This document shows positions 1 through 64,000 of a DNA stretch of 64,000 bases, piece by piece. Position 1 is the stretch's first letter. Every line of letters begins with the position of its first letter. The DNA is taken from contig NZ_CP083553.1 in the NCBI RefSeq assembly GCF_025144465.1, positions 1,486,001-1,550,000 of the forward strand. The letters are read 5' to 3'. A model generated the notes under the pieces. It was not told the DNA's origin, did not search any database, and was given only the letters and a program-made list of their open reading frames with translations. The DNA comes from Leisingera sp. S132. Lineage in GTDB: Bacteria; Pseudomonadota; Alphaproteobacteria; Rhodobacterales; Rhodobacteraceae. Made by a program: the position numbers and the translations under genes.

Positions 1-311
1 GTGCAGGTTTCTGTTGCCAGGTACCTGCGAACCCCGCCTTAAGCTGCAAAGCCTAAGGGCTTAGATTTCGGTTTTTCGGACTGCTTACGCAGCCAGAGCA
101 ACCGGAGCACGATTGTCGTTTGCAATTGTACTGTTTGGGCCGGTACGGTGGCACCCCGCCGAGACAAAGCAAAACCCCTTTAGACGTCCGTCGATCCTGT
201 TTCGGCCCCATGATCCCCAAACGAAGGATATTGGTGGAGCCGCCGGGTACCGCCCCCGGGTCCGATCCGCTTATTACGAGCGCGTTTATGTCCATAGTTC
301 CACTAGGGAAC
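1..311 (-). ncRNA. ssrA: Circularly permuted two-piece tmRNA
   Basis: Rescues stalled ribosomes by trans-translation. On the minus strand the order is permuted, as known for alphaproteobacteria. The acceptor piece comes first and ends in an encoded CCA at 234-232. Its T-arm is a 5-bp CCGGG/CCCGG stem with a 7-nt loop at about 242-258. A 22-nt intervening segment (231-210) follows, then the coding piece starting with GGGGCCG at 209. GGGGCCG pairs over 7 bp with CGGCTCC of the acceptor piece. The tag frame at 123-85 reads ANDNRAPVALAA then TAA, ending in the protease-recognised ALAA. A 6-bp GCAGGT/ACCTGC hairpin near position 3 suggests that the 3' end lies at or just beyond the window edge. 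The 5' end is placed about 7 nt after the -10 box, so it is approximate. Confidence 0.95.
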
Positions 312-317
312 AGGAGT

Positions 318-345
318 CATATAGTCGGCTTCTGCGCGGATGCAA
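318..345 (-). promoter_or_regulatory. Probable ssrA promoter
   Basis: Read on the minus strand, TTGCAT (345-340) and TATATG (323-318) are separated by 16 bp and match sigma-70 -35 and -10 boxes. They lie immediately before the acceptor piece of ssrA. Confidence 0.6.
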
Positions 346-356
346 AGGGGGGAACC

Positions 357-485
357 GGAATCCTGCGAGGATTCCGGCCAGTTTTCCGGCGCGGAAAACC
401 GGCGCTAGCGGCAATTGATGCACTTAAAAATCCTCGCAGGATTTTTGGCCGTTTCCCGCGCCGGGAAGCGGCGGTGCTGCATCAA
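357..485. repeat. Two-unit hairpin-rich repeat
   Basis: Two degenerate direct copies of a two-hairpin unit. Unit 1 starts at 359 with AATCCTGCGAGGATT, followed by a GTTTTCC/GGAAAAC hairpin (381-398). Unit 2 starts at 429 with AATCCTCGCAGGATT, the exact reverse complement of the first 15-mer, followed by a TTCCCG/CGGGAA hairpin (452-466). ATTGATGCA (414-422) and TGCATCAAT (477-485) form a bracketing inverted repeat. On the minus strand the hairpin at 427-445 ends in a T-run and could terminate the upstream small gene. Looks like an extragenic palindromic element. Confidence 0.6.
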
Positions 486-707
486 TCTGCGGATCGGGGC
501 GCTGTTGCAGAAGATGATGACCTGCTCACGGTTCTGCACCGCTTGAAAACCGCGGGCGCGCACCTCCGCTAGAAACGCCTCCATCCCGGCATGGCGCTCA
601 ATGTCGCGAAGCTTGCGGCGGACCACGCCGCCGTTCTGCACTGCCTTGCAGGCGAAGATATCTCGCATCCAGATATCCGGGGACAGGGAGGAACCGGGTT
701 TGACCAT
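405..707 (-). CDS. Small conserved-looking protein, function unknown
   Basis: A 100-residue frame lying 34 nt downstream of the GntR regulator on the same strand. The core (about residues 10-75) is rich in Arg and Glu and contains KAVQNGGVVRRK and VIIFCNSAPIRRL, so it looks like a compact folded domain. I have a memory of similar 65-75 residue Rhodobacteraceae proteins carrying an unsupported 'phosphoribosylanthranilate isomerase' label, but the size makes that function implausible. The start at 707 keeps the DIWMRDIF stretch; an ATG at 668 is the alternative, and neither has a strong ribosome site. The last roughly 24 residues are encoded by the hairpin repeat, so the natural C-terminus may have been replaced. 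Confidence 0.5.
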   Translation of the reverse strand: MVKPGSSLSPDIWMRDIFACKAVQNGGVVRRKLRDIERHAGMEAFLAEVRARGFQAVQNREQVIIFCNSAPIRRLMQHRRFPARETAKNPARIFKCINCR

Positions 708-741
708 GCCGGAAGCTTCCCGGCTTATGGTTAACAAAACC

Positions 742-1470
742 TTACCTCCGCGCCCGTGCGGAAAAGACATTGGCTGCCAGTTTGCGGGTTTCATCTTCGA
801 GGTCCTGCAGGCCCGCAACTGCTGCGCCGCCATCGCCCGCCTCGATAGCATCGGCAATCCGGGTGTGAAGCCCGGTGATCACGGCGCGGTCGCGGGCGGT
901 GAAGGTGATCATGTTCATCAGGGGCTGCATCGCCTCCACCGCGCCGGCCAGCTGATAGGACAGAACCGGATTGCAGGCCCCGTCCACCAGCGCCCGGTGA
1001 AAGGCCACGTCCGAGGCGCAGAAGGCCACATCCGTCAGCCCTGGCTGGCCTTGGCGGAAAATCTCTGCCCGCATGGTGGCAAGGTGGTCAGCGCTGCGTC
1101 GTTCCGCCGACAGCGGCGCGCAGGACCGCTCGAGCGCATAGCGCGCCTCGCAGGCGGTATCAAAACTTACTTCGTTCATGCTCAAGAGCAGGGTCGAGGT
1201 GGTAACCTGCTGCGCATAGGCATCTTCAAAGCTCAACCGGTTCACAAAGGCCCCGCCGGAAGCTCCGCGCTGGGTGCGGATCAGCGATTGCGCCGCCAGC
1301 CGTTTCAGCGCCTCGCGCACCGTCGGGCGGGAGACACGGAAATGATCGGACAGCTCCGCCTCCGACGGCAGCCGCTCATCCACGTTCAAGTCTCCGGAGA
1401 TGATGGCATCCTTGATCGCCTGGGCTATTTGAACCGACAGATCGGCGGAACTGCTGGGGTCAATCTGCAT
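742..1470 (-). CDS. GntR-family (FadR/FCD) transcriptional regulator, probable DMSP-locus regulator
   Basis: A 242-residue one-domain-plus-effector regulator. Residues 10-72 form a winged helix-turn-helix with the recognition stretch FRVSRPTVREALKRL (44-58). The remainder is an all-helical FCD ligand domain with the D-x3-H type metal/ligand motif in SDVAFHRAL near 131-139 and a further His in TGLHTR. It is transcribed divergently from dmdA across a 199-bp spacer that carries a tandem GTC-T-GAC repeat, so dmdA control and autoregulation are likely. The effector is inferred to be DMSP, acrylate or a derived CoA thioester, by position only. In Ruegeria pomeroyi a GntR gene is, from memory, also next to dmdA. 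Confidence 0.85.
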   Translation of the reverse strand: MQIDPSSSADLSVQIAQAIKDAIISGDLNVDERLPSEAELSDHFRVSRPTVREALKRLAAQSLIRTQRGASGGAFVNRLSFEDAYAQQVTTSTLLLSMNEVSFDTACEARYALERSCAPLSAERRSADHLATMRAEIFRQGQPGLTDVAFCASDVAFHRALVDGACNPVLSYQLAGAVEAMQPLMNMITFTARDRAVITGLHTRIADAIEAGDGGAAVAGLQDLEDETRKLAANVFSARARR

Positions 1471-1522
1471 ACCCGGTGTCCTTGCAATGTGCGGCCCGGA
1501 CGCGGCCCGGGCAAGAAATCAT

Positions 1523-1554
1523 TTGTCTGACATTTAAAAGTCTGACATTTAAAA
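1523..1554. promoter_or_regulatory. Tandem 15-bp repeat, candidate GntR operator
   Basis: GTCTGACATTTAAAA occurs twice back to back (1525-1539 and 1540-1554). Each copy contains the palindromic core GTC-T-GAC (centres 1528 and 1543). The first extends to TTGTCTGACA, which resembles FCD-type GntR operators. It lies between the divergent regulator and dmdA. Confidence 0.6.
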
Positions 1555-1669
1555 CCTAAGGCCTGAGTCGGGGGAGGGCAATGCCTGGATCCTCTGCACG
1601 CAGGCTTTTGCGGCATTGGCTCTGCCGCACGCAGCCAATCACCTGAAACGCTCAAACGGAGACTTGAGC

Positions 1670-2764
1670 ATGGCAAGCATCTTTCCCTCCCGCCGCATCC
1701 GGCGCACGCCCTTTTCCCCCGGTGTCGAGGCCGCGGGCGTCAAGGGGTACACGGTCTACAACCACATGCTGCTGGCAACGGTATTTGACAGCCTGGAATA
1801 CGACTGCGCTCACCTGAAGGAGCACGTGCAGGTCTGGGACGTGGCCTGCGAGCGCCAGGTCAGCATCAAGGGGCCGGACGCGCTGCGGCTGATGAAGCTG
1901 ATCAGCCCGCGCGACATGGACAAGATGGCAGACGACCAGTGCTATTATGTGCCGACGGTCGATCACAACGGCGGCATGCTGAACGATCCGGTGGCGGTGA
2001 AACTGGCCGCGGATCACTACTGGCTGTCGCTTGCCGACGGCGACTTGCTGCAATTTGCGCTCGGGATCGCCATTGCCAAGGGCTTCGATGTGGAGATCAC
2101 GGAACCTGATGTTTCCCCGCTGGCGGTGCAGGGCCCCAAGGCGGATGATCTGATGGCCCGCGTCTTTGGCGAAGCGGTGCGTGATATCCGGTTCTTCCGC
2201 TACAAGCGGCTTGAATTTCAGGGTGCTGAACTCGTGGTGGCGCGCTCTGGCTGGTCCAAGCAGGGCGGGTTCGAGGTCTACGTCGAAGGCTCGGATCTGG
2301 GGATGCCCTTGTGGGATGCGCTGTTTGCGGCCGGCGCAGACCTGAGCGTGCGGGCAGGCTGCCCCAATGCGATCGAACGGATCGAAAGCGGGCTGCTGAG
2401 CTACGGCAACGACATGACCCGCGACAACACGCCATATGAATGCGGGCTGGGCAAGTTCTGCAACTCGCCGGAGGACTACATTGGCAAGGCTGCACTGGCA
2501 GAGCAGGCGGCCAATGGCCCCGCCCGCCAGATCCGGCCGCTGGTGATTGGCGGAGAGATCCCGCCCTGCCTGGACGCTTGGCCGCTTTACGCGGACGGAC
2601 GCCGGGCCGGAGAGATTGGCTCGGCCATCTTCTCGCCGGAGTTCGCCGTGAACGCGGCAATTGGCATGGTGGACCGGTCCCATTGGGCACCGGGCACTGC
2701 GCTGGAGGTTGAGACCCCGGCAGGCATGCGGCCTGCTACAGTGCAGGAGAAATTCTGGCGCTGA
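1670..2764 (+). CDS. dmdA: Dimethylsulfoniopropionate demethylase
   Basis: A tetrahydrofolate-dependent GcvT-family enzyme that transfers a methyl group from DMSP to THF, giving methylmercaptopropionate. It is the first step of the DMSP demethylation pathway. The protein is 364 residues, the size I recall for characterised DmdA, and begins MASIFPSRRIRRTPFS, a start I recognise from roseobacterial DmdA. GcvT features include LNDPVAVKL near 103-111, SPLAVQGPKADDLM near 147-160 and ERIESGLLSYGNDM near 240-253. The ATG at 1670 was chosen over upstream in-frame codons because of the ACGGAG ribosome site and the family N-terminus. acuI lies 109 bp downstream, and a divergent GntR regulator upstream probably controls it. 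Confidence 0.95.
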   Translation: MASIFPSRRIRRTPFSPGVEAAGVKGYTVYNHMLLATVFDSLEYDCAHLKEHVQVWDVACERQVSIKGPDALRLMKLISPRDMDKMADDQCYYVPTVDHNGGMLNDPVAVKLAADHYWLSLADGDLLQFALGIAIAKGFDVEITEPDVSPLAVQGPKADDLMARVFGEAVRDIRFFRYKRLEFQGAELVVARSGWSKQGGFEVYVEGSDLGMPLWDALFAAGADLSVRAGCPNAIERIESGLLSYGNDMTRDNTPYECGLGKFCNSPEDYIGKAALAEQAANGPARQIRPLVIGGEIPPCLDAWPLYADGRRAGEIGSAIFSPEFAVNAAIGMVDRSHWAPGTALEVETPAGMRPATVQEKFWR

Positions 2765-2773
2765 CGCTGAGCA

Positions 2774-2836
2774 CCGGGGGCGCTGCCCCCGCCGCGGCAG
2801 GCCGCGGCGCCCCGGGATATATTGGGCCGGATGAAC
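2774..2836 (+). repeat. Dispersed intergenic repeat, copy 1
   Basis: GC-rich inverted stretches (GGGGGCGCTGCCCCC, then GCCGCGG/CCGCGGC) followed by GGGATATATTGGGCCGGATGAA. It shares the GGGATAT...GCC-GATGAA core with 20251-20288 and, inverted, with 37150-37206. It sits between dmdA and acuI and could act as an mRNA processing or attenuating element. Confidence 0.5.
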
Positions 2837-2873
2837 ATGGGATCTGGTTCGCGGTACAGGAAAGGATGGCACG

Positions 2874-3866
2874 ATGTTCAATGCACTGGTGGTGAACAAG
2901 GACGAAGACAGCGGCAAGACCACTGCCGCGGTGGAGCAGATCAGCCTGGATCAGCTGCCCGAGGGCGAGGTGACCGTGGCGGTGGAATACTCCACCGTGA
3001 ACTACAAGGACGGGCTGTGCATCGGGCCAGGCGGCGGGCTGGTGCGCAAGTACCCGCATGTGCCGGGCATCGACTTTGCCGGCACCGTCGAAGCGTCGTC
3101 GGATGACCGCTACAAGCCAGGCGACAAGGTTGTGCTGACCGGCTGGCGCGTGGGCGAAGCCCATTGGGGCGGCTACAGCCAGAAAGCCAACGTGCGCGCG
3201 GACTGGCTGGTGCCGCTGCCCGTGGGGCTGGACAGCCGCCAGGCGATGGCGGTCGGCACCGCGGGCTTTACCGCAATGCTGGCGGTCATGGCGCTGGAGG
3301 ATCACGGGCTGGAACCCGGGCATGGCCCGGTGCTGGTCACCGGCGCCGCGGGCGGTGTCGGATCTGTCGCCACCGCGATCCTGGCGAACCTCGGGTATGA
3401 AGTGGCTGGCGTGACCGGCCGACCGGAAACGGCGGACTACCTGAAATCGCTGGGTGCAACGCAGATCGTTGCGCGGGAGGAGATCAACGAGACCACCAAG
3501 CGCCCGCTGGAGAGCGAATCCTGGGCGGGCTGCGTGGACGCTGTTGGCGGCGCCATGCTGGCCCGCGTGCTGGGGCAGATGAAATACGGCGCCTCGGTTG
3601 CTGCGGTCGGCCTGGCAGGCGGGGCAGCGCTGCCTGCGACCGTGATCCCCTTCCTGCTGCGCGGTGTGAACCTCTTGGGCATCGACTCGGTCATGCAGCC
3701 CTATGAAAACCGCGTCCGTGCCTGGCAGCGCATCGCCAGCGACCTGCCGATGGACAAGCTGGAAGCGATGATCCAGCCCGCGGCCCTTGGCGATTTGCCG
3801 CAATTGGGCGCGGACATCCTCAAGGGTCAGGTCAAGGGCCGGGTGGTGGTGGACGTGAACGCCTAA
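2874..3866 (+). CDS. acuI: Acrylyl-CoA reductase (NADPH)
   Basis: A medium-chain dehydrogenase/reductase of the YhdH/AcuI type. It reduces acryloyl-CoA to propionyl-CoA, removing a toxic product of DMSP cleavage and of acrylate. The 330 residues start with the family-typical MFNALVVNKD. The catalytic domain carries STVNYKDGL (40-48) and VPGIDFAGTV (63-72). The Rossmann dinucleotide-binding motif GAAGGVGS is at 157-164. No structural-zinc cysteine cluster is present, as expected for this clade. The ribosome site AAAGGA precedes the ATG. Linkage to dmdA matches other roseobacters, where the two genes are co-induced by DMSP or acrylate. Confidence 0.93.
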   Translation: MFNALVVNKDEDSGKTTAAVEQISLDQLPEGEVTVAVEYSTVNYKDGLCIGPGGGLVRKYPHVPGIDFAGTVEASSDDRYKPGDKVVLTGWRVGEAHWGGYSQKANVRADWLVPLPVGLDSRQAMAVGTAGFTAMLAVMALEDHGLEPGHGPVLVTGAAGGVGSVATAILANLGYEVAGVTGRPETADYLKSLGATQIVAREEINETTKRPLESESWAGCVDAVGGAMLARVLGQMKYGASVAAVGLAGGAALPATVIPFLLRGVNLLGIDSVMQPYENRVRAWQRIASDLPMDKLEAMIQPAALGDLPQLGADILKGQVKGRVVVDVNA

Positions 3867-3896
3867 ATCCTTATAATGGCTTGTATCTGTCGGAAG

Positions 3897-3923
3897 ACGC
3901 GCGGCGATGCCCGCGCGTTTTTC
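3897..3923 (+). terminator. Terminator after acuI
   Basis: An 8-bp ACGCGCGG/CCGCGCGT stem (3897-3904 and 3911-3918) runs into a T-run. It ends the dmdA-acuI transcript and implies separate transcription of the BCCT gene. Confidence 0.8.
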
Positions 3924-4110
3924 ATTCTCCAAGGGCGGCCCCAATATCGGGCTGCGGTGTTTCCGGGCAGTCCTTCGGGCTGCATTGCCCCGCGGTACCC
4001 GGGCTGACGCCCATAAGCCGCAAGAAATCTGAATACCCGGGCATGATGCCGATTTGCCGCCCTTTGTCCGCTCACTGCCGCGGGCAAGGCGGCGCGCCGC
4101 CCTCTACGAG

Positions 4111-4132
4111 CGTGCAAACGGAGGTTTGCACG
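4111..4132 (+). promoter_or_regulatory. Perfect inverted repeat before the BCCT gene
   Basis: CGTGCAAAC (4111-4119) and GTTTGCACG (4124-4132) form a 9-bp perfect inverted repeat with a 4-nt centre, 27 bp before the BCCT start. It could be a dimeric repressor operator or a leader hairpin. The rest of the 293-bp spacer (3867-4159) holds only the acuI terminator and no gene. Confidence 0.55.
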
Positions 4133-4159
4133 GCAAAGCATTCGGGAAAGGAGGCTGCA

Positions 4160-5800
4160 ATGGCTGACGAAACCACCAATCAGGGTATCCCCGCCCCAGA
4201 GGGCGAGGCGGATATCATAGATACCGAATACGAGATCGGTCAGGACAATATCGAAACCCAGATCGGCCCGTTCGGGGTCGACATTCACAACCCGGTGTTC
4301 CTGGTGTCCGGGCTGGTCATCGTGGCCTTTGTGTTTTACGCGCTGGCCTTGCCGGAACAGGCGGGCGCCTTCTTCAACTGGCTGCGCCCCGCCGTCACCA
4401 GCAATTTCGACTGGTTCTTCTTCGGTGCCGCAGACCTGTTCGTTCTGTTCTGCCTGTTTCTGATCGTCTCCCCCTGGGGCAAGGTGCGCCTGGGCGGCAA
4501 TGAGGCAATGCCGGATTACAATTACCTGGGCTGGTTTGCGATGCTGTTTGCCGCGGGCATGGGCATTGGCCTGATGTTCTATGGCGTCAGCGAACCGATG
4601 AGCCATTTCTCCACCGCCTTTGGCGGCACGACTGTGCCTGAGGGCGGCGGCGCCCGGACCGACTGGGCACCGCTGGGCGCAGCAGCGGGGGATGAAGCCG
4701 AGGCGGTGCGCCTGGGCATGGCCGCGACGATCTTCCACTGGGGGCTTCATCCCTGGGCCATTTACGCCATTGTGGCGTTGGCCTTGGCGCTGTTCACCTA
4801 CAACAAGGGGCTGCCGCTCACCATCCGCTCTGCCTTTTATCCGATTTTCGGCGAGCGCGTCTGGGGCTGGACCGGCCATGTCATCGACATTCTGGCGGTC
4901 TTTGCCACGCTGTTCGGCCTCGCAACCTCGCTTGGCTTCGGCGCGACCCAGGCCAACGCAGGCCTGAATGAGCTGTTTGGCGTGCCGGCAGGCGCGACCA
5001 CCGAGGTGATCCTGATTTCCGCGATCACTGCTGTTGCGCTGATCTCGGTCCTGCGCGGCCTGGACGGCGGCGTGAAGGTGCTGTCGGAGATCAACATGGG
5101 GCTCGCCTTCCTGTTGCTGGTGTTCGTGCTGCTGGTCGGTCCGACCGCCGCTATCCTGACAGGGTTTGCCGCCAGCCTTATGGCTTATGTCGAGTATTTG
5201 CCGGCACTGTCGAACCCTGTCGGGCGCGAGGATGTGAACTTCAGCCAGGGCTGGACCGCCTTCTACTGGGCCTGGTGGATCAGCTGGTCGCCGTTTGTGG
5301 GCATGTTCATCGCCCGCGTCAGCCGCGGCCGCACCGTCCGGGAGTTCGTGATCTGCGTGCTGCTGATCCCCAGCCTCGTCTGCGTTCTGTGGATGAGCGT
5401 CTTTGGCGGCACAGCCATTCAACAGGTGCTGTCTGACGGTTTCACCGGGGCGCAGGACGCGGCGCTTGAACTCAAACTGTTCAAGATGCTGGGAGAGCTG
5501 CCGCTGGCCGGGATCACCTCCTTTGTCGGCATCGTGCTGGTGGTGGTGTTCTTCGTGACTTCGTCGGACTCCGGCTCGCTGGTGATCGATACCATCACAG
5601 CAGGCGGCAAGGTCGACGCGCCGGTGCCGCAGCGGGTGTTCTGGTGCATCTTCGAGGGCGCCGTTGCCATCGTTCTGCTGCTCGGCGGCGGCCTTGGCGC
5701 GTTGCAGGCGATGGTGATCTCGACTGGCCTGCCGTTCACCGTGGTGCTGCTGCTGATGTGCTGGGCGATCTTCCGCGGCCTGCAGACAGAGGCACGCTAG
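4160..5800 (+). CDS. BCCT-family betaine/choline/DMSP-type transporter
   Basis: A 546-residue inner-membrane sodium- or proton-coupled carrier for trimethylammonium or sulfonium osmolytes. The hydrophilic N-terminus (about 45 residues) is followed by about 12 predicted membrane spans. Family signatures are visible: GWFAMLFAAGMGIGLMFYG near 117-135 and the tryptophan-rich signature WAWWISWSPFVGMF near 371-384. The ATG at 4160 follows AAAGGAGG. Family members in DMSP gene clusters transport DMSP, and from memory some roseobacter BCCT genes linked to dmdA were named dmdT. The substrate here is inferred from position; glycine betaine is equally possible. Confidence 0.9.
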   Translation: MADETTNQGIPAPEGEADIIDTEYEIGQDNIETQIGPFGVDIHNPVFLVSGLVIVAFVFYALALPEQAGAFFNWLRPAVTSNFDWFFFGAADLFVLFCLFLIVSPWGKVRLGGNEAMPDYNYLGWFAMLFAAGMGIGLMFYGVSEPMSHFSTAFGGTTVPEGGGARTDWAPLGAAAGDEAEAVRLGMAATIFHWGLHPWAIYAIVALALALFTYNKGLPLTIRSAFYPIFGERVWGWTGHVIDILAVFATLFGLATSLGFGATQANAGLNELFGVPAGATTEVILISAITAVALISVLRGLDGGVKVLSEINMGLAFLLLVFVLLVGPTAAILTGFAASLMAYVEYLPALSNPVGREDVNFSQGWTAFYWAWWISWSPFVGMFIARVSRGRTVREFVICVLLIPSLVCVLWMSVFGGTAIQQVLSDGFTGAQDAALELKLFKMLGELPLAGITSFVGIVLVVVFFVTSSDSGSLVIDTITAGGKVDAPVPQRVFWCIFEGAVAIVLLLGGGLGALQAMVISTGLPFTVVLLLMCWAIFRGLQTEAR

Positions 5801-5822
5801 GGTCGCTTGCCATGCGTGACAG

Positions 5823-5851
5823 AACACCCCGGCAAATCTGCCGGGGTGTTT
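5823..5851. terminator. Bidirectional terminator between convergent genes
   Basis: A 12-bp perfect stem AACACCCCGGCA/TGCCGGGGTGTT with a 4-nt loop, between the BCCT gene and the convergent VOC gene. Both strands end in a short T-run. Confidence 0.85.
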
Positions 5852-5857
5852 GCCTTA

Positions 5858-6238
5858 TCATCCGTTGTACTTGAAGAAGCCCAGCGAATTGCCATCCGGG
5901 TCGGTGGCATAAAAGAACCGCCCGGGCGGGATCTCGATGGTTTCCGAGACAACTTTGCCGCCTGCATCCGTGACCCGCTCCATCACGTCTTCCAGTTCGC
6001 CCTCGGCAGTCAGATGCAGGGTGGGGCCGCGGCCGTCGCCTGCGGGTTTGCCGGGATAGAGATGCAAGGCAACACCAGTTGCCTGATCCGCGGGTTTGAA
6101 CATCGCAATCGGGTTCGGGCCGCTGCTGTCGATGCTCAGATCGGCCCCCGTCACTTTGCTGTAAAAGGTGACGGCCGCGTCCAGGTCGCTGACCGGCAGC
6201 TCGCCCCAGACCAGGAAATCCTTTGGTGTGAAAGCCAT
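5858..6238 (-). CDS. VOC-superfamily (glyoxalase/bleomycin-resistance-like) protein
   Basis: A 126-residue single-domain protein with the paired beta-alpha-beta-beta-beta modules of the vicinal oxygen chelate fold. Recognisable parts are VSDLDAAVTFYSKVTG (16-31) and the C-terminal FFYATDPDGNSLGFF (108-122). Family members are metal-dependent lyases, isomerases, dioxygenases or sequestering resistance proteins, and the substrate cannot be told here. A GGAGGA ribosome site precedes the ATG. It is transcribed alone toward a shared terminator. Confidence 0.82.
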   Translation of the reverse strand: MAFTPKDFLVWGELPVSDLDAAVTFYSKVTGADLSIDSSGPNPIAMFKPADQATGVALHLYPGKPAGDGRGPTLHLTAEGELEDVMERVTDAGGKVVSETIEIPPGRFFYATDPDGNSLGFFKYNG

Positions 6239-6499
6239 ATCTAATCCTCCATGATGTGATGCCGCCAGATTGCCATGCCCTGATGACAGTTTCCGGCATC
6301 AGCCATACCGCTTGACCGGACCGCTACGGGTACGCTACGACCCTTGCGTTCTGCTCCGGCTTTTGCGCCTTGCAGGGCTGCCTGCGATCCCTCAATCCTT
6401 GTGCGGGAGCGCGGCTCGGCTGGAAGACCTGCCATGTTCGGGGTGATCCCTGGCATGTGCCGGTCGCCCCCTGAACCGCAGCGACTGAGGAGACACGCG

Positions 6500-7723
6500 A
6501 TGAGCGTTTTGGATATTGATTTCGTCCGGGCACAGTTCCCCGCCTTTGCCGAACCCAGCCTTGAGGGGCAGGCGTTCTTTGAAAATGCCGGCGGGTCCTA
6601 CACCTGCCAGCAAGTGATCGGCCGGCTGACCCGGTTCTACACCCAGCGCAAGGTCCAGCCCTACGCGCCCTACGAGGCGTCCCGTCTCGGCGGCGAGGAA
6701 ATGGACGAGGCCCGCGCTCGCCTGGCTGCGCTGATGGGGGTTGCCACGGATGAGCTGAGCTTTGGCCCCTCGACCACCCAGAACACCTACGTGCTGGCGC
6801 AGGCCTTCCGCAAGCTGATGAAGCCGGGCGAGGCGATCATCGTCACCAATCAGGACCACGAGGCCAATACCGGCCCCTGGCGGCGTCTGGCAGAGGAGGG
6901 GATCGAGGTCCGCGAATGGCAGCTCGACCCGCAGACCGGCCATCTGGATACGGCACAGCTGGAAAACCTGCTGGATGAGAACGTCCGCCTGCTCTGTTTC
7001 CCGCATTGCTCCAACGTGGTGGGAGAGATCAACCCGGTGGCGGAGATCACCGCGCTGGCCCATGCCTCGGGTGCCTTTGTCTGCGTCGATGGCGTCTCTT
7101 ACGCACCGCACGGCCTGCCCAACGTCGATGAACTGGGCGCCGACATCTACCTGTTCTCCTCCTACAAGACCTACGGTCCGCATCAGGGCGTCATGGTGAT
7201 CCGCCGCGCGCTGGGCGCGCTGCTGCCCAACCAGGCGCATTACTTCAACGCAGGCGACCTCTACAAACGCTTCACTCCGGCAGGCCCTGACCACGCCCAG
7301 GTGGCGGCTTCGGCCGGCATGGCGGATTATTTCGAGTCTCTGGCGGCGCATCACGGCCACAGCGGCAGCGCCTCCGAAACCGGCGCCTTTGTCCACGACC
7401 TGATGCGCGCGCATGAAATCAAGCTGCTGCAACCGCTGCTGGACGCAGTGAAGGACCGCAACGATCTGCGCCTGCTGGGTCCGTCCACCGCCGGAAACCG
7501 TGCACCCACCGTGGCCTTGGCCCTCAGCCGCGCGGCTGAGCCGGTTGCGGCACAGCTTGCAGAACATGGCATCATGGCAGGCGGCGGCGATTTCTACGCC
7601 GTGCGCGCGCTGGAGGCGATGGGCATTGATCCAGCCGAGGGTGTGCTGCGTATCAGCTTCACCCACTACACGTCCGGGGCAGAAATCGCCAAGCTGATCG
7701 AGGCCTTGGACCGGGTGCTGTAA
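6500..7723 (+). CDS. Class V aminotransferase / cysteine-desulfurase-like PLP enzyme
   Basis: A 407-residue fold-type I PLP enzyme. The cofactor lysine lies in FSSYKTYGPHQG near 223-234. An SFGPSTTQNTY stretch near 86-96 contacts the PLP phosphate in this family, and HCSNVVGEINPV near 169-180 is also typical. Many bacterial relatives are annotated as NifS/SufS-like, but the flexible catalytic-cysteine loop of true desulfurases is not evident, so the reaction is uncertain. The ATG at 6500 follows GAGGAGA. It lies 23 bp before the photolyase gene and may be co-transcribed. The 261-bp spacer upstream shows no gene. Confidence 0.8.
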   Translation: MSVLDIDFVRAQFPAFAEPSLEGQAFFENAGGSYTCQQVIGRLTRFYTQRKVQPYAPYEASRLGGEEMDEARARLAALMGVATDELSFGPSTTQNTYVLAQAFRKLMKPGEAIIVTNQDHEANTGPWRRLAEEGIEVREWQLDPQTGHLDTAQLENLLDENVRLLCFPHCSNVVGEINPVAEITALAHASGAFVCVDGVSYAPHGLPNVDELGADIYLFSSYKTYGPHQGVMVIRRALGALLPNQAHYFNAGDLYKRFTPAGPDHAQVAASAGMADYFESLAAHHGHSGSASETGAFVHDLMRAHEIKLLQPLLDAVKDRNDLRLLGPSTAGNRAPTVALALSRAAEPVAAQLAEHGIMAGGGDFYAVRALEAMGIDPAEGVLRISFTHYTSGAEIAKLIEALDRVL

Positions 7724-7746
7724 CAGGAACCGCAAAAGGAAACGAT

Positions 7747-9171
7747 ATGAACAGCCGTGCCCCGGTCATCTGGTGGATCAGGCGGGATCTCCGCCTGGCA
7801 GACAATCCGGCCCTTACGGCTGCCGTGAACAGCGGCGCCCCGGTGCTGCCCGTCTATATCCTCGACGAACAGGAGTTGGCGCTGGGCGCGGCTCCCAAGT
7901 TCCGGCTTGGCCTCGGGCTGGACTGCTTTGCCAGGGCGCTGGAAAAGGCCGGATCGCGCCTGATCCTGCGGCGGGGTTCAGCACTTGCGGTGCTGCGGGA
8001 GCTGGCCGAGGAAACCGGGGCAGGGGCGGTGCATTGGTCCCGCCTCTACGATCCGCAGGCCATAACCCGTGACACGGAGGTCAAGCAACAGCTGAAGGCT
8101 CAGGGGATTGCGGCCAAGTCCCACGGCGGGCGGCTGCTGTTTGAACCCTGGTCTGTCGAGACCAAGACCGGCGGCATGTACAAGGTCTTTACCCCGTTCT
8201 GGAAATCCGTGCGGGTGCGCGATGTATCCAGCCTGCTGCCTGCGCCGGGCAAACTGCCCGCGCCGGACAGATGGCCTGCCAGTGACAGCCTGGCTGCGTG
8301 GAACATGGCCGCCGCGATGCGCCGCGGCGCCCAAGTTGTGGCCCGCTATTGCCGCGTGGGGGAGGCTGCGGCGCAGGCGCGGCTGGATGAATTTTTGGAA
8401 GACAAGGTCGTCGCCTACAAGGACCGCCGCGACTTTCCAGGCGAGGACGCCACTTCCGGCCTGTCGGAAAACCTCGCCTGGGGCGAAATCAGCCCGCACC
8501 GCCTGTGGCACCGGGGCCGCGCGGCAATGGAGCAGTCCAGCCAGGGAGCGGAGACCTTCCTGAAAGAGGTGGTCTGGCGCGAGTTTGCCTATCACCTGAT
8601 GTATCACTCGCCGCATATCCTGACCGCCAGCTGGCGGCAGGAATGGCAGGATTTCCCATGGTCGCAGGAGGTGACGCCCGAAGTGCAGGCCTGGCAGCGC
8701 GGCCAGACCGGATACGGCTTTGTCGATGCCGCCATGCGAGAGCTTTTTGTGACCGGAAAGATGCACAACCGCGCCCGGATGATCGTGGCAAGTTTCCTCA
8801 CCAAGCATCTGATGGCCCACTGGAAAATTGGAATGGACTGGTTCGCGGACACGCTGGTGGACTGGGATCCGGCCTCCAACGCCATGGGCTGGCAATGGGT
8901 GGCGGGCTCCGGCCCCGATGCGGCGCCCTTCTTCCGCGTGTTCAACCCGTCGGGCCAGCTGGACAAGTTCGACCCCGATGGCGCCTACACCCGCCGCTGG
9001 ATAGCTGAAGGCCAGGGAAAACCGCCGCAGACTGCGCTGGATTTCTACGGCGCAGCCCCGCTGTCCTGGGGCCTTTCCCCGGACATGGCGCGGGCGGAGC
9101 CGGTCATCAGCCTGCAGGCAGGCCGGGACCGCGCGCTCACGGCCTATCACAACAGCCGTGAAAACGGCTAA
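7747..9171 (+). CDS. phrB: Deoxyribodipyrimidine photolyase
   Basis: A 474-residue DNA photolyase that uses FADH- and blue light to split cyclobutane pyrimidine dimers. The N-terminal antenna domain starts with WWIRRDLRLADNPAL (9-23). The C-terminal FAD domain has VWREFAYHLM near 276-285, GKMHNRARMIVASFL near 337-351 and the hallmark NAMGWQWVAGSGPDAAPFFR near 378-397. A class I CPD photolyase is most likely. Ribosome site AAAGGA. The gene is followed by cfa, the same pairing I recall in Rhodobacter sphaeroides, where photolyase and a cfa gene belong to the RpoE/ChrR singlet-oxygen response. Confidence 0.93.
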   Translation: MNSRAPVIWWIRRDLRLADNPALTAAVNSGAPVLPVYILDEQELALGAAPKFRLGLGLDCFARALEKAGSRLILRRGSALAVLRELAEETGAGAVHWSRLYDPQAITRDTEVKQQLKAQGIAAKSHGGRLLFEPWSVETKTGGMYKVFTPFWKSVRVRDVSSLLPAPGKLPAPDRWPASDSLAAWNMAAAMRRGAQVVARYCRVGEAAAQARLDEFLEDKVVAYKDRRDFPGEDATSGLSENLAWGEISPHRLWHRGRAAMEQSSQGAETFLKEVVWREFAYHLMYHSPHILTASWRQEWQDFPWSQEVTPEVQAWQRGQTGYGFVDAAMRELFVTGKMHNRARMIVASFLTKHLMAHWKIGMDWFADTLVDWDPASNAMGWQWVAGSGPDAAPFFRVFNPSGQLDKFDPDGAYTRRWIAEGQGKPPQTALDFYGAAPLSWGLSPDMARAEPVISLQAGRDRALTAYHNSRENG

Positions 9172-9252
9172 CGCATAGTTTCCTTGCCTCAAAGCCCCCT
9201 GCGGCCTAGCTTTTTGCCATAGCACGCCTGTTTCCTGCACAGGGGGAAGCGA

Positions 9253-10458
9253 ATGAAGTTCACGTCCGTTGAGGGCCAGAAAGACCTGCCGCGCTACTTT
9301 CCGGCAGTGTTTGCCAAGGTAAAGGCCATGGAGGTCGGGCAGCTGGATATCCAGCTGCCGGACGGGCGCATTTTCACTGCCAGGGGCCGCAATCCGGGAC
9401 CCGCGGCGGATCTGATCATCCACCACCCCGATTGCTTTGCCCGCCTGATCCGCGAGGGCGACCTGGGCTTCTCAGACGCCTATCTCGAAGGCTGGTGGAG
9501 CACCTCCGACCTGCAATCCTTTATGGATCTTGTGCATATGGGGGCCGATACCGTCTATGACGGATTTCCGGGCCAGGGGCTGGCACGCGCCTATGAACGC
9601 TTCCGCTTCTGGCTGCACCGCAACCACCGCCGCCAGGCAAGGAAAAACATCGCCCATCACTACGATCTCGGCAATGCGTTCTACCAGCTGTGGCTCGACG
9701 ACACGATGACCTATTCCAGCGCCCTGTTCCGCAGCGGCCAGGACAGCCTTGAGACGGCGCAGACCGCCAAATACGCCTCCCTTGTGGATCAGATGGGGGT
9801 CAAGCCCGGCGACCATGTGCTGGAGATCGGCTGCGGCTGGGGCGGTTTTGCCGAATATGCCGCAAGCCAGCGCGGCTTGCGTGTCACCGGGCTGACAATC
9901 AGTAAGGAACAGTTAAGGTTTGCCCGGCAACGGGTTGAAAAAGCGGGGCTTTAAGATGCAGTAGAGCTGCGTTTGCAAGACTACCGCGACTGCCGGGGCC
10001 AATTCGACGGAATCGCCTCGATCGAGATGTTCGAGGCGGTGGGAGAAAAATACTGGCCCGCCTATTTCGGCGCGGTCCGGGACCGTCTAAAGCCCGGCGG
10101 CAAGGCGACACTTCAGATCATCACCGTCGCGGACCGGCGCTGGGAGGTGTACCGCAAGGGCGTCGATTTTATCCAGAAGCACATCTTCCCGGGCGGCATG
10201 CTGCCGTCCCCGTCAGTGCTGCGCGCCCAGGTGGAAAAGGCCGGGCTCGGTGTGGTCCGGTCGATCGAATTCGGCAGCAGCTACGACCAGACGCTCCGGC
10301 GCTGGCATGAGACCTTTAACACCCGGTGGGACCGGATCGCAGCCCTGGGCTTTGATGAACGGTTCCACAAGATGTGGAACTTTTACCTCACTTCCTGCGC
10401 CGCTGCCTTTAAGACTGGAAATTGCGACGTGACGCAGATTACAGTTGCGCATCGTTAA
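9253..10458 (+). pseudogene. cfa: Cyclopropane-fatty-acyl-phospholipid synthase, interrupted by an in-frame TAA
   Basis: Encodes a SAM-dependent methyltransferase of the Cfa family, which adds a methylene group to unsaturated acyl chains of membrane lipids. The full frame would be about 401 codons. Codons 1-233 (9253-9951) end in VEKAGL, followed by TAA at 9952-9954. The same frame then continues DAVELRLQDYRDC... to 10458 without another stop. The SAM motif LEIGCGWGGFAEYA lies just before the stop; EMFEAVGEKYWPAYF and the C-terminal domain lie after it. Because frame is kept, one base change explains the break. The truncated product would lack half the catalytic fold. It could be a true nonsense mutation, a sequencing error, or a readthrough site. 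Confidence 0.85.
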
Positions 10459-10486
10459 CTGAACTGCGCCACGGAACTGACCTGAC

Positions 10487-10927
10487 ATGCCCACCGGAGC
10501 CCGCCTAGCCGCCGCAATTTCCCTGGCAACACTGGCGTTTATCGTTTCGTTTCTGGTCATGCCGCAGCTGCCCGAAGGCACCAACTTCGGATATTTTGTG
10601 CATATCAACGTGGTGCTGGGTCTGCTTTGCGGCTGGATCTTCATGGGCAAACGCGCAGGCCGCGGTGTTGTGCCGGCGATCAATAATGGACTGACGGGCA
10701 TGGCCGTGCTGGTGTTGTGGGCGCTGTTCGTCCAGGGCGCCTGGGAAATGTTCCGGCTGGCCATGCGGCACCGCTACGGCGGCCCGTTTGAGGCGCTGTC
10801 GCAGATTTTTGTCATTGGCATGGAATACTTCTTTCTAATTGCCGTTCCGTCGGTGCTGATACCTTTGGTGGTCGGCGGGGCTCTTGCCGGCCTTGTGACT
10901 GAGAACGCTTCGCAGCGCTGGCGCTGA
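10487..10927 (+). CDS. trgA: TrgA-like tellurite-resistance membrane protein
   Basis: A 146-residue integral membrane protein with about four hydrophobic segments (near 7-27, 38-53, 70-90 and 112-137). Size and context match TrgA of the R. sphaeroides trgA-trgB-cysK tellurite-resistance locus. Its biochemical role is not established; resistance is linked to the gene pair. The gene starts 28 bp after cfa with a weak ribosome site and is followed by trgB after 29 bp. Confidence 0.82.
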   Translation: MPTGARLAAAISLATLAFIVSFLVMPQLPEGTNFGYFVHINVVLGLLCGWIFMGKRAGRGVVPAINNGLTGMAVLVLWALFVQGAWEMFRLAMRHRYGGPFEALSQIFVIGMEYFFLIAVPSVLIPLVVGGALAGLVTENASQRWR

Positions 10928-10956
10928 AAACATTCAAAAACAACAGGTTGTATCCC

Positions 10957-12081
10957 GTGGCTGATCTCTTTTTCTTTGGCACGCTGCGCCATTGGCCTTT
11001 GCTTGAACTGGTTCTGGGCCGCAGCCGGGACGCGCTGAAGGCGCAGCCTGCCAGACTGCCCGGTCACGGTGTCTATCAGGTGGCGGGCCAGCCTTTTCCC
11101 GCAATCGAGGAACGTCCGGGCGCCGTGGCGGAGGGTGTTCTGGTGCGGGACCTGTCGCAGGCCGATCTGGAGGCCCTGAATTTTTATGAAGGCGGCTTCG
11201 GTTACGCGCTAAAGCCTGTTGCCGTTGAGCTGGAGGACGGAAGCACGGCCGCGGCTGACGTCTATTTTCCGGAACCGGGGCTTTGGCAAACTGCGGAGCC
11301 TTGGGACCTTGCGGCCTGGGTGGCAGACTGGGGCGCGCTCTCCTTGCGCGCGGCTGAGGAGGTGATGGCCTATCATGGCCGGATGAGCGCTGACGAGGCG
11401 GCCCGCAGTTTCCCCTCTATCCGCCGCCGCGCCGCTGCCTGGCTGGCTGGCCAGGCCCGGCCCGGCGACGGGGTGCATGACCTTAGCCGTGATGTGATCG
11501 TTCATTCCCACAAGCGTGCCCATCTGAACTTCTTTGCGATGGAGGAGATGGACCTTCAGTTCCGCCGCTTCGATGGCAGCATGAGCCCGGTTCTGAACCG
11601 GTCGGCGTCGATGGCGGGCCATGCGGCCGTGGTACTGCCATACGATCCGGTGCGCGACCAGGTTCTGCTGGTGGAACAATTCCGCGCACCGCCCTTCATG
11701 ATGGGCGACGCCTGCCCCTGGATGTGGGAGCCGGTGGCCGGCGTGATCGACCCGGGCGAGAGCGCCGAGGAGACCGCCCGGCGTGAAGCGGTGGAGGAAG
11801 CAGGCGTCACCATCCAGCATCTGGAAGCCGTTGCGCGCGGCTACCCCTCCAGCGGGGCGCTGGCGGAATATATCCATATTTTCATCGGCATAGCAGATCT
11901 TTCTGATGTGTCGGGCGGCGGTGGCGTTGCTGGCGAAGGGGAAGATATCCGCAGCAAGACCCTCAGCTACGAGGAGATGATGGCGGGGATCGACACGCAG
12001 GCCTACCAGGACATGCCGCTGATCACGGCAGCGCTGTGGCTGTCACGGCACCGTGATCGTCTGCGCGCAGAGCATTCCTGA
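10957..12081 (+). CDS. trgB: TrgB-like fusion of a gamma-glutamylcyclotransferase-like domain and a NUDIX hydrolase
   Basis: About 374 residues from the GTG at 10957, chosen because AACAGG lies 9 nt upstream; a TTG at 10948 is the alternative. The N-terminal part begins with FFFGTLRHWPLLE, the dinucleotide-loop type start of GGCT-like folds, and contains LNFYEGGFGY. The C-terminal part (about 190-340) is a NUDIX domain with a complete box G-x5-E-x7-REAVEEAGV, as in ADP-ribose pyrophosphatases. The family is associated with tellurite resistance next to trgA and cysK. The two domains suggest handling of a glutathione-derived metabolite and a nucleoside diphosphate, but substrates are unknown. 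Confidence 0.85.
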   Translation: MADLFFFGTLRHWPLLELVLGRSRDALKAQPARLPGHGVYQVAGQPFPAIEERPGAVAEGVLVRDLSQADLEALNFYEGGFGYALKPVAVELEDGSTAAADVYFPEPGLWQTAEPWDLAAWVADWGALSLRAAEEVMAYHGRMSADEAARSFPSIRRRAAAWLAGQARPGDGVHDLSRDVIVHSHKRAHLNFFAMEEMDLQFRRFDGSMSPVLNRSASMAGHAAVVLPYDPVRDQVLLVEQFRAPPFMMGDACPWMWEPVAGVIDPGESAEETARREAVEEAGVTIQHLEAVARGYPSSGALAEYIHIFIGIADLSDVSGGGGVAGEGEDIRSKTLSYEEMMAGIDTQAYQDMPLITAALWLSRHRDRLRAEHS

Positions 12082-12149
12082 CCCGCTTCCCGCCTTGTGA
12101 TCGGCAATCCGCTTGGATACACCATGGGGGAACGATCGAAAGGGATACC

Positions 12150-13184
12150 ATGCGCATTGCACGCGATCTGGCTGATGCCGTCGGCCATACACCTCTTATC
12201 CGCCTGAACCGCGTCAGCGAAGAGACCGGCTGCGAGATCCTGGGCAAGGCGGAATTCATGAACCCGGGCCAGTCGGTCAAGGACCGCGCCGCGCTCTACA
12301 TCATCCGCGATGCCATCGCCCGCGGTGATCTGAAACCGGGCGGCACCATCGTGGAGGGCACCGCCGGCAACACCGGCATCGGCCTGGCACTGGTCGGCGC
12401 CTCGATGGGCTTCAAGACGGTGATCGTGATCCCGGAAACCCAGTCCGAGGAAAAGAAGGACATGCTGCGGCTTGCTGGCGCGCAGCTGGTTCAGGTGCCC
12501 GCGGCGCCCTATAAGAACCCCAACAACTACGTGCGCTATTCCCAGCGCCTGGCTGAGAAACTGGCCAAGACCGAACCCAATGGCGCCATCTGGGCCAACC
12601 AGTTCGACAACGTCGCCAACCGTCAGGCCCATGTGGAAACCACCGGCCCGGAAATCTGGGAACAGACCGGCGGCAAGGTGGATGGATTCGTCAGCGCCGT
12701 CGGCTCTGGCGGCACGATTGCCGGCGTCGCCGAGGCGCTGCAGCCCAAAGGCGTGAAGATCGGTCTTGCAGACCCGATGGGCGCGGCGCTCTATTCCTAT
12801 TACACCACCGGTGAACTGGCCTCTGAGGGCAGTTCGATCACCGAGGGGATCGGCCAGGGCCGCATCACCAGGAACCTCGAAGGCTTCACCCCGGACTACA
12901 GCTATCAGATTTCCGACGCCGAAGCCGTGCCCTACGTCTTTGACCTGCTGCATGACGAGGGCCTTGTGCTGGGCGGCTCCTCCGCGATCAACATCGCCGG
13001 TGCCGTGCGCCTGGCCAAGGAGATGGGGCCGGGCAAGACCATTGTGACCGTGCTGTGCGATTACGGCACCCGGTATCAGTCCAAGCTGTTCAATCCCGAT
13101 TTCCTGCGTGAAAAGAACCTGCCGGTGCCGGAGTGGATGACCCACACGCCCGCATCGATCCCCGGTGTTTTTGAGGACGTATGA
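12150..13184 (+). CDS. cysK: Cysteine synthase A (O-acetylserine sulfhydrylase)
   Basis: A 344-residue PLP enzyme making L-cysteine from O-acetyl-L-serine and sulfide. The PLP lysine is in NPGQSVKDRA near 37-46. The substrate loop EGTAGNTGIG near 69-78 and the phosphate-binding SAVGSGGTIAG near 182-192 are present. In R. sphaeroides a cysK adjoins trgAB and contributes to tellurite resistance. The stop overlaps the next start by 4 bp (ATGA), so it is coupled to the mechanosensitive channel gene. It is slightly longer than typical CysK (about 310), as in other Rhodobacteraceae copies. Confidence 0.93.
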   Translation: MRIARDLADAVGHTPLIRLNRVSEETGCEILGKAEFMNPGQSVKDRAALYIIRDAIARGDLKPGGTIVEGTAGNTGIGLALVGASMGFKTVIVIPETQSEEKKDMLRLAGAQLVQVPAAPYKNPNNYVRYSQRLAEKLAKTEPNGAIWANQFDNVANRQAHVETTGPEIWEQTGGKVDGFVSAVGSGGTIAGVAEALQPKGVKIGLADPMGAALYSYYTTGELASEGSSITEGIGQGRITRNLEGFTPDYSYQISDAEAVPYVFDLLHDEGLVLGGSSAINIAGAVRLAKEMGPGKTIVTVLCDYGTRYQSKLFNPDFLREKNLPVPEWMTHTPASIPGVFEDV

Positions 13185-15631
13185 CACCTTTTATAACCGC
13201 TTTGCGGACTCTGCTGCTGGGGCTGGTCCTTGTGACCGGCCTCGCAGTGCCTGCGCTGGCGCAGCTGACGGCTGAATCCCGCGCCTATTATCAGGACTGG
13301 CTCAAGACCGCGAACCGCGCGGAAGAAGTGATTGACGCCAGCCGCGCCTCCAGCGCCGCGCTGGAAGCCCTGCGCAAGGAGCTGACCACCTACCGTCAGC
13401 GGTTCCTGGAAGCGCGGACGGAAAACGGCGACCGTATCAAAACGCTCGAAGGCCAGATCAGCGCCCTTGGCAAGGCGCCGGAAGAGGGCGAGAGCGAACC
13501 AGAAGATATCGCTCAGCTGCGCGCCTCGCTGGAAGAGCAGCTGCGCGACCTGAAAGTGCCGCGCATCGTCTCCGAGGAGGCCTACAGCCGCGCCAACGGC
13601 CTGATTTCCGAGATTGACAAGATCATCCGCGAACGCCGCACCCGCAAGCTGCTGGAGCGCGGGCCCTCGCCGCTGAACCCGGAACACTGGCCCGGCGCGC
13701 TGCGCACCCTCAGCCGGTCGGCAAGCTCGATCTGGAACGAGACCGCCTCAAGGATCAGCAGCGCCACCACCGCCGAACGCATCAGCAACAGCCTGCCAGC
13801 GCTGCTGCTGCTCTTGGGAATTGCCGCGTTCCTTCTGCTGAGAGGGCGCCCCTGGGCCCACGCCGCAGGCGACTACCTGCGCCAGTTCGGCAGCAGCGGG
13901 CGCGGCGTCTGGGGCTTCATTGTGTCGCTGCTCGAAGTCATTCTGCCCTTCATCGGCATCATCTGCCTGGCCGCCGCGGTGGAGCTTTCGGGCATCCTCG
14001 GCAGCCGCGGCACGCTGCTGCTGGATTATGTCCCGGGCTGGGCGCTGCTGGTCCTGTCATTCCACTGGCTGGGCAACCAGCTGTTCTCCGGCCGCATCGA
14101 AAACGATCTGGTGCCGGTGCAGGAGGGGCGGCTGAATGAAACCCGGCTGATGGTCGATATCCTGGCGGTGATCCTGGTGATGCAGGACGCGCTGGTAAAG
14201 CTGGAAAACATCGAAACCATCCCGTCTTCCGTTCACGCAGTTGCCAGCTTTCCGCTGATCACGGCGGCGGCGCTGGTGATGCTGCGGCTGCACCGGATCG
14301 GGGTTAAACGCCGCCAGAAGCAGGCACCCGGAGCGGAGGAAGACGGTGCCATAGCCGCGGGCGCCAACCGTATCCTGACCTTCGTACGGCGCGCGACGTA
14401 TCTTCTCGGCTTCATTTCACCGCTGCTGGCCGCGCTTGGCTATGTCAATGCGGCTGAGGCGCTGATCTACCCCGCGGTGTCCACTCTGGCCCTGCTGGCC
14501 GCACTGCTGGTGTTCCAGCGGTTCCTGGGCGATGTCTACGGCTGGCTGTCCGGCAAGGGCTCTGCCGCGCGGGAGTCGCTGTTTGCGGTCCTGATCGGCT
14601 TCCTGCTGGCCGCCCTGGCGCTGCCGCTGCTGGCCCTGATCTGGGGCGCGCGGGTGGCGGACATGACCGAGCTTTGGTCGCGCTTCCTCGAGGGCTTTCA
14701 GATCGGCGAAACCCGTATCTCGCCCACCGCCTTCCTGACGTTTGCGGTGGTCTTTGCCGCAGGCTACGCGCTGACCCGGCTGATCCAGGGCTCCCTGCGC
14801 AATTCGCTGCTGCCCAAGACCAAGATCGACCCGGGCGGCCAGAACGCCATCACCTCCGGCCTGGGCTATGTCGGCATCTTCCTGTCGGCAGTGATCGCCA
14901 TTTCCATGGCAGGCCTCGACCTGTCCTCGCTCGCCATCGTTGCCGGTGCGCTGTCTGTCGGCATCGGTTTCGGCCTGCAGACCATCGTGTCGAATTTCGT
15001 CTCGGGCATCATCCTCCTGATCGAACGCCCGGTCTCCAAGGGCGACTGGATCGAGGTCGGCGGGCTGATGGGCTACGTGCGCGACATCTCGGTGCGCTCC
15101 ACCCGGATCGAGACCTTTGACCGCACCGATGTGATCGTGCCCAACTCGGACCTGATCAGCGGAACCGTCACCAATTATACCCGCGGCAACACCGTGGGCC
15201 GGGTGATCGTGCCGGTGGGCGTCGCCTATGGCACCGAACCGCGCAAGGTCGAGGCGATTCTGACCGAGATTGCCAAGGCGCATCCGATGGTGCTGCTCAA
15301 TCCGGCGCCTTATGTGGTGTTCCAGGGCTTCGGCGCTGACTCCCTGGATTTTGAAATCCGCGCCATCCTGCGCGACGTGAACTGGGTTCTGTCGGTGAAA
15401 TCCGACATGAACTATGAAATCGCCAAGCGCTTCCAGGAAGAGGGGATTGAGATCCCCTTCATGCAGCGCGACATATGGATCCGTAACCCGGAGGCGCTTT
15501 CACCCGCTGGCGCAGCGCCTGCCAGCGCTGCCGGCAGCAGCCCTCCGGCCCCGGCAATGCCGCCCAAGCCGGATGTGAGCGATCTGCAGCAGGACCAGGA
15601 AGGAGAAGGGGAAGCCGATGCCGACAAGTGA
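13181..15631 (+). CDS. Large MscS-type mechanosensitive channel with periplasmic N-terminal domain
   Basis: An 816-residue inner-membrane channel of the MscK/DUF3772 subgroup that should release solutes on hypo-osmotic shock. It has an N-terminal signal peptide (1-28, ending VPALAQ), then a helical periplasmic domain (about 30-190) rich in Arg and Glu. Many membrane spans follow (about 205-590). The MscS pore helix and beta domain are seen in LSVGIGFGLQTIVSNFVSG near 590-608 and in NSDLISGTVTNYTRGN near 654-669. The tail is rich in Pro and Ala with an acidic end. It overlaps cysK by 4 bp and alaX by 14 bp, implying translational coupling. A role in exporting osmolytes taken up by the BCCT carrier is conceivable but only inferred. 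Confidence 0.88.
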   Translation: MTPFITALRTLLLGLVLVTGLAVPALAQLTAESRAYYQDWLKTANRAEEVIDASRASSAALEALRKELTTYRQRFLEARTENGDRIKTLEGQISALGKAPEEGESEPEDIAQLRASLEEQLRDLKVPRIVSEEAYSRANGLISEIDKIIRERRTRKLLERGPSPLNPEHWPGALRTLSRSASSIWNETASRISSATTAERISNSLPALLLLLGIAAFLLLRGRPWAHAAGDYLRQFGSSGRGVWGFIVSLLEVILPFIGIICLAAAVELSGILGSRGTLLLDYVPGWALLVLSFHWLGNQLFSGRIENDLVPVQEGRLNETRLMVDILAVILVMQDALVKLENIETIPSSVHAVASFPLITAAALVMLRLHRIGVKRRQKQAPGAEEDGAIAAGANRILTFVRRATYLLGFISPLLAALGYVNAAEALIYPAVSTLALLAALLVFQRFLGDVYGWLSGKGSAARESLFAVLIGFLLAALALPLLALIWGARVADMTELWSRFLEGFQIGETRISPTAFLTFAVVFAAGYALTRLIQGSLRNSLLPKTKIDPGGQNAITSGLGYVGIFLSAVIAISMAGLDLSSLAIVAGALSVGIGFGLQTIVSNFVSGIILLIERPVSKGDWIEVGGLMGYVRDISVRSTRIETFDRTDVIVPNSDLISGTVTNYTRGNTVGRVIVPVGVAYGTEPRKVEAILTEIAKAHPMVLLNPAPYVVFQGFGADSLDFEIRAILRDVNWVLSVKSDMNYEIAKRFQEEGIEIPFMQRDIWIRNPEALSPAGAAPASAAGSSPPAPAMPPKPDVSDLQQDQEGEGEADADK

Positions 15632-16343
15632 ACCGCTGTTCCGCAAGGACGCCTATGCCCGGATGACCGAGGCCGAAGTGGTGGCCCATTCCGATCAGGG
15701 CGGGATCGTGCTGAACCGGACATTATTCTATGCCACAGGCGGCGGCCAGCCCGGCGACAGCGGCCAGCTTTTGTGGGCCGGCGGCCAGTGCTCCATCGCC
15801 ACCACGGTCAAGGGCGGGGAGGGCGCGATCATTCTGGTTCCGCATGAAGGCGAGGCGCTGCCTGCGGTGGGCACCACTGTGACCCAGACGCTCGACTGGG
15901 ACCGCCGCTACGGCCACATGCGGGTCCACACCGCACTGCACCTTTTGTCCGTGGTGATTCCGCTGGAGGTGACCGGCGGCTCGATCGGCGCGGACAAGGG
16001 GCGGCTTGATTTCAACATGCCCGAGGCGCCGGAGGACAAGCAGGCGCTGCAGGAGCAGCTGCAGGCACTGATCGACCGCGATCTGGCGGTGACGGAGGAC
16101 TGGATCACCGACGCCGAACTGGATGCCAACCCGCAGCTGGTCAAGACCATGTCGGTGTCGCCGCCGCGCGGGGCAGGACACGTCCGCCTGGTGCGGATCG
16201 GCACGGAAGACGAGCAGGTGGACCTGCAGCCCTGCGGCGGAACCCATGTGAAGCGCACCGGCGAAATCGGCCGCATCCGCCTTGGAAAGGTTGAGAAAAA
16301 GGGCAAACAGAACCGCCGCGTCTACCTGCATCTGGAGGCCTGA
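15618..16343 (+). CDS. Free-standing alanyl-tRNA editing protein (AlaX)
   Basis: A 241-residue trans-editing hydrolase that removes Ser or Gly mischarged onto tRNA-Ala. The zinc-binding editing motifs are complete: H104xxxH108 in VHTALHLLS and C206xxxH210 in CGGTH. An N-terminal beta-barrel with ATGGGQPGDSG (39-49) identifies the AlaX-M type, as in the second half of AlaRS editing regions. It overlaps the upstream channel gene by 14 bp. The adjoining tRNA-Ser gene downstream is probably coincidental. Confidence 0.9.
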   Translation: MPTSEPLFRKDAYARMTEAEVVAHSDQGGIVLNRTLFYATGGGQPGDSGQLLWAGGQCSIATTVKGGEGAIILVPHEGEALPAVGTTVTQTLDWDRRYGHMRVHTALHLLSVVIPLEVTGGSIGADKGRLDFNMPEAPEDKQALQEQLQALIDRDLAVTEDWITDAELDANPQLVKTMSVSPPRGAGHVRLVRIGTEDEQVDLQPCGGTHVKRTGEIGRIRLGKVEKKGKQNRRVYLHLEA

Positions 16344-16423
16344 AAAAGTTTTGGGGGTAAGTGAAGTTTTTGCAGTTTCAGCCCTTGCATTTCCCCGGCT
16401 GATCCTTCAAAAGCCCCCTCAAC

Positions 16424-16513
16424 GGAGAGGTGGCCGAGTGGTCGAAGGCGCACGCCTGGAAAGTGTGTAGGCGGGAAACCGTCTCCAGGGTTCGAATCCC
16501 TGTCTCTCCGCCA
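16424..16513 (+). tRNA. tRNA-Ser (anticodon GGA)
   Basis: A 90-nt class II tRNA. The acceptor stem GGAGAGG pairs with TCTCTCC (one G-T). The anticodon loop is CTGGAAA, giving GGA for UCC/UCU codons. A long variable arm is present, the T-loop reads GTTCGAATC, and the 3' CCA is encoded. Confidence 0.97.
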
Positions 16514-17308
16514 TAACCCTGGCATTGATACTGATAACCTGCACCCGCGCGGCGGATGCCGCTGCGTATCTTCTGGCCTGAAGTGCCGGGTTTGACTCAA
16601 TTTCCCCCGGTTTTTTCCTTGTTGTCCGGCGGGCGGTTCGCTGCCCCTTTGCTGCCATGATTCGTGCCTTGCAGGGTAATCTTTGGCCAATCCGGGAAAC
16701 AAAATCCGCATATCGCACAGAATTGATTGCCGTATGACCCCCAATCTCCGGGCTGCGCTGCCACAATGGGGAAGGCGGCACAGGCCGCGCCTGGGAAATC
16801 CCGTGTTTCGAATATGGAAACCATTCCGGCGCTGAAACCGCCCATATATGGCGGAAATGGCATGTTTGGACCCGAGCGGCACGCTATTTTGGTGGAAAAA
16901 TGGAAACAGTGACGCGTGCTCCCGCCGGTAACGGAACCCGATTTTGCGTCCGGGCGGCGAAATGAGGGGAATTTTAGGCAATTTTTTGTCTTTGTCGCCC
17001 GATCCGCCTAAAGTATTCATGATTCAGCCCATTGGGGGGGCATGTTCTGCAAGCTGCTGGACTGTGGTGGACTGCTAAAATTTTATTTTAAGTCTTCGTG
17101 CCGTGATAAGCGCACTCCACTGATCCGAAAAGCGACTGCAATCCGGCTGTGTGCTGCTTGAGCACGCAAACCAGAGCGCCTGTGCGGTCTGGCCCTCCTC
17201 CTGCATGGGCGGGTGTTTTTTTGGCGGCATTCTGCGTGGCTGCGCGACTGCCTGGCTGGTCCGGACGATGGGGCTTGGGACCTGCCCGGCGAGGAGAGGG
17301 TGAAGACT
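16514..17308 (+). other. Long noncoding stretch, leader of the RTX/Hint gene
   Basis: About 795 bp with no convincing gene. It is less GC-rich than its surroundings. A weak promoter-like pair TTGTCG (16992-16997) and TATTCA (17014-17019), 16 bp apart, would give a leader of about 280 nt. The region directly follows tRNA-Ser, a common integration target, but no integrase or att duplication was seen. Confidence 0.4.
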
Positions 17309-19537
17309 ATGAGCGACGAAAATCCGAATCCGGAACTGGATGGAATCGTAGAGGGTACCGCAGGCAATGACCTGATTGACGGGGCCTATACCGGCGATCC
17401 GGAAGGCGACATGGTCGATAACGCAGACGCCATTGACCCGGCTGCCGGGCCTGATGACGACGTGATCGTTGCAGGCGGCGGAGATGATACCGTCTATGCC
17501 GGTTCGGGCAGCGACACTGTGGACGGCGGCAGCGGCAACGACTTGATCCTCGGGGATGGGGTTTCAGGTGTCACCGAACCTGTAAAGATCACCATCTCCT
17601 CGACCAGCGCGACTTTTCAGAACCAGGTCTTTGCCTACACCATCGACCCGGAAACCGGTGAGATCAGCAATATTGTCGTGCTTTCTGAAAATGCAAATGC
17701 GGATGTGGGCGAAACTTACACCTACGATGCGCCCGCCGGTGCGGTCATCGGCGTTGGCATCATCAGCCCGCAGGGGACCTTCTATTCCTCGGGTTACGGC
17801 GAGAATGCCGATCTGAACCCCGACGGGCTGGATCATACCAAAGGGATCTACGAGTTCCCCGATGGTTCGGTGCAGCTGGGGTTCGAGGATCTGCGCAATC
17901 TGGGCGACCGGGACTTCAACGACGTCAAGCTGATCATTGATCTGGGCACCTCCGGCACGACGCTGGACAACGCGCACTACGATTATTCTTCCGAGCCCGC
18001 GGACCCGGTTGTGCCGGGCGACGACAGCCTGAGCGGCGGTGAAGGCGACGACACCATCCTGGGCGGCGGCGGCAACGACACCATCGACGGCGGCGACGGC
18101 TCCGACTCGGTGGAAGGCGGCGACGGCGACGATGTGATCGACACGTCCAGCAGCAGCGGCACGCCACTGCCCGACCGCGGTTTCCCGGGCTACACCGGCA
18201 CCGACCCGGATATTCCGTTCATCCCGGCTGATGCCGATCCCTACGACGACCGCGATACCGTTCTGGGCGGGGCTGGCAACGACACTATCTCCACCGGGGA
18301 TGACGCCGACCTGATCGACGGCGGCACCGGCATGGATGTGATTGACGGCGGCATCGACGACGACACCATCGATGGCGGCGCGGATAACGATCTGATCACC
18401 GGCGGCGAGGGATCCGACCTCATCGAAGGCGGCAGCGGCAGCGACACCATCTATGGCGGCCTTGACCCGGCTTTCCCGGACGGGCTGAACATCACCGATG
18501 ACGGCAGCGATGGCCGTCCTGCGGACCCGGATCCCACCAATGGGATGGACACGATCTATGGCGGCGCCGGCAACGACGTGATCTATGGCCAGGATGACGA
18601 TGACGAGATCTATGGCGGCACCGGCAATGACACCATCGATGCAGGCATCGACGATGACTATGTCGAGGGCGGTGACGGCAATGACCTGATCACCGGCGGC
18701 CAGGGCGCTGACACGCTGTCAGGCGGTGACGGCCGCGATACCTTCATCGGCGGCACGGCTGGCGACGTTGTTGACGGCGGCTCGGGCGGCGATGACTTCG
18801 ACACTCTGGACCTGACAGGCAGCGGCCCGTTTGAACTGACCGGCGTCACGGTTGATCCGGATGGCAACAGCCTTTCAGGGACCGTGAACTTCCTCGATGA
18901 AGACGGCGAAGTGACCGGCTCGATGACCTTTGGCGAGATCGAGCAGATCATTCCCTGCTTCACCCCGGGCACGCTGATCGCAACCCCGCAGGGGGAGCGC
19001 AAAGTCGAGGACCTGCAGGCCGGTGACCGGGTGATCACCCGCGACAACGGCATTCAGGAAATCCGCTGGGTCGGCACCCGCACGCTCAAGACCGCAGAGC
19101 TGAAAGGCGCCGCGCATCTTCAGCCGGTTCTGATCCGCCAGGGCGCCCTTGGCAACGGCCTGCCGGAGCGTGACATGATGGTCAGCCCGAACCACCGGGT
19201 GCTGGTCGCCAACGACAAGACCGCGCTTTACTTCGAGGACCGCGAAGTGCTGGTTGCCGCCAAGCATCTGACCGGCCTGGCGGGCGTGGACCCGGTGGAG
19301 GTCGCCAGCGTGACCTACATCCACTTCATGTTCGACCAGCATGAGGTTGTGCTGTCCGACGGCGCCTGGACCGAAAGCTTCCAGCCCGGCGACCAGTCCC
19401 TGCGCGGGCTGGACAATGCACAGCGCAATGAACTGTTCGAACTGTTCCCGGAACTGAAATCGCAAAAGGGCCGCGATGGATACACCGCCGCGCGCCGCTC
19501 CCTTCGGAAACACGAGGCGCATCTGCTTGTGCACTGA
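17309..19537 (+). CDS. RTX-type calcium-binding protein with C-terminal Hint domain
   Basis: 742 residues from the ATG at 17309, chosen for the GAGGAGAGGG ribosome site. It is very acidic. Glycine- and aspartate-rich nonapeptide blocks of the GGxGxDxΦx type lie near 10-85, 235-290 and 315-500. These are calcium-binding beta-rolls used with type I secretion. A beta-sandwich-like insert near 90-225, containing GFEDLRNLGDRDFNDV, resembles DUF4114-type domains. A Hedgehog/Intein (Hint) domain begins near 549 (IIPCFTPGTLIATPQGERKV), with Cys at 550 as candidate splice nucleophile and a later SPNHRVLV block. No signal peptide is seen, consistent with type I export. The architecture is common in roseobacters; function is unproven, possibly adhesion or matrix. 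No transporter gene is adjacent. Confidence 0.85.
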   Translation: MSDENPNPELDGIVEGTAGNDLIDGAYTGDPEGDMVDNADAIDPAAGPDDDVIVAGGGDDTVYAGSGSDTVDGGSGNDLILGDGVSGVTEPVKITISSTSATFQNQVFAYTIDPETGEISNIVVLSENANADVGETYTYDAPAGAVIGVGIISPQGTFYSSGYGENADLNPDGLDHTKGIYEFPDGSVQLGFEDLRNLGDRDFNDVKLIIDLGTSGTTLDNAHYDYSSEPADPVVPGDDSLSGGEGDDTILGGGGNDTIDGGDGSDSVEGGDGDDVIDTSSSSGTPLPDRGFPGYTGTDPDIPFIPADADPYDDRDTVLGGAGNDTISTGDDADLIDGGTGMDVIDGGIDDDTIDGGADNDLITGGEGSDLIEGGSGSDTIYGGLDPAFPDGLNITDDGSDGRPADPDPTNGMDTIYGGAGNDVIYGQDDDDEIYGGTGNDTIDAGIDDDYVEGGDGNDLITGGQGADTLSGGDGRDTFIGGTAGDVVDGGSGGDDFDTLDLTGSGPFELTGVTVDPDGNSLSGTVNFLDEDGEVTGSMTFGEIEQIIPCFTPGTLIATPQGERKVEDLQAGDRVITRDNGIQEIRWVGTRTLKTAELKGAAHLQPVLIRQGALGNGLPERDMMVSPNHRVLVANDKTALYFEDREVLVAAKHLTGLAGVDPVEVASVTYIHFMFDQHEVVLSDGAWTESFQPGDQSLRGLDNAQRNELFELFPELKSQKGRDGYTAARRSLRKHEAHLLVH

Positions 19538-19588
19538 AAGGTGCAGCTGCCGTCTTGGGGGAGTCGGTGGATAAGAGCGTAGCGCAGG

Positions 19589-19612
19589 AAGGCAGGGTCT
19601 CGGCCCTGCCTT
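19589..19612 (+). terminator. Terminator after the RTX/Hint gene
   Basis: A 9-bp perfect stem AAGGCAGGG/CCCTGCCTT with a 6-nt loop, followed by a TCTCTGCTTTC tract. It also lies just past the end of the convergent MobA-like gene. Confidence 0.65.
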
Positions 19613-19632
19613 CTCTGCTTTCAGGCGGTCAA

Positions 19633-20214
19633 TCAGCGGCTCCGGCGCCAGGCTGCCCAGTCTTGCGGCGTGTCCAGATCGGTAACCGCGTTGCGGCCGG
19701 GCAGCGGCACGGTCTGCACCGTTTCACCCGTCAGGATGCTGCGCGCGCCCTGATCGCCCTGCAGGCCTTGCAGCGCCTCGAAGCAGCGCCGTGGGAACAG
19801 CACCGGGTGGCCCGGCGTGCCGTCCTCTGCTGCGGCGCGCAGGATGGGGTTGTCCGGACCGTCGAAATGCGCTGCGAGGTGCAGCATGTCCTGCGCAGTA
19901 ATCTCCGGCATGTCGGCGGGCAGGATCATCACCGCTTGCGTGTCTTCCGGCAGCGCCGCGGTGCCGCGGCGGATGGAGGCGGACATGCCCTCCGCCGCGT
20001 CCGGCACCGGAACCTGGATTGCATCGCCTGTTGCTGCCGCCCGCGGATGGGACGGGCCGGGCAGGGTGGCGTAGACCGGCAGCCCGGTCAGCGCGGCGCG
20101 GCGGCACATCAGGCTGAGCAGGGGCTGGCCGTCCACCACCTCCATCAGCTTGTCTCGGCCCTGCATCCGGGAGGAGGCGCCGGCGGCGAGCAGGAGAATG
20201 GCGATGGCAGTCAT
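19633..20214 (-). CDS. MobA-like nucleotidyltransferase (molybdenum cofactor guanylyl/cytidylyltransferase family)
   Basis: A 193-residue single-domain NTP transferase. The glycine-rich NTP-binding start LLLAAGASSRMQGRDKLM occupies 7-24. The metal-binding motif MILPADMPEIT is near 95-105, and GHPVLFPRRCFEAL follows near 133-146. Proteins of this size and motif set cap molybdopterin with CMP (MocA) or GMP (MobA), usually for molybdenum hydroxylases. Without neighbouring molybdoenzyme genes the nucleotide cannot be assigned. The ribosome site is weak. Confidence 0.82.
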   Translation of the reverse strand: MTAIAILLLAAGASSRMQGRDKLMEVVDGQPLLSLMCRRAALTGLPVYATLPGPSHPRAAATGDAIQVPVPDAAEGMSASIRRGTAALPEDTQAVMILPADMPEITAQDMLHLAAHFDGPDNPILRAAAEDGTPGHPVLFPRRCFEALQGLQGDQGARSILTGETVQTVPLPGRNAVTDLDTPQDWAAWRRSR

Positions 20215-20250
20215 GACTGGTCGAACCTCGGCGCTGTGCCGGGCTGATGG

Positions 20251-20288
20251 ATGCCTCCGGCGGGGATATTCTTAGCCAGATGAAGAGG
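20251..20288 (+). repeat. Dispersed intergenic repeat, copy 2
   Basis: Contains GGGGATATTCTTAGCCAGATGAA, the core shared with copies at 2774-2836 and 37150-37206. The GC-rich inverted flank is shorter here. Confidence 0.5.
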
Positions 20289-20306
20289 CGGATCCAGTGA
20301 AAGCCG

Positions 20307-20372
20307 CATAGGTCAGCAGGATTGACCGAATGTTTCGCGCGCGAAACATTCGGGTGCCGGCACTGACCTATG
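20307..20372. repeat. Nested palindrome with a 28-bp perfect core
   Basis: The core at 20326-20353 is a perfect palindrome with arms CCGAATGTTTCGCG and CGCGAAACATTCGG. It is enclosed by CATAGGTCAG (20307-20316) and CTGACCTATG (20363-20372). No T-run follows on either strand, so it is not an ordinary terminator. Confidence 0.75.
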
Positions 20373-20421
20373 TGTTGCGCGGGTTTCGCGGCGTCAGCGT
20401 GCGCTGCTGTGGCAACAGCGT

Positions 20422-20452
20422 GGATTCAGGTCAGGCGGGCTGACCTGAATCC
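20422..20452. repeat. 13-bp inverted repeat sharing AGGTCAG with the neighbouring palindrome
   Basis: GGATTCAGGTCAG (20422-20434) and CTGACCTGAATCC (20440-20452) with a 5-nt loop, 15 bp past the end of the minus-strand dehydrogenase gene. There is no T-run. It may protect or process the 3' end of that mRNA. Confidence 0.65.
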
Positions 20453-20466
20453 GGTGCTTTCGGGCC

Positions 20467-22896
20467 TCAGCCCCGCATCCGCGCGCCGTCTGCGTCGAAC
20501 AGCGGCTGGGTGATCAGGCGGGCCTTGTACATCTTGCCGAGGATTTCGATTTCCACCTCCAGGTTTTCCTTGGCTGTCCCCGTGGGGACAAACCCCAGCG
20601 CGATGGATTTTTGCGCGTGGTGCGAATAGCCGCCGGAGGTGCAGAAGCCCACGACTTCGCCGTCCAGCCAGATCGGCTCATAGGCGACCACATCGGCGTC
20701 ATCCGCCGCGACCTCAAAGGCGCAGAGCTGGCGGGCGGGGCCTGCCTCACGTTCGGCCTCAGCTGCGGCGCGGCCGATGAAATCCGCTTCCTTCTTGAAG
20801 GAGATGAAGCGGTCCAGCCCGGTCTCTGCTGCCGTATAGTCGGGCGAAAACTCCCGCAGCCAGGAGCCGAAGAATTTGTCCAGGCGCAGGGACATCATGG
20901 CCCGCATACCAAAGGGCTTCATGCCGTGCGGCTGGCCTGCATTCCACAGTGCATCCCACAGGGCGCGCTGGCTGGGCAGGTCGCAGTAGATCTCATAGCC
21001 CAGATCGCCGGTGTAGCTGACCCGCTGCACGATGCAGTCGGCCATGCCCACGGTCAGGCGGCGCACATCCATGAAGCGCATGTCCGAGATGTCCCGGCGG
21101 GTACAGGCCTGCAGCACCTCGCGGGCTTTGGGGCCTGCGATCTGGAAGCCGTTGCGGGTGTCGGAGATGTTTTCCAGCTGAACGCCGTCGTCCAGGTTCT
21201 GCAGGAACCAGCGCATGTGGTAGGCCTGCGAGCCGTAAGAGGCGGTGAGCTGGAACTCTTCCTCCGCCCCTGATTTTCCAAGACAGGAGATGGTGAAGTC
21301 GCCGATCAGGCGGCCCTTGGGCGACAGCATCGGGGTCAGCGACAGGCGGCCTGGCTGCGGCACCCGGCCCGCCATGATGCGGTCGAGCCAGGCGCGGGCG
21401 CCGGCGCCTTTGACCAGGTACTTTCCGAAGTTGTGGACCTCGTTGATGCCCACGCTTTCGCGCACCGCCTTGACCTCGCGCGCGGTGGCCTCAAAGGCGT
21501 TGGAGCGGCGGAAGGAGGGGGTCTCGTAGCGCGGCTCGTCGCCCTCAGTGAAGTAGTTCGGGACCTCCATGCCGTATTGCGCGCCCCAGACCGCGCCCAT
21601 GCCGTCAAAGATGTCATACATCGGGGTGGTGCGGAACGGGCGGGCCGCGGGCAGCTCCTCGTTCGGGTAGGCGATGGAGAAGCGTTTCTGATAGTTTTCA
21701 ATGACTTTGGGCCGGGTGTAGCCCGGGGTGATCCAGTCGCCGAAGCGGGCGCAGTCCATCGCAAAGGTATCGCGCTCGCATTCGCCCTCAACCATCCATT
21801 GCGCGAGCATCAACCCGACGCCGCCGCCCTGGGAGAAGCCGGCCATAACGGCGCAGGCGGACCAGTAGTTGCGCATGCCGGGTACCGGGCCGACCAGCGG
21901 GTTGCCGTCGGGGGCAAAGGTGAAGGGGCCGTGGATCACGGATTTGACGCCTGCGGCCTCCAGCGCGGGGAAGCGGTTGTAGGCGAAGGCAATGGAATCC
22001 TCGATCTTGTCGAAGTCATCGGGCAGCAGCTCGTGGCCGAAGTCCCAAGGCGTGCCGTCCACCGCCCAGGGTTTGCAGGGCTGTTCGTAGAAGCCGATGC
22101 AAAGACCGCGGCCCTCCTGGCGCAGGTAGCTTTCGCCGGCCGGGTCCATCACATGCGGGTGCTCGCCGCCGCCGTCGATGATTTCGGCGATCATCGGCAC
22201 TTCGTCGGTGACGATATACTGGTGCTCCATCGGGTGCAGCGGGAAGTAGACGCCCGCCATGGCGCCGACCTCGCGCGCCCAGAGACCGCCTGCGTTGACC
22301 ACATGTTCGGCGTGAATAGTGCCTTTGTTCGTCACCACATCCCAGGTGCCGTCCGGGCGCTGGTTGGTCTCGATCACCTTGCAGTGGGTTTCAATTGTGG
22401 CGCCGCCCATGCGCGCGGCCTTGGCATAGGCGTGGGTTGTCCCCGAGGGATCGAGGTGGCCGTCGAGCGGGTCGTACAACCCGCCGATGATGCCGTCCAC
22501 GTTGGTGACGGGGGCGATCTTCTTGATCTCTTCGGGGGAGACAATCTCGGTTTCCAGCCCCATGAAACGGTGCTTGGCGCGTTCCGCCTTCAGCATGTCG
22601 AAGCGCTCCTGGGTTTCGGCCAGGGTGACGCCGCCGACGTGGTGGAGGCCGCAGGACATGCCGGTGATCTCTTCCAGCTCTTTATAGAGCTTGATGGTGT
22701 AGCCCTGCAGCGCCGCCATGTTGGTGTCGCCGTTCAGCGTATGGAAACCGCCCGCCGCGTGCCAGGTGGAGCCGCTGGTCAGCTCCGAGCGTTCGATCAG
22801 CATGACGTCGGACCAGCCGAGCTTGGTCAGGTGGTAGAGGACAGAGCAGCCGACGACGCCGCCGCCGATCACTGCCACGCGGGTGGTGGTTTTCAT
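20467..22896 (-). CDS. FAD-dependent oxidoreductase with GcvT domains (dimethylglycine/sarcosine dehydrogenase-like)
   Basis: 809 residues from the ATG at 22896, which follows GGGAGGG. The N-terminal DAO-type FAD domain begins with VAVIGGGVVGCSVLYHL (about 6-22) and ELTSGSTWHAAGGFHTL (about 38-54), whose His-containing stretch resembles the covalent FAD site of DMGDH. The C-terminal half (about 430-800) is a GcvT/aminomethyltransferase domain pair that transfers the released one-carbon unit to tetrahydrofolate. Likely role: oxidative demethylation of dimethylglycine or sarcosine in glycine-betaine breakdown. The GcvT part is homologous to DmdA, so another methylated substrate is possible. A folate/biopterin-type carrier gene lies upstream on the same strand, 108 bp away. 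Confidence 0.87.
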   Translation of the reverse strand: MKTTTRVAVIGGGVVGCSVLYHLTKLGWSDVMLIERSELTSGSTWHAAGGFHTLNGDTNMAALQGYTIKLYKELEEITGMSCGLHHVGGVTLAETQERFDMLKAERAKHRFMGLETEIVSPEEIKKIAPVTNVDGIIGGLYDPLDGHLDPSGTTHAYAKAARMGGATIETHCKVIETNQRPDGTWDVVTNKGTIHAEHVVNAGGLWAREVGAMAGVYFPLHPMEHQYIVTDEVPMIAEIIDGGGEHPHVMDPAGESYLRQEGRGLCIGFYEQPCKPWAVDGTPWDFGHELLPDDFDKIEDSIAFAYNRFPALEAAGVKSVIHGPFTFAPDGNPLVGPVPGMRNYWSACAVMAGFSQGGGVGLMLAQWMVEGECERDTFAMDCARFGDWITPGYTRPKVIENYQKRFSIAYPNEELPAARPFRTTPMYDIFDGMGAVWGAQYGMEVPNYFTEGDEPRYETPSFRRSNAFEATAREVKAVRESVGINEVHNFGKYLVKGAGARAWLDRIMAGRVPQPGRLSLTPMLSPKGRLIGDFTISCLGKSGAEEEFQLTASYGSQAYHMRWFLQNLDDGVQLENISDTRNGFQIAGPKAREVLQACTRRDISDMRFMDVRRLTVGMADCIVQRVSYTGDLGYEIYCDLPSQRALWDALWNAGQPHGMKPFGMRAMMSLRLDKFFGSWLREFSPDYTAAETGLDRFISFKKEADFIGRAAAEAEREAGPARQLCAFEVAADDADVVAYEPIWLDGEVVGFCTSGGYSHHAQKSIALGFVPTGTAKENLEVEIEILGKMYKARLITQPLFDADGARMRG

Positions 22897-23004
22897 GGAT
22901 CCCTCCCAGAACAGGTGTTTCCCGCATTCTGGACAGAAGTGAACAGTAGTCCAGAAGAAAAACGGCATAGTGTGCCGCTTATGGGCTGCAGGAGGGCTTC
23001 GGCG

Positions 23005-24639
23005 TTACTCAGAGGTGCGGAAGCGGCTGTTCTGGATGAGGAAAATTGCCGTCAGCGGGGCGGCCAGGAGAATGACGCCAACGGTGATCAGCAGCATGCC
23101 GAGCTGGGAATAGTCGGCGGCTGTGGTGACGGCACCTGCCGAATCTGTGACTTCACGGGTCACCACGAAGATCTCGTTCAGGTACTTGGTGCCGAGGCTG
23201 GAGGCCGAGAGCGCCAGGTTGGTGAAGGAGGCCATGACCGCAAAGAAGGTGGCCTTGAGCCCTGAGGGGGCGTTGCGGGCGATCCAGGCGAGCATCGGGA
23301 TCATCGCAACCTGGCCCAGCGGCGATTCCACTGCAGTGTCGACGATGGCAATGAAGCGGGCGTCGACAATGCCGCCGGTCATTGCGGCGGTCCAGTGGTG
23401 GGCACCGTAGTAGAGCGCGATGTTGGGCAGGCTGAGGACGGCTTCGGTGATCGCCAGGAAGGCGACGATCCAGGCAATCGGGCGGCTGGCCATCAGCGGG
23501 CGGAAGATCAGCATCCCGGCCAGCGTCAGCAGTGAGGTGATGAGCGAGAGAACCGAAAGGAACTGCTGGTCGAACCCCAGCACGTCGATCTCAAACCAGG
23601 TGGCACCGGGGCCGCGCAAGGGGGTGGCGCGGTAGACGAAGATGATGATGGCGGTGCCAATGAGGGCGCGGGCGTGATCGGTGGGCAGCACCGCGACAAG
23701 CTGGCGCATCAGGAACAGGACGATGGCCATGGATCCGGCGAAGACGATTTCCTGCGAGTAGGGCACATCACCGAGGCCCACGGCCAGCGACAGCGCCACA
23801 AAGGCGCCGCCGCCGATGAAGTACCAGTGGTTCGGGGTGACCGGCTCTCGCGGGAGGTCGATGCGGCTGCGGATTTCGGTTTCGTCCAAGCCTGCGCGGC
23901 GCAGCACGGTGGTCTTGCGCCATTTCTGCCAGATCGCCAGCGCCACGCCGGACAGGGAAATCACCGGGATCAGCAGGGCGAGGGTGAAGACAAAGCCGTA
24001 AAGCGCGCCCTTGTCGGCTTGGGGCAGGGTATCGGCGCCGTCAAACAGCGCGACATTCAGCGCGGCGGCGGCGCTGGAGCCGCCGATCAGCGCGATGCGG
24101 CCGAAGGTCTGCATGGTGGTGTGCAGGGATTTGGTCTCTGCTTCTGGCAGGGGATTGCCGTCCGCATCCGCATGCGGCACGGCCTCTACCGACATGGCAT
24201 CCGCCACCACGTCCTGCAGCACGAAGCCGCAGGGCGCCAGCAGGGCCGCGGTGACGTACCAGGCGCCCAGCGGCATCAGCGCGCTCATCATGTCCGGCTG
24301 CAGCACGATGGCGGCCAGAATGCCATAGCTGGCAGCCATCAGCACGGCGCCCGCGAGGATCAGCAGGTATTTCCAGCGCCAGATCAGGTCGACCAGATGG
24401 CCCAGCGGCATCTTCAGCGCCCAGGGCAGCCCGACCCAGAATGCCAGACCGGCCAGAAAGGCAGCGGAGAGGTCGAGGTATTCCTTGACGTAGAACGAGG
24501 CGGCGACGGTGCTGATGCCCTGCGCGCCATAGGCGAAGTAGATCAGCAGTGGCGGCAGGAAGGACCAGCGCAGCTGCCGGAACAGCTCCAGCACGATGCT
24601 GTCGAACCAGCCCCAGGCCAGTATTGCCGCACGGGTCAC
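23005..24639 (-). CDS. Folate/biopterin-transporter (BT1/FBT)-like membrane carrier
   Basis: A 544-residue inner-membrane protein with about 12 hydrophobic spans. The motif LQDVVADAMSVEAV near 160-173 corresponds to the conserved D-VVAD---VE signature of the BT1 family within the major facilitator superfamily. The start is a GTG at 24639 following GGAGGGCGG, 13 bp after the CorC-like gene, so the two are probably one transcript. The substrate is not known. Pterins or folates are the family reference, which is notable beside a folate-dependent dehydrogenase. Confidence 0.75.
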   Translation of the reverse strand: MTRAAILAWGWFDSIVLELFRQLRWSFLPPLLIYFAYGAQGISTVAASFYVKEYLDLSAAFLAGLAFWVGLPWALKMPLGHLVDLIWRWKYLLILAGAVLMAASYGILAAIVLQPDMMSALMPLGAWYVTAALLAPCGFVLQDVVADAMSVEAVPHADADGNPLPEAETKSLHTTMQTFGRIALIGGSSAAAALNVALFDGADTLPQADKGALYGFVFTLALLIPVISLSGVALAIWQKWRKTTVLRRAGLDETEIRSRIDLPREPVTPNHWYFIGGGAFVALSLAVGLGDVPYSQEIVFAGSMAIVLFLMRQLVAVLPTDHARALIGTAIIIFVYRATPLRGPGATWFEIDVLGFDQQFLSVLSLITSLLTLAGMLIFRPLMASRPIAWIVAFLAITEAVLSLPNIALYYGAHHWTAAMTGGIVDARFIAIVDTAVESPLGQVAMIPMLAWIARNAPSGLKATFFAVMASFTNLALSASSLGTKYLNEIFVVTREVTDSAGAVTTAADYSQLGMLLITVGVILLAAPLTAIFLIQNSRFRTSE

Positions 24640-24652
24640 CGCCGCCCTCCTG

Positions 24653-25963
24653 TCAAGAGAGCGGCCGGATTTTCAGCTCGGTCACGCGGTTGCCTTCGCG
24701 CGCCGTGACCTCAAAGCGGAAGCCGTGGAAGGAGAACACCTGGCCCTTGACCGGGATCATCTGCGCCTCGTGGATCACCAGGCCCGCAACGGTGTTGGCC
24801 TCGTCATCCGGCAGGCTCCAGTCGGTGGCCCGGTTCAGGTCGCGGATGGTGGTGGCGCCTTCGACGAGATAGGAGCCGTCGGCGGTCTTTCTGGCGACGC
24901 TTTCCTCCGCGGGGTCGAATTCGTCGGTGATCTCGCCGACGATCTCTTCCAGGATATCCTCCAGCGTGATCAGGCCTTGCAGGGCGCCGTATTCATCCAC
25001 CACCAGTGCAAAATGCGAACGCATGCGCAGGAACTGCCGCATCTGTTCGTCCAGGGTGGTGGTTTCGGGCACGAAGTAGGGGGCCTTGGCCACTTCCGCG
25101 ATGTCAAAGGACTTCAGCCGGCCGGAATCTCCGCCCGCGCCGCCGGCCTGTTCGTACATCGCGCGGAACAGGTCCTTGGCGTGAACCACACCGATGATGT
25201 TCTCCTGTTCGCCGCGAAACACCGGCAGGCGGGTGTGCTGGCTGTGCAGGCATTGCTCCAGGATGGTTTCAGGTTCTGCGTCCGCATCGACCATTTCGAT
25301 GTGGGAGCGGTGCAGCATGATCTCCTCGACAAAGCGGTCGGAAAGGTCGAGCGCGCCCAGGATGCGGTCGCGGTCTTCCTTTTCGACCACACCTTCGGAA
25401 TGGCCCAGCTGCAGGGCGCCCGCGATTTCCTCGCGCACCGCCATGATGTGGCTGTCCGGGTCGATCTGCACGCCAAAGACCCGCAGCACGCCGCGCACGA
25501 ACAGCCGCACCGCGCCCACGATCGGCGACAGGATCATGACGAGGATGCTGATCGGTGCCGACACTGCCGAGGCGGCCTTTTCGGCGTTGGAAATCGCGTA
25601 TGTCTTGGGCAGGACCTCGGCAAAGACGAGCACCAGCAGGGTCATCACCAGCGTTGCCATCGCCACACCGCCTTCACCGAAGATCCTGGTGAACAATGCG
25701 GTGGCGAGCGACGCTGCGAGGATGTTGACAACGTTGTTGCCCAGCAGAACCGAACCGATCAGGCGCTCATTGTCTTCGGTAATGAACAGCGCGCGCTGAG
25801 CCCCGCGGGAGCCCTTGTCGGCCTGGGCGCGCAGCTTGCCGCGCGACGCGGCGGTCAGTGCGGTTTCCGAGCCCGAGAAGAAGCCGGAAAAGACGAGGAG
25901 CAGCACGATGGCCCCGGCAGTGGTCCAGAAGGCGCTGTCGAGAACGGTGGAGGCGGTGTCCAT
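24653..25963 (-). CDS. CNNM/CorC-type protein with CBS domains (HlyC/CorC family)
   Basis: 436 residues. An N-terminal CNNM/DUF21 transmembrane domain (about 1-190) includes FFSGSETALTAASR near 27-40. A CBS pair (about 205-330) includes HSQHTRLPVFRG. A C-terminal CorC_HlyC domain (about 345-432) includes VAGLVIHEAQMIPVKG. Family members are linked to Mg2+ or Co2+ efflux or regulation; the old name 'hemolysin' is misleading. It sits between xerD (76 bp upstream) and the BT1-like carrier (13 bp downstream), all on the minus strand. Confidence 0.88.
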   Translation of the reverse strand: MDTASTVLDSAFWTTAGAIVLLLVFSGFFSGSETALTAASRGKLRAQADKGSRGAQRALFITEDNERLIGSVLLGNNVVNILAASLATALFTRIFGEGGVAMATLVMTLLVLVFAEVLPKTYAISNAEKAASAVSAPISILVMILSPIVGAVRLFVRGVLRVFGVQIDPDSHIMAVREEIAGALQLGHSEGVVEKEDRDRILGALDLSDRFVEEIMLHRSHIEMVDADAEPETILEQCLHSQHTRLPVFRGEQENIIGVVHAKDLFRAMYEQAGGAGGDSGRLKSFDIAEVAKAPYFVPETTTLDEQMRQFLRMRSHFALVVDEYGALQGLITLEDILEEIVGEITDEFDPAEESVARKTADGSYLVEGATTIRDLNRATDWSLPDDEANTVAGLVIHEAQMIPVKGQVFSFHGFRFEVTAREGNRVTELKIRPLS

Positions 25964-26039
25964 GAGAGGGCAGGTGTCCGGTCTGTTGATTGTTCGCAGT
26001 ATTTATGGGGTCTTAGCCCCGCCGCTTCAAGCGTCGCGG

Positions 26040-26981
26040 TTAATCGCGGCGGGCCAGCGGGTGATGTTCGAGCACCAGTTCCTGCAGCCGCGCATCCAGC
26101 ACATGGGTGTAGATCTCTGTGGTGGCGATGTCGGCATGGCCCAGGAGCGCCTGGATTGCGCGCAGATCGGCGCCGTTTGCCAACAGGTGGGTGGCAAAGG
26201 CATGGCGCAGGGTGTGCGGCGTCACCTTGTCCGGGGATATGCCGCCGGTCACCGCCAGTTCCTTGATCAAGAGGTAGAACCGGTGGCGGGTCAGGTGGCC
26301 GGATTTGCCGCGGGACGGGAACAGGAAACGCGAGGCCGGGTGCCCCTTGGCTTCGCGCTCTGCTTCAACGCCGTCGCGCACCAGCAGCCACTGCGCCAGA
26401 GCCTCGCGGGCGGGCGGCGACAGCGGCACCATGCGTTCCTTGCCGCCCTTGCCCAGGATCAGCAGCATCCGCGGGTCGCCGCGGGCGGCGGACACCGGCA
26501 GCGAGACCAGTTCCGTGACCCGCATGCCGGTGGCATAGAGCAGCTCCATCAGGCAGGTGTTGCGCAGCCGGTCGGCCTCTGTCCGGCCGGTCTGGCGGGC
26601 GGCGTCCAGCAGGCGGTCGACCTCGATCACTTCAAGGGTCTTCGGCAGCCGCTTTTCCCGTCCGGGGCCGCGGATCTGGATCGCGGGATTGTCCTCGCGC
26701 CAGCCTTCCTCAAACGCGAAACGGTAGATCTGCTTGACCGCCGACAGCCGCCGGGCCCGGGTGGAGCGGGCCAAACCTTGCGCGTCGCAGTTGATCAGAT
26801 AGGCCTCGATATTGTCCTGAGTGGCGGTCAGGAAACCAAGCTTGCGGTGCTCCAGCCAGGCGGTCAGATCCTTGAGGTCGCGGCCATAGGCCAGGAGCGT
26901 GTTCTGCGAGGCGCCGGTTTCCGCCGCCTGGGCATCCAGGAAGGTGGAGATCCACTGGAAATTGTCGCGCGGGGCTGCCAT
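26040..26981 (-). CDS. xerD: Tyrosine recombinase XerD
   Basis: A 313-residue site-specific recombinase that, with XerC, resolves chromosome dimers at dif. The SAM-like core-binding domain (about 5-95) is followed by the catalytic domain. All active-site residues are present: R154 (TGMRVTEL), a Lys in GKGGKER (178-184), H256 and R259 (HTLRHAFATH), H282 (LGHADI) and Y291 (IYTHV). It is separated by one base from the upstream gene, so it is translationally linked. It is a housekeeping copy, not a mobile-element integrase. Confidence 0.93.
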   Translation of the reverse strand: MAAPRDNFQWISTFLDAQAAETGASQNTLLAYGRDLKDLTAWLEHRKLGFLTATQDNIEAYLINCDAQGLARSTRARRLSAVKQIYRFAFEEGWREDNPAIQIRGPGREKRLPKTLEVIEVDRLLDAARQTGRTEADRLRNTCLMELLYATGMRVTELVSLPVSAARGDPRMLLILGKGGKERMVPLSPPAREALAQWLLVRDGVEAEREAKGHPASRFLFPSRGKSGHLTRHRFYLLIKELAVTGGISPDKVTPHTLRHAFATHLLANGADLRAIQALLGHADIATTEIYTHVLDARLQELVLEHHPLARRD

Positions 26982-26982
26982 G

Positions 26983-28500
26983 TCAGCCGTGCTCCAGCAG
27001 CATCAGCTGAAGGGCGGCGCGGCGGGCGGTGTCCTCCAGCCCGACGGCGCGGAAGGCGGCGAGGGCGGCGGTGAGATCGCCAAGGTTGCCGTCGGCGCCC
27101 TGGGCAAACAAAACCATGCTGCGCAGGATCGCCTCGCCCAGCTGGCCGTTGTCCAGCAGCCGGCGGATGGCGGGCGGCGCGGCGGCCTCCGCGGCAAACC
27201 CCAGCGAAATGGCTTCTGCCAGCGGTGACGGTGCGGCGGCATCGCCGGGGCGGCCTTGGGCGAGTGCGGCCAGGAAATGACCGGCCGCGCCGGAGGCCTG
27301 TGCGTCATGGGCGGCGGTTTCGTAGGCTGGCGACAGCAGGCGGATGCGCCAGGCGAGCTGAGCCGCCGGTCCTGTCAGCTCTGCGCGCGCCAGCGGCTCG
27401 GCAAAGAGATCCGCAAAGACGGTTTCGGTGCCGGCTTCCTGCATGGCCTGCCAGGCGCGGGGCAGGGATCTGGCAATCGTGTCAGGACTGCCGGACCCCA
27501 GGTCGTCCTCAAGTTTCTGCACCGCCGAGACCCGGTCCCAGATGCCGCCGGAGGCGGCGGGTTTGCGGGCGCTGAACAGGCCCAGGTACTGGTTCGGGTT
27601 GAGCGCGCCGGCGCGGGCCAGCCGCTCTGCGGCTTCCAGCTGCGCCTTCCAGCCGGCAATGTCGCGCAGGTCGGCGGCGGCAAAGGCCGGCGGCAGCGGG
27701 GCGGTGGGCATGCTCTCGCCAATGGTTTCAAACAGCCGGAAGGTCAGCGGGTCAGGATGCGCCGGGCGGCGCAGCGGCGGGGCCAGTTCGAACAGGTCCG
27801 GATTCAGGAACCTGTCGAGCAGATCCATCTGCTCCCTGGGCAGCAGCTCCAGCGCGTGGGCCGTTTCCAGCATCAGCGCCGCGGTCGGCCAGTCGCTGCG
27901 CCGGGCTGCGCAGAATATCCGCACGGCGTAGCTGTCCGACAGATGCGGTGACGCGGTGAGGGCCGCGCAGGAGGCATCCTCGCTGCCAGTCAGCAGGGTG
28001 GCGTCGAACCAGCGGGCAAAGCGCTCCTTGCTGTCCGCCGGGCCTGCGTGCTCCACCAGCGCCTGCGACGGGTCGGTGGCCCCCAGCGCCAGCAGCCGGT
28101 CGAGCCGGGCCAGCAGGATCCGGTCGCCAGTGGCGGCGGGCGGGCGGGTTTCCGACAGCAGCAGGGTGAACAGCAGCGCCTGCATCGCCGGGCTGCCGCG
28201 CACCGGCACGGTTTCGATCAGATGGGTGATGTCATCGGCGGAACTGCCGCGCCAGAGATCGGCAGGCAGGCCGGTTGCGGCAGCAGGCACCAGCCCGACC
28301 GGAGGCAGCAATGTCTCCAGCGGCGTCACCGATATTTGCGGCAAAGCGGCAGTGCCCGCGACGGGCGGCTCCAGCAGCACGGTGCCGGGCAGCCCGACAC
28401 GGGGCGCCGGCTGGTTGAGCCAGTCAATTGCCGCCAGCGGTTCATTGGCAAGCGCGCTGCCTGCCAGCATCACCCCGGCGGCAGCCGCCTTAATCCGCAT
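26983..28500 (-). CDS. Secreted/periplasmic protein of unknown function
   Basis: A 505-residue protein with a clear signal peptide (about 1-18, MRIKAAAAGVMLAGSALA). It is very rich in Ala, Leu, Pro and Arg, mostly helical in appearance, with no catalytic motif that I recognise. Its repeated short helical stretches could be TPR-like, but no clear repeat unit is visible. It overlaps the small membrane protein gene upstream by 11 bp and precedes xerD by one base. Expected to act in the periplasm or cell envelope. Confidence 0.7.
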   Translation of the reverse strand: MRIKAAAAGVMLAGSALANEPLAAIDWLNQPAPRVGLPGTVLLEPPVAGTAALPQISVTPLETLLPPVGLVPAAATGLPADLWRGSSADDITHLIETVPVRGSPAMQALLFTLLLSETRPPAATGDRILLARLDRLLALGATDPSQALVEHAGPADSKERFARWFDATLLTGSEDASCAALTASPHLSDSYAVRIFCAARRSDWPTAALMLETAHALELLPREQMDLLDRFLNPDLFELAPPLRRPAHPDPLTFRLFETIGESMPTAPLPPAFAAADLRDIAGWKAQLEAAERLARAGALNPNQYLGLFSARKPAASGGIWDRVSAVQKLEDDLGSGSPDTIARSLPRAWQAMQEAGTETVFADLFAEPLARAELTGPAAQLAWRIRLLSPAYETAAHDAQASGAAGHFLAALAQGRPGDAAAPSPLAEAISLGFAAEAAAPPAIRRLLDNGQLGEAILRSMVLFAQGADGNLGDLTAALAAFRAVGLEDTARRAALQLMLLEHG

Positions 28501-28639
28501 TCAGCACCACCGGTTTGCGCACTTCGCTGCTGGGCGCGCTGAAATCGGCGCCGAACCAGGGGCCGACATAGGCGTAGCCCACCAGCCCGATTGCAGCCAG
28601 AACCAGCAAGTAGACCAAATACTTAATCAATCGCCCCAT
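28490..28639 (-). CDS. Small single-span membrane protein
   Basis: A 49-residue protein: a short basic start (MGRLIKYL), one transmembrane helix (about 6-26), and a tail containing SSEVRKPVVLNAD. The gene overlaps the following secreted-protein gene by 11 bp, an arrangement that argues for real translation. The ribosome site is weak (TTGGATG). Function unknown. Confidence 0.62.
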   Translation of the reverse strand: MGRLIKYLVYLLVLAAIGLVGYAYVGPWFGADFSAPSSEVRKPVVLNAD

Positions 28640-28720
28640 AGCGCATCCAATGCCTGTTTCCTGCTCTTTTGCCCAAGTTATATATTCCCTTTTCGGCAAG
28701 ATCACGTCATTCACTGAAGA

Positions 28721-29311
28721 ATGAGCGAAAAAGAGCAAATCAGCGGCCAGAAGGCAGCAGCGCCGGTGCCTGGGAAACTGAAGAAGACCATCGTGATGGT
28801 GGGCATGATGGGGGCCGGCAAGACCGCCGTGGGCCGAGCGCTGGCGGCCCGGCTGAACGCGCCGTTTCTGGACAGCGACCATGAGATCGAAGCCGCCGCC
28901 AACATGACCATTCCGGAGATTTTCGCCCGCGACGGCGAGCCTTTCTTCCGCCAGAAGGAGCGCCAGGTGATCGCGCGCCTGCTGGAAGAAGAGCGCGGCG
29001 TGCTGTCGACCGGCGGCGGGGCATTCCTGGCAGAGGAGAACCGGCAGGTGATCACCGCCAAGGGCGTCTCGGTCTGGCTGAATGCCGACCTCGAGGTGCT
29101 GTGGAACCGGGTGCGCCACCGCGACACCCGGCCGTTGCTGCGCACGGCCGACCCGCGTGCGACACTCAGCAACCTGTATCATCAGCGGGTGCCGCTTTAT
29201 GCCAAGGCGGATGTGTCGGTGGTCTCGGACGGGCAGGCCTCGATTGAAACCATGGTGGACCGCGTGCTGGACGCCTTGAAGGCACGCCCCGATGTATTGG
29301 AGTGGAACTGA
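28721..29311 (+). CDS. aroK: Shikimate kinase
   Basis: A 196-residue kinase that makes shikimate 3-phosphate in the chorismate pathway. The Walker A motif GMMGAGKTAVGR is near 28-39, the shikimate-binding stretch FLDSDHEIEAAA near 50-61, and the GGGAFL motif near 97-102. The stop overlaps the aroB start by one base (TGATG), so the pair is coupled. Confidence 0.94.
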   Translation: MSEKEQISGQKAAAPVPGKLKKTIVMVGMMGAGKTAVGRALAARLNAPFLDSDHEIEAAANMTIPEIFARDGEPFFRQKERQVIARLLEEERGVLSTGGGAFLAEENRQVITAKGVSVWLNADLEVLWNRVRHRDTRPLLRTADPRATLSNLYHQRVPLYAKADVSVVSDGQASIETMVDRVLDALKARPDVLEWN

Positions 29312-30417
29312 TGGAGCGCACGGTTCATGTGCCCCTGGGCGAGCGCGCCTATGATGTTGTGATCGGCCCGGGCCTGCTGGCGCAGGCCGGGGAGCGGATC
29401 AAGCCGTTCTTGAGCCGCCCGCAGGTGGCGGTGCTGACGGATGAGACCGTGGCGGAGAAGCACCTGGACGCCCTGCGTGCCGGGCTGGCCGCTGCGGGCG
29501 TGGAGATGAACGCGCTGGCGCTGCCGCCGGGCGAGGCGACCAAGGGCTGGCCGCAGTTCACCCGCTCGGTGGAATGGCTGCTGGATCAGAAGGTGGAGCG
29601 CGGCGACGTGGTTGTGGCCTTTGGCGGCGGCGTCATTGGCGACCTGGCGGGCTTTGCCGCTGCGGTGCTGCGCCGGGGCGTGCGGTTCGTGCAGATCCCG
29701 ACCTCGCTCCTGGCGCAGGTCGACAGTTCGGTGGGCGGCAAGACCGGCATCAACGCGCCTCAGGGCAAGAACCTGATCGGCGCCTTTCACCAGCCGTCGC
29801 TGGTGCTGGCGGATACCTCGGTGCTGGAAACCCTGACCGCGCGGGATTTCCTGTCCGGCTATGGCGAAGTGGTGAAATACGGATTGCTGGGCGATGCGGA
29901 GTTCTTTGCCTGGCTGGAACAGAACGGCCCGGCGCTGGCTGCAGGCGATGTGGCGGCGCGGGTCGAGGCGGTGGCGCGCTCGGTGCAGATGAAGGCCGAC
30001 ATCGTGGTGCGCGACGAAACAGAGCAGGGCGACCGGGCGCTGCTCAACCTGGGTCATACCTTCTGCCACGCGCTGGAGGCGGCCACGGGGTACTCGGACC
30101 GGCTGCTGCATGGCGAGGGCGTGGCGATCGGCTGCGCGCTGGCGTTTGAGCTGTCGTCCAAGCTGGGCCTGTGTTCGCAGGAAGATCCCAGCCGGGTGCG
30201 CGCGCATCTGAAGGCGATGGGCATGAAGACAGATCTGGCCGACATTCCGGGCGATTTGCCCGGGGCAGAGGCGCTGCTGGATCTGATGGGCCAGGACAAG
30301 AAAGTGGTTGCCGGCCAGCTGCGTTTCATCCTGGCGCGCGGCATCGGCGAGGCCTTTGTCACCGGCGATGTGCCGCCGGGCGCGGTGCTGGACGTGCTGC
30401 GCAGCGCGGGCGCCTGA
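29311..30417 (+). CDS. aroB: 3-Dehydroquinate synthase
   Basis: A 368-residue NAD- and zinc-dependent enzyme converting DAHP to 3-dehydroquinate, step two of the shikimate pathway. The NAD-binding FGGGVIGDLAGF is near 106-117, and PTSLLAQVDSSVGGKTGIN near 130-148 carries catalytic Lys and Asp residues. Metal ligands are expected in YGEVVKYG and LGHTFCHALE. The ATG at 29311 was preferred to a GTG at 29302 because of GGAGTGG. A strong terminator follows, so aroK-aroB is a complete unit. Confidence 0.95.
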   Translation: MERTVHVPLGERAYDVVIGPGLLAQAGERIKPFLSRPQVAVLTDETVAEKHLDALRAGLAAAGVEMNALALPPGEATKGWPQFTRSVEWLLDQKVERGDVVVAFGGGVIGDLAGFAAAVLRRGVRFVQIPTSLLAQVDSSVGGKTGINAPQGKNLIGAFHQPSLVLADTSVLETLTARDFLSGYGEVVKYGLLGDAEFFAWLEQNGPALAAGDVAARVEAVARSVQMKADIVVRDETEQGDRALLNLGHTFCHALEAATGYSDRLLHGEGVAIGCALAFELSSKLGLCSQEDPSRVRAHLKAMGMKTDLADIPGDLPGAEALLDLMGQDKKVVAGQLRFILARGIGEAFVTGDVPPGAVLDVLRSAGA

Positions 30418-30442
30418 ACCGGGCGGGCACCCGCGGACAGTC

Positions 30443-30470
30443 AAAGGGCAGCCCCGGGGCTGCCCTTTTT
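30443..30470. terminator. Strong bidirectional terminator
   Basis: A perfect 26-bp palindrome with arms AAAGGGCAGCCCC and GGGGCTGCCCTTT ending in a T-run, between aroB and the convergent chemoreceptor gene. Confidence 0.9.
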
Positions 30471-30492
30471 GTTTGCTGTGCCAGCGGCCGGC

Positions 30493-32694
30493 TCAGGCTG
30501 CGTTGCTGCTGTTCAGGTCCTGGTCCCAGCCGTCATCCTCTGCATCAAAGTCGATGCTGAGCGGCGGATGCGCCGCTGGCGCCGGCAGGGCTGAGGCGGC
30601 CGCGCCGATGGTGAATTGAGACACCTGCTCCCGCAGCTCCTGTGCCTGTTCAGACAGTGAGGTGGTCGCCGCGGTGGTCTGTTCGGCCATGGCGGCGTTC
30701 TGCTGGGCCATCATCTCCAGCTCACCGACAGCGGTGTTGACATCGCTCATCTGGGCCGACTGTTCCTTCATGTTGCCGGCAATCTCGACCACCAGCGAGG
30801 AAATCTCGCCGACCTGGTCATTCACGGTGGCCATGGCCTGGCCGGCCTGATCCACCAGCGCCGCACCGTTTTTGACCTGTTCGGAGCTGCGGGCGGTCAG
30901 TTCGTCGATCTGCTGCACCGCGTCGGCACAGCGCTGTGCCAGCATCCGCACCTCGGAGGCGACAACCGCAAAGCCGCGGCCTGCTTCGCCTGCGCGGGCG
31001 GCCTCAACCCCGGCGTTCAGCGCCAGCAGGTTGGTTTGGAAGGCGATGTCCTGGATCACCTTGGTGATCTGGGAAATCTCCTGCGAGGATTCCTGCAGCT
31101 TGTCCATTGCGGTGATGGTGTTCTTGACCACCTCGTCGCAGGATTTGACCCCGTGCTGTGCGCTGTCGGCCAGCTGCTCGGCGCGGCCGGCGTTTTCGGC
31201 GGAGCGCTGCACGTTGCTGGTCAGCTCCCCCATGGCATGGGTCGTTTTTTCAAGCGTCGCCGATTCCGCCTCGGTGCGGTGGGCGAGGTCCATGGAGGCC
31301 TCGGCAATCGACTTGGTGCTTTCATCGACGCTGCTGGTGAGTTCGGCAATCACGGAGATGGCCGTGCTCAGCGCTGTCAGCGAATCGTTGAAGTCCATCC
31401 GGATCGATTTGAATTCATCCGGAAAGAACTCCTGGATCGGCTTGTCCAGGCGTTTCTGCTGGAGGTCCATCAGTGATTTGCCGATGGTGCGGGCCACGGT
31501 GAGGATCTCCTCCCGGCGTTCTTTCTCCTCCTGCACGCGCTCTTCCTGCTTGCGCTGGGTGACGGTGCGCAGATCGACGACATTGCGTGCCACCGTGCCG
31601 ATTTCGTCGCGGCGGGTTGCGCCGGGAACCTCGACCTCGGTCTCGCCGGAGCCGAGTTTCTTCAGCGCCACGTTCAGAACCGCCAGACCCCCGGTGATGT
31701 TGCGGGCAATCGACAGGCCAAGCAGAAGCACCAGCCCCAGCATGACAGCGGCAAAAATGGCCATCTCTGTCAGCAGCAGCTTGCTGTGCGCATCAAAGGC
31801 AGCCATGTCGCGCTCCAAATGCTCGATCAGCAGCACTTCCTTCTTTTGCAGAACCTCGATGGCCTTGGTTGCAGCTGCGAACCAGCTTTCCGCAGTGACG
31901 TCCGCGCCGTTGTCGCCGTGCAGAATACCCTTGCGCAGGTCCTCGAAGGTTTTCATTTCGGGGCTGCCGAACAAGCCCTGAACGGCTTTCCGGTCCTCTG
32001 CGGTTGCGAAGTTCATGAAGGTGCTCAGGCGCTCCTTGAACAGTTCATGATAGGCAACGAAGGTTTCGCGGTCTTTCGGTTTCCAGCCATGCTTGAACCC
32101 CACGGCGCCGGCTGCACGTTCCAGGCCCGCGGCGTCGATCGCACGCATGAAGAAGGACAGGGCCACGGCCTCCTGCGAGATCCGGGGATCGTCGATGCCG
32201 TTGGCCAGTGCCAGACCGGTCTGGATGAGGGCCGCGTTCAGTTCCGTGTAATAAGAAATCAGATCCTTCAGCTTCAAAGAGTGGGTGTCTATCTTCTGGC
32301 GGATGTCCTTCTTGCGGGCCAGTTCCGACCTGGCAAAGGTGATGGAATCTGCGGACTCGGCCGGTATGGACGCAAGGTCGATGTGGCTGATCTCCTCGAG
32401 ATAGGCAGCCATCTTGGCGTCATTTTCCTGGCGCACCTTGACCAGCTTTTCCGGCGGCGTGCCCGCGGCGCTTTCGAGATAGTTTGCGCTCAGCCCGCGT
32501 TCCAGCTGCAGATTGTGGACAAGGCTGCTCATATGTTCCAGCACCTCCCCGGCGAGGACCGTGTCGGCCTGGGCCTTGCGCTGCAGGTCGAGCAGGGTTT
32601 GCCCGATGAACCAAAGGCTGAGAAGCAGCGGTGCTGCCAGAAGTATCCCGATCTTGGTTCTGATCGAGAGATGCTGCAAAAAGCGCATACCCAT
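30493..32694 (-). CDS. Methyl-accepting chemotaxis protein with NIT sensor domain
   Basis: 733 residues from the ATG at 32694, picked because AAGGA lies 8 nt upstream. Transmembrane helix 1 spans about 9-30. A long periplasmic NIT-type (nitrate/nitrite-sensing) helical domain lies at about 35-300, starting with [16 protein letters not shown], the characteristic QxERG segment. Transmembrane helix 2 is near 305-327 and HAMP at about 330-385. The cytoplasmic signalling region has the hairpin tip [20 protein letters not shown]. The C-terminus is Trp-Asp rich but not a classical NWETF tether. The ligand is inferred, since NIT domains are not all nitrate sensors. Confidence 0.9.
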
Positions 32695-33000
32695 ATTCCG
32701 AATCCTTGATGAACCGTTTCCCGTTATTTCCATTCAGCATTCAGGATATGTCTTAATTTTCACCTAGCTGCCGGCCAGCAGACCGTAATTTTATCGCAAA
32801 ATGGCGGGCGCCTTCTGGCCGCCGGGAAAGGCTGTCTGCATTGGGGGACAGCGGGTTACCCGATTGAAAAGAAAACCTGAATTTCAGATGTATCAATAGG
32901 AAGTGCGGCCAGCGCTGAGACTGAAAGGCAGATGGAGAGACCATGGCCCGCAGGCGGTGTCTCCCGCCCGCAATGCCATCAGAAAACCAGTGCAAGCAGC

Positions 33001-33032
33001 AAAAAACCCCCCGGACCAAAGGGCCGGAGGGT
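33001..33032 (-). terminator. Terminator after ssb
   Basis: Read on the minus strand, CCCTCCGG and CCGGGGGG form a stem ending in six Ts. The adjacent spacer 32695-33000 holds no gene; it should contain the chemoreceptor promoter. Confidence 0.75.
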
Positions 33033-33076
33033 GATGTCTGACAGCGGTCAGTGTTTCTTGATTCGCCCGGACGGGA

Positions 33077-33595
33077 TCAGAACGGGATTTCGTCGTCGTC
33101 GATGTTGTGGGACGCGCCGCCGCCAAAGCTGCCGCCGCCACCGCCGCCCTGCGGTCCGCTGTCATAACCGCCGCCGTAGCCGCCGCCCTGGCTGCCGCCG
33201 CCGTAACCGCCGCCGCCCTGGCCGCCGCCGCCACCGCCTTCGCCGCGGCCATCCAGCATGGTCAGGGTGGAGCCGAAGCCCTGCAGCACGATTTCGGTCG
33301 AGTAACGGTCCTGGCCGCTCTGGTCCTGCCACTTGCGGGTCTGCAGCTGGCCTTCGATGTAGACCTTGGAGCCCTTGCGCAGATACTGCTCGCAGACGCG
33401 GACCAGGCCTTCGCTGAAGACAGCGACGGAGTGCCATTCAGTCTTCTCGCGGCGCTCGCCGGTGTTGCGGTCCTTCCAGGTTTCCGAGGTGGCAATGCGC
33501 AGGTTGCAGACCTTGCCGCCGTTCTGGAAGCTGCGCACCTCCGGGTCGCGGCCCAGGTTGCCGATGAGCATGACTTTGTTGAGTGAGCCGGCCAT
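33077..33595 (-). CDS. ssb: Single-stranded DNA-binding protein
   Basis: A 172-residue SSB. The OB-fold (about 1-112) starts with [18 protein letters not shown] and includes ATSETWKDR and [12 protein letters not shown] long glycine-rich linker (about 118-162) follows. The acidic tip DDDEIPF, which recruits replication and repair partners, ends the protein. The ATG at 33595 follows GGACGG. It has its own terminator. Confidence 0.96.
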
Positions 33596-33828
33596 AGGGT
33601 TCCGTCCTTTATTTCCTGAATATCCTGTCATTGACCGGACCGGTGCGAATCCGTCCGGGCTGTTTTGCCAGCACACTATAGACCCCGGCAGGGTGAGGAA
33701 AGCAGCTCTCTGGGGATGGTTTTGCGCTTGTTTCGACGCCGCACACAGGTTCTTGCGCCTGTGTTGCTTTAAATTTGCTCCGCATTGGTTATATTTGCGC
33801 AAACAGGGACAGTGTCGGGACAGCGGAT

Positions 33829-34413
33829 ATGCGCAAAGCCGTTGCGGGTTTGGTTATTGCCATGGTTGGAGCAGGGCAGCCTGCGGCTGCCGATATGTTC
33901 AGCACCAAGAACCGGCGGGATCTGTTTGCGGCCCACACGAGGGTGCTGGATGGACGGGCCGCGGCCCAGTACAAGAACTCTGTCCGGCTTCAGCCCAAGA
34001 CCTTCAGCATCCCGTCCTCCGGCGGCACGCTGCCTTACAGCGGCAAGTACCGCGGCCAGTATCTGGAGATGGCGCGCAGCGCGGCACGCCAGCACGGCGT
34101 GCCGGAGGATCTGTTCCTGCGCCTGGTTCAGCAGGAGAGCAACTGGAACCCCAATGCCAAGTCGCACAAGGGCGCGCTGGGTCTGGCCCAGCTGATGCCG
34201 GCCACCGCGCGGGCGCTGGGGGTGAATCCGGCCGTGCCGCAGCAGAACCTGGAGGGCGGTGCCCGCTATCTGGCGCGCCAGTTCCGCAAGTTCGGCTCCT
34301 GGCGGCTGGCGCTTGCGGCCTATAACGCCGGTCCGGATGCGGTGAAGAAATACGGCGGGGTGCCGCCCTACAAGGAAACCCAGAACTACGTGCGGAAGAT
34401 CTGGGGCAGCTAG
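33829..34413 (+). CDS. Periplasmic lytic transglycosylase (SLT domain)
   Basis: A 194-residue secreted peptidoglycan-cleaving enzyme. The signal peptide spans about 1-21. The SLT goose-lysozyme-like domain spans about 75-185, with the catalytic Glu103 in VQQESNWNP, then [13 protein letters not shown] and [10 protein letters not shown]. The final [12 protein letters not shown] matches the family's closing Tyr motif. The ATG at 33829 was chosen over an earlier in-frame start because it begins the signal peptide. It is compact and lacks accessory domains. Confidence 0.9.
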
Positions 34414-34461
34414 GGTCCTGATCCCAAGGCGGCGCAGGCGTTAACCTGTGGATAACTTTCC

Positions 34462-34476
34462 TTAATGCCGCGTTAA
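34462..34476 (+). promoter_or_regulatory. CtrA box (TTAA-N7-TTAA)
   Basis: TTAA at 34462-34465 and TTAA at 34473-34476 are separated by exactly 7 nt, the full CtrA consensus. Further TTAACC at 34441. It lies 69 bp before the small membrane protein gene and 48 bp after the transglycosylase stop. Confidence 0.65.
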
Positions 34477-34545
34477 CTCCGCCGGAGTGTCAAGCATTTG
34501 CCTTAATTTTTCGTGAATCTGCACGCAGGTTCTGGAGGGAATGCC

Positions 34546-34920
34546 TTGTATATCAACAGCTTTGACGAACGCCTTGAACGCATCGACTGGCAGCCGAGCG
34601 CGGTGCCGACCCGGCATATGATCGACAGCGTTCTGGCCAGCCGTCTGCCGGTTCAGCCGCGCAGCGCGATGCTCAGCCTGGCAGGCGCGGTCACGGGCAT
34701 TCTGATCGGCGTCGGGCTGAAGGGCATGACGGTTGCGGACTCGCCGTGGGGACCGGACAGCGGCCTGGCGGGACTGGCAGGCAGCGGCCTGGCTCTGGCC
34801 GGTCTTGCGGTTTCAGTGGCGGCTGCCTTGGTGGCGGCAGCCAAGGGCAGCAAGGCGCCGCGGCTGATGCAATTTGCCTCGATCAACCTTCTGATGATTT
34901 CGGTGCTGCTGCTGAGCTGA
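34546..34920 (+). CDS. Small membrane protein, possibly CtrA-controlled
   Basis: 124 residues from a TTG at 34546, chosen because GGAGGG stands 6 nt upstream; a GTG at 34513 would add 11 residues without a ribosome site. It has a cytoplasm-like charged start (YINSFDERLERIDWQPSA), then three or four short hydrophobic Gly/Ala-rich spans (about 43-60, 72-98 and 108-124). No domain recognised. A perfect CtrA box upstream suggests cell-cycle, motility or gene-transfer-agent related expression. Confidence 0.65.
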   Translation: MYINSFDERLERIDWQPSAVPTRHMIDSVLASRLPVQPRSAMLSLAGAVTGILIGVGLKGMTVADSPWGPDSGLAGLAGSGLALAGLAVSVAAALVAAAKGSKAPRLMQFASINLLMISVLLLS

Positions 34921-34973
34921 GACCGCCCCCCGCGGGAGTGGGGGCACTGCTGTGATGATGTGCGCATGAAAAC

Positions 34974-35000
34974 GCCGGGGTGTCAGCACCCCGGCTTTTC
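34974..35000. terminator. Terminator between convergent units
   Basis: A 9-bp perfect stem GCCGGGGTG/CACCCCGGC with a 4-nt loop, followed by TTTTC. It separates the small membrane protein gene from the ABC importer operon. Confidence 0.8.
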
Positions 35001-35022
35001 TTTTGCGCGCTGTTCTGGCGCC

Positions 35023-37113
35023 TTACTCGGCTGCGACCTTGATCACCGGCTTCATGCGCTCCAGCACGTCGTCGCTGAGGTGGCATTTGATCTGGTGGCC
35101 GCCGTCCAATGTGCGCACCGGCGGGACCTCCTTCTCGCACAGCCCGCCCGGCACTTCGGATTTCCAGCGGCAGCGGGTCTGGAACGGGCAGCCCGGCGGC
35201 GGGTTCATCGCCGAGGGAATGTCGCCTTCCAGAACGATGTGCTCTTTCTCCACGGAGGTATCAGCAATCGGCACCGCGCTCAGCAGCGCCTCGGTGTAGG
35301 GGTGGTAGGGCGGTGCAAACACCTGGTCGGTGTCGCCAAGTTCCACCACATGGCCGAGGTACATCACCATCACCCGGTCGGAGAGGTAGCGCACGATGCT
35401 GAGGTCGTGGGAGATGAACAGCAGCGTCGTCTTCTCGTTGCGCTGAATCTCCATCAGGAGGTCGGTGACCGCAGCCTGCACCGACACGTCGAGCGCAGAG
35501 ACCGGCTCATCCGCCACCACGATGCGGGCGCCGCCGGCAAAGGCGCGGGCGATGCCCACACGCTGCTTCTGGCCGCCTGACAGCTGCCGCGGCATCCGGT
35601 CGGCAAAGGCGCGGGGCAGTTTCACCAGGTCCAGAAGCTCCAGCATGCGCTTGCGCCGTTCGGCCTCTGAATCGCCGATGCCGAAGATTTCCAATGCCCG
35701 CATGATCTGACGGCCCACGGTCATCGAGGGGTTCAGAGTATCGAAGGGGTTCTGGAACACCATCTGCACGTCGGAGACGGTCTTGGTGTCACGCTCCTCG
35801 ATCGGGATCTGCTCGATGTTGCGGTTGTCGAGCAGGATCTGGCCCTCGGTGGCGGTTTCCAGTCCCATCAGCACCTTGGCGAAGGTGGATTTGCCGCAGC
35901 CGGACTCGCCGACAATGGCGAGGGTTTCGGATTCGCGGGCCTCGAAGCTGAGGGTTTCGTTGGCTTTCACCACCTTCTTATCGCCGCCGCCGAACAGGGC
36001 ATTGGCAGATACCTCATAGTATTTCTTGAGGTTATCGATCTTGAGGATGACCTTGCCGGGCGCGGTCTTTTCCTTCTGGTCGGCAAGCGTCAGAGGTGCA
36101 TTCCAGTCGATTTCCTGGAACTTCAGGCAGCGGGTTTCGTGCCGGTCATTGCCGTGCACCGGCGACATCGGGATGACCATGTCCTGATCGCAGCGGCCCT
36201 CCTCGAAGTAATCGCAGCGCGGGCCGAAGTTGCAGCCGTTTGGCCGTTCGTGGGGCAGCGGGAAGTTGCCCGGAATGGCCACCAGCGGACGCGAGTTCTT
36301 GTCGGCGCCGGGCAGCGGGATCGAGCGGAACAGCGCCTGGGTATAGGGATGCTGCATTTCGTCGAACACATCGTGGATCGAGCCGCGCTCCACTGCCTCG
36401 CCAGAGTACATCACGCACAAGCGGTCGCAGGTTTCCAGCACCAGGCCGAGGTTGTGGGAGATGAACAGCATCGAGGTGCCGTATTTCTTGCCCAGGTCCT
36501 TGACCAGTTCGACCACTGCGGCCTCCACCGTCACGTCCAGCGCGGTTGTCGGCTCGTCCAGAATCAGCAGCGACGGTTTCGACATCAGCGCCATTGCAAT
36601 CACGATCCGCTGCTGCTGGCCGCCCGACAGCTGGTGCGGGAAGGAATTCAGCATCCGCTCCGGGTCGGGCAGGCGCACGTCGGTCACCACTTCCAGCGCG
36701 CGCTGATAGGCTTCCTTTTCGCTGACGCCCTCGTGGATCATCGGCACTTCCATCAGCTGCTTGCCGATCTTCATCGCCGGATTGAGGCTGGCCATCGGCT
36801 CCTGATAGATCATCGCGATCTCATTGCCGCGGATGTCGCGGAGTTCTTCGGCGCTCATCTCCGCCAGATCGCGGCCCTTGAACTTGATGGTGCCGCCGAC
36901 GACACGGCCGTTCTTGCCCAGATCCTGCATGACGCCAAGCGCCACGGTGGATTTACCGCAGCCGGACTCGCCCACAAGGCCCACGGCCTCGCCGGGCTGA
37001 ACGGTGACCGAGAAATCCATCACTGCAGGAATTTCGCGCAACCGGGTGAAGAAGGAGATCGACAGCTTGTTAATCTCGAGGATCGGGCCGTCGTAGTCTG
37101 CCAGTTTGTTCAT
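35023..37113 (-). CDS. Fused double ATPase of a peptide/opine-type ABC importer (DppD-DppF fusion)
   Basis: A 696-residue protein with two complete ABC ATPase domains. Domain 1 (about 10-330) has Walker A GESGCGKST near 51-59, signature LSGGQQQR and ILDEPTTALD. Domain 2 (about 355-690) has its own GESGCGKST, LSGGQKQR and VADEPVSALD. Each is followed by the oligopeptide-type C-terminal extension with four cysteines or similar (for example CNFGPRC and CPFQTRC), typical of the Dpp/Opp subgroup. It powers uptake with the two permeases and binding protein encoded just upstream. Ribosome site GGGAGA. Confidence 0.92.
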   Translation of the reverse strand: MNKLADYDGPILEINKLSISFFTRLREIPAVMDFSVTVQPGEAVGLVGESGCGKSTVALGVMQDLGKNGRVVGGTIKFKGRDLAEMSAEELRDIRGNEIAMIYQEPMASLNPAMKIGKQLMEVPMIHEGVSEKEAYQRALEVVTDVRLPDPERMLNSFPHQLSGGQQQRIVIAMALMSKPSLLILDEPTTALDVTVEAAVVELVKDLGKKYGTSMLFISHNLGLVLETCDRLCVMYSGEAVERGSIHDVFDEMQHPYTQALFRSIPLPGADKNSRPLVAIPGNFPLPHERPNGCNFGPRCDYFEEGRCDQDMVIPMSPVHGNDRHETRCLKFQEIDWNAPLTLADQKEKTAPGKVILKIDNLKKYYEVSANALFGGGDKKVVKANETLSFEARESETLAIVGESGCGKSTFAKVLMGLETATEGQILLDNRNIEQIPIEERDTKTVSDVQMVFQNPFDTLNPSMTVGRQIMRALEIFGIGDSEAERRKRMLELLDLVKLPRAFADRMPRQLSGGQKQRVGIARAFAGGARIVVADEPVSALDVSVQAAVTDLLMEIQRNEKTTLLFISHDLSIVRYLSDRVMVMYLGHVVELGDTDQVFAPPYHPYTEALLSAVPIADTSVEKEHIVLEGDIPSAMNPPPGCPFQTRCRWKSEVPGGLCEKEVPPVRTLDGGHQIKCHLSDDVLERMKPVIKVAAE

Positions 37114-37149
37114 ATTCTTTTCTCCCTGTTGAGGCTGGAAGAGACAGGA

Positions 37150-37206
37150 TCCCTTTCATCTGGCCTCAAGTATCCCGGGGGTCCGGGGGCTGGCCCCCGG
37201 TCCCGC
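37150..37206 (-). repeat. Dispersed intergenic repeat, copy 3
   Basis: On the minus strand a GGGGGCCAGCCCCC stem is followed by GGGATACTTGAGGCCAGATGAA, the same core as at 2774-2836 and 20251-20288. It lies between the DppC-like permease and the ATPase gene inside one operon. Confidence 0.5.
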
Positions 37207-37215
37207 CGGTTTGGA

Positions 37216-38433
37216 TCAATCCCTCAGGCTTTCCTCGCGCAGGCCGTCGGCCAGCAGGTTGAGGCCCAGAACCAGCGTCAGCAGCGCGAAGGCAGGCGGC
37301 AGCGCCGGGTGCAGGTAGATCGACAAGAGCTTGCGCCCGTCATTGATGGTTGAACCCCAGTCCGGGCTTTCCGGCGGCAGGCCGAGGCCAAAGAAGCCGA
37401 GGGTGCCAAGCAGGATGGTGGTGTAGCCGATGCGGAGGCAGAAATCGACGATCAGCGGCCCGCGGGCGTTGGGCAGGATTTCCCACAGCATGATGTACCA
37501 GGGCCCTTCGCCGCGCGTCTGGGCAGCCGCCACATAGTCGCGGGTTTTGATGTCCAGCGTCAGGCCGCGCACGATGCGGAACACGGTGGGCGAGTTGACG
37601 AAGACCACCGAGACGAACACCACCAGGATACCGCCGGGGATGTCGAAGAAATCCAGCACTTTCGGCAGTCCCGGGATCTTGAAGCCGGTGCTGGTGTTGA
37701 TCAAGTAGCCGCCGTTGGAGACGAGCTGCAGATAGAGCCAGATCGCAATGCCAAGAACACCGGCCATCAGCGGGTTACGCAGCTTGGGCCGGGTGTAATA
37801 GCGCGAGTTCAGCAGCACGCCGATGAAGACGATGGGGAACATGAACAGGACAATCGCCATATAGTTCGGAACGCCGGTTGCCACGATCTCGGGCGTGACC
37901 AGCAGGTAGAACAGCAGGATCACCGGGAAGGCCAGGATCAGGTTCGCCAGGAACGACAGGATGGTGTCCAGCCGGCCGCCGTAGTAGCCGGCAGGCAGGC
38001 CCAGCGTAATGCCGACCATAAAGGCGAACAAAGTGGCCAGCGGGGCGATCTGCACAACCACCCAAGCTCCTTTGATCAAGCGGCTGAAGACGTCGCGGGC
38101 CAGGTTGTCGCCGCCCAGAAGGTACCATTGGTATTCTTCCTCGCCGAGGCCGCGGACCGGGGTGCCGGGCACCTTGTTCTTCATGCCGGAGACTTGAGAC
38201 AGCGGGTCATGCGTCACGATCATGTCCATCGCGCCGTAGATGCCGGTGAAGACCCAGAACATGACCAGGGCAAAGCCGATCATGCCGATGGGGCTGTCGA
38301 ACAGTTTGCCATAGAGCCCGAGGCGGCGCTTGAAGGCCGCAGAGAGGGCAAAGAGAATGAGAAGCGAAATCCAGACCGGCGACAGCTGGTAGAGGATCCG
38401 CGCGGTGATATCGAGTGCGCTAAGAGGTTCCAT
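37216..38433 (-). CDS. ABC importer permease (DppC/OppC type)
   Basis: A 405-residue inner-membrane permease with about six spans, longer than typical DppC because of an extra internal membrane stretch (about 185-260). The N-terminal segment and GLYGKLFDSPIGMIGFALVM resemble OppC_N. The EAA loop that contacts the ATPase is near 310-330 (YVAAAQTRGEGPWYIMLWEI). The start lies 15 bp after the DppB-like gene with AAGGAAGG overlapping its stop region, showing tight coupling. Confidence 0.88.
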   Translation of the reverse strand: MEPLSALDITARILYQLSPVWISLLILFALSAAFKRRLGLYGKLFDSPIGMIGFALVMFWVFTGIYGAMDMIVTHDPLSQVSGMKNKVPGTPVRGLGEEEYQWYLLGGDNLARDVFSRLIKGAWVVVQIAPLATLFAFMVGITLGLPAGYYGGRLDTILSFLANLILAFPVILLFYLLVTPEIVATGVPNYMAIVLFMFPIVFIGVLLNSRYYTRPKLRNPLMAGVLGIAIWLYLQLVSNGGYLINTSTGFKIPGLPKVLDFFDIPGGILVVFVSVVFVNSPTVFRIVRGLTLDIKTRDYVAAAQTRGEGPWYIMLWEILPNARGPLIVDFCLRIGYTTILLGTLGFFGLGLPPESPDWGSTINDGRKLLSIYLHPALPPAFALLTLVLGLNLLADGLREESLRD

Positions 38434-38448
38434 GCTTTGCTGCCTTCC

Positions 38449-39501
38449 TTAGGAGATCCGGATACGCGGGTTGAGGTACACGTAGCCAATGTCGGAGATC
38501 ATCTGGGTAATCAGAACAACGAACACGGACACCACGGACACAGCCAGCAGCAGGTCGATGTCGTTGTTGCCGGCAGCTTGCACCAGGATGAAGCCGAAGC
38601 CTTTGTAGTTGAACAGGGTTTCCACGATCACCACACCATTCAGCAGCCAGGGGAACTGCAGCATGATCACGGTGAAAGGCGCGATCAGCGCGTTCCTCAG
38701 CGCGTGTTTGATGACGATGTTGTGGAAGCTCACGCCCTTGAGGCGGGCGGTGCGGATGTATTGCGCGGTCATTACCTCGGTCATCGAGGCGCGGGTCATG
38801 CGGGCGATGTAGCCCATCCCGTAGAGCGCAATGGTCAGCACCGGCAGGAAGAAGTTTTCGAACGTCGGGTTGTCGGTTGCCGCAGTTGCGGTTCCCTTGA
38901 ACCACTTCAGGCCGACAGTGGACGATGTGAAGACGGCGATGAAGATAACGCCAGAGACATATTCGGGGGTTGCCGTGGTCAGAATGGAGACCGTCGACAG
39001 GCCGCGGTCGGTTGCCGAGCCCTCGCGCATCCCGGCCAGAACACCGATGATCAAGGCAGAGGGAACCATCAGCAGCAGCACCCAGCCCATCAGGCGCAGC
39101 GTGTTCAGCAGGCGCTCGGTGATGATGCTGGCCACATCCTTTTTGAAAACGCTGGAATATCCCCAGTCCCCTTGCAGGATGCCGCAGAAGGTCGGCGCAT
39201 TTGCAGCCTCCTCTGCACTGACCTCACCGGTGATGCAGCGGCCAGTGATGCCGTCTTCGCTCTCGCGGGTCCAGCCGGGCAGCACGCCCAGCCATTCGCC
39301 GTAGCGGCTGATCATCCAGCCGCTGTGGCCGTTCTTGTCCAGCCAGCTGGCCACGGCTTCATCCGTCATGCGGAAGTTGCCCTGGGTTTTGGCGAGTTTT
39401 TCGAGGTTGGGGTAGAGGTTCGTGAGGAAGAACACGATGAACGTCAGGCACAGGGCCGTCAGCAGCATCACGCCCGAACGGCGGAGAATGAAAAGTCCCA
39501 T
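38449..39501 (-). CDS. ABC importer permease (DppB/OppB type)
   Basis: A 350-residue inner-membrane permease. The characteristic N-terminal span is IILRR-like (MGLFILRRSGVMLLTALCLTF), with a periplasmic segment at about 40-130 and then five further spans. The EAA loop is near 250-270 (YIRTARLKGVSFHNIVIKHA). It forms the translocation pore with the DppC-like subunit. It follows the binding protein gene after a 118-bp spacer with a hairpin. Confidence 0.9.
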   Translation of the reverse strand: MGLFILRRSGVMLLTALCLTFIVFFLTNLYPNLEKLAKTQGNFRMTDEAVASWLDKNGHSGWMISRYGEWLGVLPGWTRESEDGITGRCITGEVSAEEAANAPTFCGILQGDWGYSSVFKKDVASIITERLLNTLRLMGWVLLLMVPSALIIGVLAGMREGSATDRGLSTVSILTTATPEYVSGVIFIAVFTSSTVGLKWFKGTATAATDNPTFENFFLPVLTIALYGMGYIARMTRASMTEVMTAQYIRTARLKGVSFHNIVIKHALRNALIAPFTVIMLQFPWLLNGVVIVETLFNYKGFGFILVQAAGNNDIDLLLAVSVVSVFVVLITQMISDIGYVYLNPRIRIS

Positions 39502-39572
39502 TTGGGTCCCCTGTCAGTCTGGCGGATCGGACCCGGCTCAAAGGGCGGGTCTCTTATCTTTTTAGCTGGAAA

Positions 39573-39597
39573 GCACCGCCCCGATTAGGGGCGGTGC
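39573..39597 (-). promoter_or_regulatory. Intercistronic hairpin in the ABC operon
   Basis: A 10-bp perfect stem GCACCGCCCC/GGGGCGGTGC with a 5-nt loop just after the binding-protein stop. It lacks a long T-run, so partial termination or 3'-end protection is likely, giving more binding protein than permease. Confidence 0.6.
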
Positions 39598-39619
39598 AAG
39601 TGTCAGGAACTGGCGGGGC

Positions 39620-41284
39620 TTAGGCTGCCCAGCCCCACTTGTAGTGGTGGTGTTCGAAGGAGACGTGCATGTCGGCACCGACAACACCCTCGCGCATGTG
39701 GCGGTACAGCGAACGCCAGTAGGGCTGGATGGTCACGCCTTCTTCCTGGATCAGGGCCTGGCCCTTGGCCGAGATTTCACGGCGCTTGTCAGCGTCGGCA
39801 ATCGAAAGGGCCTGCTCCAGCAGGGCGTCGAACTCAGGGTTGGACCAGCCGAACTCGTTCCAGGCTTCGCCCGACTTATAAGCCAGCGCCCAGATCTGCA
39901 CGCCCAGCGGGCGGTGGTTCCAGTTGGTCGAGGAGAACGGGTACTTGGCCCAGTCATTCCAGAAGGTCGAGCCGGGCAGAACAGTCCGCTTCACCTTGAA
40001 GCCAGCGTCGCGCAGCTGTGCCGCCACCGCGTCGGTGGTGTTCCGGCGCCAGTCATCGTCAATCGACAGGATTTCATGCTCGAAGTCCATCATGCCGGCT
40101 TCTTCCATCAGCGCCTTGGCGCCGGCGGGGTCAACCTTCTGCGGCGGCAGTTCGGCATATTCCGGATGGATCGGGCCAACGTGGTGGTTTTCTGCAGGCT
40201 CGCCGCGGCCTCCATAACCCAGTTCCAGGCAGACAGAGTTGTCGACGGCCATCTGGATCGCCTTGCGGACGCGCTTGTCTGCATAGGGTTTCTTGCCGTC
40301 GATTTCCGCCAGCTGGTTGGTGCGGATCACGATCGAGGACATGGTCACAACTTCGGACTTCTTGTAGCCGAGGCCATCCATCACGTCGATGAATTCACCA
40401 ACCGACTCATAGAGCATGTCCACTTCGTCAGATTCCAGAGCCGCCAGCCAGGACGACGGATCAGTGCCGAAATCCACGTATTCGATGCGGTCCAGCGCCG
40501 GCTTGCCGTAAATCGCCTCGCCCCACCAGGTGTGGTCGTCGTTGCGTTCCAGAACCGAGCGCACGCCGACTTCCAGCTCTGTCAGCAGGAACGGGCCGGT
40601 GCCGACGTTCTGGGTGAAGTCGTTGGTCTGGAAGGAAGAGTGCACGATGGCCGCCGGGTAGTCGGCCATGCCTGCAATCAGCGAAATGTCGGAGGCCGGC
40701 AGGTTCAGCTTGACGGTGTGGCTGTCCACAACCTCAATGCTGCCTTCAACCGCCTGGCCGGTGTCGCCGTCGACCAGGGTTGCGAAACGGCCGGCCATCG
40801 AGTTGCCTTCCAGGCCCTTGTCGCACCAGCCGGCGATATTGCGGGCAACATCTTCGGCGGTGAAGTCGTCACCGTTGTTCCACTTCACGCCTTTGCGGAC
40901 GTTCAGCGTGTAGACGGTGGCGTCTTCGTTGATTTCCCAGCTTTCCAGCAGCATGCCGGTGAAGGAGCCGTCGTTGTTGTATTCAACCAGGTATTCGATG
41001 GTGCCGCGGGTCTTGTTGGCCATCTGCGACCAGTCAAAGGTGCGCGGGTCCTTCAGCGGGCGGACTTCGGTCTGCACACGCAGGGTGCCGCCTTGCTGCT
41101 TCTCTTCTGCGGCTTTCACGGGAGCAGCCAGGCCGATCATGCCATAGGCCGCTGCTGCGGTGACGCCCAGCGAAGTGGCGCGGGTCAGGAACTCCCGGCG
41201 GTCCAGCTTGCCGTCCAGCACTTCCTTGGCGTGCATCTTGGCGGCCCAATGGATCGGGGCTCCGTTGATGGTGTCTTTGGTCAT
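39620..41284 (-). CDS. ABC importer substrate-binding protein (family 5), Tat-exported
   Basis: A 554-residue periplasmic solute-binding protein of the DppA/OppA class. The N-terminus has a long pre-region, then a twin-arginine motif DRREFLTRA (about 27-35), a hydrophobic stretch and PVKAAEE as probable cleavage region. This suggests Tat export in a folded state. The SBP5 core includes [20 protein letters not shown] near 127-146. Substrate cannot be told: peptides, glutathione, opines and sugars are all known for the class. It is the first gene of the operon, with GGGAGA as ribosome site. Confidence 0.92.
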
Positions 41285-41408
41285 TTAGGTCTCCCTGTCG
41301 TACCGTTCGGTCATTTTCTTGCGAAACGGATTTTGGCCCGGCGGCTGGCCAGGCGATTATGGTTCGAGTTTTGGATTAAAGTTTCCCCATGCCTGCATTC
41401 CGGCAGAG

Positions 41409-41465
41409 ATACGACGTTTCGTCAATGCACAGTTTCGTCGTTTCCGTGTAAAAATACGACATTTC
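41409..41465 (-). promoter_or_regulatory. Three-copy direct repeat upstream of the ABC operon
   Basis: ACGACGTTTC (41411-41420), TCGTCGTTTC (41435-41444) and ACGACATTTC (41456-41465) are direct repeats about two helical turns apart. The outer two extend to ATACGAC-TTTC. They lie 125-180 bp before the binding-protein start and next to an AraC-family gene. The whole 311-bp spacer (41285-41595) has no gene. Confidence 0.5.
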
Positions 41466-41595
41466 TGGCGTCGGTTTTCTTATTGGGAGCGGCATACATC
41501 CGCATACTGTTCAAAACTGCCCAGTAGTGGCGGCTAACGGATGCGTGAATTCGCGGCCCGAAGGACGCGTGCCGGGAAACCGCTGGCGGATCAGT

Positions 41596-42399
41596 CTATT
41601 GCAGTCTTCTGCAGGCGTTTGCGCGCAATTCGCTGGGAGGCTGGCCGGTGTGCTGCGAGATGAAGCGGGTGAAATAGGCGGCACTGCCAAAGCCCAGCCG
41701 GGCAGCGATGTCGCGAATGGGCAGATCTGAGGTGATCAGCAGAGTCCGCGCGGCGTGCAGCTGGCGCTCTGTCAGCAGGGCGGCTGCGGTCTTGCCGGTT
41801 GCGGCCTTGCAGACCCGGGTCAGATGCGTCGGCGTCACATTCAGGGCTGCCGCGTGTTCAGCCATGCTGAGCTGTCCGGCCTGGAGGCCGGCAATGCGCT
41901 GGCAATAGGCCTGGCAGAGGCGCTGTGCCGCGGTCAGCTTGCCTGCTGCCCCAGGCTGGCGCCGAAGGGCAACGGCGGCCAGCTCGCAGCGGGCCTGCAC
42001 GGCACGGTTCCAATGCGGTTCGCGTGCGGCCTGTTCGCGGCTGATGGCCTCGAAGTGGCCGGCCAGGCTGGTCTGCTCCTGCAGGCTGGCGAACCTCCTG
42101 TGCATCGGCTCTTCGGGGAAAGGCGGCAGCAAGGGGCCCGACATCGTCAGCACCTGGCCCAGGCACTGGCGCCCGAAATCCGCGGACCACAGCGTGCCTG
42201 CGGGAATGAAGATGACGCTATGCAGCCCAAAGCCGCGCTGCTCGCCATTCAGCATAAGGCGTCCCTGGCCGCGGGAGATCCAGATCAGCAGGTGGTCGCA
42301 GCGGCTGTGTGCCAGACAGGTTTGCCAGCCGCCGTCCGGAGCCAGCCGCACCAGCGGTGCGGTATGGAACTCTCTTGGGAAATCTGAATCAAATGGCAT
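41596..42399 (-). CDS. AraC-family transcriptional regulator
   Basis: A 267-residue regulator. The N-terminal cupin-like effector domain (about 15-110) has HLLIWISRGQGRLMLNGE near 36-53. The C-terminal AraC DNA-binding domain has two helix-turn-helix units (about 165-262): MAEHAAALNVTPTHLTRVCK and IRDIAARLGFGSAAYFTRFI. ATG at 42399 is used; a TTG 6 bp earlier is possible, and no strong ribosome site is visible. It points the same way as the ABC importer operon 311 bp downstream and is its likely regulator. Confidence 0.87.
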   Translation of the reverse strand: MPFDSDFPREFHTAPLVRLAPDGGWQTCLAHSRCDHLLIWISRGQGRLMLNGEQRGFGLHSVIFIPAGTLWSADFGRQCLGQVLTMSGPLLPPFPEEPMHRRFASLQEQTSLAGHFEAISREQAAREPHWNRAVQARCELAAVALRRQPGAAGKLTAAQRLCQAYCQRIAGLQAGQLSMAEHAAALNVTPTHLTRVCKAATGKTAAALLTERQLHAARTLLITSDLPIRDIAARLGFGSAAYFTRFISQHTGQPPSELRANACRRLQ

Positions 42400-42519
42400 G
42401 AGCAATTACTGGCAGAGGATCCGGTATCAGTGGCTGAAACAGCTCATGAATTGCTGATTCTGGCAAGTTTCCGCTTGCCGGAACCGGAAATGCCGGCAAT
42501 TTGACGGGCCGGCGGCAGC

Positions 42520-43380
42520 TCAGGCCAATGCGACCTGGTGCCAGTTTTTCATCCGGGCGCGGAACCAGCTGCGCTGGCGTTTGGCAAACTGCCGGGTGGC
42601 GACGGCAGAGCGCTCCTCTGCTTCCTCGAGCGTGAGATGGCCTTGGGCGTAGCCCATCAGTTCCGGCGCGCCGATGGCCTTGCAGGACGGCAGAACCGGA
42701 TCGTAGCGGCTGCGCATGGCCTCGATTTCTTCCAGGGCACCCTGATCCAGCATCAGGCCGAAGCGCCGGCGGATGCGGTCCTCCAGCCAGGTTTTGTCCG
42801 AGTTCAGTACCATTGCCGTGCAGTTTTCAAGCGGCAGGGCCGGGGCAGGAGTGTCGTCCTGCCAGCGGGCCAGGGGGCGCCCGGTGGCCCTCAGCACTTC
42901 CCAGGCGCGCTGTACCCGGGCCCGGTTCATCAGGTCGATGCGGCTGGCGGTTTCCGCATCCAGCTCTGCCCGCAGCGTCTCCAGCGGCAGGCCATCAGCT
43001 TCGGCCCGCACCGCGGGCGGCGTGGCGGGGATCTCGGCCATGCCTTCTGTCAGAGCGGTGAAGTAGAGGCCGGTGCCGCCGACGATGATCAGGCGCTCCG
43101 GCCCGTTCAGAAGCGGCAGCACCTCGCGCAGCCAATGGCCGGCAGAATAATCCGCGTCATAGGGCATATGCCCGTAAAGCGCATGCGGCGCCTGCGCCTC
43201 TTCCTCTGCCGAGGGGCGGGCGGTGATCACGCGCCAGCAATCGTAGACCTGGCTTGCATCTGCATTGACCACAATACCACCTTGGCGCGCCGCAATATCC
43301 AGCGCCAGCGCGGACTTTCCTGAGGCAGTGGGGCCGGCAATCAGCACAGGTTTGCCGGGGTCGATGTCGGGCAGGTTCAT
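42520..43380 (-). CDS. miaA: tRNA dimethylallyltransferase
   Basis: A 286-residue enzyme that adds dimethylallyl to A37 of tRNAs reading UNN codons. The P-loop [11 protein letters not shown] is near 16-26. Conserved [11 protein letters not shown] is near 39-49, near the catalytic Asp, and [14 protein letters not shown] near 100-113 is the family signature. It is slightly shorter than the usual 300-315 residues. It is divergent from pyrH and stands alone on the minus strand. Confidence 0.93.
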
Positions 43381-43509
43381 CGGGGTGCGGTCCGTCTTCT
43401 GGGCATGTTCCGCAAATATGCGCGGAAACTGCGCTGCGCGGATTGAATCCGCCAGCGATTTACTTCATTTTGCCGCGCAAATTAACCCTCACATCTTCTG
43501 GAGCGCAAC

Positions 43510-44259
43510 ATGCCTCAACCGCAAGACAAGCCGGAGCTGGATCCGGCCGCCGCCTATAAACGCGTCATGCTGAAAATTTCGGGCGAGGCGCTGATGGGCG
43601 ACCAGGGGTTCGGCCTGCATCCGCCGACCGTGCAGCGCATCGCCCGCGAGGTGAAGACCGTGCACGAAATGGGGGTGGAAATCTGTATGGTGATCGGCGG
43701 CGGCAACATCTTCCGCGGCCTGTCGGGCTCTGCCCAGGGGATGGAGCGCACCACCGCCGATTACATGGGGATGCTGGCCACGGTGATGAACGCGCTGGCC
43801 ATGCAGTCGGCGCTGGAAGGGCTGGGGGTGTTCACCCGGGTGATCTCTGCGATCCGCATGGATGAAGTCGCCGAACCCTATATCCGCCGCCGCGCCGTGC
43901 GCCACCTGGAGAAGAAACGGGTCTGCATCTTTGCGGCCGGCACCGGCAACCCCTATTTCACCACCGACACCGCCGCGACCCTGCGCGCCAACGAGATGGC
44001 CTGCGAGGCGATCTTCATGGGCAAGAACGGAGTGGACGGCATCTATGACAAAGATCCCAAGGAACACGCTGATGCGGTCCGCTATGACGAGATCAGCTAT
44101 GATGATGTCTTTGCCAAGCGCCTGAAGGTGATGGACGCCTCTGCCATCGCACTGGCGCGCGACAACAACCTGCCGCTGATCGTCTTCCCGCTGGATGAGC
44201 CGGGCGGCTTCCGCGGCATCCTGTCGGGTGAGGGCACTTACACCAAGGTTCAGGGCTGA
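43510..44259 (+). CDS. pyrH: Uridylate kinase
   Basis: A 249-residue UMP kinase of the amino-acid-kinase fold that makes [21 protein letters not shown] near 18-35 binds [16 protein letters not shown] near 62-74 binds UMP phosphate. The segment [12 protein letters not shown] is also typical. It is the usual first gene ahead of frr, but here a strong terminator separates the two. Confidence 0.96.
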
Positions 44260-44280
44260 GGTTCTGAAAAGGCATTTGTG

Positions 44281-44313
44281 AAACCGCCAGCGCGATAAGC
44301 GCTGGCGGTTTTC
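44281..44313 (+). terminator. Terminator after pyrH
   Basis: A 13-bp stem AAACCGCCAGCGC/GCGCTGGCGGTTT with a GATAA loop and a T-run, so frr probably has its own promoter in 44314-44489. Confidence 0.9.
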
Positions 44314-44489
44314 TTTGTCAGGACAAAGCCTGAGCCAGGGCGGCCGGATCAAAACCGTGAATTCCGCTGCTGGCAGGCTAAATCTTGCGGCACCGGCGGC
44401 GGCGAATCCTCCGCTTGATCGCTATACATCAGCCTTCCAATGGCTTATGAGCCAATGGAAGACCGCCTCAGATAAGGGGAGAGAGCAGC

Positions 44490-45053
44490 ATGTCTGATGA
44501 TTTTGAACTGGATACCGACGATCTGAAACGCCGCATGGAAGGCGCCATGGCCAACCTGCGCACCGAGTTTGCCTCGCTGCGTACTGGCCGGGCCTCGGCT
44601 TCGATGCTGGAGCCGGTGATGGTGGATGCCTACGGTTCGATGACGCCGATCAACCAGGTCGGCACCGTGAACGTGCCGGAGCCGCGCATGGTCACCATCA
44701 ACGTCTGGGACAAGTCGCTGGTGGGCAAGGTGGAGAAGGCGATCCGTGAATCCGGCCTGGGCATCAACCCGCAGCTTAACGGCACCATCATCATGCTGCC
44801 GATTCCGGAGCTGAACGAGGAACGCCGCCGGGAGCTGACCAAGGTTGCCGGCCAGTACGCCGAGCACGCCCGGGTATCGATCCGAAACGTGCGCCGCGAC
44901 GGTATGGACCAGATCAAGAAGGCCAAGGCCGACGGCATGTCGGAAGACGACCAGAAATTCTGGGAGGCCGAGGTCCAGGACCTGACCGACGCCATGATCA
45001 AGCATGTGGACGAGGCGCTTGAAACCAAGCAAGCCGAGATCATGCAGGTCTGA
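44490..45053 (+). CDS. frr: Ribosome recycling factor
   Basis: A 187-residue factor that, with EF-G, splits post-termination ribosomes. The two-domain L-shape is recognisable from [24 protein letters not shown] (about 26-49), [22 protein letters not shown], and the C-terminal three-helix bundle with RNVRRDGMD. Ribosome site GGGGAGAG. It is followed 9 bp later by uppS. Confidence 0.96.
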
Positions 45054-45062
45054 CGGGCTGTA

Positions 45063-45821
45063 ATGCCAGGAGACGCAAACCCGCAAGTGCGCGCTGCCGG
45101 AGAAGCTCCGGCGGTGCGCTCCGGCCCGCGCCATGTGGCGATCATCATGGATGGCAATGGCCGCTGGGCGCAGGCCCGGGGCCGGCCGCGGCTGTTCGGC
45201 CACCATGCCGGCGCGCGCCGGGTCCGTGAAGTTGTCGAGTGCTGCCCGGATTTGGGCGTGGAATACCTGACCATTTTTGCCTTTTCGACAGAGAACTGGA
45301 AGCGCACACAAACTGAAGTCACCGGTTTGATGAGCCTGTTCCGCCGCTATATCTCCAAGGAAATGAACGCCTTGGCTGAGAAAAATGTGCGGGTGCGGTT
45401 TATTGGCGACCGGGTGCGGCTGGATGCCAAACTGACCGGTCTCATGGACAAGCTGGAACGCAAGACTGAGGGCAACAGCGGCACCCAGCTGACCATCGCG
45501 CTGAACTACGGCGGCCGCGACGAGGTGGCCCGCGCCACCAAACGGCTGGCGCGGGACGTGGCGGAGGGCCGGCTGAACCCCGAGGACGTCGATGAGGAAA
45601 CACTGCCGCGCTATCTGGACACCCATGTGCTGCCGGACCCGGACCTGGTGATCCGCACCAGCGGCGAAGCCCGGATCTCAAACTTCCTGCTGTGGCAGTC
45701 GGCCTATGCCGAGTATGAATTCATCGACACCCTTTGGCCGGACTTCACGGCTGAGGAACTGGCTCGGCTGTGCAGCAGCTATGGCCGCCGCGACCGCCGG
45801 TTCGGCGCGGTGAAGACATGA
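45063..45821 (+). CDS. uppS: Isoprenyl transferase (undecaprenyl diphosphate synthase)
   Basis: A 252-residue cis-prenyltransferase making the C55 lipid carrier for peptidoglycan and O-antigen. The catalytic Asp lies in IIMDGNGRWA near 28-37. GHHAGARRV, FAFSTENWKR and the C-terminal DLVIRTSGEARISNF are family signatures. The stop overlaps the cdsA start (ATGA). Confidence 0.95.
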   Translation: MPGDANPQVRAAGEAPAVRSGPRHVAIIMDGNGRWAQARGRPRLFGHHAGARRVREVVECCPDLGVEYLTIFAFSTENWKRTQTEVTGLMSLFRRYISKEMNALAEKNVRVRFIGDRVRLDAKLTGLMDKLERKTEGNSGTQLTIALNYGGRDEVARATKRLARDVAEGRLNPEDVDEETLPRYLDTHVLPDPDLVIRTSGEARISNFLLWQSAYAEYEFIDTLWPDFTAEELARLCSSYGRRDRRFGAVKT

Positions 45822-46594
45822 GCGGCGCCAAGGACCGCTGGGCGGATCTGTTGCCGCGCGCCTTGTCCGCCGTGGTGATGATCGCTGCGGGTGGTTTTGC
45901 CGTTTGGTCTGGCGGGGTGGTCTTCAACGCAATGATTGCACTGTGCTGCGGCGGCATGGTGTGGGAATTGGTCCGGATGCTGTTGCCGTCGCGCAGCGGC
46001 ACGGCGCTGCAGCTCGGCGCCATCTCTGCCGGAGCGGTTCTGCTAGCGTCGTTCTTGCCTGCGCTGTGGGTGCTGCCGGTGCTGGCCGCGCCTGTTGCCG
46101 CAGGCGTCGGCCAAATCGGTGAACAGCGGCGGTATTTCACTGGTTTTGCCTTGTGGGTGCTGCTGGCGGGTTTCGGCTTTATCTGGCTGCGCGGCCAGAT
46201 GGGCATGGCCTGGATGCTGTGGCTGATCTGCATCGTCGTGGCCACGGATGTGGCCGGGTATTTTGCGGGCAAGGCGATTGGCGGGCCGAAGTTCTGGCCC
46301 CGTGTCAGCCCCAAGAAAACCTGGAGCGGCACCGCCTCGGGCTGGATTGCTGCCGCCATCGTCGGGGCAGTCTTTGCCGCGCAGATGGGGCAGGGCGTGG
46401 GCTTTGTTGTGCTGTCGGTACTGTTGTCGATGGCAAGCCAGGCCGGCGACGTGGCCGAAAGCGCCCTGAAGCGCAAAATGGGCGTCAAGGATTCCAGTGG
46501 GCTGATTCCCGGTCACGGCGGGCTGTTCGACCGTTTCGACGGGATGCTGGGCGCTGCAGCCATGTTCCTGGCCGTAGCCGCCTTTTGGGGATAA
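45818..46594 (+). CDS. cdsA: Phosphatidate cytidylyltransferase
   Basis: A 258-residue inner-membrane enzyme forming CDP-diacylglycerol for all phospholipids. It has about seven spans. The C-terminal signature runs from VSPKKTWSGTASG (about 165-177) to LKRKMGVKDSSGLIPGHGG (about 220-238), with the catalytic Asp/Lys residues. The ATG at 45818 overlaps uppS by 4 bp. Confidence 0.94.
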   Translation: MSGAKDRWADLLPRALSAVVMIAAGGFAVWSGGVVFNAMIALCCGGMVWELVRMLLPSRSGTALQLGAISAGAVLLASFLPALWVLPVLAAPVAAGVGQIGEQRRYFTGFALWVLLAGFGFIWLRGQMGMAWMLWLICIVVATDVAGYFAGKAIGGPKFWPRVSPKKTWSGTASGWIAAAIVGAVFAAQMGQGVGFVVLSVLLSMASQAGDVAESALKRKMGVKDSSGLIPGHGGLFDRFDGMLGAAAMFLAVAAFWG

Positions 46595-46610
46595 CCAGTC
46601 AGGAAAGACC

Positions 46611-47783
46611 ATGCGGAAAATCTCCATCTTCGGTGCCACCGGGTCGATTGGCCAGAACACCATCGATCTGATCCGCCGCGCGCCCGAATCCTACGACGTG
46701 GTGGCGCTGACAGGCGGTGCCAGCATTGCCCGGCTGGCCCAGGACGCCATTGCCTTGCGTGCAGATGTGGCCGTGACCGCTTTTGAGGACCGGCTGCCGG
46801 ATCTGCGGGCGGCGCTGGAAGGCTCTGGCGTGGAGGCTGCTGCCGGGCAGGCGGCTCTGGTCGAGGCGGCGGCACGGCCCGCGGATTGGGTGATGTCGGC
46901 GATTGTCGGTGCTGCCGGGCTGGCGCCGGGGCTCGAGGCGCTGAAACACGGCACCACGCTGGCGCTTGCCAACAAGGAATCGCTGGTTTGCGCGGGTAAA
47001 CTGCTGCTGGAAACCGCAGAAAGGCACGGCGCCCGGCTGCTGCCGGTGGACAGCGAGCATTCGGCGGTGTTCCAGGGGCTGGCGGGCGAGGACATTGAGG
47101 CGGTGGAGCGGATTGTCATCACCGCGTCAGGCGGCGCTTTTCGTGACTGGCCGCTGGAGGATCTGCCCAGGGCGAGCCTGGCGCAGGCGTCCTCGCATCC
47201 CAATTGGGACATGGGGCAGCGGATCACAATCGACAGCGCGTCGATGTTCAACAAGGCGCTGGAAGTCATTGAAACCCGGGAATACTTTGGTGTGCGGCCA
47301 GAACAGATCGAGGTGCTGGTGCATCCGGAATCTCTGGTCCATGCGCTGGTCGGCTTCAACGATGGCGCGCTGATGGCGCATCTGGGGGCTGCTGATATGC
47401 GCCATGCCATCGGCTATGCCCTCCACTGGCCCGCGCGGCAGGCTTTGCCGGTGGAGCGGCTGGACCTTGCCCGCATCGGCCAGCTGAATTTCCGCGCCCC
47501 CGATCCGGCGCGCTATCCGGCGCTGCGGCAGGCTTATGAAGTGATGGAGCGGGGCGGCCTGATGGGGGCGGCTTTCAACGCAGCGAAGGAACAGGCACTG
47601 GATGAATTCATTGCCGGGCGCATCCGCTTCACTGATATGGCCGTGGTGACGGCGGCGGTTCTAGAGCGGATTGAGGCGGAAAGCGACCTCATTGATGCCG
47701 CAATGACACTTGATAACGTGACCCGGGTTGACCATGTCGCCAGGAAACAGGCGGCGCAGGCCGCCGAAGAACGCATAGGGTAG
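46611..47783 (+). CDS. dxr: 1-Deoxy-D-xylulose 5-phosphate reductoisomerase
   Basis: A 390-residue NADPH enzyme giving MEP, the committed step of the non-mevalonate isoprenoid pathway. The NADPH motif IFGATGSIGQNTIDL is near 4-18. LANKESLVCAG near 119-129, the metal-binding DSEHSA near 147-152 and SQGGAFRDW-like SGGAFRDWP near 182-190 are all present. It feeds uppS upstream with isoprenoid precursors. Confidence 0.95.
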   Translation: MRKISIFGATGSIGQNTIDLIRRAPESYDVVALTGGASIARLAQDAIALRADVAVTAFEDRLPDLRAALEGSGVEAAAGQAALVEAAARPADWVMSAIVGAAGLAPGLEALKHGTTLALANKESLVCAGKLLLETAERHGARLLPVDSEHSAVFQGLAGEDIEAVERIVITASGGAFRDWPLEDLPRASLAQASSHPNWDMGQRITIDSASMFNKALEVIETREYFGVRPEQIEVLVHPESLVHALVGFNDGALMAHLGAADMRHAIGYALHWPARQALPVERLDLARIGQLNFRAPDPARYPALRQAYEVMERGGLMGAAFNAAKEQALDEFIAGRIRFTDMAVVTAAVLERIEAESDLIDAAMTLDNVTRVDHVARKQAAQAAEERIG

Positions 47784-47787
47784 ATCT

Positions 47788-49137
47788 TTGGACGTACTTT
47801 CTTTTGTCCCGCAGTTTGGCGGTTTTCTCTATACCATCGCCAGCTTTGTCATCGCCTTGTCGGTGATCGTGGCGGTGCATGAGTACGGCCATTACATCGT
47901 TGGCCGCTGGTCGGGCATCCATGCAGAGGTGTTCTCGCTGGGCTTTGGCCCTGTGCTGTGGAGCCGGGTGGACAAGCACGGCACCCGCTGGCAAGTGGCT
48001 GCGCTGCCGTTTGGCGGCTTTGTGAAGTTCCTTGGCGATGCCGATGCGGCCTCGGGCAAGGATGCCGAGGCGATGGAGGCCGCTGCGGCGGATCCGGCGG
48101 CGTTGCGGCGCACCATGCATGGGGCACCGCTGTGGGCGCGGGGCGCAACCGTTGCGGCAGGCCCGGTGTTCAACTTCGTGATGTCCGCGCTGATTTTCAC
48201 CGCCATTGCGTTTTCGCAGGGAACCATGCGCGATCCTTTGACAATTGGGTCCCTTGAGGCGCTGCCCGGTGCTGAAAACGGGCTTCGGCAGGGGGATGAG
48301 CTGCTTGAAGCCGGTGGACTGGCAGTGCCAGATTTCCTGGATTCAAACGCCTGGGACGCCTTTCGGGAGGCACTGCCGCAAGAGCAGCCGCTGGACTATA
48401 CCGTGCGCCGGAACGGCGAGGAGCTGACGGTCAGCGGGCCGTATCTTTATCCGCCATTTGTACGGGGCGTGGTGCCGCGCAGCGCGGCCGCTGATGCGGG
48501 GCTGCAGCCGGGTGATGTGGTCGTGTCGGTCGATGGCGCGCCGCTGGTGTCCTTTGATCAGCTGAAGGAACTGGTTGAGGCCGCCGACGGCCGTGTGCTG
48601 GTGCTGGATGTGTGGCGCGGCGGTGAAACAGTCGAGATGGCGCTGGCCCCCCGGCGCACGGATGAACCGCAGCCGGATGGCGGCTTTGCCACCCGCTGGC
48701 GGATCGGCATTGTCGGCGGTCTGGCGTTCTCCCCCGCAACCGAATCCGCGGGTTTCGGCGACGCGCTGGCAGCGGGCACCTATCAGGTCTGGGCGGTGGT
48801 CGAGACCTCGCTCTCGGGCCTGAAGCATATGATCACCGGCGCAATCAGCACCTGTAACCTGTCCGGTCCGATCGGTATTGCCGAAACCTCCGGTGCGATG
48901 GCCAGCCAGGGGGCTGAAAGTTTCATCCGCTTTATCGCGGTTTTGTCGACGGCCGTCGGCCTGCTGAACCTGTTCCCGGTGCCTGCGCTCGATGGCGGGC
49001 ATCTGATGTTCTACGCCTATGAGGCCGTGGCGGGCCGTCCGCCCAGCGACCGGGCGGTGCGGGTTCTGATGACCTTCGGCATTGCGGTGGTGCTGTCGCT
49101 GATGCTGTTTGCCCTGGGGAACGACCTGTTCTGCTGA
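47788..49137 (+). CDS. rseP: Site-2 intramembrane metalloprotease RseP (MmpA-type)
   Basis: A 449-residue inner-membrane zinc protease that cleaves membrane substrates such as anti-sigma factors and signal-peptide remnants. The zinc motif H31EYGH35 sits in the first span. A PDZ domain lies at about 225-300 (VVPRSAAADAGLQPGDVVVSVDGAP). The third zinc ligand motif LFPVPALDGGHL is near 396-407. The start is TTG at 47788, 4 bp after dxr; no in-frame ATG precedes the first span. In Caulobacter the ortholog acts in polarity control. Confidence 0.92.
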   Translation: MDVLSFVPQFGGFLYTIASFVIALSVIVAVHEYGHYIVGRWSGIHAEVFSLGFGPVLWSRVDKHGTRWQVAALPFGGFVKFLGDADAASGKDAEAMEAAAADPAALRRTMHGAPLWARGATVAAGPVFNFVMSALIFTAIAFSQGTMRDPLTIGSLEALPGAENGLRQGDELLEAGGLAVPDFLDSNAWDAFREALPQEQPLDYTVRRNGEELTVSGPYLYPPFVRGVVPRSAAADAGLQPGDVVVSVDGAPLVSFDQLKELVEAADGRVLVLDVWRGGETVEMALAPRRTDEPQPDGGFATRWRIGIVGGLAFSPATESAGFGDALAAGTYQVWAVVETSLSGLKHMITGAISTCNLSGPIGIAETSGAMASQGAESFIRFIAVLSTAVGLLNLFPVPALDGGHLMFYAYEAVAGRPPSDRAVRVLMTFGIAVVLSLMLFALGNDLFC

Positions 49138-49280
49138 ACGGGCACCGCTGCAACGATCCCGGCCAGGGGCGGCCACAGTGCCGCCCAAGTGCTGCCACAT
49201 TCCCCCATTAACTTTTCCTCAACCCGCTGGCGGAACCTTTCGCTGCTCGCCGGCGGCTGAGAGAAGAACTGGGGAAAGTG

Positions 49281-49406
49281 ATGCACGTACTCTCGCAATC
49301 ATACCACGGCCTTGGCCTCCTGGTCCGGCTGAATTGGGACCGGGCAGTAACCGGTTTCGTTATCTTTGGTGCGCTTGCCGCAGGCGCCTGGCTCGCCTCT
49401 TTGTGA
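49281..49406 (+). CDS. 41-residue membrane protein before bamA
   Basis: MHVLSQSYHGLGLL starts a protein with an amphipathic N-terminus containing RLNWDRAVTG and one transmembrane helix (about 24-41). The ATG at 49281 follows GGGGAAAG. A near-CtrA box TTAA-N7-TCAA lies at 49208-49222. I recall similar short proteins in this position in Rhodobacteraceae, but cannot confirm. The remaining bases of 49138-49533 hold no other gene. Confidence 0.55.
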   Translation: MHVLSQSYHGLGLLVRLNWDRAVTGFVIFGALAAGAWLASL

Positions 49407-49533
49407 TTCCCGCAACCGGCGCGGAAGCCCGCTGCGCGCCTTGCCCCCATGAAGCGCCTTAGATGGTTTTGACAAGCGCTTTCAAACCCGGTACGCACGT
49501 CCCAAAGCTGCTATAATAATCGGGTTCTGAAAA

Positions 49534-51924
49534 ATGGTTTGGGGGAAAATCGCAGGCAAGTCCTGTGTCGAGCGCAAGTCGGGCATCAATATCTTGTACC
49601 GGAAAGTTTCTGCTATTTCTCTGGCAGTTGCGCTGGGTTACGCGCTGGCACCGCTGCCGGCCGAGGCGCAGAGCTACCGTTTCAATTCGGTGCAGGTCGA
49701 AGGCAACCAGCGCATTCAGACGTCTACCGTTGTCGCGTATACCGGCATTGAACGCGGCCAGACTGTCAGCGCGGGCGAACTGAACGATGCCTACCAGCGC
49801 ATTCTTGACAGTGGCGTATTTGAAACAGTGGAAATCGTGCCGCGCGGCAGCACGCTGGTGATCAAGGTCACTGAGTTTCCGACCATCAACCAGATCAGTT
49901 TCGAAGGCAACAAACGCCTTAAGGACGATGCGCTTACTCAGATCATCGAATCTGCACCGCGCCGGGTGTTCAACCCCAGCCAGGCCGAGCGTGACGCTGC
50001 TTCCATCGCCGAAGCCTACAGCGTGCAGGGGCGCCTGGCCTCGCGCGTCACTCCGCGGATCATCCGCCGCAGCAACAACCGCGTTGACCTGGTCTTCGAG
50101 ATTTCCGAAGGCGATACCATCGAAGTGGAGCGCGTTTCCTTCACCGGCAACCGCGTCTATTCCGACCGGCGCCTGCGGCGGGTTCTGGAAACCAAGCAGG
50201 CGGGGCTGCTGCGCGGCTTCATCCGCTCTGACACTCTGATTGAGGACCGGCTGGAATTCGACAAGCAGGTGCTGCGGGATTTCTACCTGTCGCGCGGCTA
50301 TGTTGATTTCCGGGTTAACAGCACCAACGCCGAAGTGACCGAAGAACGCGATGCCGTTTTCCTGGTTGTCGACGTGACAGAGGGGCAGCAGTTCAAATTC
50401 GGCAACATCACTGTCACCAGTGAAATGGCCGAAGCGGATGCGGACGCGTTCGCGTCGACCCTCAGGATCAAGCCGGGTGTCACCTACACGCCAACGCTGG
50501 TTGAAAACGCAATCGACCGGATGGAAGGCCTTGCCGTCCGCAATGAGATAGACTTCCTGCGGGTCGAACCGCGGGTCACCCGCAATGACCGCGACCTGAC
50601 GCTGGACATCGAATTTGTCCTGACCCGCGGCCCGCGCGTCTTTGTCGAACGGATCGACATCGAAGGCAACACCACCACGCTGGACAGGGTCGTCCGCCAG
50701 CAGTTTGCCTCTGTCGAGGGCGACCCCTTCAATCCGCGCTCCATCCGCAACAGTGCGGAGCGGATCCGGGCCCTTGGTTTCTTTGCAAATGCGGACGTCG
50801 AAACCCGCGAGGGCAGCTCTGCGGATCAGGTGATCGTTGACGTGGACGTTGAAGAGCAGCCAACCGGCTCGCTGAACCTCGGCGGTGCCTACTCGGTCAC
50901 CGATGGTTTTGGCCTCAGCATTGGCCTGACGGAAAACAACTTCCTGGGCCGCGGTCAGCGTTTGTCTTTCAACATTGCAACCGCAACCGAGTCCGATTCT
51001 TATGTTCTGGGCTTCACTGAGCCTTATCTTTTGGGCCGGAAACTGCGTTTCGACCTGGATCTGGGGCTGAATGAAACCGACTCCAGTTTCTCGGAGTACC
51101 GAACCAAACGGGTGTTCTTCCGTCCGGCACTGACGTTTGACACCGGGGAAGATACGTCCCTGCAGGTCCGCTATACCTGGGATGCGGACGAGATGCTGTT
51201 TGATGACGATGACACCAATCAGAATCTTGCGGGGCCGGTGGTGCGGAACGAAATCGCGCAGGGCGAACGCAACGCCAGTGCGATCGGCTTTACCTACCGC
51301 TATGACAGCCGCCTGACCGGGCTGGACCCGACCGCGGGCTTCCTGGTGGAAATCGGCGCGGATTATGCCGGCATCGGCGGCGATTCCGAATACATCAAGG
51401 CAACAACCAAGCTGATTGCCCAGAAGCAAATCTGGAACGAGGAAGTGACCATCCGCGCGACCCTTGAGGCCGGGGCCTTCCAGTGGGAAGGCAGCGGCAG
51501 CAGCCGCTCGATCGACCGTTTCGTTCTGACCCCGTCTGTCATGCGCGGCTTTGAGCCTGGCGGTATTGGCCCGCGGGACCAAAGCCCCGGCAACCCGGGC
51601 GGCGGCAACTACAACGACTTCCTGGGCGGCAACTACTATGCGGTTGCGCGGTTCGACGCGGAGTTCCCGCTGGGATTGCCTGAGGAACTGGGTATGCGCG
51701 GCGGCCTGTTCTACGATGTTGGCGGCCTTTGGGGCCTCCAGGATGTTGACACCTCAGGCGCCACTATTGTGGGCCGCAACAGGTCTTTCCGCCATGTGGT
51801 TGGCGTCTCGCTGCTTTGGACCACGGGGTTCGGCCCGCTGCGGTTCAATTTCTCCAAGGCCCTTCAGAAAGAGGACTTTGACGAAGAGCAGACCTTTGAC
51901 CTGACCTTGCAGGCGAGGTTCTGA
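49534..51924 (+). CDS. bamA: Outer-membrane protein assembly factor BamA
   Basis: A 796-residue Omp85 protein, the core of the BAM machine that inserts beta-barrels. The signal region ends near 45 (LPAEAQS). Five POTRA domains follow (about 46-440), the first with RFNSVQVEGNQRIQTSTV and the fifth with VFVERIDIEGNTTT. The 16-strand barrel (about 450-796) has the conserved VMRGFEPGGIGPRD loop motif (RGF/Y) near 669-682 and ends in a terminal Phe (QARF). It is followed after 4 bp by ompH. Confidence 0.96.
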   Translation: MVWGKIAGKSCVERKSGINILYRKVSAISLAVALGYALAPLPAEAQSYRFNSVQVEGNQRIQTSTVVAYTGIERGQTVSAGELNDAYQRILDSGVFETVEIVPRGSTLVIKVTEFPTINQISFEGNKRLKDDALTQIIESAPRRVFNPSQAERDAASIAEAYSVQGRLASRVTPRIIRRSNNRVDLVFEISEGDTIEVERVSFTGNRVYSDRRLRRVLETKQAGLLRGFIRSDTLIEDRLEFDKQVLRDFYLSRGYVDFRVNSTNAEVTEERDAVFLVVDVTEGQQFKFGNITVTSEMAEADADAFASTLRIKPGVTYTPTLVENAIDRMEGLAVRNEIDFLRVEPRVTRNDRDLTLDIEFVLTRGPRVFVERIDIEGNTTTLDRVVRQQFASVEGDPFNPRSIRNSAERIRALGFFANADVETREGSSADQVIVDVDVEEQPTGSLNLGGAYSVTDGFGLSIGLTENNFLGRGQRLSFNIATATESDSYVLGFTEPYLLGRKLRFDLDLGLNETDSSFSEYRTKRVFFRPALTFDTGEDTSLQVRYTWDADEMLFDDDDTNQNLAGPVVRNEIAQGERNASAIGFTYRYDSRLTGLDPTAGFLVEIGADYAGIGGDSEYIKATTKLIAQKQIWNEEVTIRATLEAGAFQWEGSGSSRSIDRFVLTPSVMRGFEPGGIGPRDQSPGNPGGGNYNDFLGGNYYAVARFDAEFPLGLPEELGMRGGLFYDVGGLWGLQDVDTSGATIVGRNRSFRHVVGVSLLWTTGFGPLRFNFSKALQKEDFDEEQTFDLTLQARF

Positions 51925-51928
51925 TCTG

Positions 51929-52534
51929 GTGCCGCGGTTTGCGCCTGGAAACTGGGCAGCGTTTGGCCTTGCCCTGGCGCTGAGCTGGTTTCCGGCGCCA
52001 TTCGGCCACGCTCAGGAGGCCAGTGCAAACGGAGGAACCGAGTTCCAGCTGGGGCTGCCGCAGAGCGGCATCCTCACAATCCAGCCGGACCGCCTGTTTT
52101 CCGAAAGTGCCTTTGGCCAGCGGGTTGAGCGTGAGATCGAGGCCGAAGGCGCGGTGCTGACTGCAGAGAACCGGCGGATCGAAGCGGAGCTGCGCCAGGA
52201 AGAATTGGAGCTGACCAAACGGCGCAGCGGGATGGAGCCGGAAGCGTTCCGAGCCTTGGCCGATTCCTTTGACGAGAAGGTGCAGGAAACCCGCCGCCGC
52301 CAGGATCAGAAACTGCGGGAGATTTCCCAGATGGGAGAAGACGCCCGGCGCGAGTTCATTACGGCATCGCTGCCAGTGCTTCAGCAGATCATGCGCGAAA
52401 CCGGGGCGGGCGCCATCCTCGACCACTCTTCGGTCTTTCTGAGCGCCGATGCGGCCGATATCACATCCCTGGCGATTGCGCGGATTGACGCTGTTCTGGG
52501 GGACGGCGCCGCAGATGGGGCCGGTGAGCACTAA
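51929..52534 (+). CDS. OmpH/Skp-family periplasmic chaperone
   Basis: A 201-residue protein with signal peptide (about 1-28) starting at a GTG. The coiled-coil arm (about 65-140) is rich in Glu, Arg and Gln, as in Skp, which holds unfolded outer-membrane proteins. It begins its mature core with GILTIQPDRLFSESAFG, the family start. Position directly after bamA supports the assignment. Confidence 0.88.
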   Translation: MPRFAPGNWAAFGLALALSWFPAPFGHAQEASANGGTEFQLGLPQSGILTIQPDRLFSESAFGQRVEREIEAEGAVLTAENRRIEAELRQEELELTKRRSGMEPEAFRALADSFDEKVQETRRRQDQKLREISQMGEDARREFITASLPVLQQIMRETGAGAILDHSSVFLSADAADITSLAIARIDAVLGDGAADGAGEH

Positions 52535-52609
52535 GCGTGCGAACTTGCCCAATGGCTGTTCGCTTGCTAGGGACAGCGCAGTAATCTTGACGTAAATGGG
52601 AAACCTCGC

Positions 52610-53080
52610 ATGACCACCGAGCTGCAAAGCGCTGACATTCAACTGATCCAGCGGATCCTGCCGCACCGCTATCCGTTTCTGCTGGTTGACAAGGTGGTCG
52701 ACATCGACAGCTATAAATCGGCCCGCGGCATCAAGAATGTCACCATGAACGAGCCGCATTTTCAGGGCCATTTCCCGGGCACGCCGATCATGCCGGGCGT
52801 CACCATCGTCGAGGCTATGGCGCAAACCGCGGGTGTGATGCTGGGCGTGGGCATGGATATGGTCGACACCGATCTGCTGATCTACTTCATGAACATCGAC
52901 AAGTGTAAATTCCGCCGCAAAGTGGTGCCGGGCGACGTGCTGGAGATGCATGTCGAAACCCTGCGCGGCAAGCCGGGCGGCAAGATCTTCAAGTTCCTGG
53001 GGCGGGCAACGGTCGAGGGTGAAGTGGCCGCTGAGGCTGAGTTCACCGCAATGGTCGACCGTCAGGCCGAGGGCAGCTGA
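52610..53080 (+). CDS. fabZ: (3R)-Hydroxymyristoyl-ACP dehydratase
   Basis: A 156-residue hot-dog-fold dehydratase of fatty acid elongation. The catalytic His is in [22 protein letters not shown] (about 47-68), with the following Glu as partner. [13 protein letters not shown] near 15-27 is the family N-terminal motif. It is encoded 2 bp before lpxA, linking fatty acid supply with lipid A synthesis. Confidence 0.96.
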
Positions 53081-53081
53081 G

Positions 53082-53867
53082 ATGAGCAGAATCCACCCCA
53101 GTGCCGTGATTGAAGAGGGCGCCAAGCTTGGAAAGGACTGCGAGATCGGCCCGTTCTGCGTGGTTGGCGCTGAGGCGGTTCTGGGGGACAGGGTTGTTCT
53201 GAAATCCCATGTTGTTGTCACCGGCGACACCGAAATCGGTGACGAGACCGTAGTGTTCCCCTTTGCCGTGCTGGGTGAGATCCCGCAGGACCTGAAATTC
53301 AAGGGCGAGAAGTGCAAGACCGTGATCGGCAAGCGCAACCGCATCCGCGAGCATGTGACGGTAAACGCCGGCACCGAGGGCGGTGGCGGTGTGACCCGCA
53401 TCGGCGACGACGGCTTGTTCATGGCCGGCTGCCACATCGCCCATGACGCGCAGGTCGGTGACCGGGTGATCGTGGTGAACTCTGCCGCGGTGGCGGGTCA
53501 CTGCGTGCTGGAGGACGATGTGATCATCGGCGGCCTGTCCGGCATCCATCAATGGGTGCGGATCGGCAAGGGGGCCATCATCGGTGCGGTCACAATGGTG
53601 ACCAACGACGTGATTCCCTATGGCCTGGTGCAGGCGCAGCGCGGCGAACTGGATGGGCTGAACCTGGTTGGCCTTAAGCGCCGCGGCGTCGCCCGCAGCG
53701 ACATCACCGCCTTGCGCGCGGCCTTCCAGATGCTGGCACAGGGCGAAGGCACCTTTCAGGAGCGAGCCAAGCGGCTGGGGGATGAGACCGAGAGCCAGTA
53801 TGTGCAGGAGATCGTCGCCTTCATCACCGGCGAGAGCGACCGCTCTTTCCTGACACCGGGGGGCTGA
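53082..53867 (+). CDS. lpxA: UDP-N-acetylglucosamine acyltransferase
   Basis: A 261-residue first enzyme of lipid A synthesis. The left-handed beta-helix of hexapeptide repeats (about 1-190) starts with IHPSAVIEEGAKLGKDCEIG. The catalytic His lies in GCHIAHDAQVGD near 117-128. The C-terminal helices complete the trimer. The ATG at 53082 follows the fabZ stop directly; an upstream in-frame extension overlaps fabZ and is rejected. Confidence 0.95.
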   Translation: MSRIHPSAVIEEGAKLGKDCEIGPFCVVGAEAVLGDRVVLKSHVVVTGDTEIGDETVVFPFAVLGEIPQDLKFKGEKCKTVIGKRNRIREHVTVNAGTEGGGGVTRIGDDGLFMAGCHIAHDAQVGDRVIVVNSAAVAGHCVLEDDVIIGGLSGIHQWVRIGKGAIIGAVTMVTNDVIPYGLVQAQRGELDGLNLVGLKRRGVARSDITALRAAFQMLAQGEGTFQERAKRLGDETESQYVQEIVAFITGESDRSFLTPGG

Positions 53868-53871
53868 CGCG

Positions 53872-54660
53872 ATGCTGGCAGTGATTGCAGGCACCGGCGC
53901 ACTGCCGGCTGAAGTGGCGGCGCAAGCCCCGGGCCGTCCGCTGATCTGCGCCATGGCAGGGGCGGAACCGGATTTGGTCGATCCCGAGATCACCTTCCGC
54001 TTTGAACAGCTCGGCAGCTTTCTGGAGCGGCTCAAGGCGGCTGAAGTGACGGAGATCTGTCTGGCTGGCGCCGTGCGCCGCCCGCAGATCGACCCTTCCG
54101 CCATCGATGCTGCCACCTTGCCGCTGGTGCCGGTGCTGCAGGCAGCGCTTGCGGCGGGCGACGACGGCGCCTTGCGCGCAATCATTGGCATTTTCGAGCA
54201 GGCCGGTTTTGCCGTCCGCGCGGCTCATGAGGTGGCCCCGGATCTGCTGATGGCTGCTGGCGTGCCGACCAGGGTGCAGCCGGGCGAGCTGGACAAGGCG
54301 GACGCAGAGCGCGGTGCGGAGATCGTCGCCGCCATGTCGGCTGCTGACATCGGCCAGTCCTGCGCGGTGCGCAAGGGGCAGGCGATTGCGGTTGAGAACC
54401 TGTTTGGCACAGATTGGATGCTGGACTCGCTGCAGCGGCGCCCGGACGGGCAGGGCGGTCTCTTGTTCAAGGCTCCGAAACCCGGACAGGACCGCCGCGC
54501 CGATCTGCCCACCATCGGCGTGGAGACGGTTGAAGCCGCGGCCAAGGCCGGGCTTTCCGGCATTGTGCTGGAGGCGGGCGGCGTCATCGTTCTGGATCAG
54601 GACGCGGTGATTGCGGCTTGCGACCGGCTGGGCCTGTTCCTCTGGCTGCGCGAGGCATGA
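53872..54660 (+). CDS. lpxI: UDP-2,3-diacylglucosamine pyrophosphatase LpxI
   Basis: A 262-residue alphaproteobacterial replacement for LpxH that makes lipid X. The N-terminal domain begins MLAVIAGTGALP, and the C-terminal DUF1009-type domain has CAVRKGQAIAVENLFGTD (about 164-181) and a closing GVIVLDQDAVIAACD. The stop overlaps the lpxB start (ATGA). Position between lpxA and lpxB is diagnostic. Confidence 0.93.
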   Translation: MLAVIAGTGALPAEVAAQAPGRPLICAMAGAEPDLVDPEITFRFEQLGSFLERLKAAEVTEICLAGAVRRPQIDPSAIDAATLPLVPVLQAALAAGDDGALRAIIGIFEQAGFAVRAAHEVAPDLLMAAGVPTRVQPGELDKADAERGAEIVAAMSAADIGQSCAVRKGQAIAVENLFGTDWMLDSLQRRPDGQGGLLFKAPKPGQDRRADLPTIGVETVEAAAKAGLSGIVLEAGGVIVLDQDAVIAACDRLGLFLWLREA

Positions 54661-55823
54661 GCCTGCGGATCTTTATCCTGGCCGGTGAGCCTTCGGGCGA
54701 CCGGCTGGGCGGGGCGCTGATGGCAGGCCTGAAACAACTGTCACCCGGCGTTCAATTCGATGGCATCGGCGGGACGCTGATGGCGGAGCAGGGGCTGACC
54801 TCCCGTTTCCCCATGGATGAGCTGTCAGTGATGGGGCTGGCTGAGGTGCTGCCCAAGTACCGCCACCTGAAGCGCCGGATCCGGGAAACGGCAGAGACGG
54901 TCATCGAGACAAGGCCGGATGTTTTGATCACCATCGACAGCCCGGATTTCTCGCTGCGCGTGGCGCGGCTGGTCAAGGACCGCAGCAGTATCCGCACCGT
55001 GCATTATGTGGCGCCGTCGGTCTGGGCCTGGCGGCCCAAGCGGGCGCAGAAGATGGCTGAGGTCATCGACCACGTTCTGGCGCTGCTGCCGTTTGAGCCG
55101 CCCTTTATGGAAGCGGCCGGGATGGACTGCGACTTTGTCGGCCATCCGGTGGTGGCGGAGCCGCAGGCCACGGAGGCGGAGATTGCTGCTTTCCGCAGTG
55201 AGTTCGGCTTGGGGGATGCGCCGTTTGTGCTGGCGCTGCCAGGCTCGCGCCGCTCGGAGGTGGCACGTCTGGCGCCGGAGTTCGGCAAGGCACTGGTGCA
55301 GTTCGCTGCCAAGCATCCCGACTACCGGATTGTGGTTCCTGCCGCCGCGCCCGTCGCGGTTCAGGTGCAAGACGCCTTGAAGGACTGGCCGGCGGGCGCC
55401 GTCATGGTCGATCCGAACCGGTACCCCCCGGAGCGCGCCAAGGCCTTCAAACGCGCGGCATTTGCCTCCGCCAGTATGGCTTTGGCTGCCTCCGGCACGG
55501 TTTCTCTGGAACTGGCCGCAGCCCGTACGCCGATGGTGATTGCCTATAAATTTCAGTGGCTGACCTGGCAGATCATGAAGCGCATGGCGCTGATCGACAC
55601 GGTCACACTGGTCAATCTGGTGAGCGATACGCGGGTGGTGCCGGAATGCCTGGGGCCGGACTGCACGCCGGAAAACATCGCCGCCCGGCTGGAAGTGCTG
55701 GCAAAGAACCCAGACGACCAGATGCACGCAATGGAACTGACCATGCAGCGCCTGGGTCAGGTCGGAGAGGCGCCGGGGCTGCGCGCAGCGCGCGCGGTTC
55801 TTGAACGGCTGCCCGGGACCTGA
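54657..55823 (+). CDS. lpxB: Lipid-A-disaccharide synthase
   Basis: A 388-residue GT19 glycosyltransferase joining lipid X and UDP-diacylglucosamine. It starts with IFILAGEPSGDRLGGALM (about 5-22). SPDFSLRVAR, VAPSVWAWRPKR and ALPGSRRSEVARL are family motifs; ASGTVSLELA near 282-291 is the nucleotide-site signature. It closes the envelope cluster. The following 218 bp (55824-56041) show no gene or clear terminator. Confidence 0.95.
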   Translation: MSLRIFILAGEPSGDRLGGALMAGLKQLSPGVQFDGIGGTLMAEQGLTSRFPMDELSVMGLAEVLPKYRHLKRRIRETAETVIETRPDVLITIDSPDFSLRVARLVKDRSSIRTVHYVAPSVWAWRPKRAQKMAEVIDHVLALLPFEPPFMEAAGMDCDFVGHPVVAEPQATEAEIAAFRSEFGLGDAPFVLALPGSRRSEVARLAPEFGKALVQFAAKHPDYRIVVPAAAPVAVQVQDALKDWPAGAVMVDPNRYPPERAKAFKRAAFASASMALAASGTVSLELAAARTPMVIAYKFQWLTWQIMKRMALIDTVTLVNLVSDTRVVPECLGPDCTPENIAARLEVLAKNPDDQMHAMELTMQRLGQVGEAPGLRAARAVLERLPGT

Positions 55824-56041
55824 GGTCAGGAGCGCACCGGATGCAATGCCTCCGGCGCGCGGCTTCTGGTGGCGCGGATGCTTGCGCACCCGCGCGGTCC
55901 GTGCCGCCACCGCAGTTACAGAACGCGGGTGGCTGGCACTAATGCAAATGCAGGGATTTTTGCTCAGAAGAACCTAAGGGCAGGTCTGCCCTCAGCCGCG
56001 CAGGCCATTTTGGGCAGATATACCGCATCAAGGGCAGGGTA

Positions 56042-57187
56042 TCAGTAGCCGCGCCAGATCCAGCCGCCGCCAAAGATGCGGCTGCCCTCGTTGGCGTAGA
56101 ACACACAGGCCTGGCCGGGGGAGACGCCTTCCTCGGGCGTCAGCAGCTCCACCTCGGCGGTTGTGTCCGTCAGCGGCCGGATGATTGCTTCGCGCGGCGG
56201 GCGGGTGGAACGGACCTTGACCTTCAGATGCCATTCCGCGCGGCTGGTGAAGGGTTCATCCCCCAGCCAGTTGATCTCGCGCACTGGAATGGTGCGGGTG
56301 GCCAGCAGCTCCTTGGGACCAACAACCACCTGTTTCTTGTCCACATCCAGCTTCACCACGTAAAGCGGTTCGGACAGCCCGCCGATGCCCAGGCCGCGGC
56401 GCTGACCGATGGTGTAGTGAATCACCCCTTCGTGGCTGCCCAGAACCCGGCCGTCGGAATGCACGATCTCGCCCGGTTCCGCCGCGCCTGGGCGCAGTTT
56501 CTCGATCACGCTGGCGTAGTTGCCGTCCGGCACAAAGCAGATGTCCTGGCTGTCGGGCTTGTCCGCCACCGCCAGGCCGTACTGGGCCGCCATTTCGCGG
56601 GTGGCGTCCTTGGAGGGCAGATGGCCCAGCGGGAAGCGCAGGTAGTCCAGCTGCTCCGGCGTGGTGGAGAACAGGAAATAGCTTTGGTCGCGGTTGGCGT
56701 CTTCGGCCGAGTGCAGTTCCGGCCCGTGTTCGCCCATCTTGCGCTGGATGTAATGGCCGGTGGCCATGCAGTCGGCCTCCAGATCCTTGGCGGTTTCCAG
56801 GAGGTCCTTGAACTTCACCCGCTCGTTGCAGCGGATGCAGGGCACCGGGGTTGCGCCCGCCAGATAGCTGTCGGCGAACTCGTCAATCACTGCATCCTTA
56901 AAAATGTTCTCATAATCCAGGACGTAATGCGGAAAGCCGCGCTCCTCCGCAACGCGGCGTGCATCGTGGATATCGATGCCTGCGCAGCAGGCGCCTTTTT
57001 TCGCCAGCGCCGCGCCGTGATCGTAAAGCTGCAGCGTCACGCCGACCACGTCATAGCCCTGATCGGCCAAATATGCAGCAACAACAGAGCTGTCGACGCC
57101 GCCGGACATGGCCACCACCACCCGGGTCTCCGAGGGCGGTTTGGCAAAGCCGAGCGAGTTCAGTTCCAGGTCTTGGTCCAGCGCCAT
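56042..57187 (-). CDS. mnmA: tRNA-uridine 2-sulfurtransferase
   Basis: A 381-residue enzyme forming 2-thiouridine at position 34 of tRNA-Glu, -Gln and -Lys. The PP-loop ATP motif [13 protein letters not shown] is near 26-38. The catalytic cysteines are in [14 protein letters not shown] (about 112-125) and [10 protein letters not shown] (about 212-221). The C-terminal beta-barrel domain is present. It is divergent from sciP across a 147-bp spacer. Confidence 0.94.
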
Positions 57188-57334
57188 GGGGCAGCTCCTA
57201 AAGGCAAGGGGGCAGGCGCCGCAGAATATATGAAAATCCTAAGGACTCTCAAGGGGCGTGGTTCATGCAGCGTTAAGCCTGTTGGGAAATTCTGGTGCCA
57301 GACCCAACGAGCAAGATCTTCAGAGGGAAGAAAG

Positions 57335-57622
57335 ATGTTTTTGAAGAAAGTCGACGGGCCGCGGGCGGTTACCCTGCCGGATGGCACCATTATGACCCGG
57401 GCCGATTTGCCGCCGGAAACCACCAAGCGCTGGGTGGCCTCACGCAAGGCAGCCGTGGTGCGCGGTGTGCTCTATGGGCTGCTGCCGCAGAAGGAGGCGA
57501 TGCGCCGTTATGGCCTGAGCGAGGAAGAGTTTCGCAGCTGGGTTGCAGCCGTTGCCGATCATGGCGAAGAGGCCCTGAAAACCACACGTCTCAAGAAATT
57601 CCGTGATCAGGACGCAAAATAA
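57335..57622 (+). CDS. sciP: CtrA inhibitor SciP (DUF1153)
   Basis: A 95-residue helix-turn-helix protein that in Caulobacter binds CtrA-dependent promoters and blocks CtrA activation after division. The DUF1153 signature is clear: VTLPDGTIMTRADLPP (about 13-28) and RWVASRKAAVVRGVLYGLL (about 32-50). The second helical part has RYGLSEEEFRSW. The ATG at 57335 follows AGAGGGAAGAAA. It is encoded 117 bp upstream of ctrA, as in related genomes. Confidence 0.93.
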   Translation: MFLKKVDGPRAVTLPDGTIMTRADLPPETTKRWVASRKAAVVRGVLYGLLPQKEAMRRYGLSEEEFRSWVAAVADHGEEALKTTRLKKFRDQDAK

Positions 57623-57652
57623 ATCAGGCCGCCCTTGAGTTGAAATTCTAAA

Positions 57653-57700
57653 TTAACCATCATGGTAACGAGGCATTAACTTTTTTCCACCAAGGTTAAC
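57653..57700 (+). promoter_or_regulatory. CtrA-type TTAAC sites in the ctrA promoter
   Basis: TTAACCAT (57653-57660) followed by ATGGTAAC in inverted order, TTAAC (57676-57680) and GTTAAC (57695-57700). These TTAACC-like half-sites, 40-87 bp before ctrA, fit autoregulation by CtrA. Confidence 0.6.
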
Positions 57701-57739
57701 GCGACCTGAGGGAAACAGTGTACAGGCGGAGAAAATAAT

Positions 57740-58459
57740 ATGCGCATTCTGCTGGTTGAGGATGATCCGACCACGGCAAAAAGCATCGAGCTGATGCTGA
57801 CTCATGCCAATCTGAACGTTTACACGACAGATTTGGGGGAAGAAGGGATCGATCTGGCCAAACTATACGACTATGACCTGATCCTTTTGGATCTGGGGCT
57901 GCCGGATATGAACGGCCATGAGGTGCTGCGCCAGCTGCGCATGTCGCGCATCGAAACGCCCATTCTGATCCTGTCGGGTGCCGACGATACCGACAACAAG
58001 ATCAAGGGCTTCGGCTTTGGTGCGGACGACTACCTGACCAAACCCTTCCACCGCGAGGAACTGGTGGCGCGGATCCATGCGATCATCCGCCGTTCCAAGG
58101 GCCATTCGCAGTCGATCATCAAGACCGGCAAGATCGCGGTCAACCTGGACGCCAAGACGGTGGAGGCCGGCGGCAAGGCGGTGCATCTGACCGGCAAGGA
58201 ATACCAGATGCTGGAGCTTCTGTCCTTGCGTAAGGGCACCACGCTGACCAAGGAGATGTTCCTGAACCACCTTTATGGCGGCATGGATGAACCGGAACTG
58301 AAAATCATCGATGTTTTCATCTGCAAGTTGCGTAAAAAACTCAGCAACGCAACAGATGGCGAGAACTATATCGAAACCGTCTGGGGCCGCGGCTATGTGC
58401 TGCGCGATCCGCAGGAGGATCATCTGTCGGGCGGTCAGCGGATGGCTGTCGGCGCCTGA
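57740..58459 (+). CDS. ctrA: Cell-cycle response regulator CtrA
   Basis: A 239-residue OmpR-type regulator controlling motility, division and, in Rhodobacteraceae, gene transfer agents. The receiver domain (about 1-118) has the acidic pocket E7-D8-D9, phosphoacceptor D51 in [11 protein letters not shown] and K104-type lysine in YLTKPF. The winged-helix DNA-binding domain (about 130-228) ends in [12 protein letters not shown]. The receiver sequence [25 protein letters not shown] is typical of CtrA. In roseobacters it is usually non-essential. Confidence 0.96.
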
Positions 58460-58467
58460 AAGGATGA

Positions 58468-62966
<4,499 letters not shown>

Positions 62967-63114
62967 GCTGCTGTCACGCGGGTGTTCCGCGTGGGTGTTC
63001 TCCTGTGTTCGCAAATGTTCTCAAAAAGTTCTTTACAGGCGCGCCTGAAAATGAGAACAAAGAGGCAACAAGATTGCCAGAGCGCAGCATCACAGACTGG
63101 AGGAGGCCCGAGCC

Positions 63115-63237
63115 ATGATTGCACAGCTCAAAACCACCATTCAAAACGCCCACTCAACCCTGCTGCAGGACGCCATCGGCGCGGCCTCTCTGATGGTGAT
63201 GCTGGTGGCGGCGCTGCATCTGCCGGGGCTGTTCTGA
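63115..63237 (+). CDS. 40-residue membrane protein
   Basis: MIAQLKTTIQNAHSTLLQD precedes one transmembrane helix (about 20-40) ending HLPGLF. The ATG follows a strong GGAGGAGG. Its layout, an amphipathic start followed by a C-terminal helix, is like that of the 49281-49406 protein, though the sequences differ. No function is known. Confidence 0.6.
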   Translation: MIAQLKTTIQNAHSTLLQDAIGAASLMVMLVAALHLPGLF

Positions 63238-63408
63238 CGCCTGTACCGTTTTCCTGAATGCTTCTGCTGTGCCGGGCCGGCCCTTTCCTGTCCCGGACTG
63301 TTTTAGGGGATCAACCGCCTGTCCCGATCCCCCGCGGCCCGATCTTCGACTGAATCGCCTCAAGATCCTGCCTGGCCCGCCCGGGTCCCGCACAGCAGAG
63401 CATCACTG

Positions 63409-63444
63409 CCGCCGCCATCTGCCCGGATGTGCGGCGGTTTTTTT
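63409..63444 (+). terminator. Strong terminator; possible end of a small RNA
   Basis: CCGCCGC-CATC and GATG-T-GCGGCGG form a two-part stem ending in seven Ts. It lies 170 bp after the tiny membrane gene. The interval 63238-63408 has no credible gene, so a long 3' UTR or an independent small RNA is possible. Confidence 0.75.
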
Positions 63445-63468
63445 CATGTGCAAAGAACACAAGTGAAA

Positions 63469-63490
63469 GCTTCCGCTTAAAAGCGGAGCT
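63469..63490 (-). terminator. Possible terminator of the scaffold-protein gene
   Basis: TCCGCTT (63472-63478) and AAGCGGA (63481-63487), extended by AGC/GCT, form a hairpin 42 bp past the minus-strand gene. The T-run is short. Confidence 0.4.
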
Positions 63491-63531
63491 GCGCGCGTTG
63501 CAAATAATGCAGCGAAAATACCAGCGGCCTC

Positions 63532-63984
63532 TTAGGCGCACTGCTCCTTGGCGGCGGTTTGCATGGCTTCCAGCGTCGCCTCCAGCGCCAGCATGATCGA
63601 GGCATGGCGGTTCTTGAATTCACGCGCAGGCTGCAGCACCTCCAGCCCGTCAAACGGGGCATCCGGCACCGGACCGTCCTGGGTCAGCATGGCCTTCAGC
63701 TGGTCGCGTGCGGTTTCCACCTCTGCCAGCGAGCGGCCAACTGCATTGGCACCGACCACAGCGGCAGAGGCCTGTCCCAGCGCGCAGGCTTTCACGTCCT
63801 GGCCGAAATCGGTGATCCGGCCATCCTCGACTTTGATGTCGACCGTCACCGCAGAGCCGCACAGCGGCGAGCGCTTCTTGACCGTGGCATCCGGTGCCTG
63901 CAGCCGGTCCAGATGCGGGATGTCGGCGGCCAGCGCCAAGATGCGCGAGGAATACAGCTTGATCAGATCACTATCGCCAGACAT
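63532..63984 (-). CDS. IscU/NifU-N-like iron-sulfur cluster scaffold protein
   Basis: A 150-residue protein of the NifU N-terminal/IscU fold, which assembles or carries Fe-S clusters. Candidate cluster ligands are the Cys in SPLCGSAVTVD near 42 and in VKACALGQASAAV near 67. The third Cys is displaced to the C-terminus (KEQCA), unlike the HCSxL motif of true IscU. It is therefore a divergent member, common in Rhodobacteraceae, whose partner is unknown. The upstream flank lies outside the window. Confidence 0.82.
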   Translation of the reverse strand: MSGDSDLIKLYSSRILALAADIPHLDRLQAPDATVKKRSPLCGSAVTVDIKVEDGRITDFGQDVKACALGQASAAVVGANAVGRSLAEVETARDQLKAMLTQDGPVPDAPFDGLEVLQPAREFKNRHASIMLALEATLEAMQTAAKEQCA

Positions 63985-64000
63985 CGCTTTCCCGGTCTTT

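Follow-up and report, generated by a model that had tools for sequence, protein, structure and literature searches.

In R. sphaeroides, the product of RSP2144 was identified as the fatty acid methylase UfaM by deletion and expression, as described in PMC7380195. According to the same report, UfaM methylates cis-vaccenate yielding 11Me-12t-18:1, while UfaD and UfaO lead on to the furan fatty acid. The UfaM reaction was also reported for the enzymes of Halomonas sp. YLGW01 and R. palustris RPA2569 (PMC12089945, PMC7380195). Among relatives of the strain considered here, 11-methyl C18:1w7c has been reported for L. methylohalidivorans, P. caeruleus and P. daeponensis, in the last of these at 16.6%.

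Here we analysed a stretch of 64,000 nucleotides from the marine roseobacter Leisingera sp. S132 (NZ_CP083553.1, positions 1,486,001 to 1,550,000; from here: the window), in which a photolyase-linked methylase gene is interrupted by a stop codon. We consider it quite likely that the window carries a recent nonsense allele of ufaM, which would end the supply of 11-methyl-18:1 from this gene, its inactivity being judged from the residues lost. The features of the locus are:

6500 to 7723, plus strand: class-V aminotransferase or cysteine-desulfurase-like gene upstream of the photolyase gene (Pfam Aminotran_5, E 2.6e-51; start codon inferred)
7627 to 7652, plus strand: tentative candidate for an RpoE(ECF11)-like promoter, TGATCC-N16-CGTA, lying within the upstream coding sequence, 120 bases ahead of the photolyase start
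7747 to 9171, plus strand: intact DNA photolyase gene, phr (Pfam FAD_binding_7 and DNA_photolyase)
9253 to 9954, plus strand: 5′ part of the broken ufaM; its 233 codons include the SAM-binding motif and end in TAA
9952 to 9954, plus strand: premature in-frame TAA, codon 234 of 401
9955 to 10458, plus strand: remainder of the ufaM frame up to its natural stop (167 codons), with the residues aligned to E239, H266 and Y317 of E. coli Cfa
10487 to 10927, plus strand: trgA-family gene, a conserved downstream neighbour (NCBIfam NF033773 TrgA, 191.5 bits)

From the ATG at 9253 the frame runs for 233 codons to the TAA at 9952-9954; past it, the same frame stays open for 167 codons to the natural stop at 10456-10458. 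Both halves match the Pfam CMAS profile in register, the N part at profile positions 3-109 and the C part at 113-273, and a genome-wide CMAS profile search marked "1 TAA" within its match at 9253-10458. With the TAA at codon 234 of 401, the frame does not encode a complete catalytic UfaM protein. Behind the TAA there are an in-frame TTG at 9973, which opens an ORF of 161 residues, and an ATG at 10027. The initial annotation had described a cfa gene interrupted by a single in-frame TAA but otherwise intact, and the frame is indeed open on both sides, with no indel relative to 20 relatives of the genus. Its placement of the TAA between the SAM site and the remaining catalytic residues agrees with the profile matches and the alignment. 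An uncommon TTA that it had pointed out near the stop is present at codon 221, but it is no sign of decay since 12 of the 20 relatives have the same TTA.

For comparison, 41 genomes were searched (the strain's own, 20 of the same genus and 20 more distant ones), in 39 of which the N part was matched. In addition, we used the best 80 of 557 confirmed further loci, which come from named genomes and belong nearly all to Rhodobacterales. A tree of 42 rows was computed from 7 of these 80 loci, 4 of the 20 genus relatives, paralogues and cluster-linked genes.

Judged from its sequence, the window gene is the orthologue of RSP2144, hence UfaM and not a cyclopropane synthase, because tree, synteny and active-site residues agree. 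In the tree it falls within a photolyase-linked clade including Luteovulum azotoformans, which served as the stand-in for the RSP2144 sequence and which we take to be close to R. sphaeroides. E. coli Cfa lies beyond a 100/99 split, and the gene therefore does not group with known Cfa. Tree and synteny together place it as an orthologue of the photolyase-linked rhodobacteral gene of the RSP2144 lineage. Among 14 aligned rows, the 10 on the UfaM side share Ser156, Glu258, Ala262, Gln288 and Thr291, which mark the clade against Cfa; only Ser156 precedes the stop, with Glu258, Ala262, Gln288 and Thr291 behind it. The same 10 rows have Ser, Ala, Gln and Thr at Cys139, His240, His266 and Gly269 of E. 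coli Cfa, four residues presumed to have roles in its active site. The 4 Cfa-side rows keep Cys139 and His266, for which the window gene has Ser and Gln. The reading as a cyclopropane synthase is thus rejected by tree and residues, and the name cfa given in the initial annotation does not hold. Given the UfaM-type residues and clade, the search for cyclopropane fatty acids that had been proposed as a lipid check would aim at the wrong compound, the expected ones being 11-methyl-18:1 and furan fatty acids. By homology, the gene would encode the 11-methylase acting on cis-vaccenate, the first step towards furan fatty acids.

The photolyase gene lies directly upstream of the methylase gene in all 20 genus relatives and in 67 of the further loci, and a trgA match was found in 20/20 and 69, respectively (best 80 of 557 loci, some of them cut by contig ends); the Aminotran_5-type gene was matched in 57 of the same best 80. 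The order phr-ufaM also occurs in L. azotoformans (L101). In R. sphaeroides, phrA (RSP_2143) and RSP_2144 have consecutive tags and both appear in the RpoE regulon table of PMC7074977, in line with the singlet-oxygen link of the adjacent photolyase to which the initial annotation had pointed. On plasmid pRA02 of Roseicitreum antarcticum (L163), which was typed as conjugative, a methylase is 67% identical over the N part, and no photolyase is listed within 4 kb of it. Downstream in the window, at 10487-13184, the trgA-family gene is followed by a GGACT-NUDIX fusion (Pfam/NCBIfam). A cysteine-synthase-like gene presumably comes next, and we take the locus to resemble the trgAB-cysK tellurite locus of R. 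sphaeroides.

The interruption is absent from the orthologues, as expected for a pseudogene. Each of the 20 orthologues from the genus is exactly 401 codons long and free of gaps and stops, and all of them have one identical amino acid in the TAA column; the frame is open and stop-free from the N to the C part in 80/80 further loci (best 80 of 557 confirmed). Among the 20 relatives, 159 columns before the stop and 117 behind it are invariant, and the window gene departs from these only at the TAA column; its private residues number 2 on the N side and 1 on the C side. Against 8 of the 20 relatives, pairwise dN/dS was 0.026-0.059 behind the stop and 0.065-0.102 before it, values that mostly mirror the long shared past and not the time elapsed after the stop. 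An extra stop, an indel or a change in an invariant column as a mark of further decay was not found against the 20 same-genus relatives, and decay before or behind the stop was rejected on the basis of invariant columns and dN/dS. The lack of decay behind the stop means that it is either recent or an assembly error. Four of 13 private substitutions lie within 26 bases at the stop, the other affected columns being variable in the relatives; we considered whether this cluster might be the trace of a local event. Compared with loci L007-L012, the similarity of 9253-10458 looks mosaic, the first 600 bases being nearest to L007/L008/L010 and the last 200 to L009/L012, which may reflect recombination within the genus.

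The genome of the strain contains one DUF1365 gene, which we take to encode UfaO. This assignment fits the order chrR, sigma, FAD oxidoreductase, DUF1365, MFS in Qingshengfaniella as well as the description of RSP_1090/91 beside rpoE-chrR (PMC7074977). The DUF1365 gene is part of a cluster with an FAD oxidoreductase gene (UfaD candidate), a second CMAS gene, an MFS transporter gene, a DUF3833 gene, a short-chain dehydrogenase gene, a photolyase-related gene, a sigma-70-family gene and a ChrR anti-sigma gene. The initial annotation had missed this second CMAS gene:

L126:9509-10666 (G000:C1, about 506.5-507.7 kb): second UfaM-type methylase, intact, in the sigma-chrR/ufaO cluster; function predicted

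It occurs in 19/21 genus genomes, the same 19 that have the DUF1365 gene, on the same contig and about 2 kb apart; the two genomes without both still keep the photolyase-linked gene. The second methylase shares about 42% identity with the broken gene and has the UfaM-type Ser/Glu/Ala/Gln residues in the 14-row alignment. On the UfaM side of the tree, where deeper branching is weak, it forms a group (97/90) with the cluster-borne methylase of Azoarcus. Identity to the broken gene is 47-59% for 6/7 cluster-linked methylases of other genomes and 40% for that of Salinivibrio. For FufM, an identity of 26% to UfaM is reported (PMC7380195); because of the about 42% found here, assigning the second copy as FufM is not favoured.

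A promoter-like motif, candidate RpoE-type, is common to the photolyase-ufaM locus and the furan cluster. TGATCC-N16-CGTA lies 34-70 bases before the photolyase gene in 30/66 loci, with 0.64 expected, a count that is partly self-chosen since the motif was fixed after seeing the matches in relatives. In the genome of the strain, it also precedes the sigma gene, ufaO and the UfaD candidate (L126, matches at 5271 and 8162 on the plus strand and at 8132 on the minus strand). The match at 7627 is farther upstream of the photolyase gene than in these 30 loci; it is exact in 17/21 genus genomes, where it is inseparable from coding constraint. The promoter pattern used initially had no match before the photolyase gene within the window.

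The undecayed C part would be expected equally from an assembly error, from read-through or from a very young lesion. A sequencing or assembly error, with an intact gene in the organism, appears to us an unlikely source of the TAA. All sequence behind the stop is conserved, as such an error would leave it, the stop is known from one genome of the species alone, and the 233-residue product has no protein record among the 120 matches listed, whereas there is one for the second methylase, encoded in the same genome. The lesion is, however, a substitution and not a frameshift, the typical kind of long-read error, and the genome is assembled in 7 contigs with a completeness of 100. Moreover, when 48 ORFs judged coding in the syntenic relative G012 were compared, the only one flagged as interrupted in the window was 9253-10458; the other 47 were unflagged, and an error-rich assembly is unsupported. 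In the reverse comparison 4 of 49 window ORFs were flagged, two for small offsets at one end and two (33077-33802 on the minus and 63548-64003 on the plus strand) for stops in G012, which we took for doubtful ORFs. Very improbable is an active enzyme formed from both pieces, made by read-through of the TAA or by re-initiation at TTG 9973 or ATG 10027. The preserved C part and the in-frame TTG with its 161-residue ORF would suit it, but the split falls behind the SAM motif and, judged from the motif order, within the presumed Rossmann fold; TAA, usually the least leaky stop, is also poorly suited to read-through.

Compatible with a recent nonsense allele is a further reading in which the lesion is real but nearly silent, the methylase at L126:9509-10666 carrying out the same reaction. 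We regard such cover as a minority possibility to be taken seriously. The second gene is intact, sits with the sigma, chrR, ufaO and UfaD-candidate genes, and resembles UfaM in residues and tree position, and the ufaM of Halomonas, consecutive with ufaD and ufaO, is reported to have made 11-methyl-octadecenoate in E. coli (PMC12089945). Against it stand the identity of only about 42%, with 6/7 other cluster-linked methylases at 47-59%, and the report that deletion of a 38%-identical UfaM relative in R. palustris caused no significant change in the profile (PMC7380195). The photolyase-linked gene is also kept in 20/20 relatives though 18/20 have the second copy as well, which argues against free exchange of the two methylases. 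Most likely, the single recent-looking nonsense allele in this misnamed gene is real, a one-genome pseudogene of a known gene, and the stop is probably a recent, ordinary loss. Among the matches listed, no broken ufaM of Leisingera was found in literature titles or abstract openings.

With the nonsense allele as the preferred reading, translation would end after 233 residues. The product would keep the N-terminal domain and the SAM motif and would probably be inactive because the catalytic Glu, Gln and Tyr positions are missing. Intact UfaM would convert cis-vaccenoyl chains of phospholipids into 11-methyl-octadecenoyl chains in a SAM-dependent reaction; little or no 11-methyl-18:1 would thus be expected from the broken gene, and furan fatty acids would be made only if the second, cluster-borne methylase can perform the first step. 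If the lesion is real, little or none of the 11-methyl C18:1w7c reported for described Leisingera and Phaeobacter species should be present in the strain, which would provide a natural test of whether a furan-cluster methylase can replace UfaM. By analogy, the response to singlet oxygen may be weaker if the second methylase does not take over this step, since full RpoE activation in R. sphaeroides is said to need RSP_1090/91 and CfaS (PMC7074977). A division of labour, in which the photolyase-linked UfaM serves bulk membrane 11-methyl-18:1 and the cluster-borne one the furan branch and RpoE-ChrR signalling, is speculative and rather doubtful; if true, the bulk-lipid role alone would be knocked out naturally in this strain, separating the structural from the signalling part. 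For annotation, the photolyase-linked "cfa" of roseobacters should be corrected to ufaM by homology, and cyclopropane assays would therefore miss its product.

Compared with the described systems, the broken gene lies outside a cluster such as those of Halomonas sp. YLGW01 and R. palustris RPA2569, in which ufaM, ufaO and ufaD occur together. It is the second methylase of the genome whose setting is like that of their cluster-borne ufaM, a likeness drawn from descriptions and not from sequences. With E. coli Cfa, the window gene shares the CMAS family, the SAM motif and the Glu239 and Tyr317 positions, but it belongs to a separate clade and has Ser for Cys139, Ala for His240, Gln for His266 and Thr for Gly269. 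From UfaM of RSP2144 it differs in its interruption at codon 234 and in the second UfaM-type methylase beside ufaO, where the searched L. azotoformans record has none. It is otherwise like RSP2144 in adjoining a photolyase gene, in belonging to the UfaM-side clade and in the presence of a UfaO homologue encoded elsewhere in the genome.
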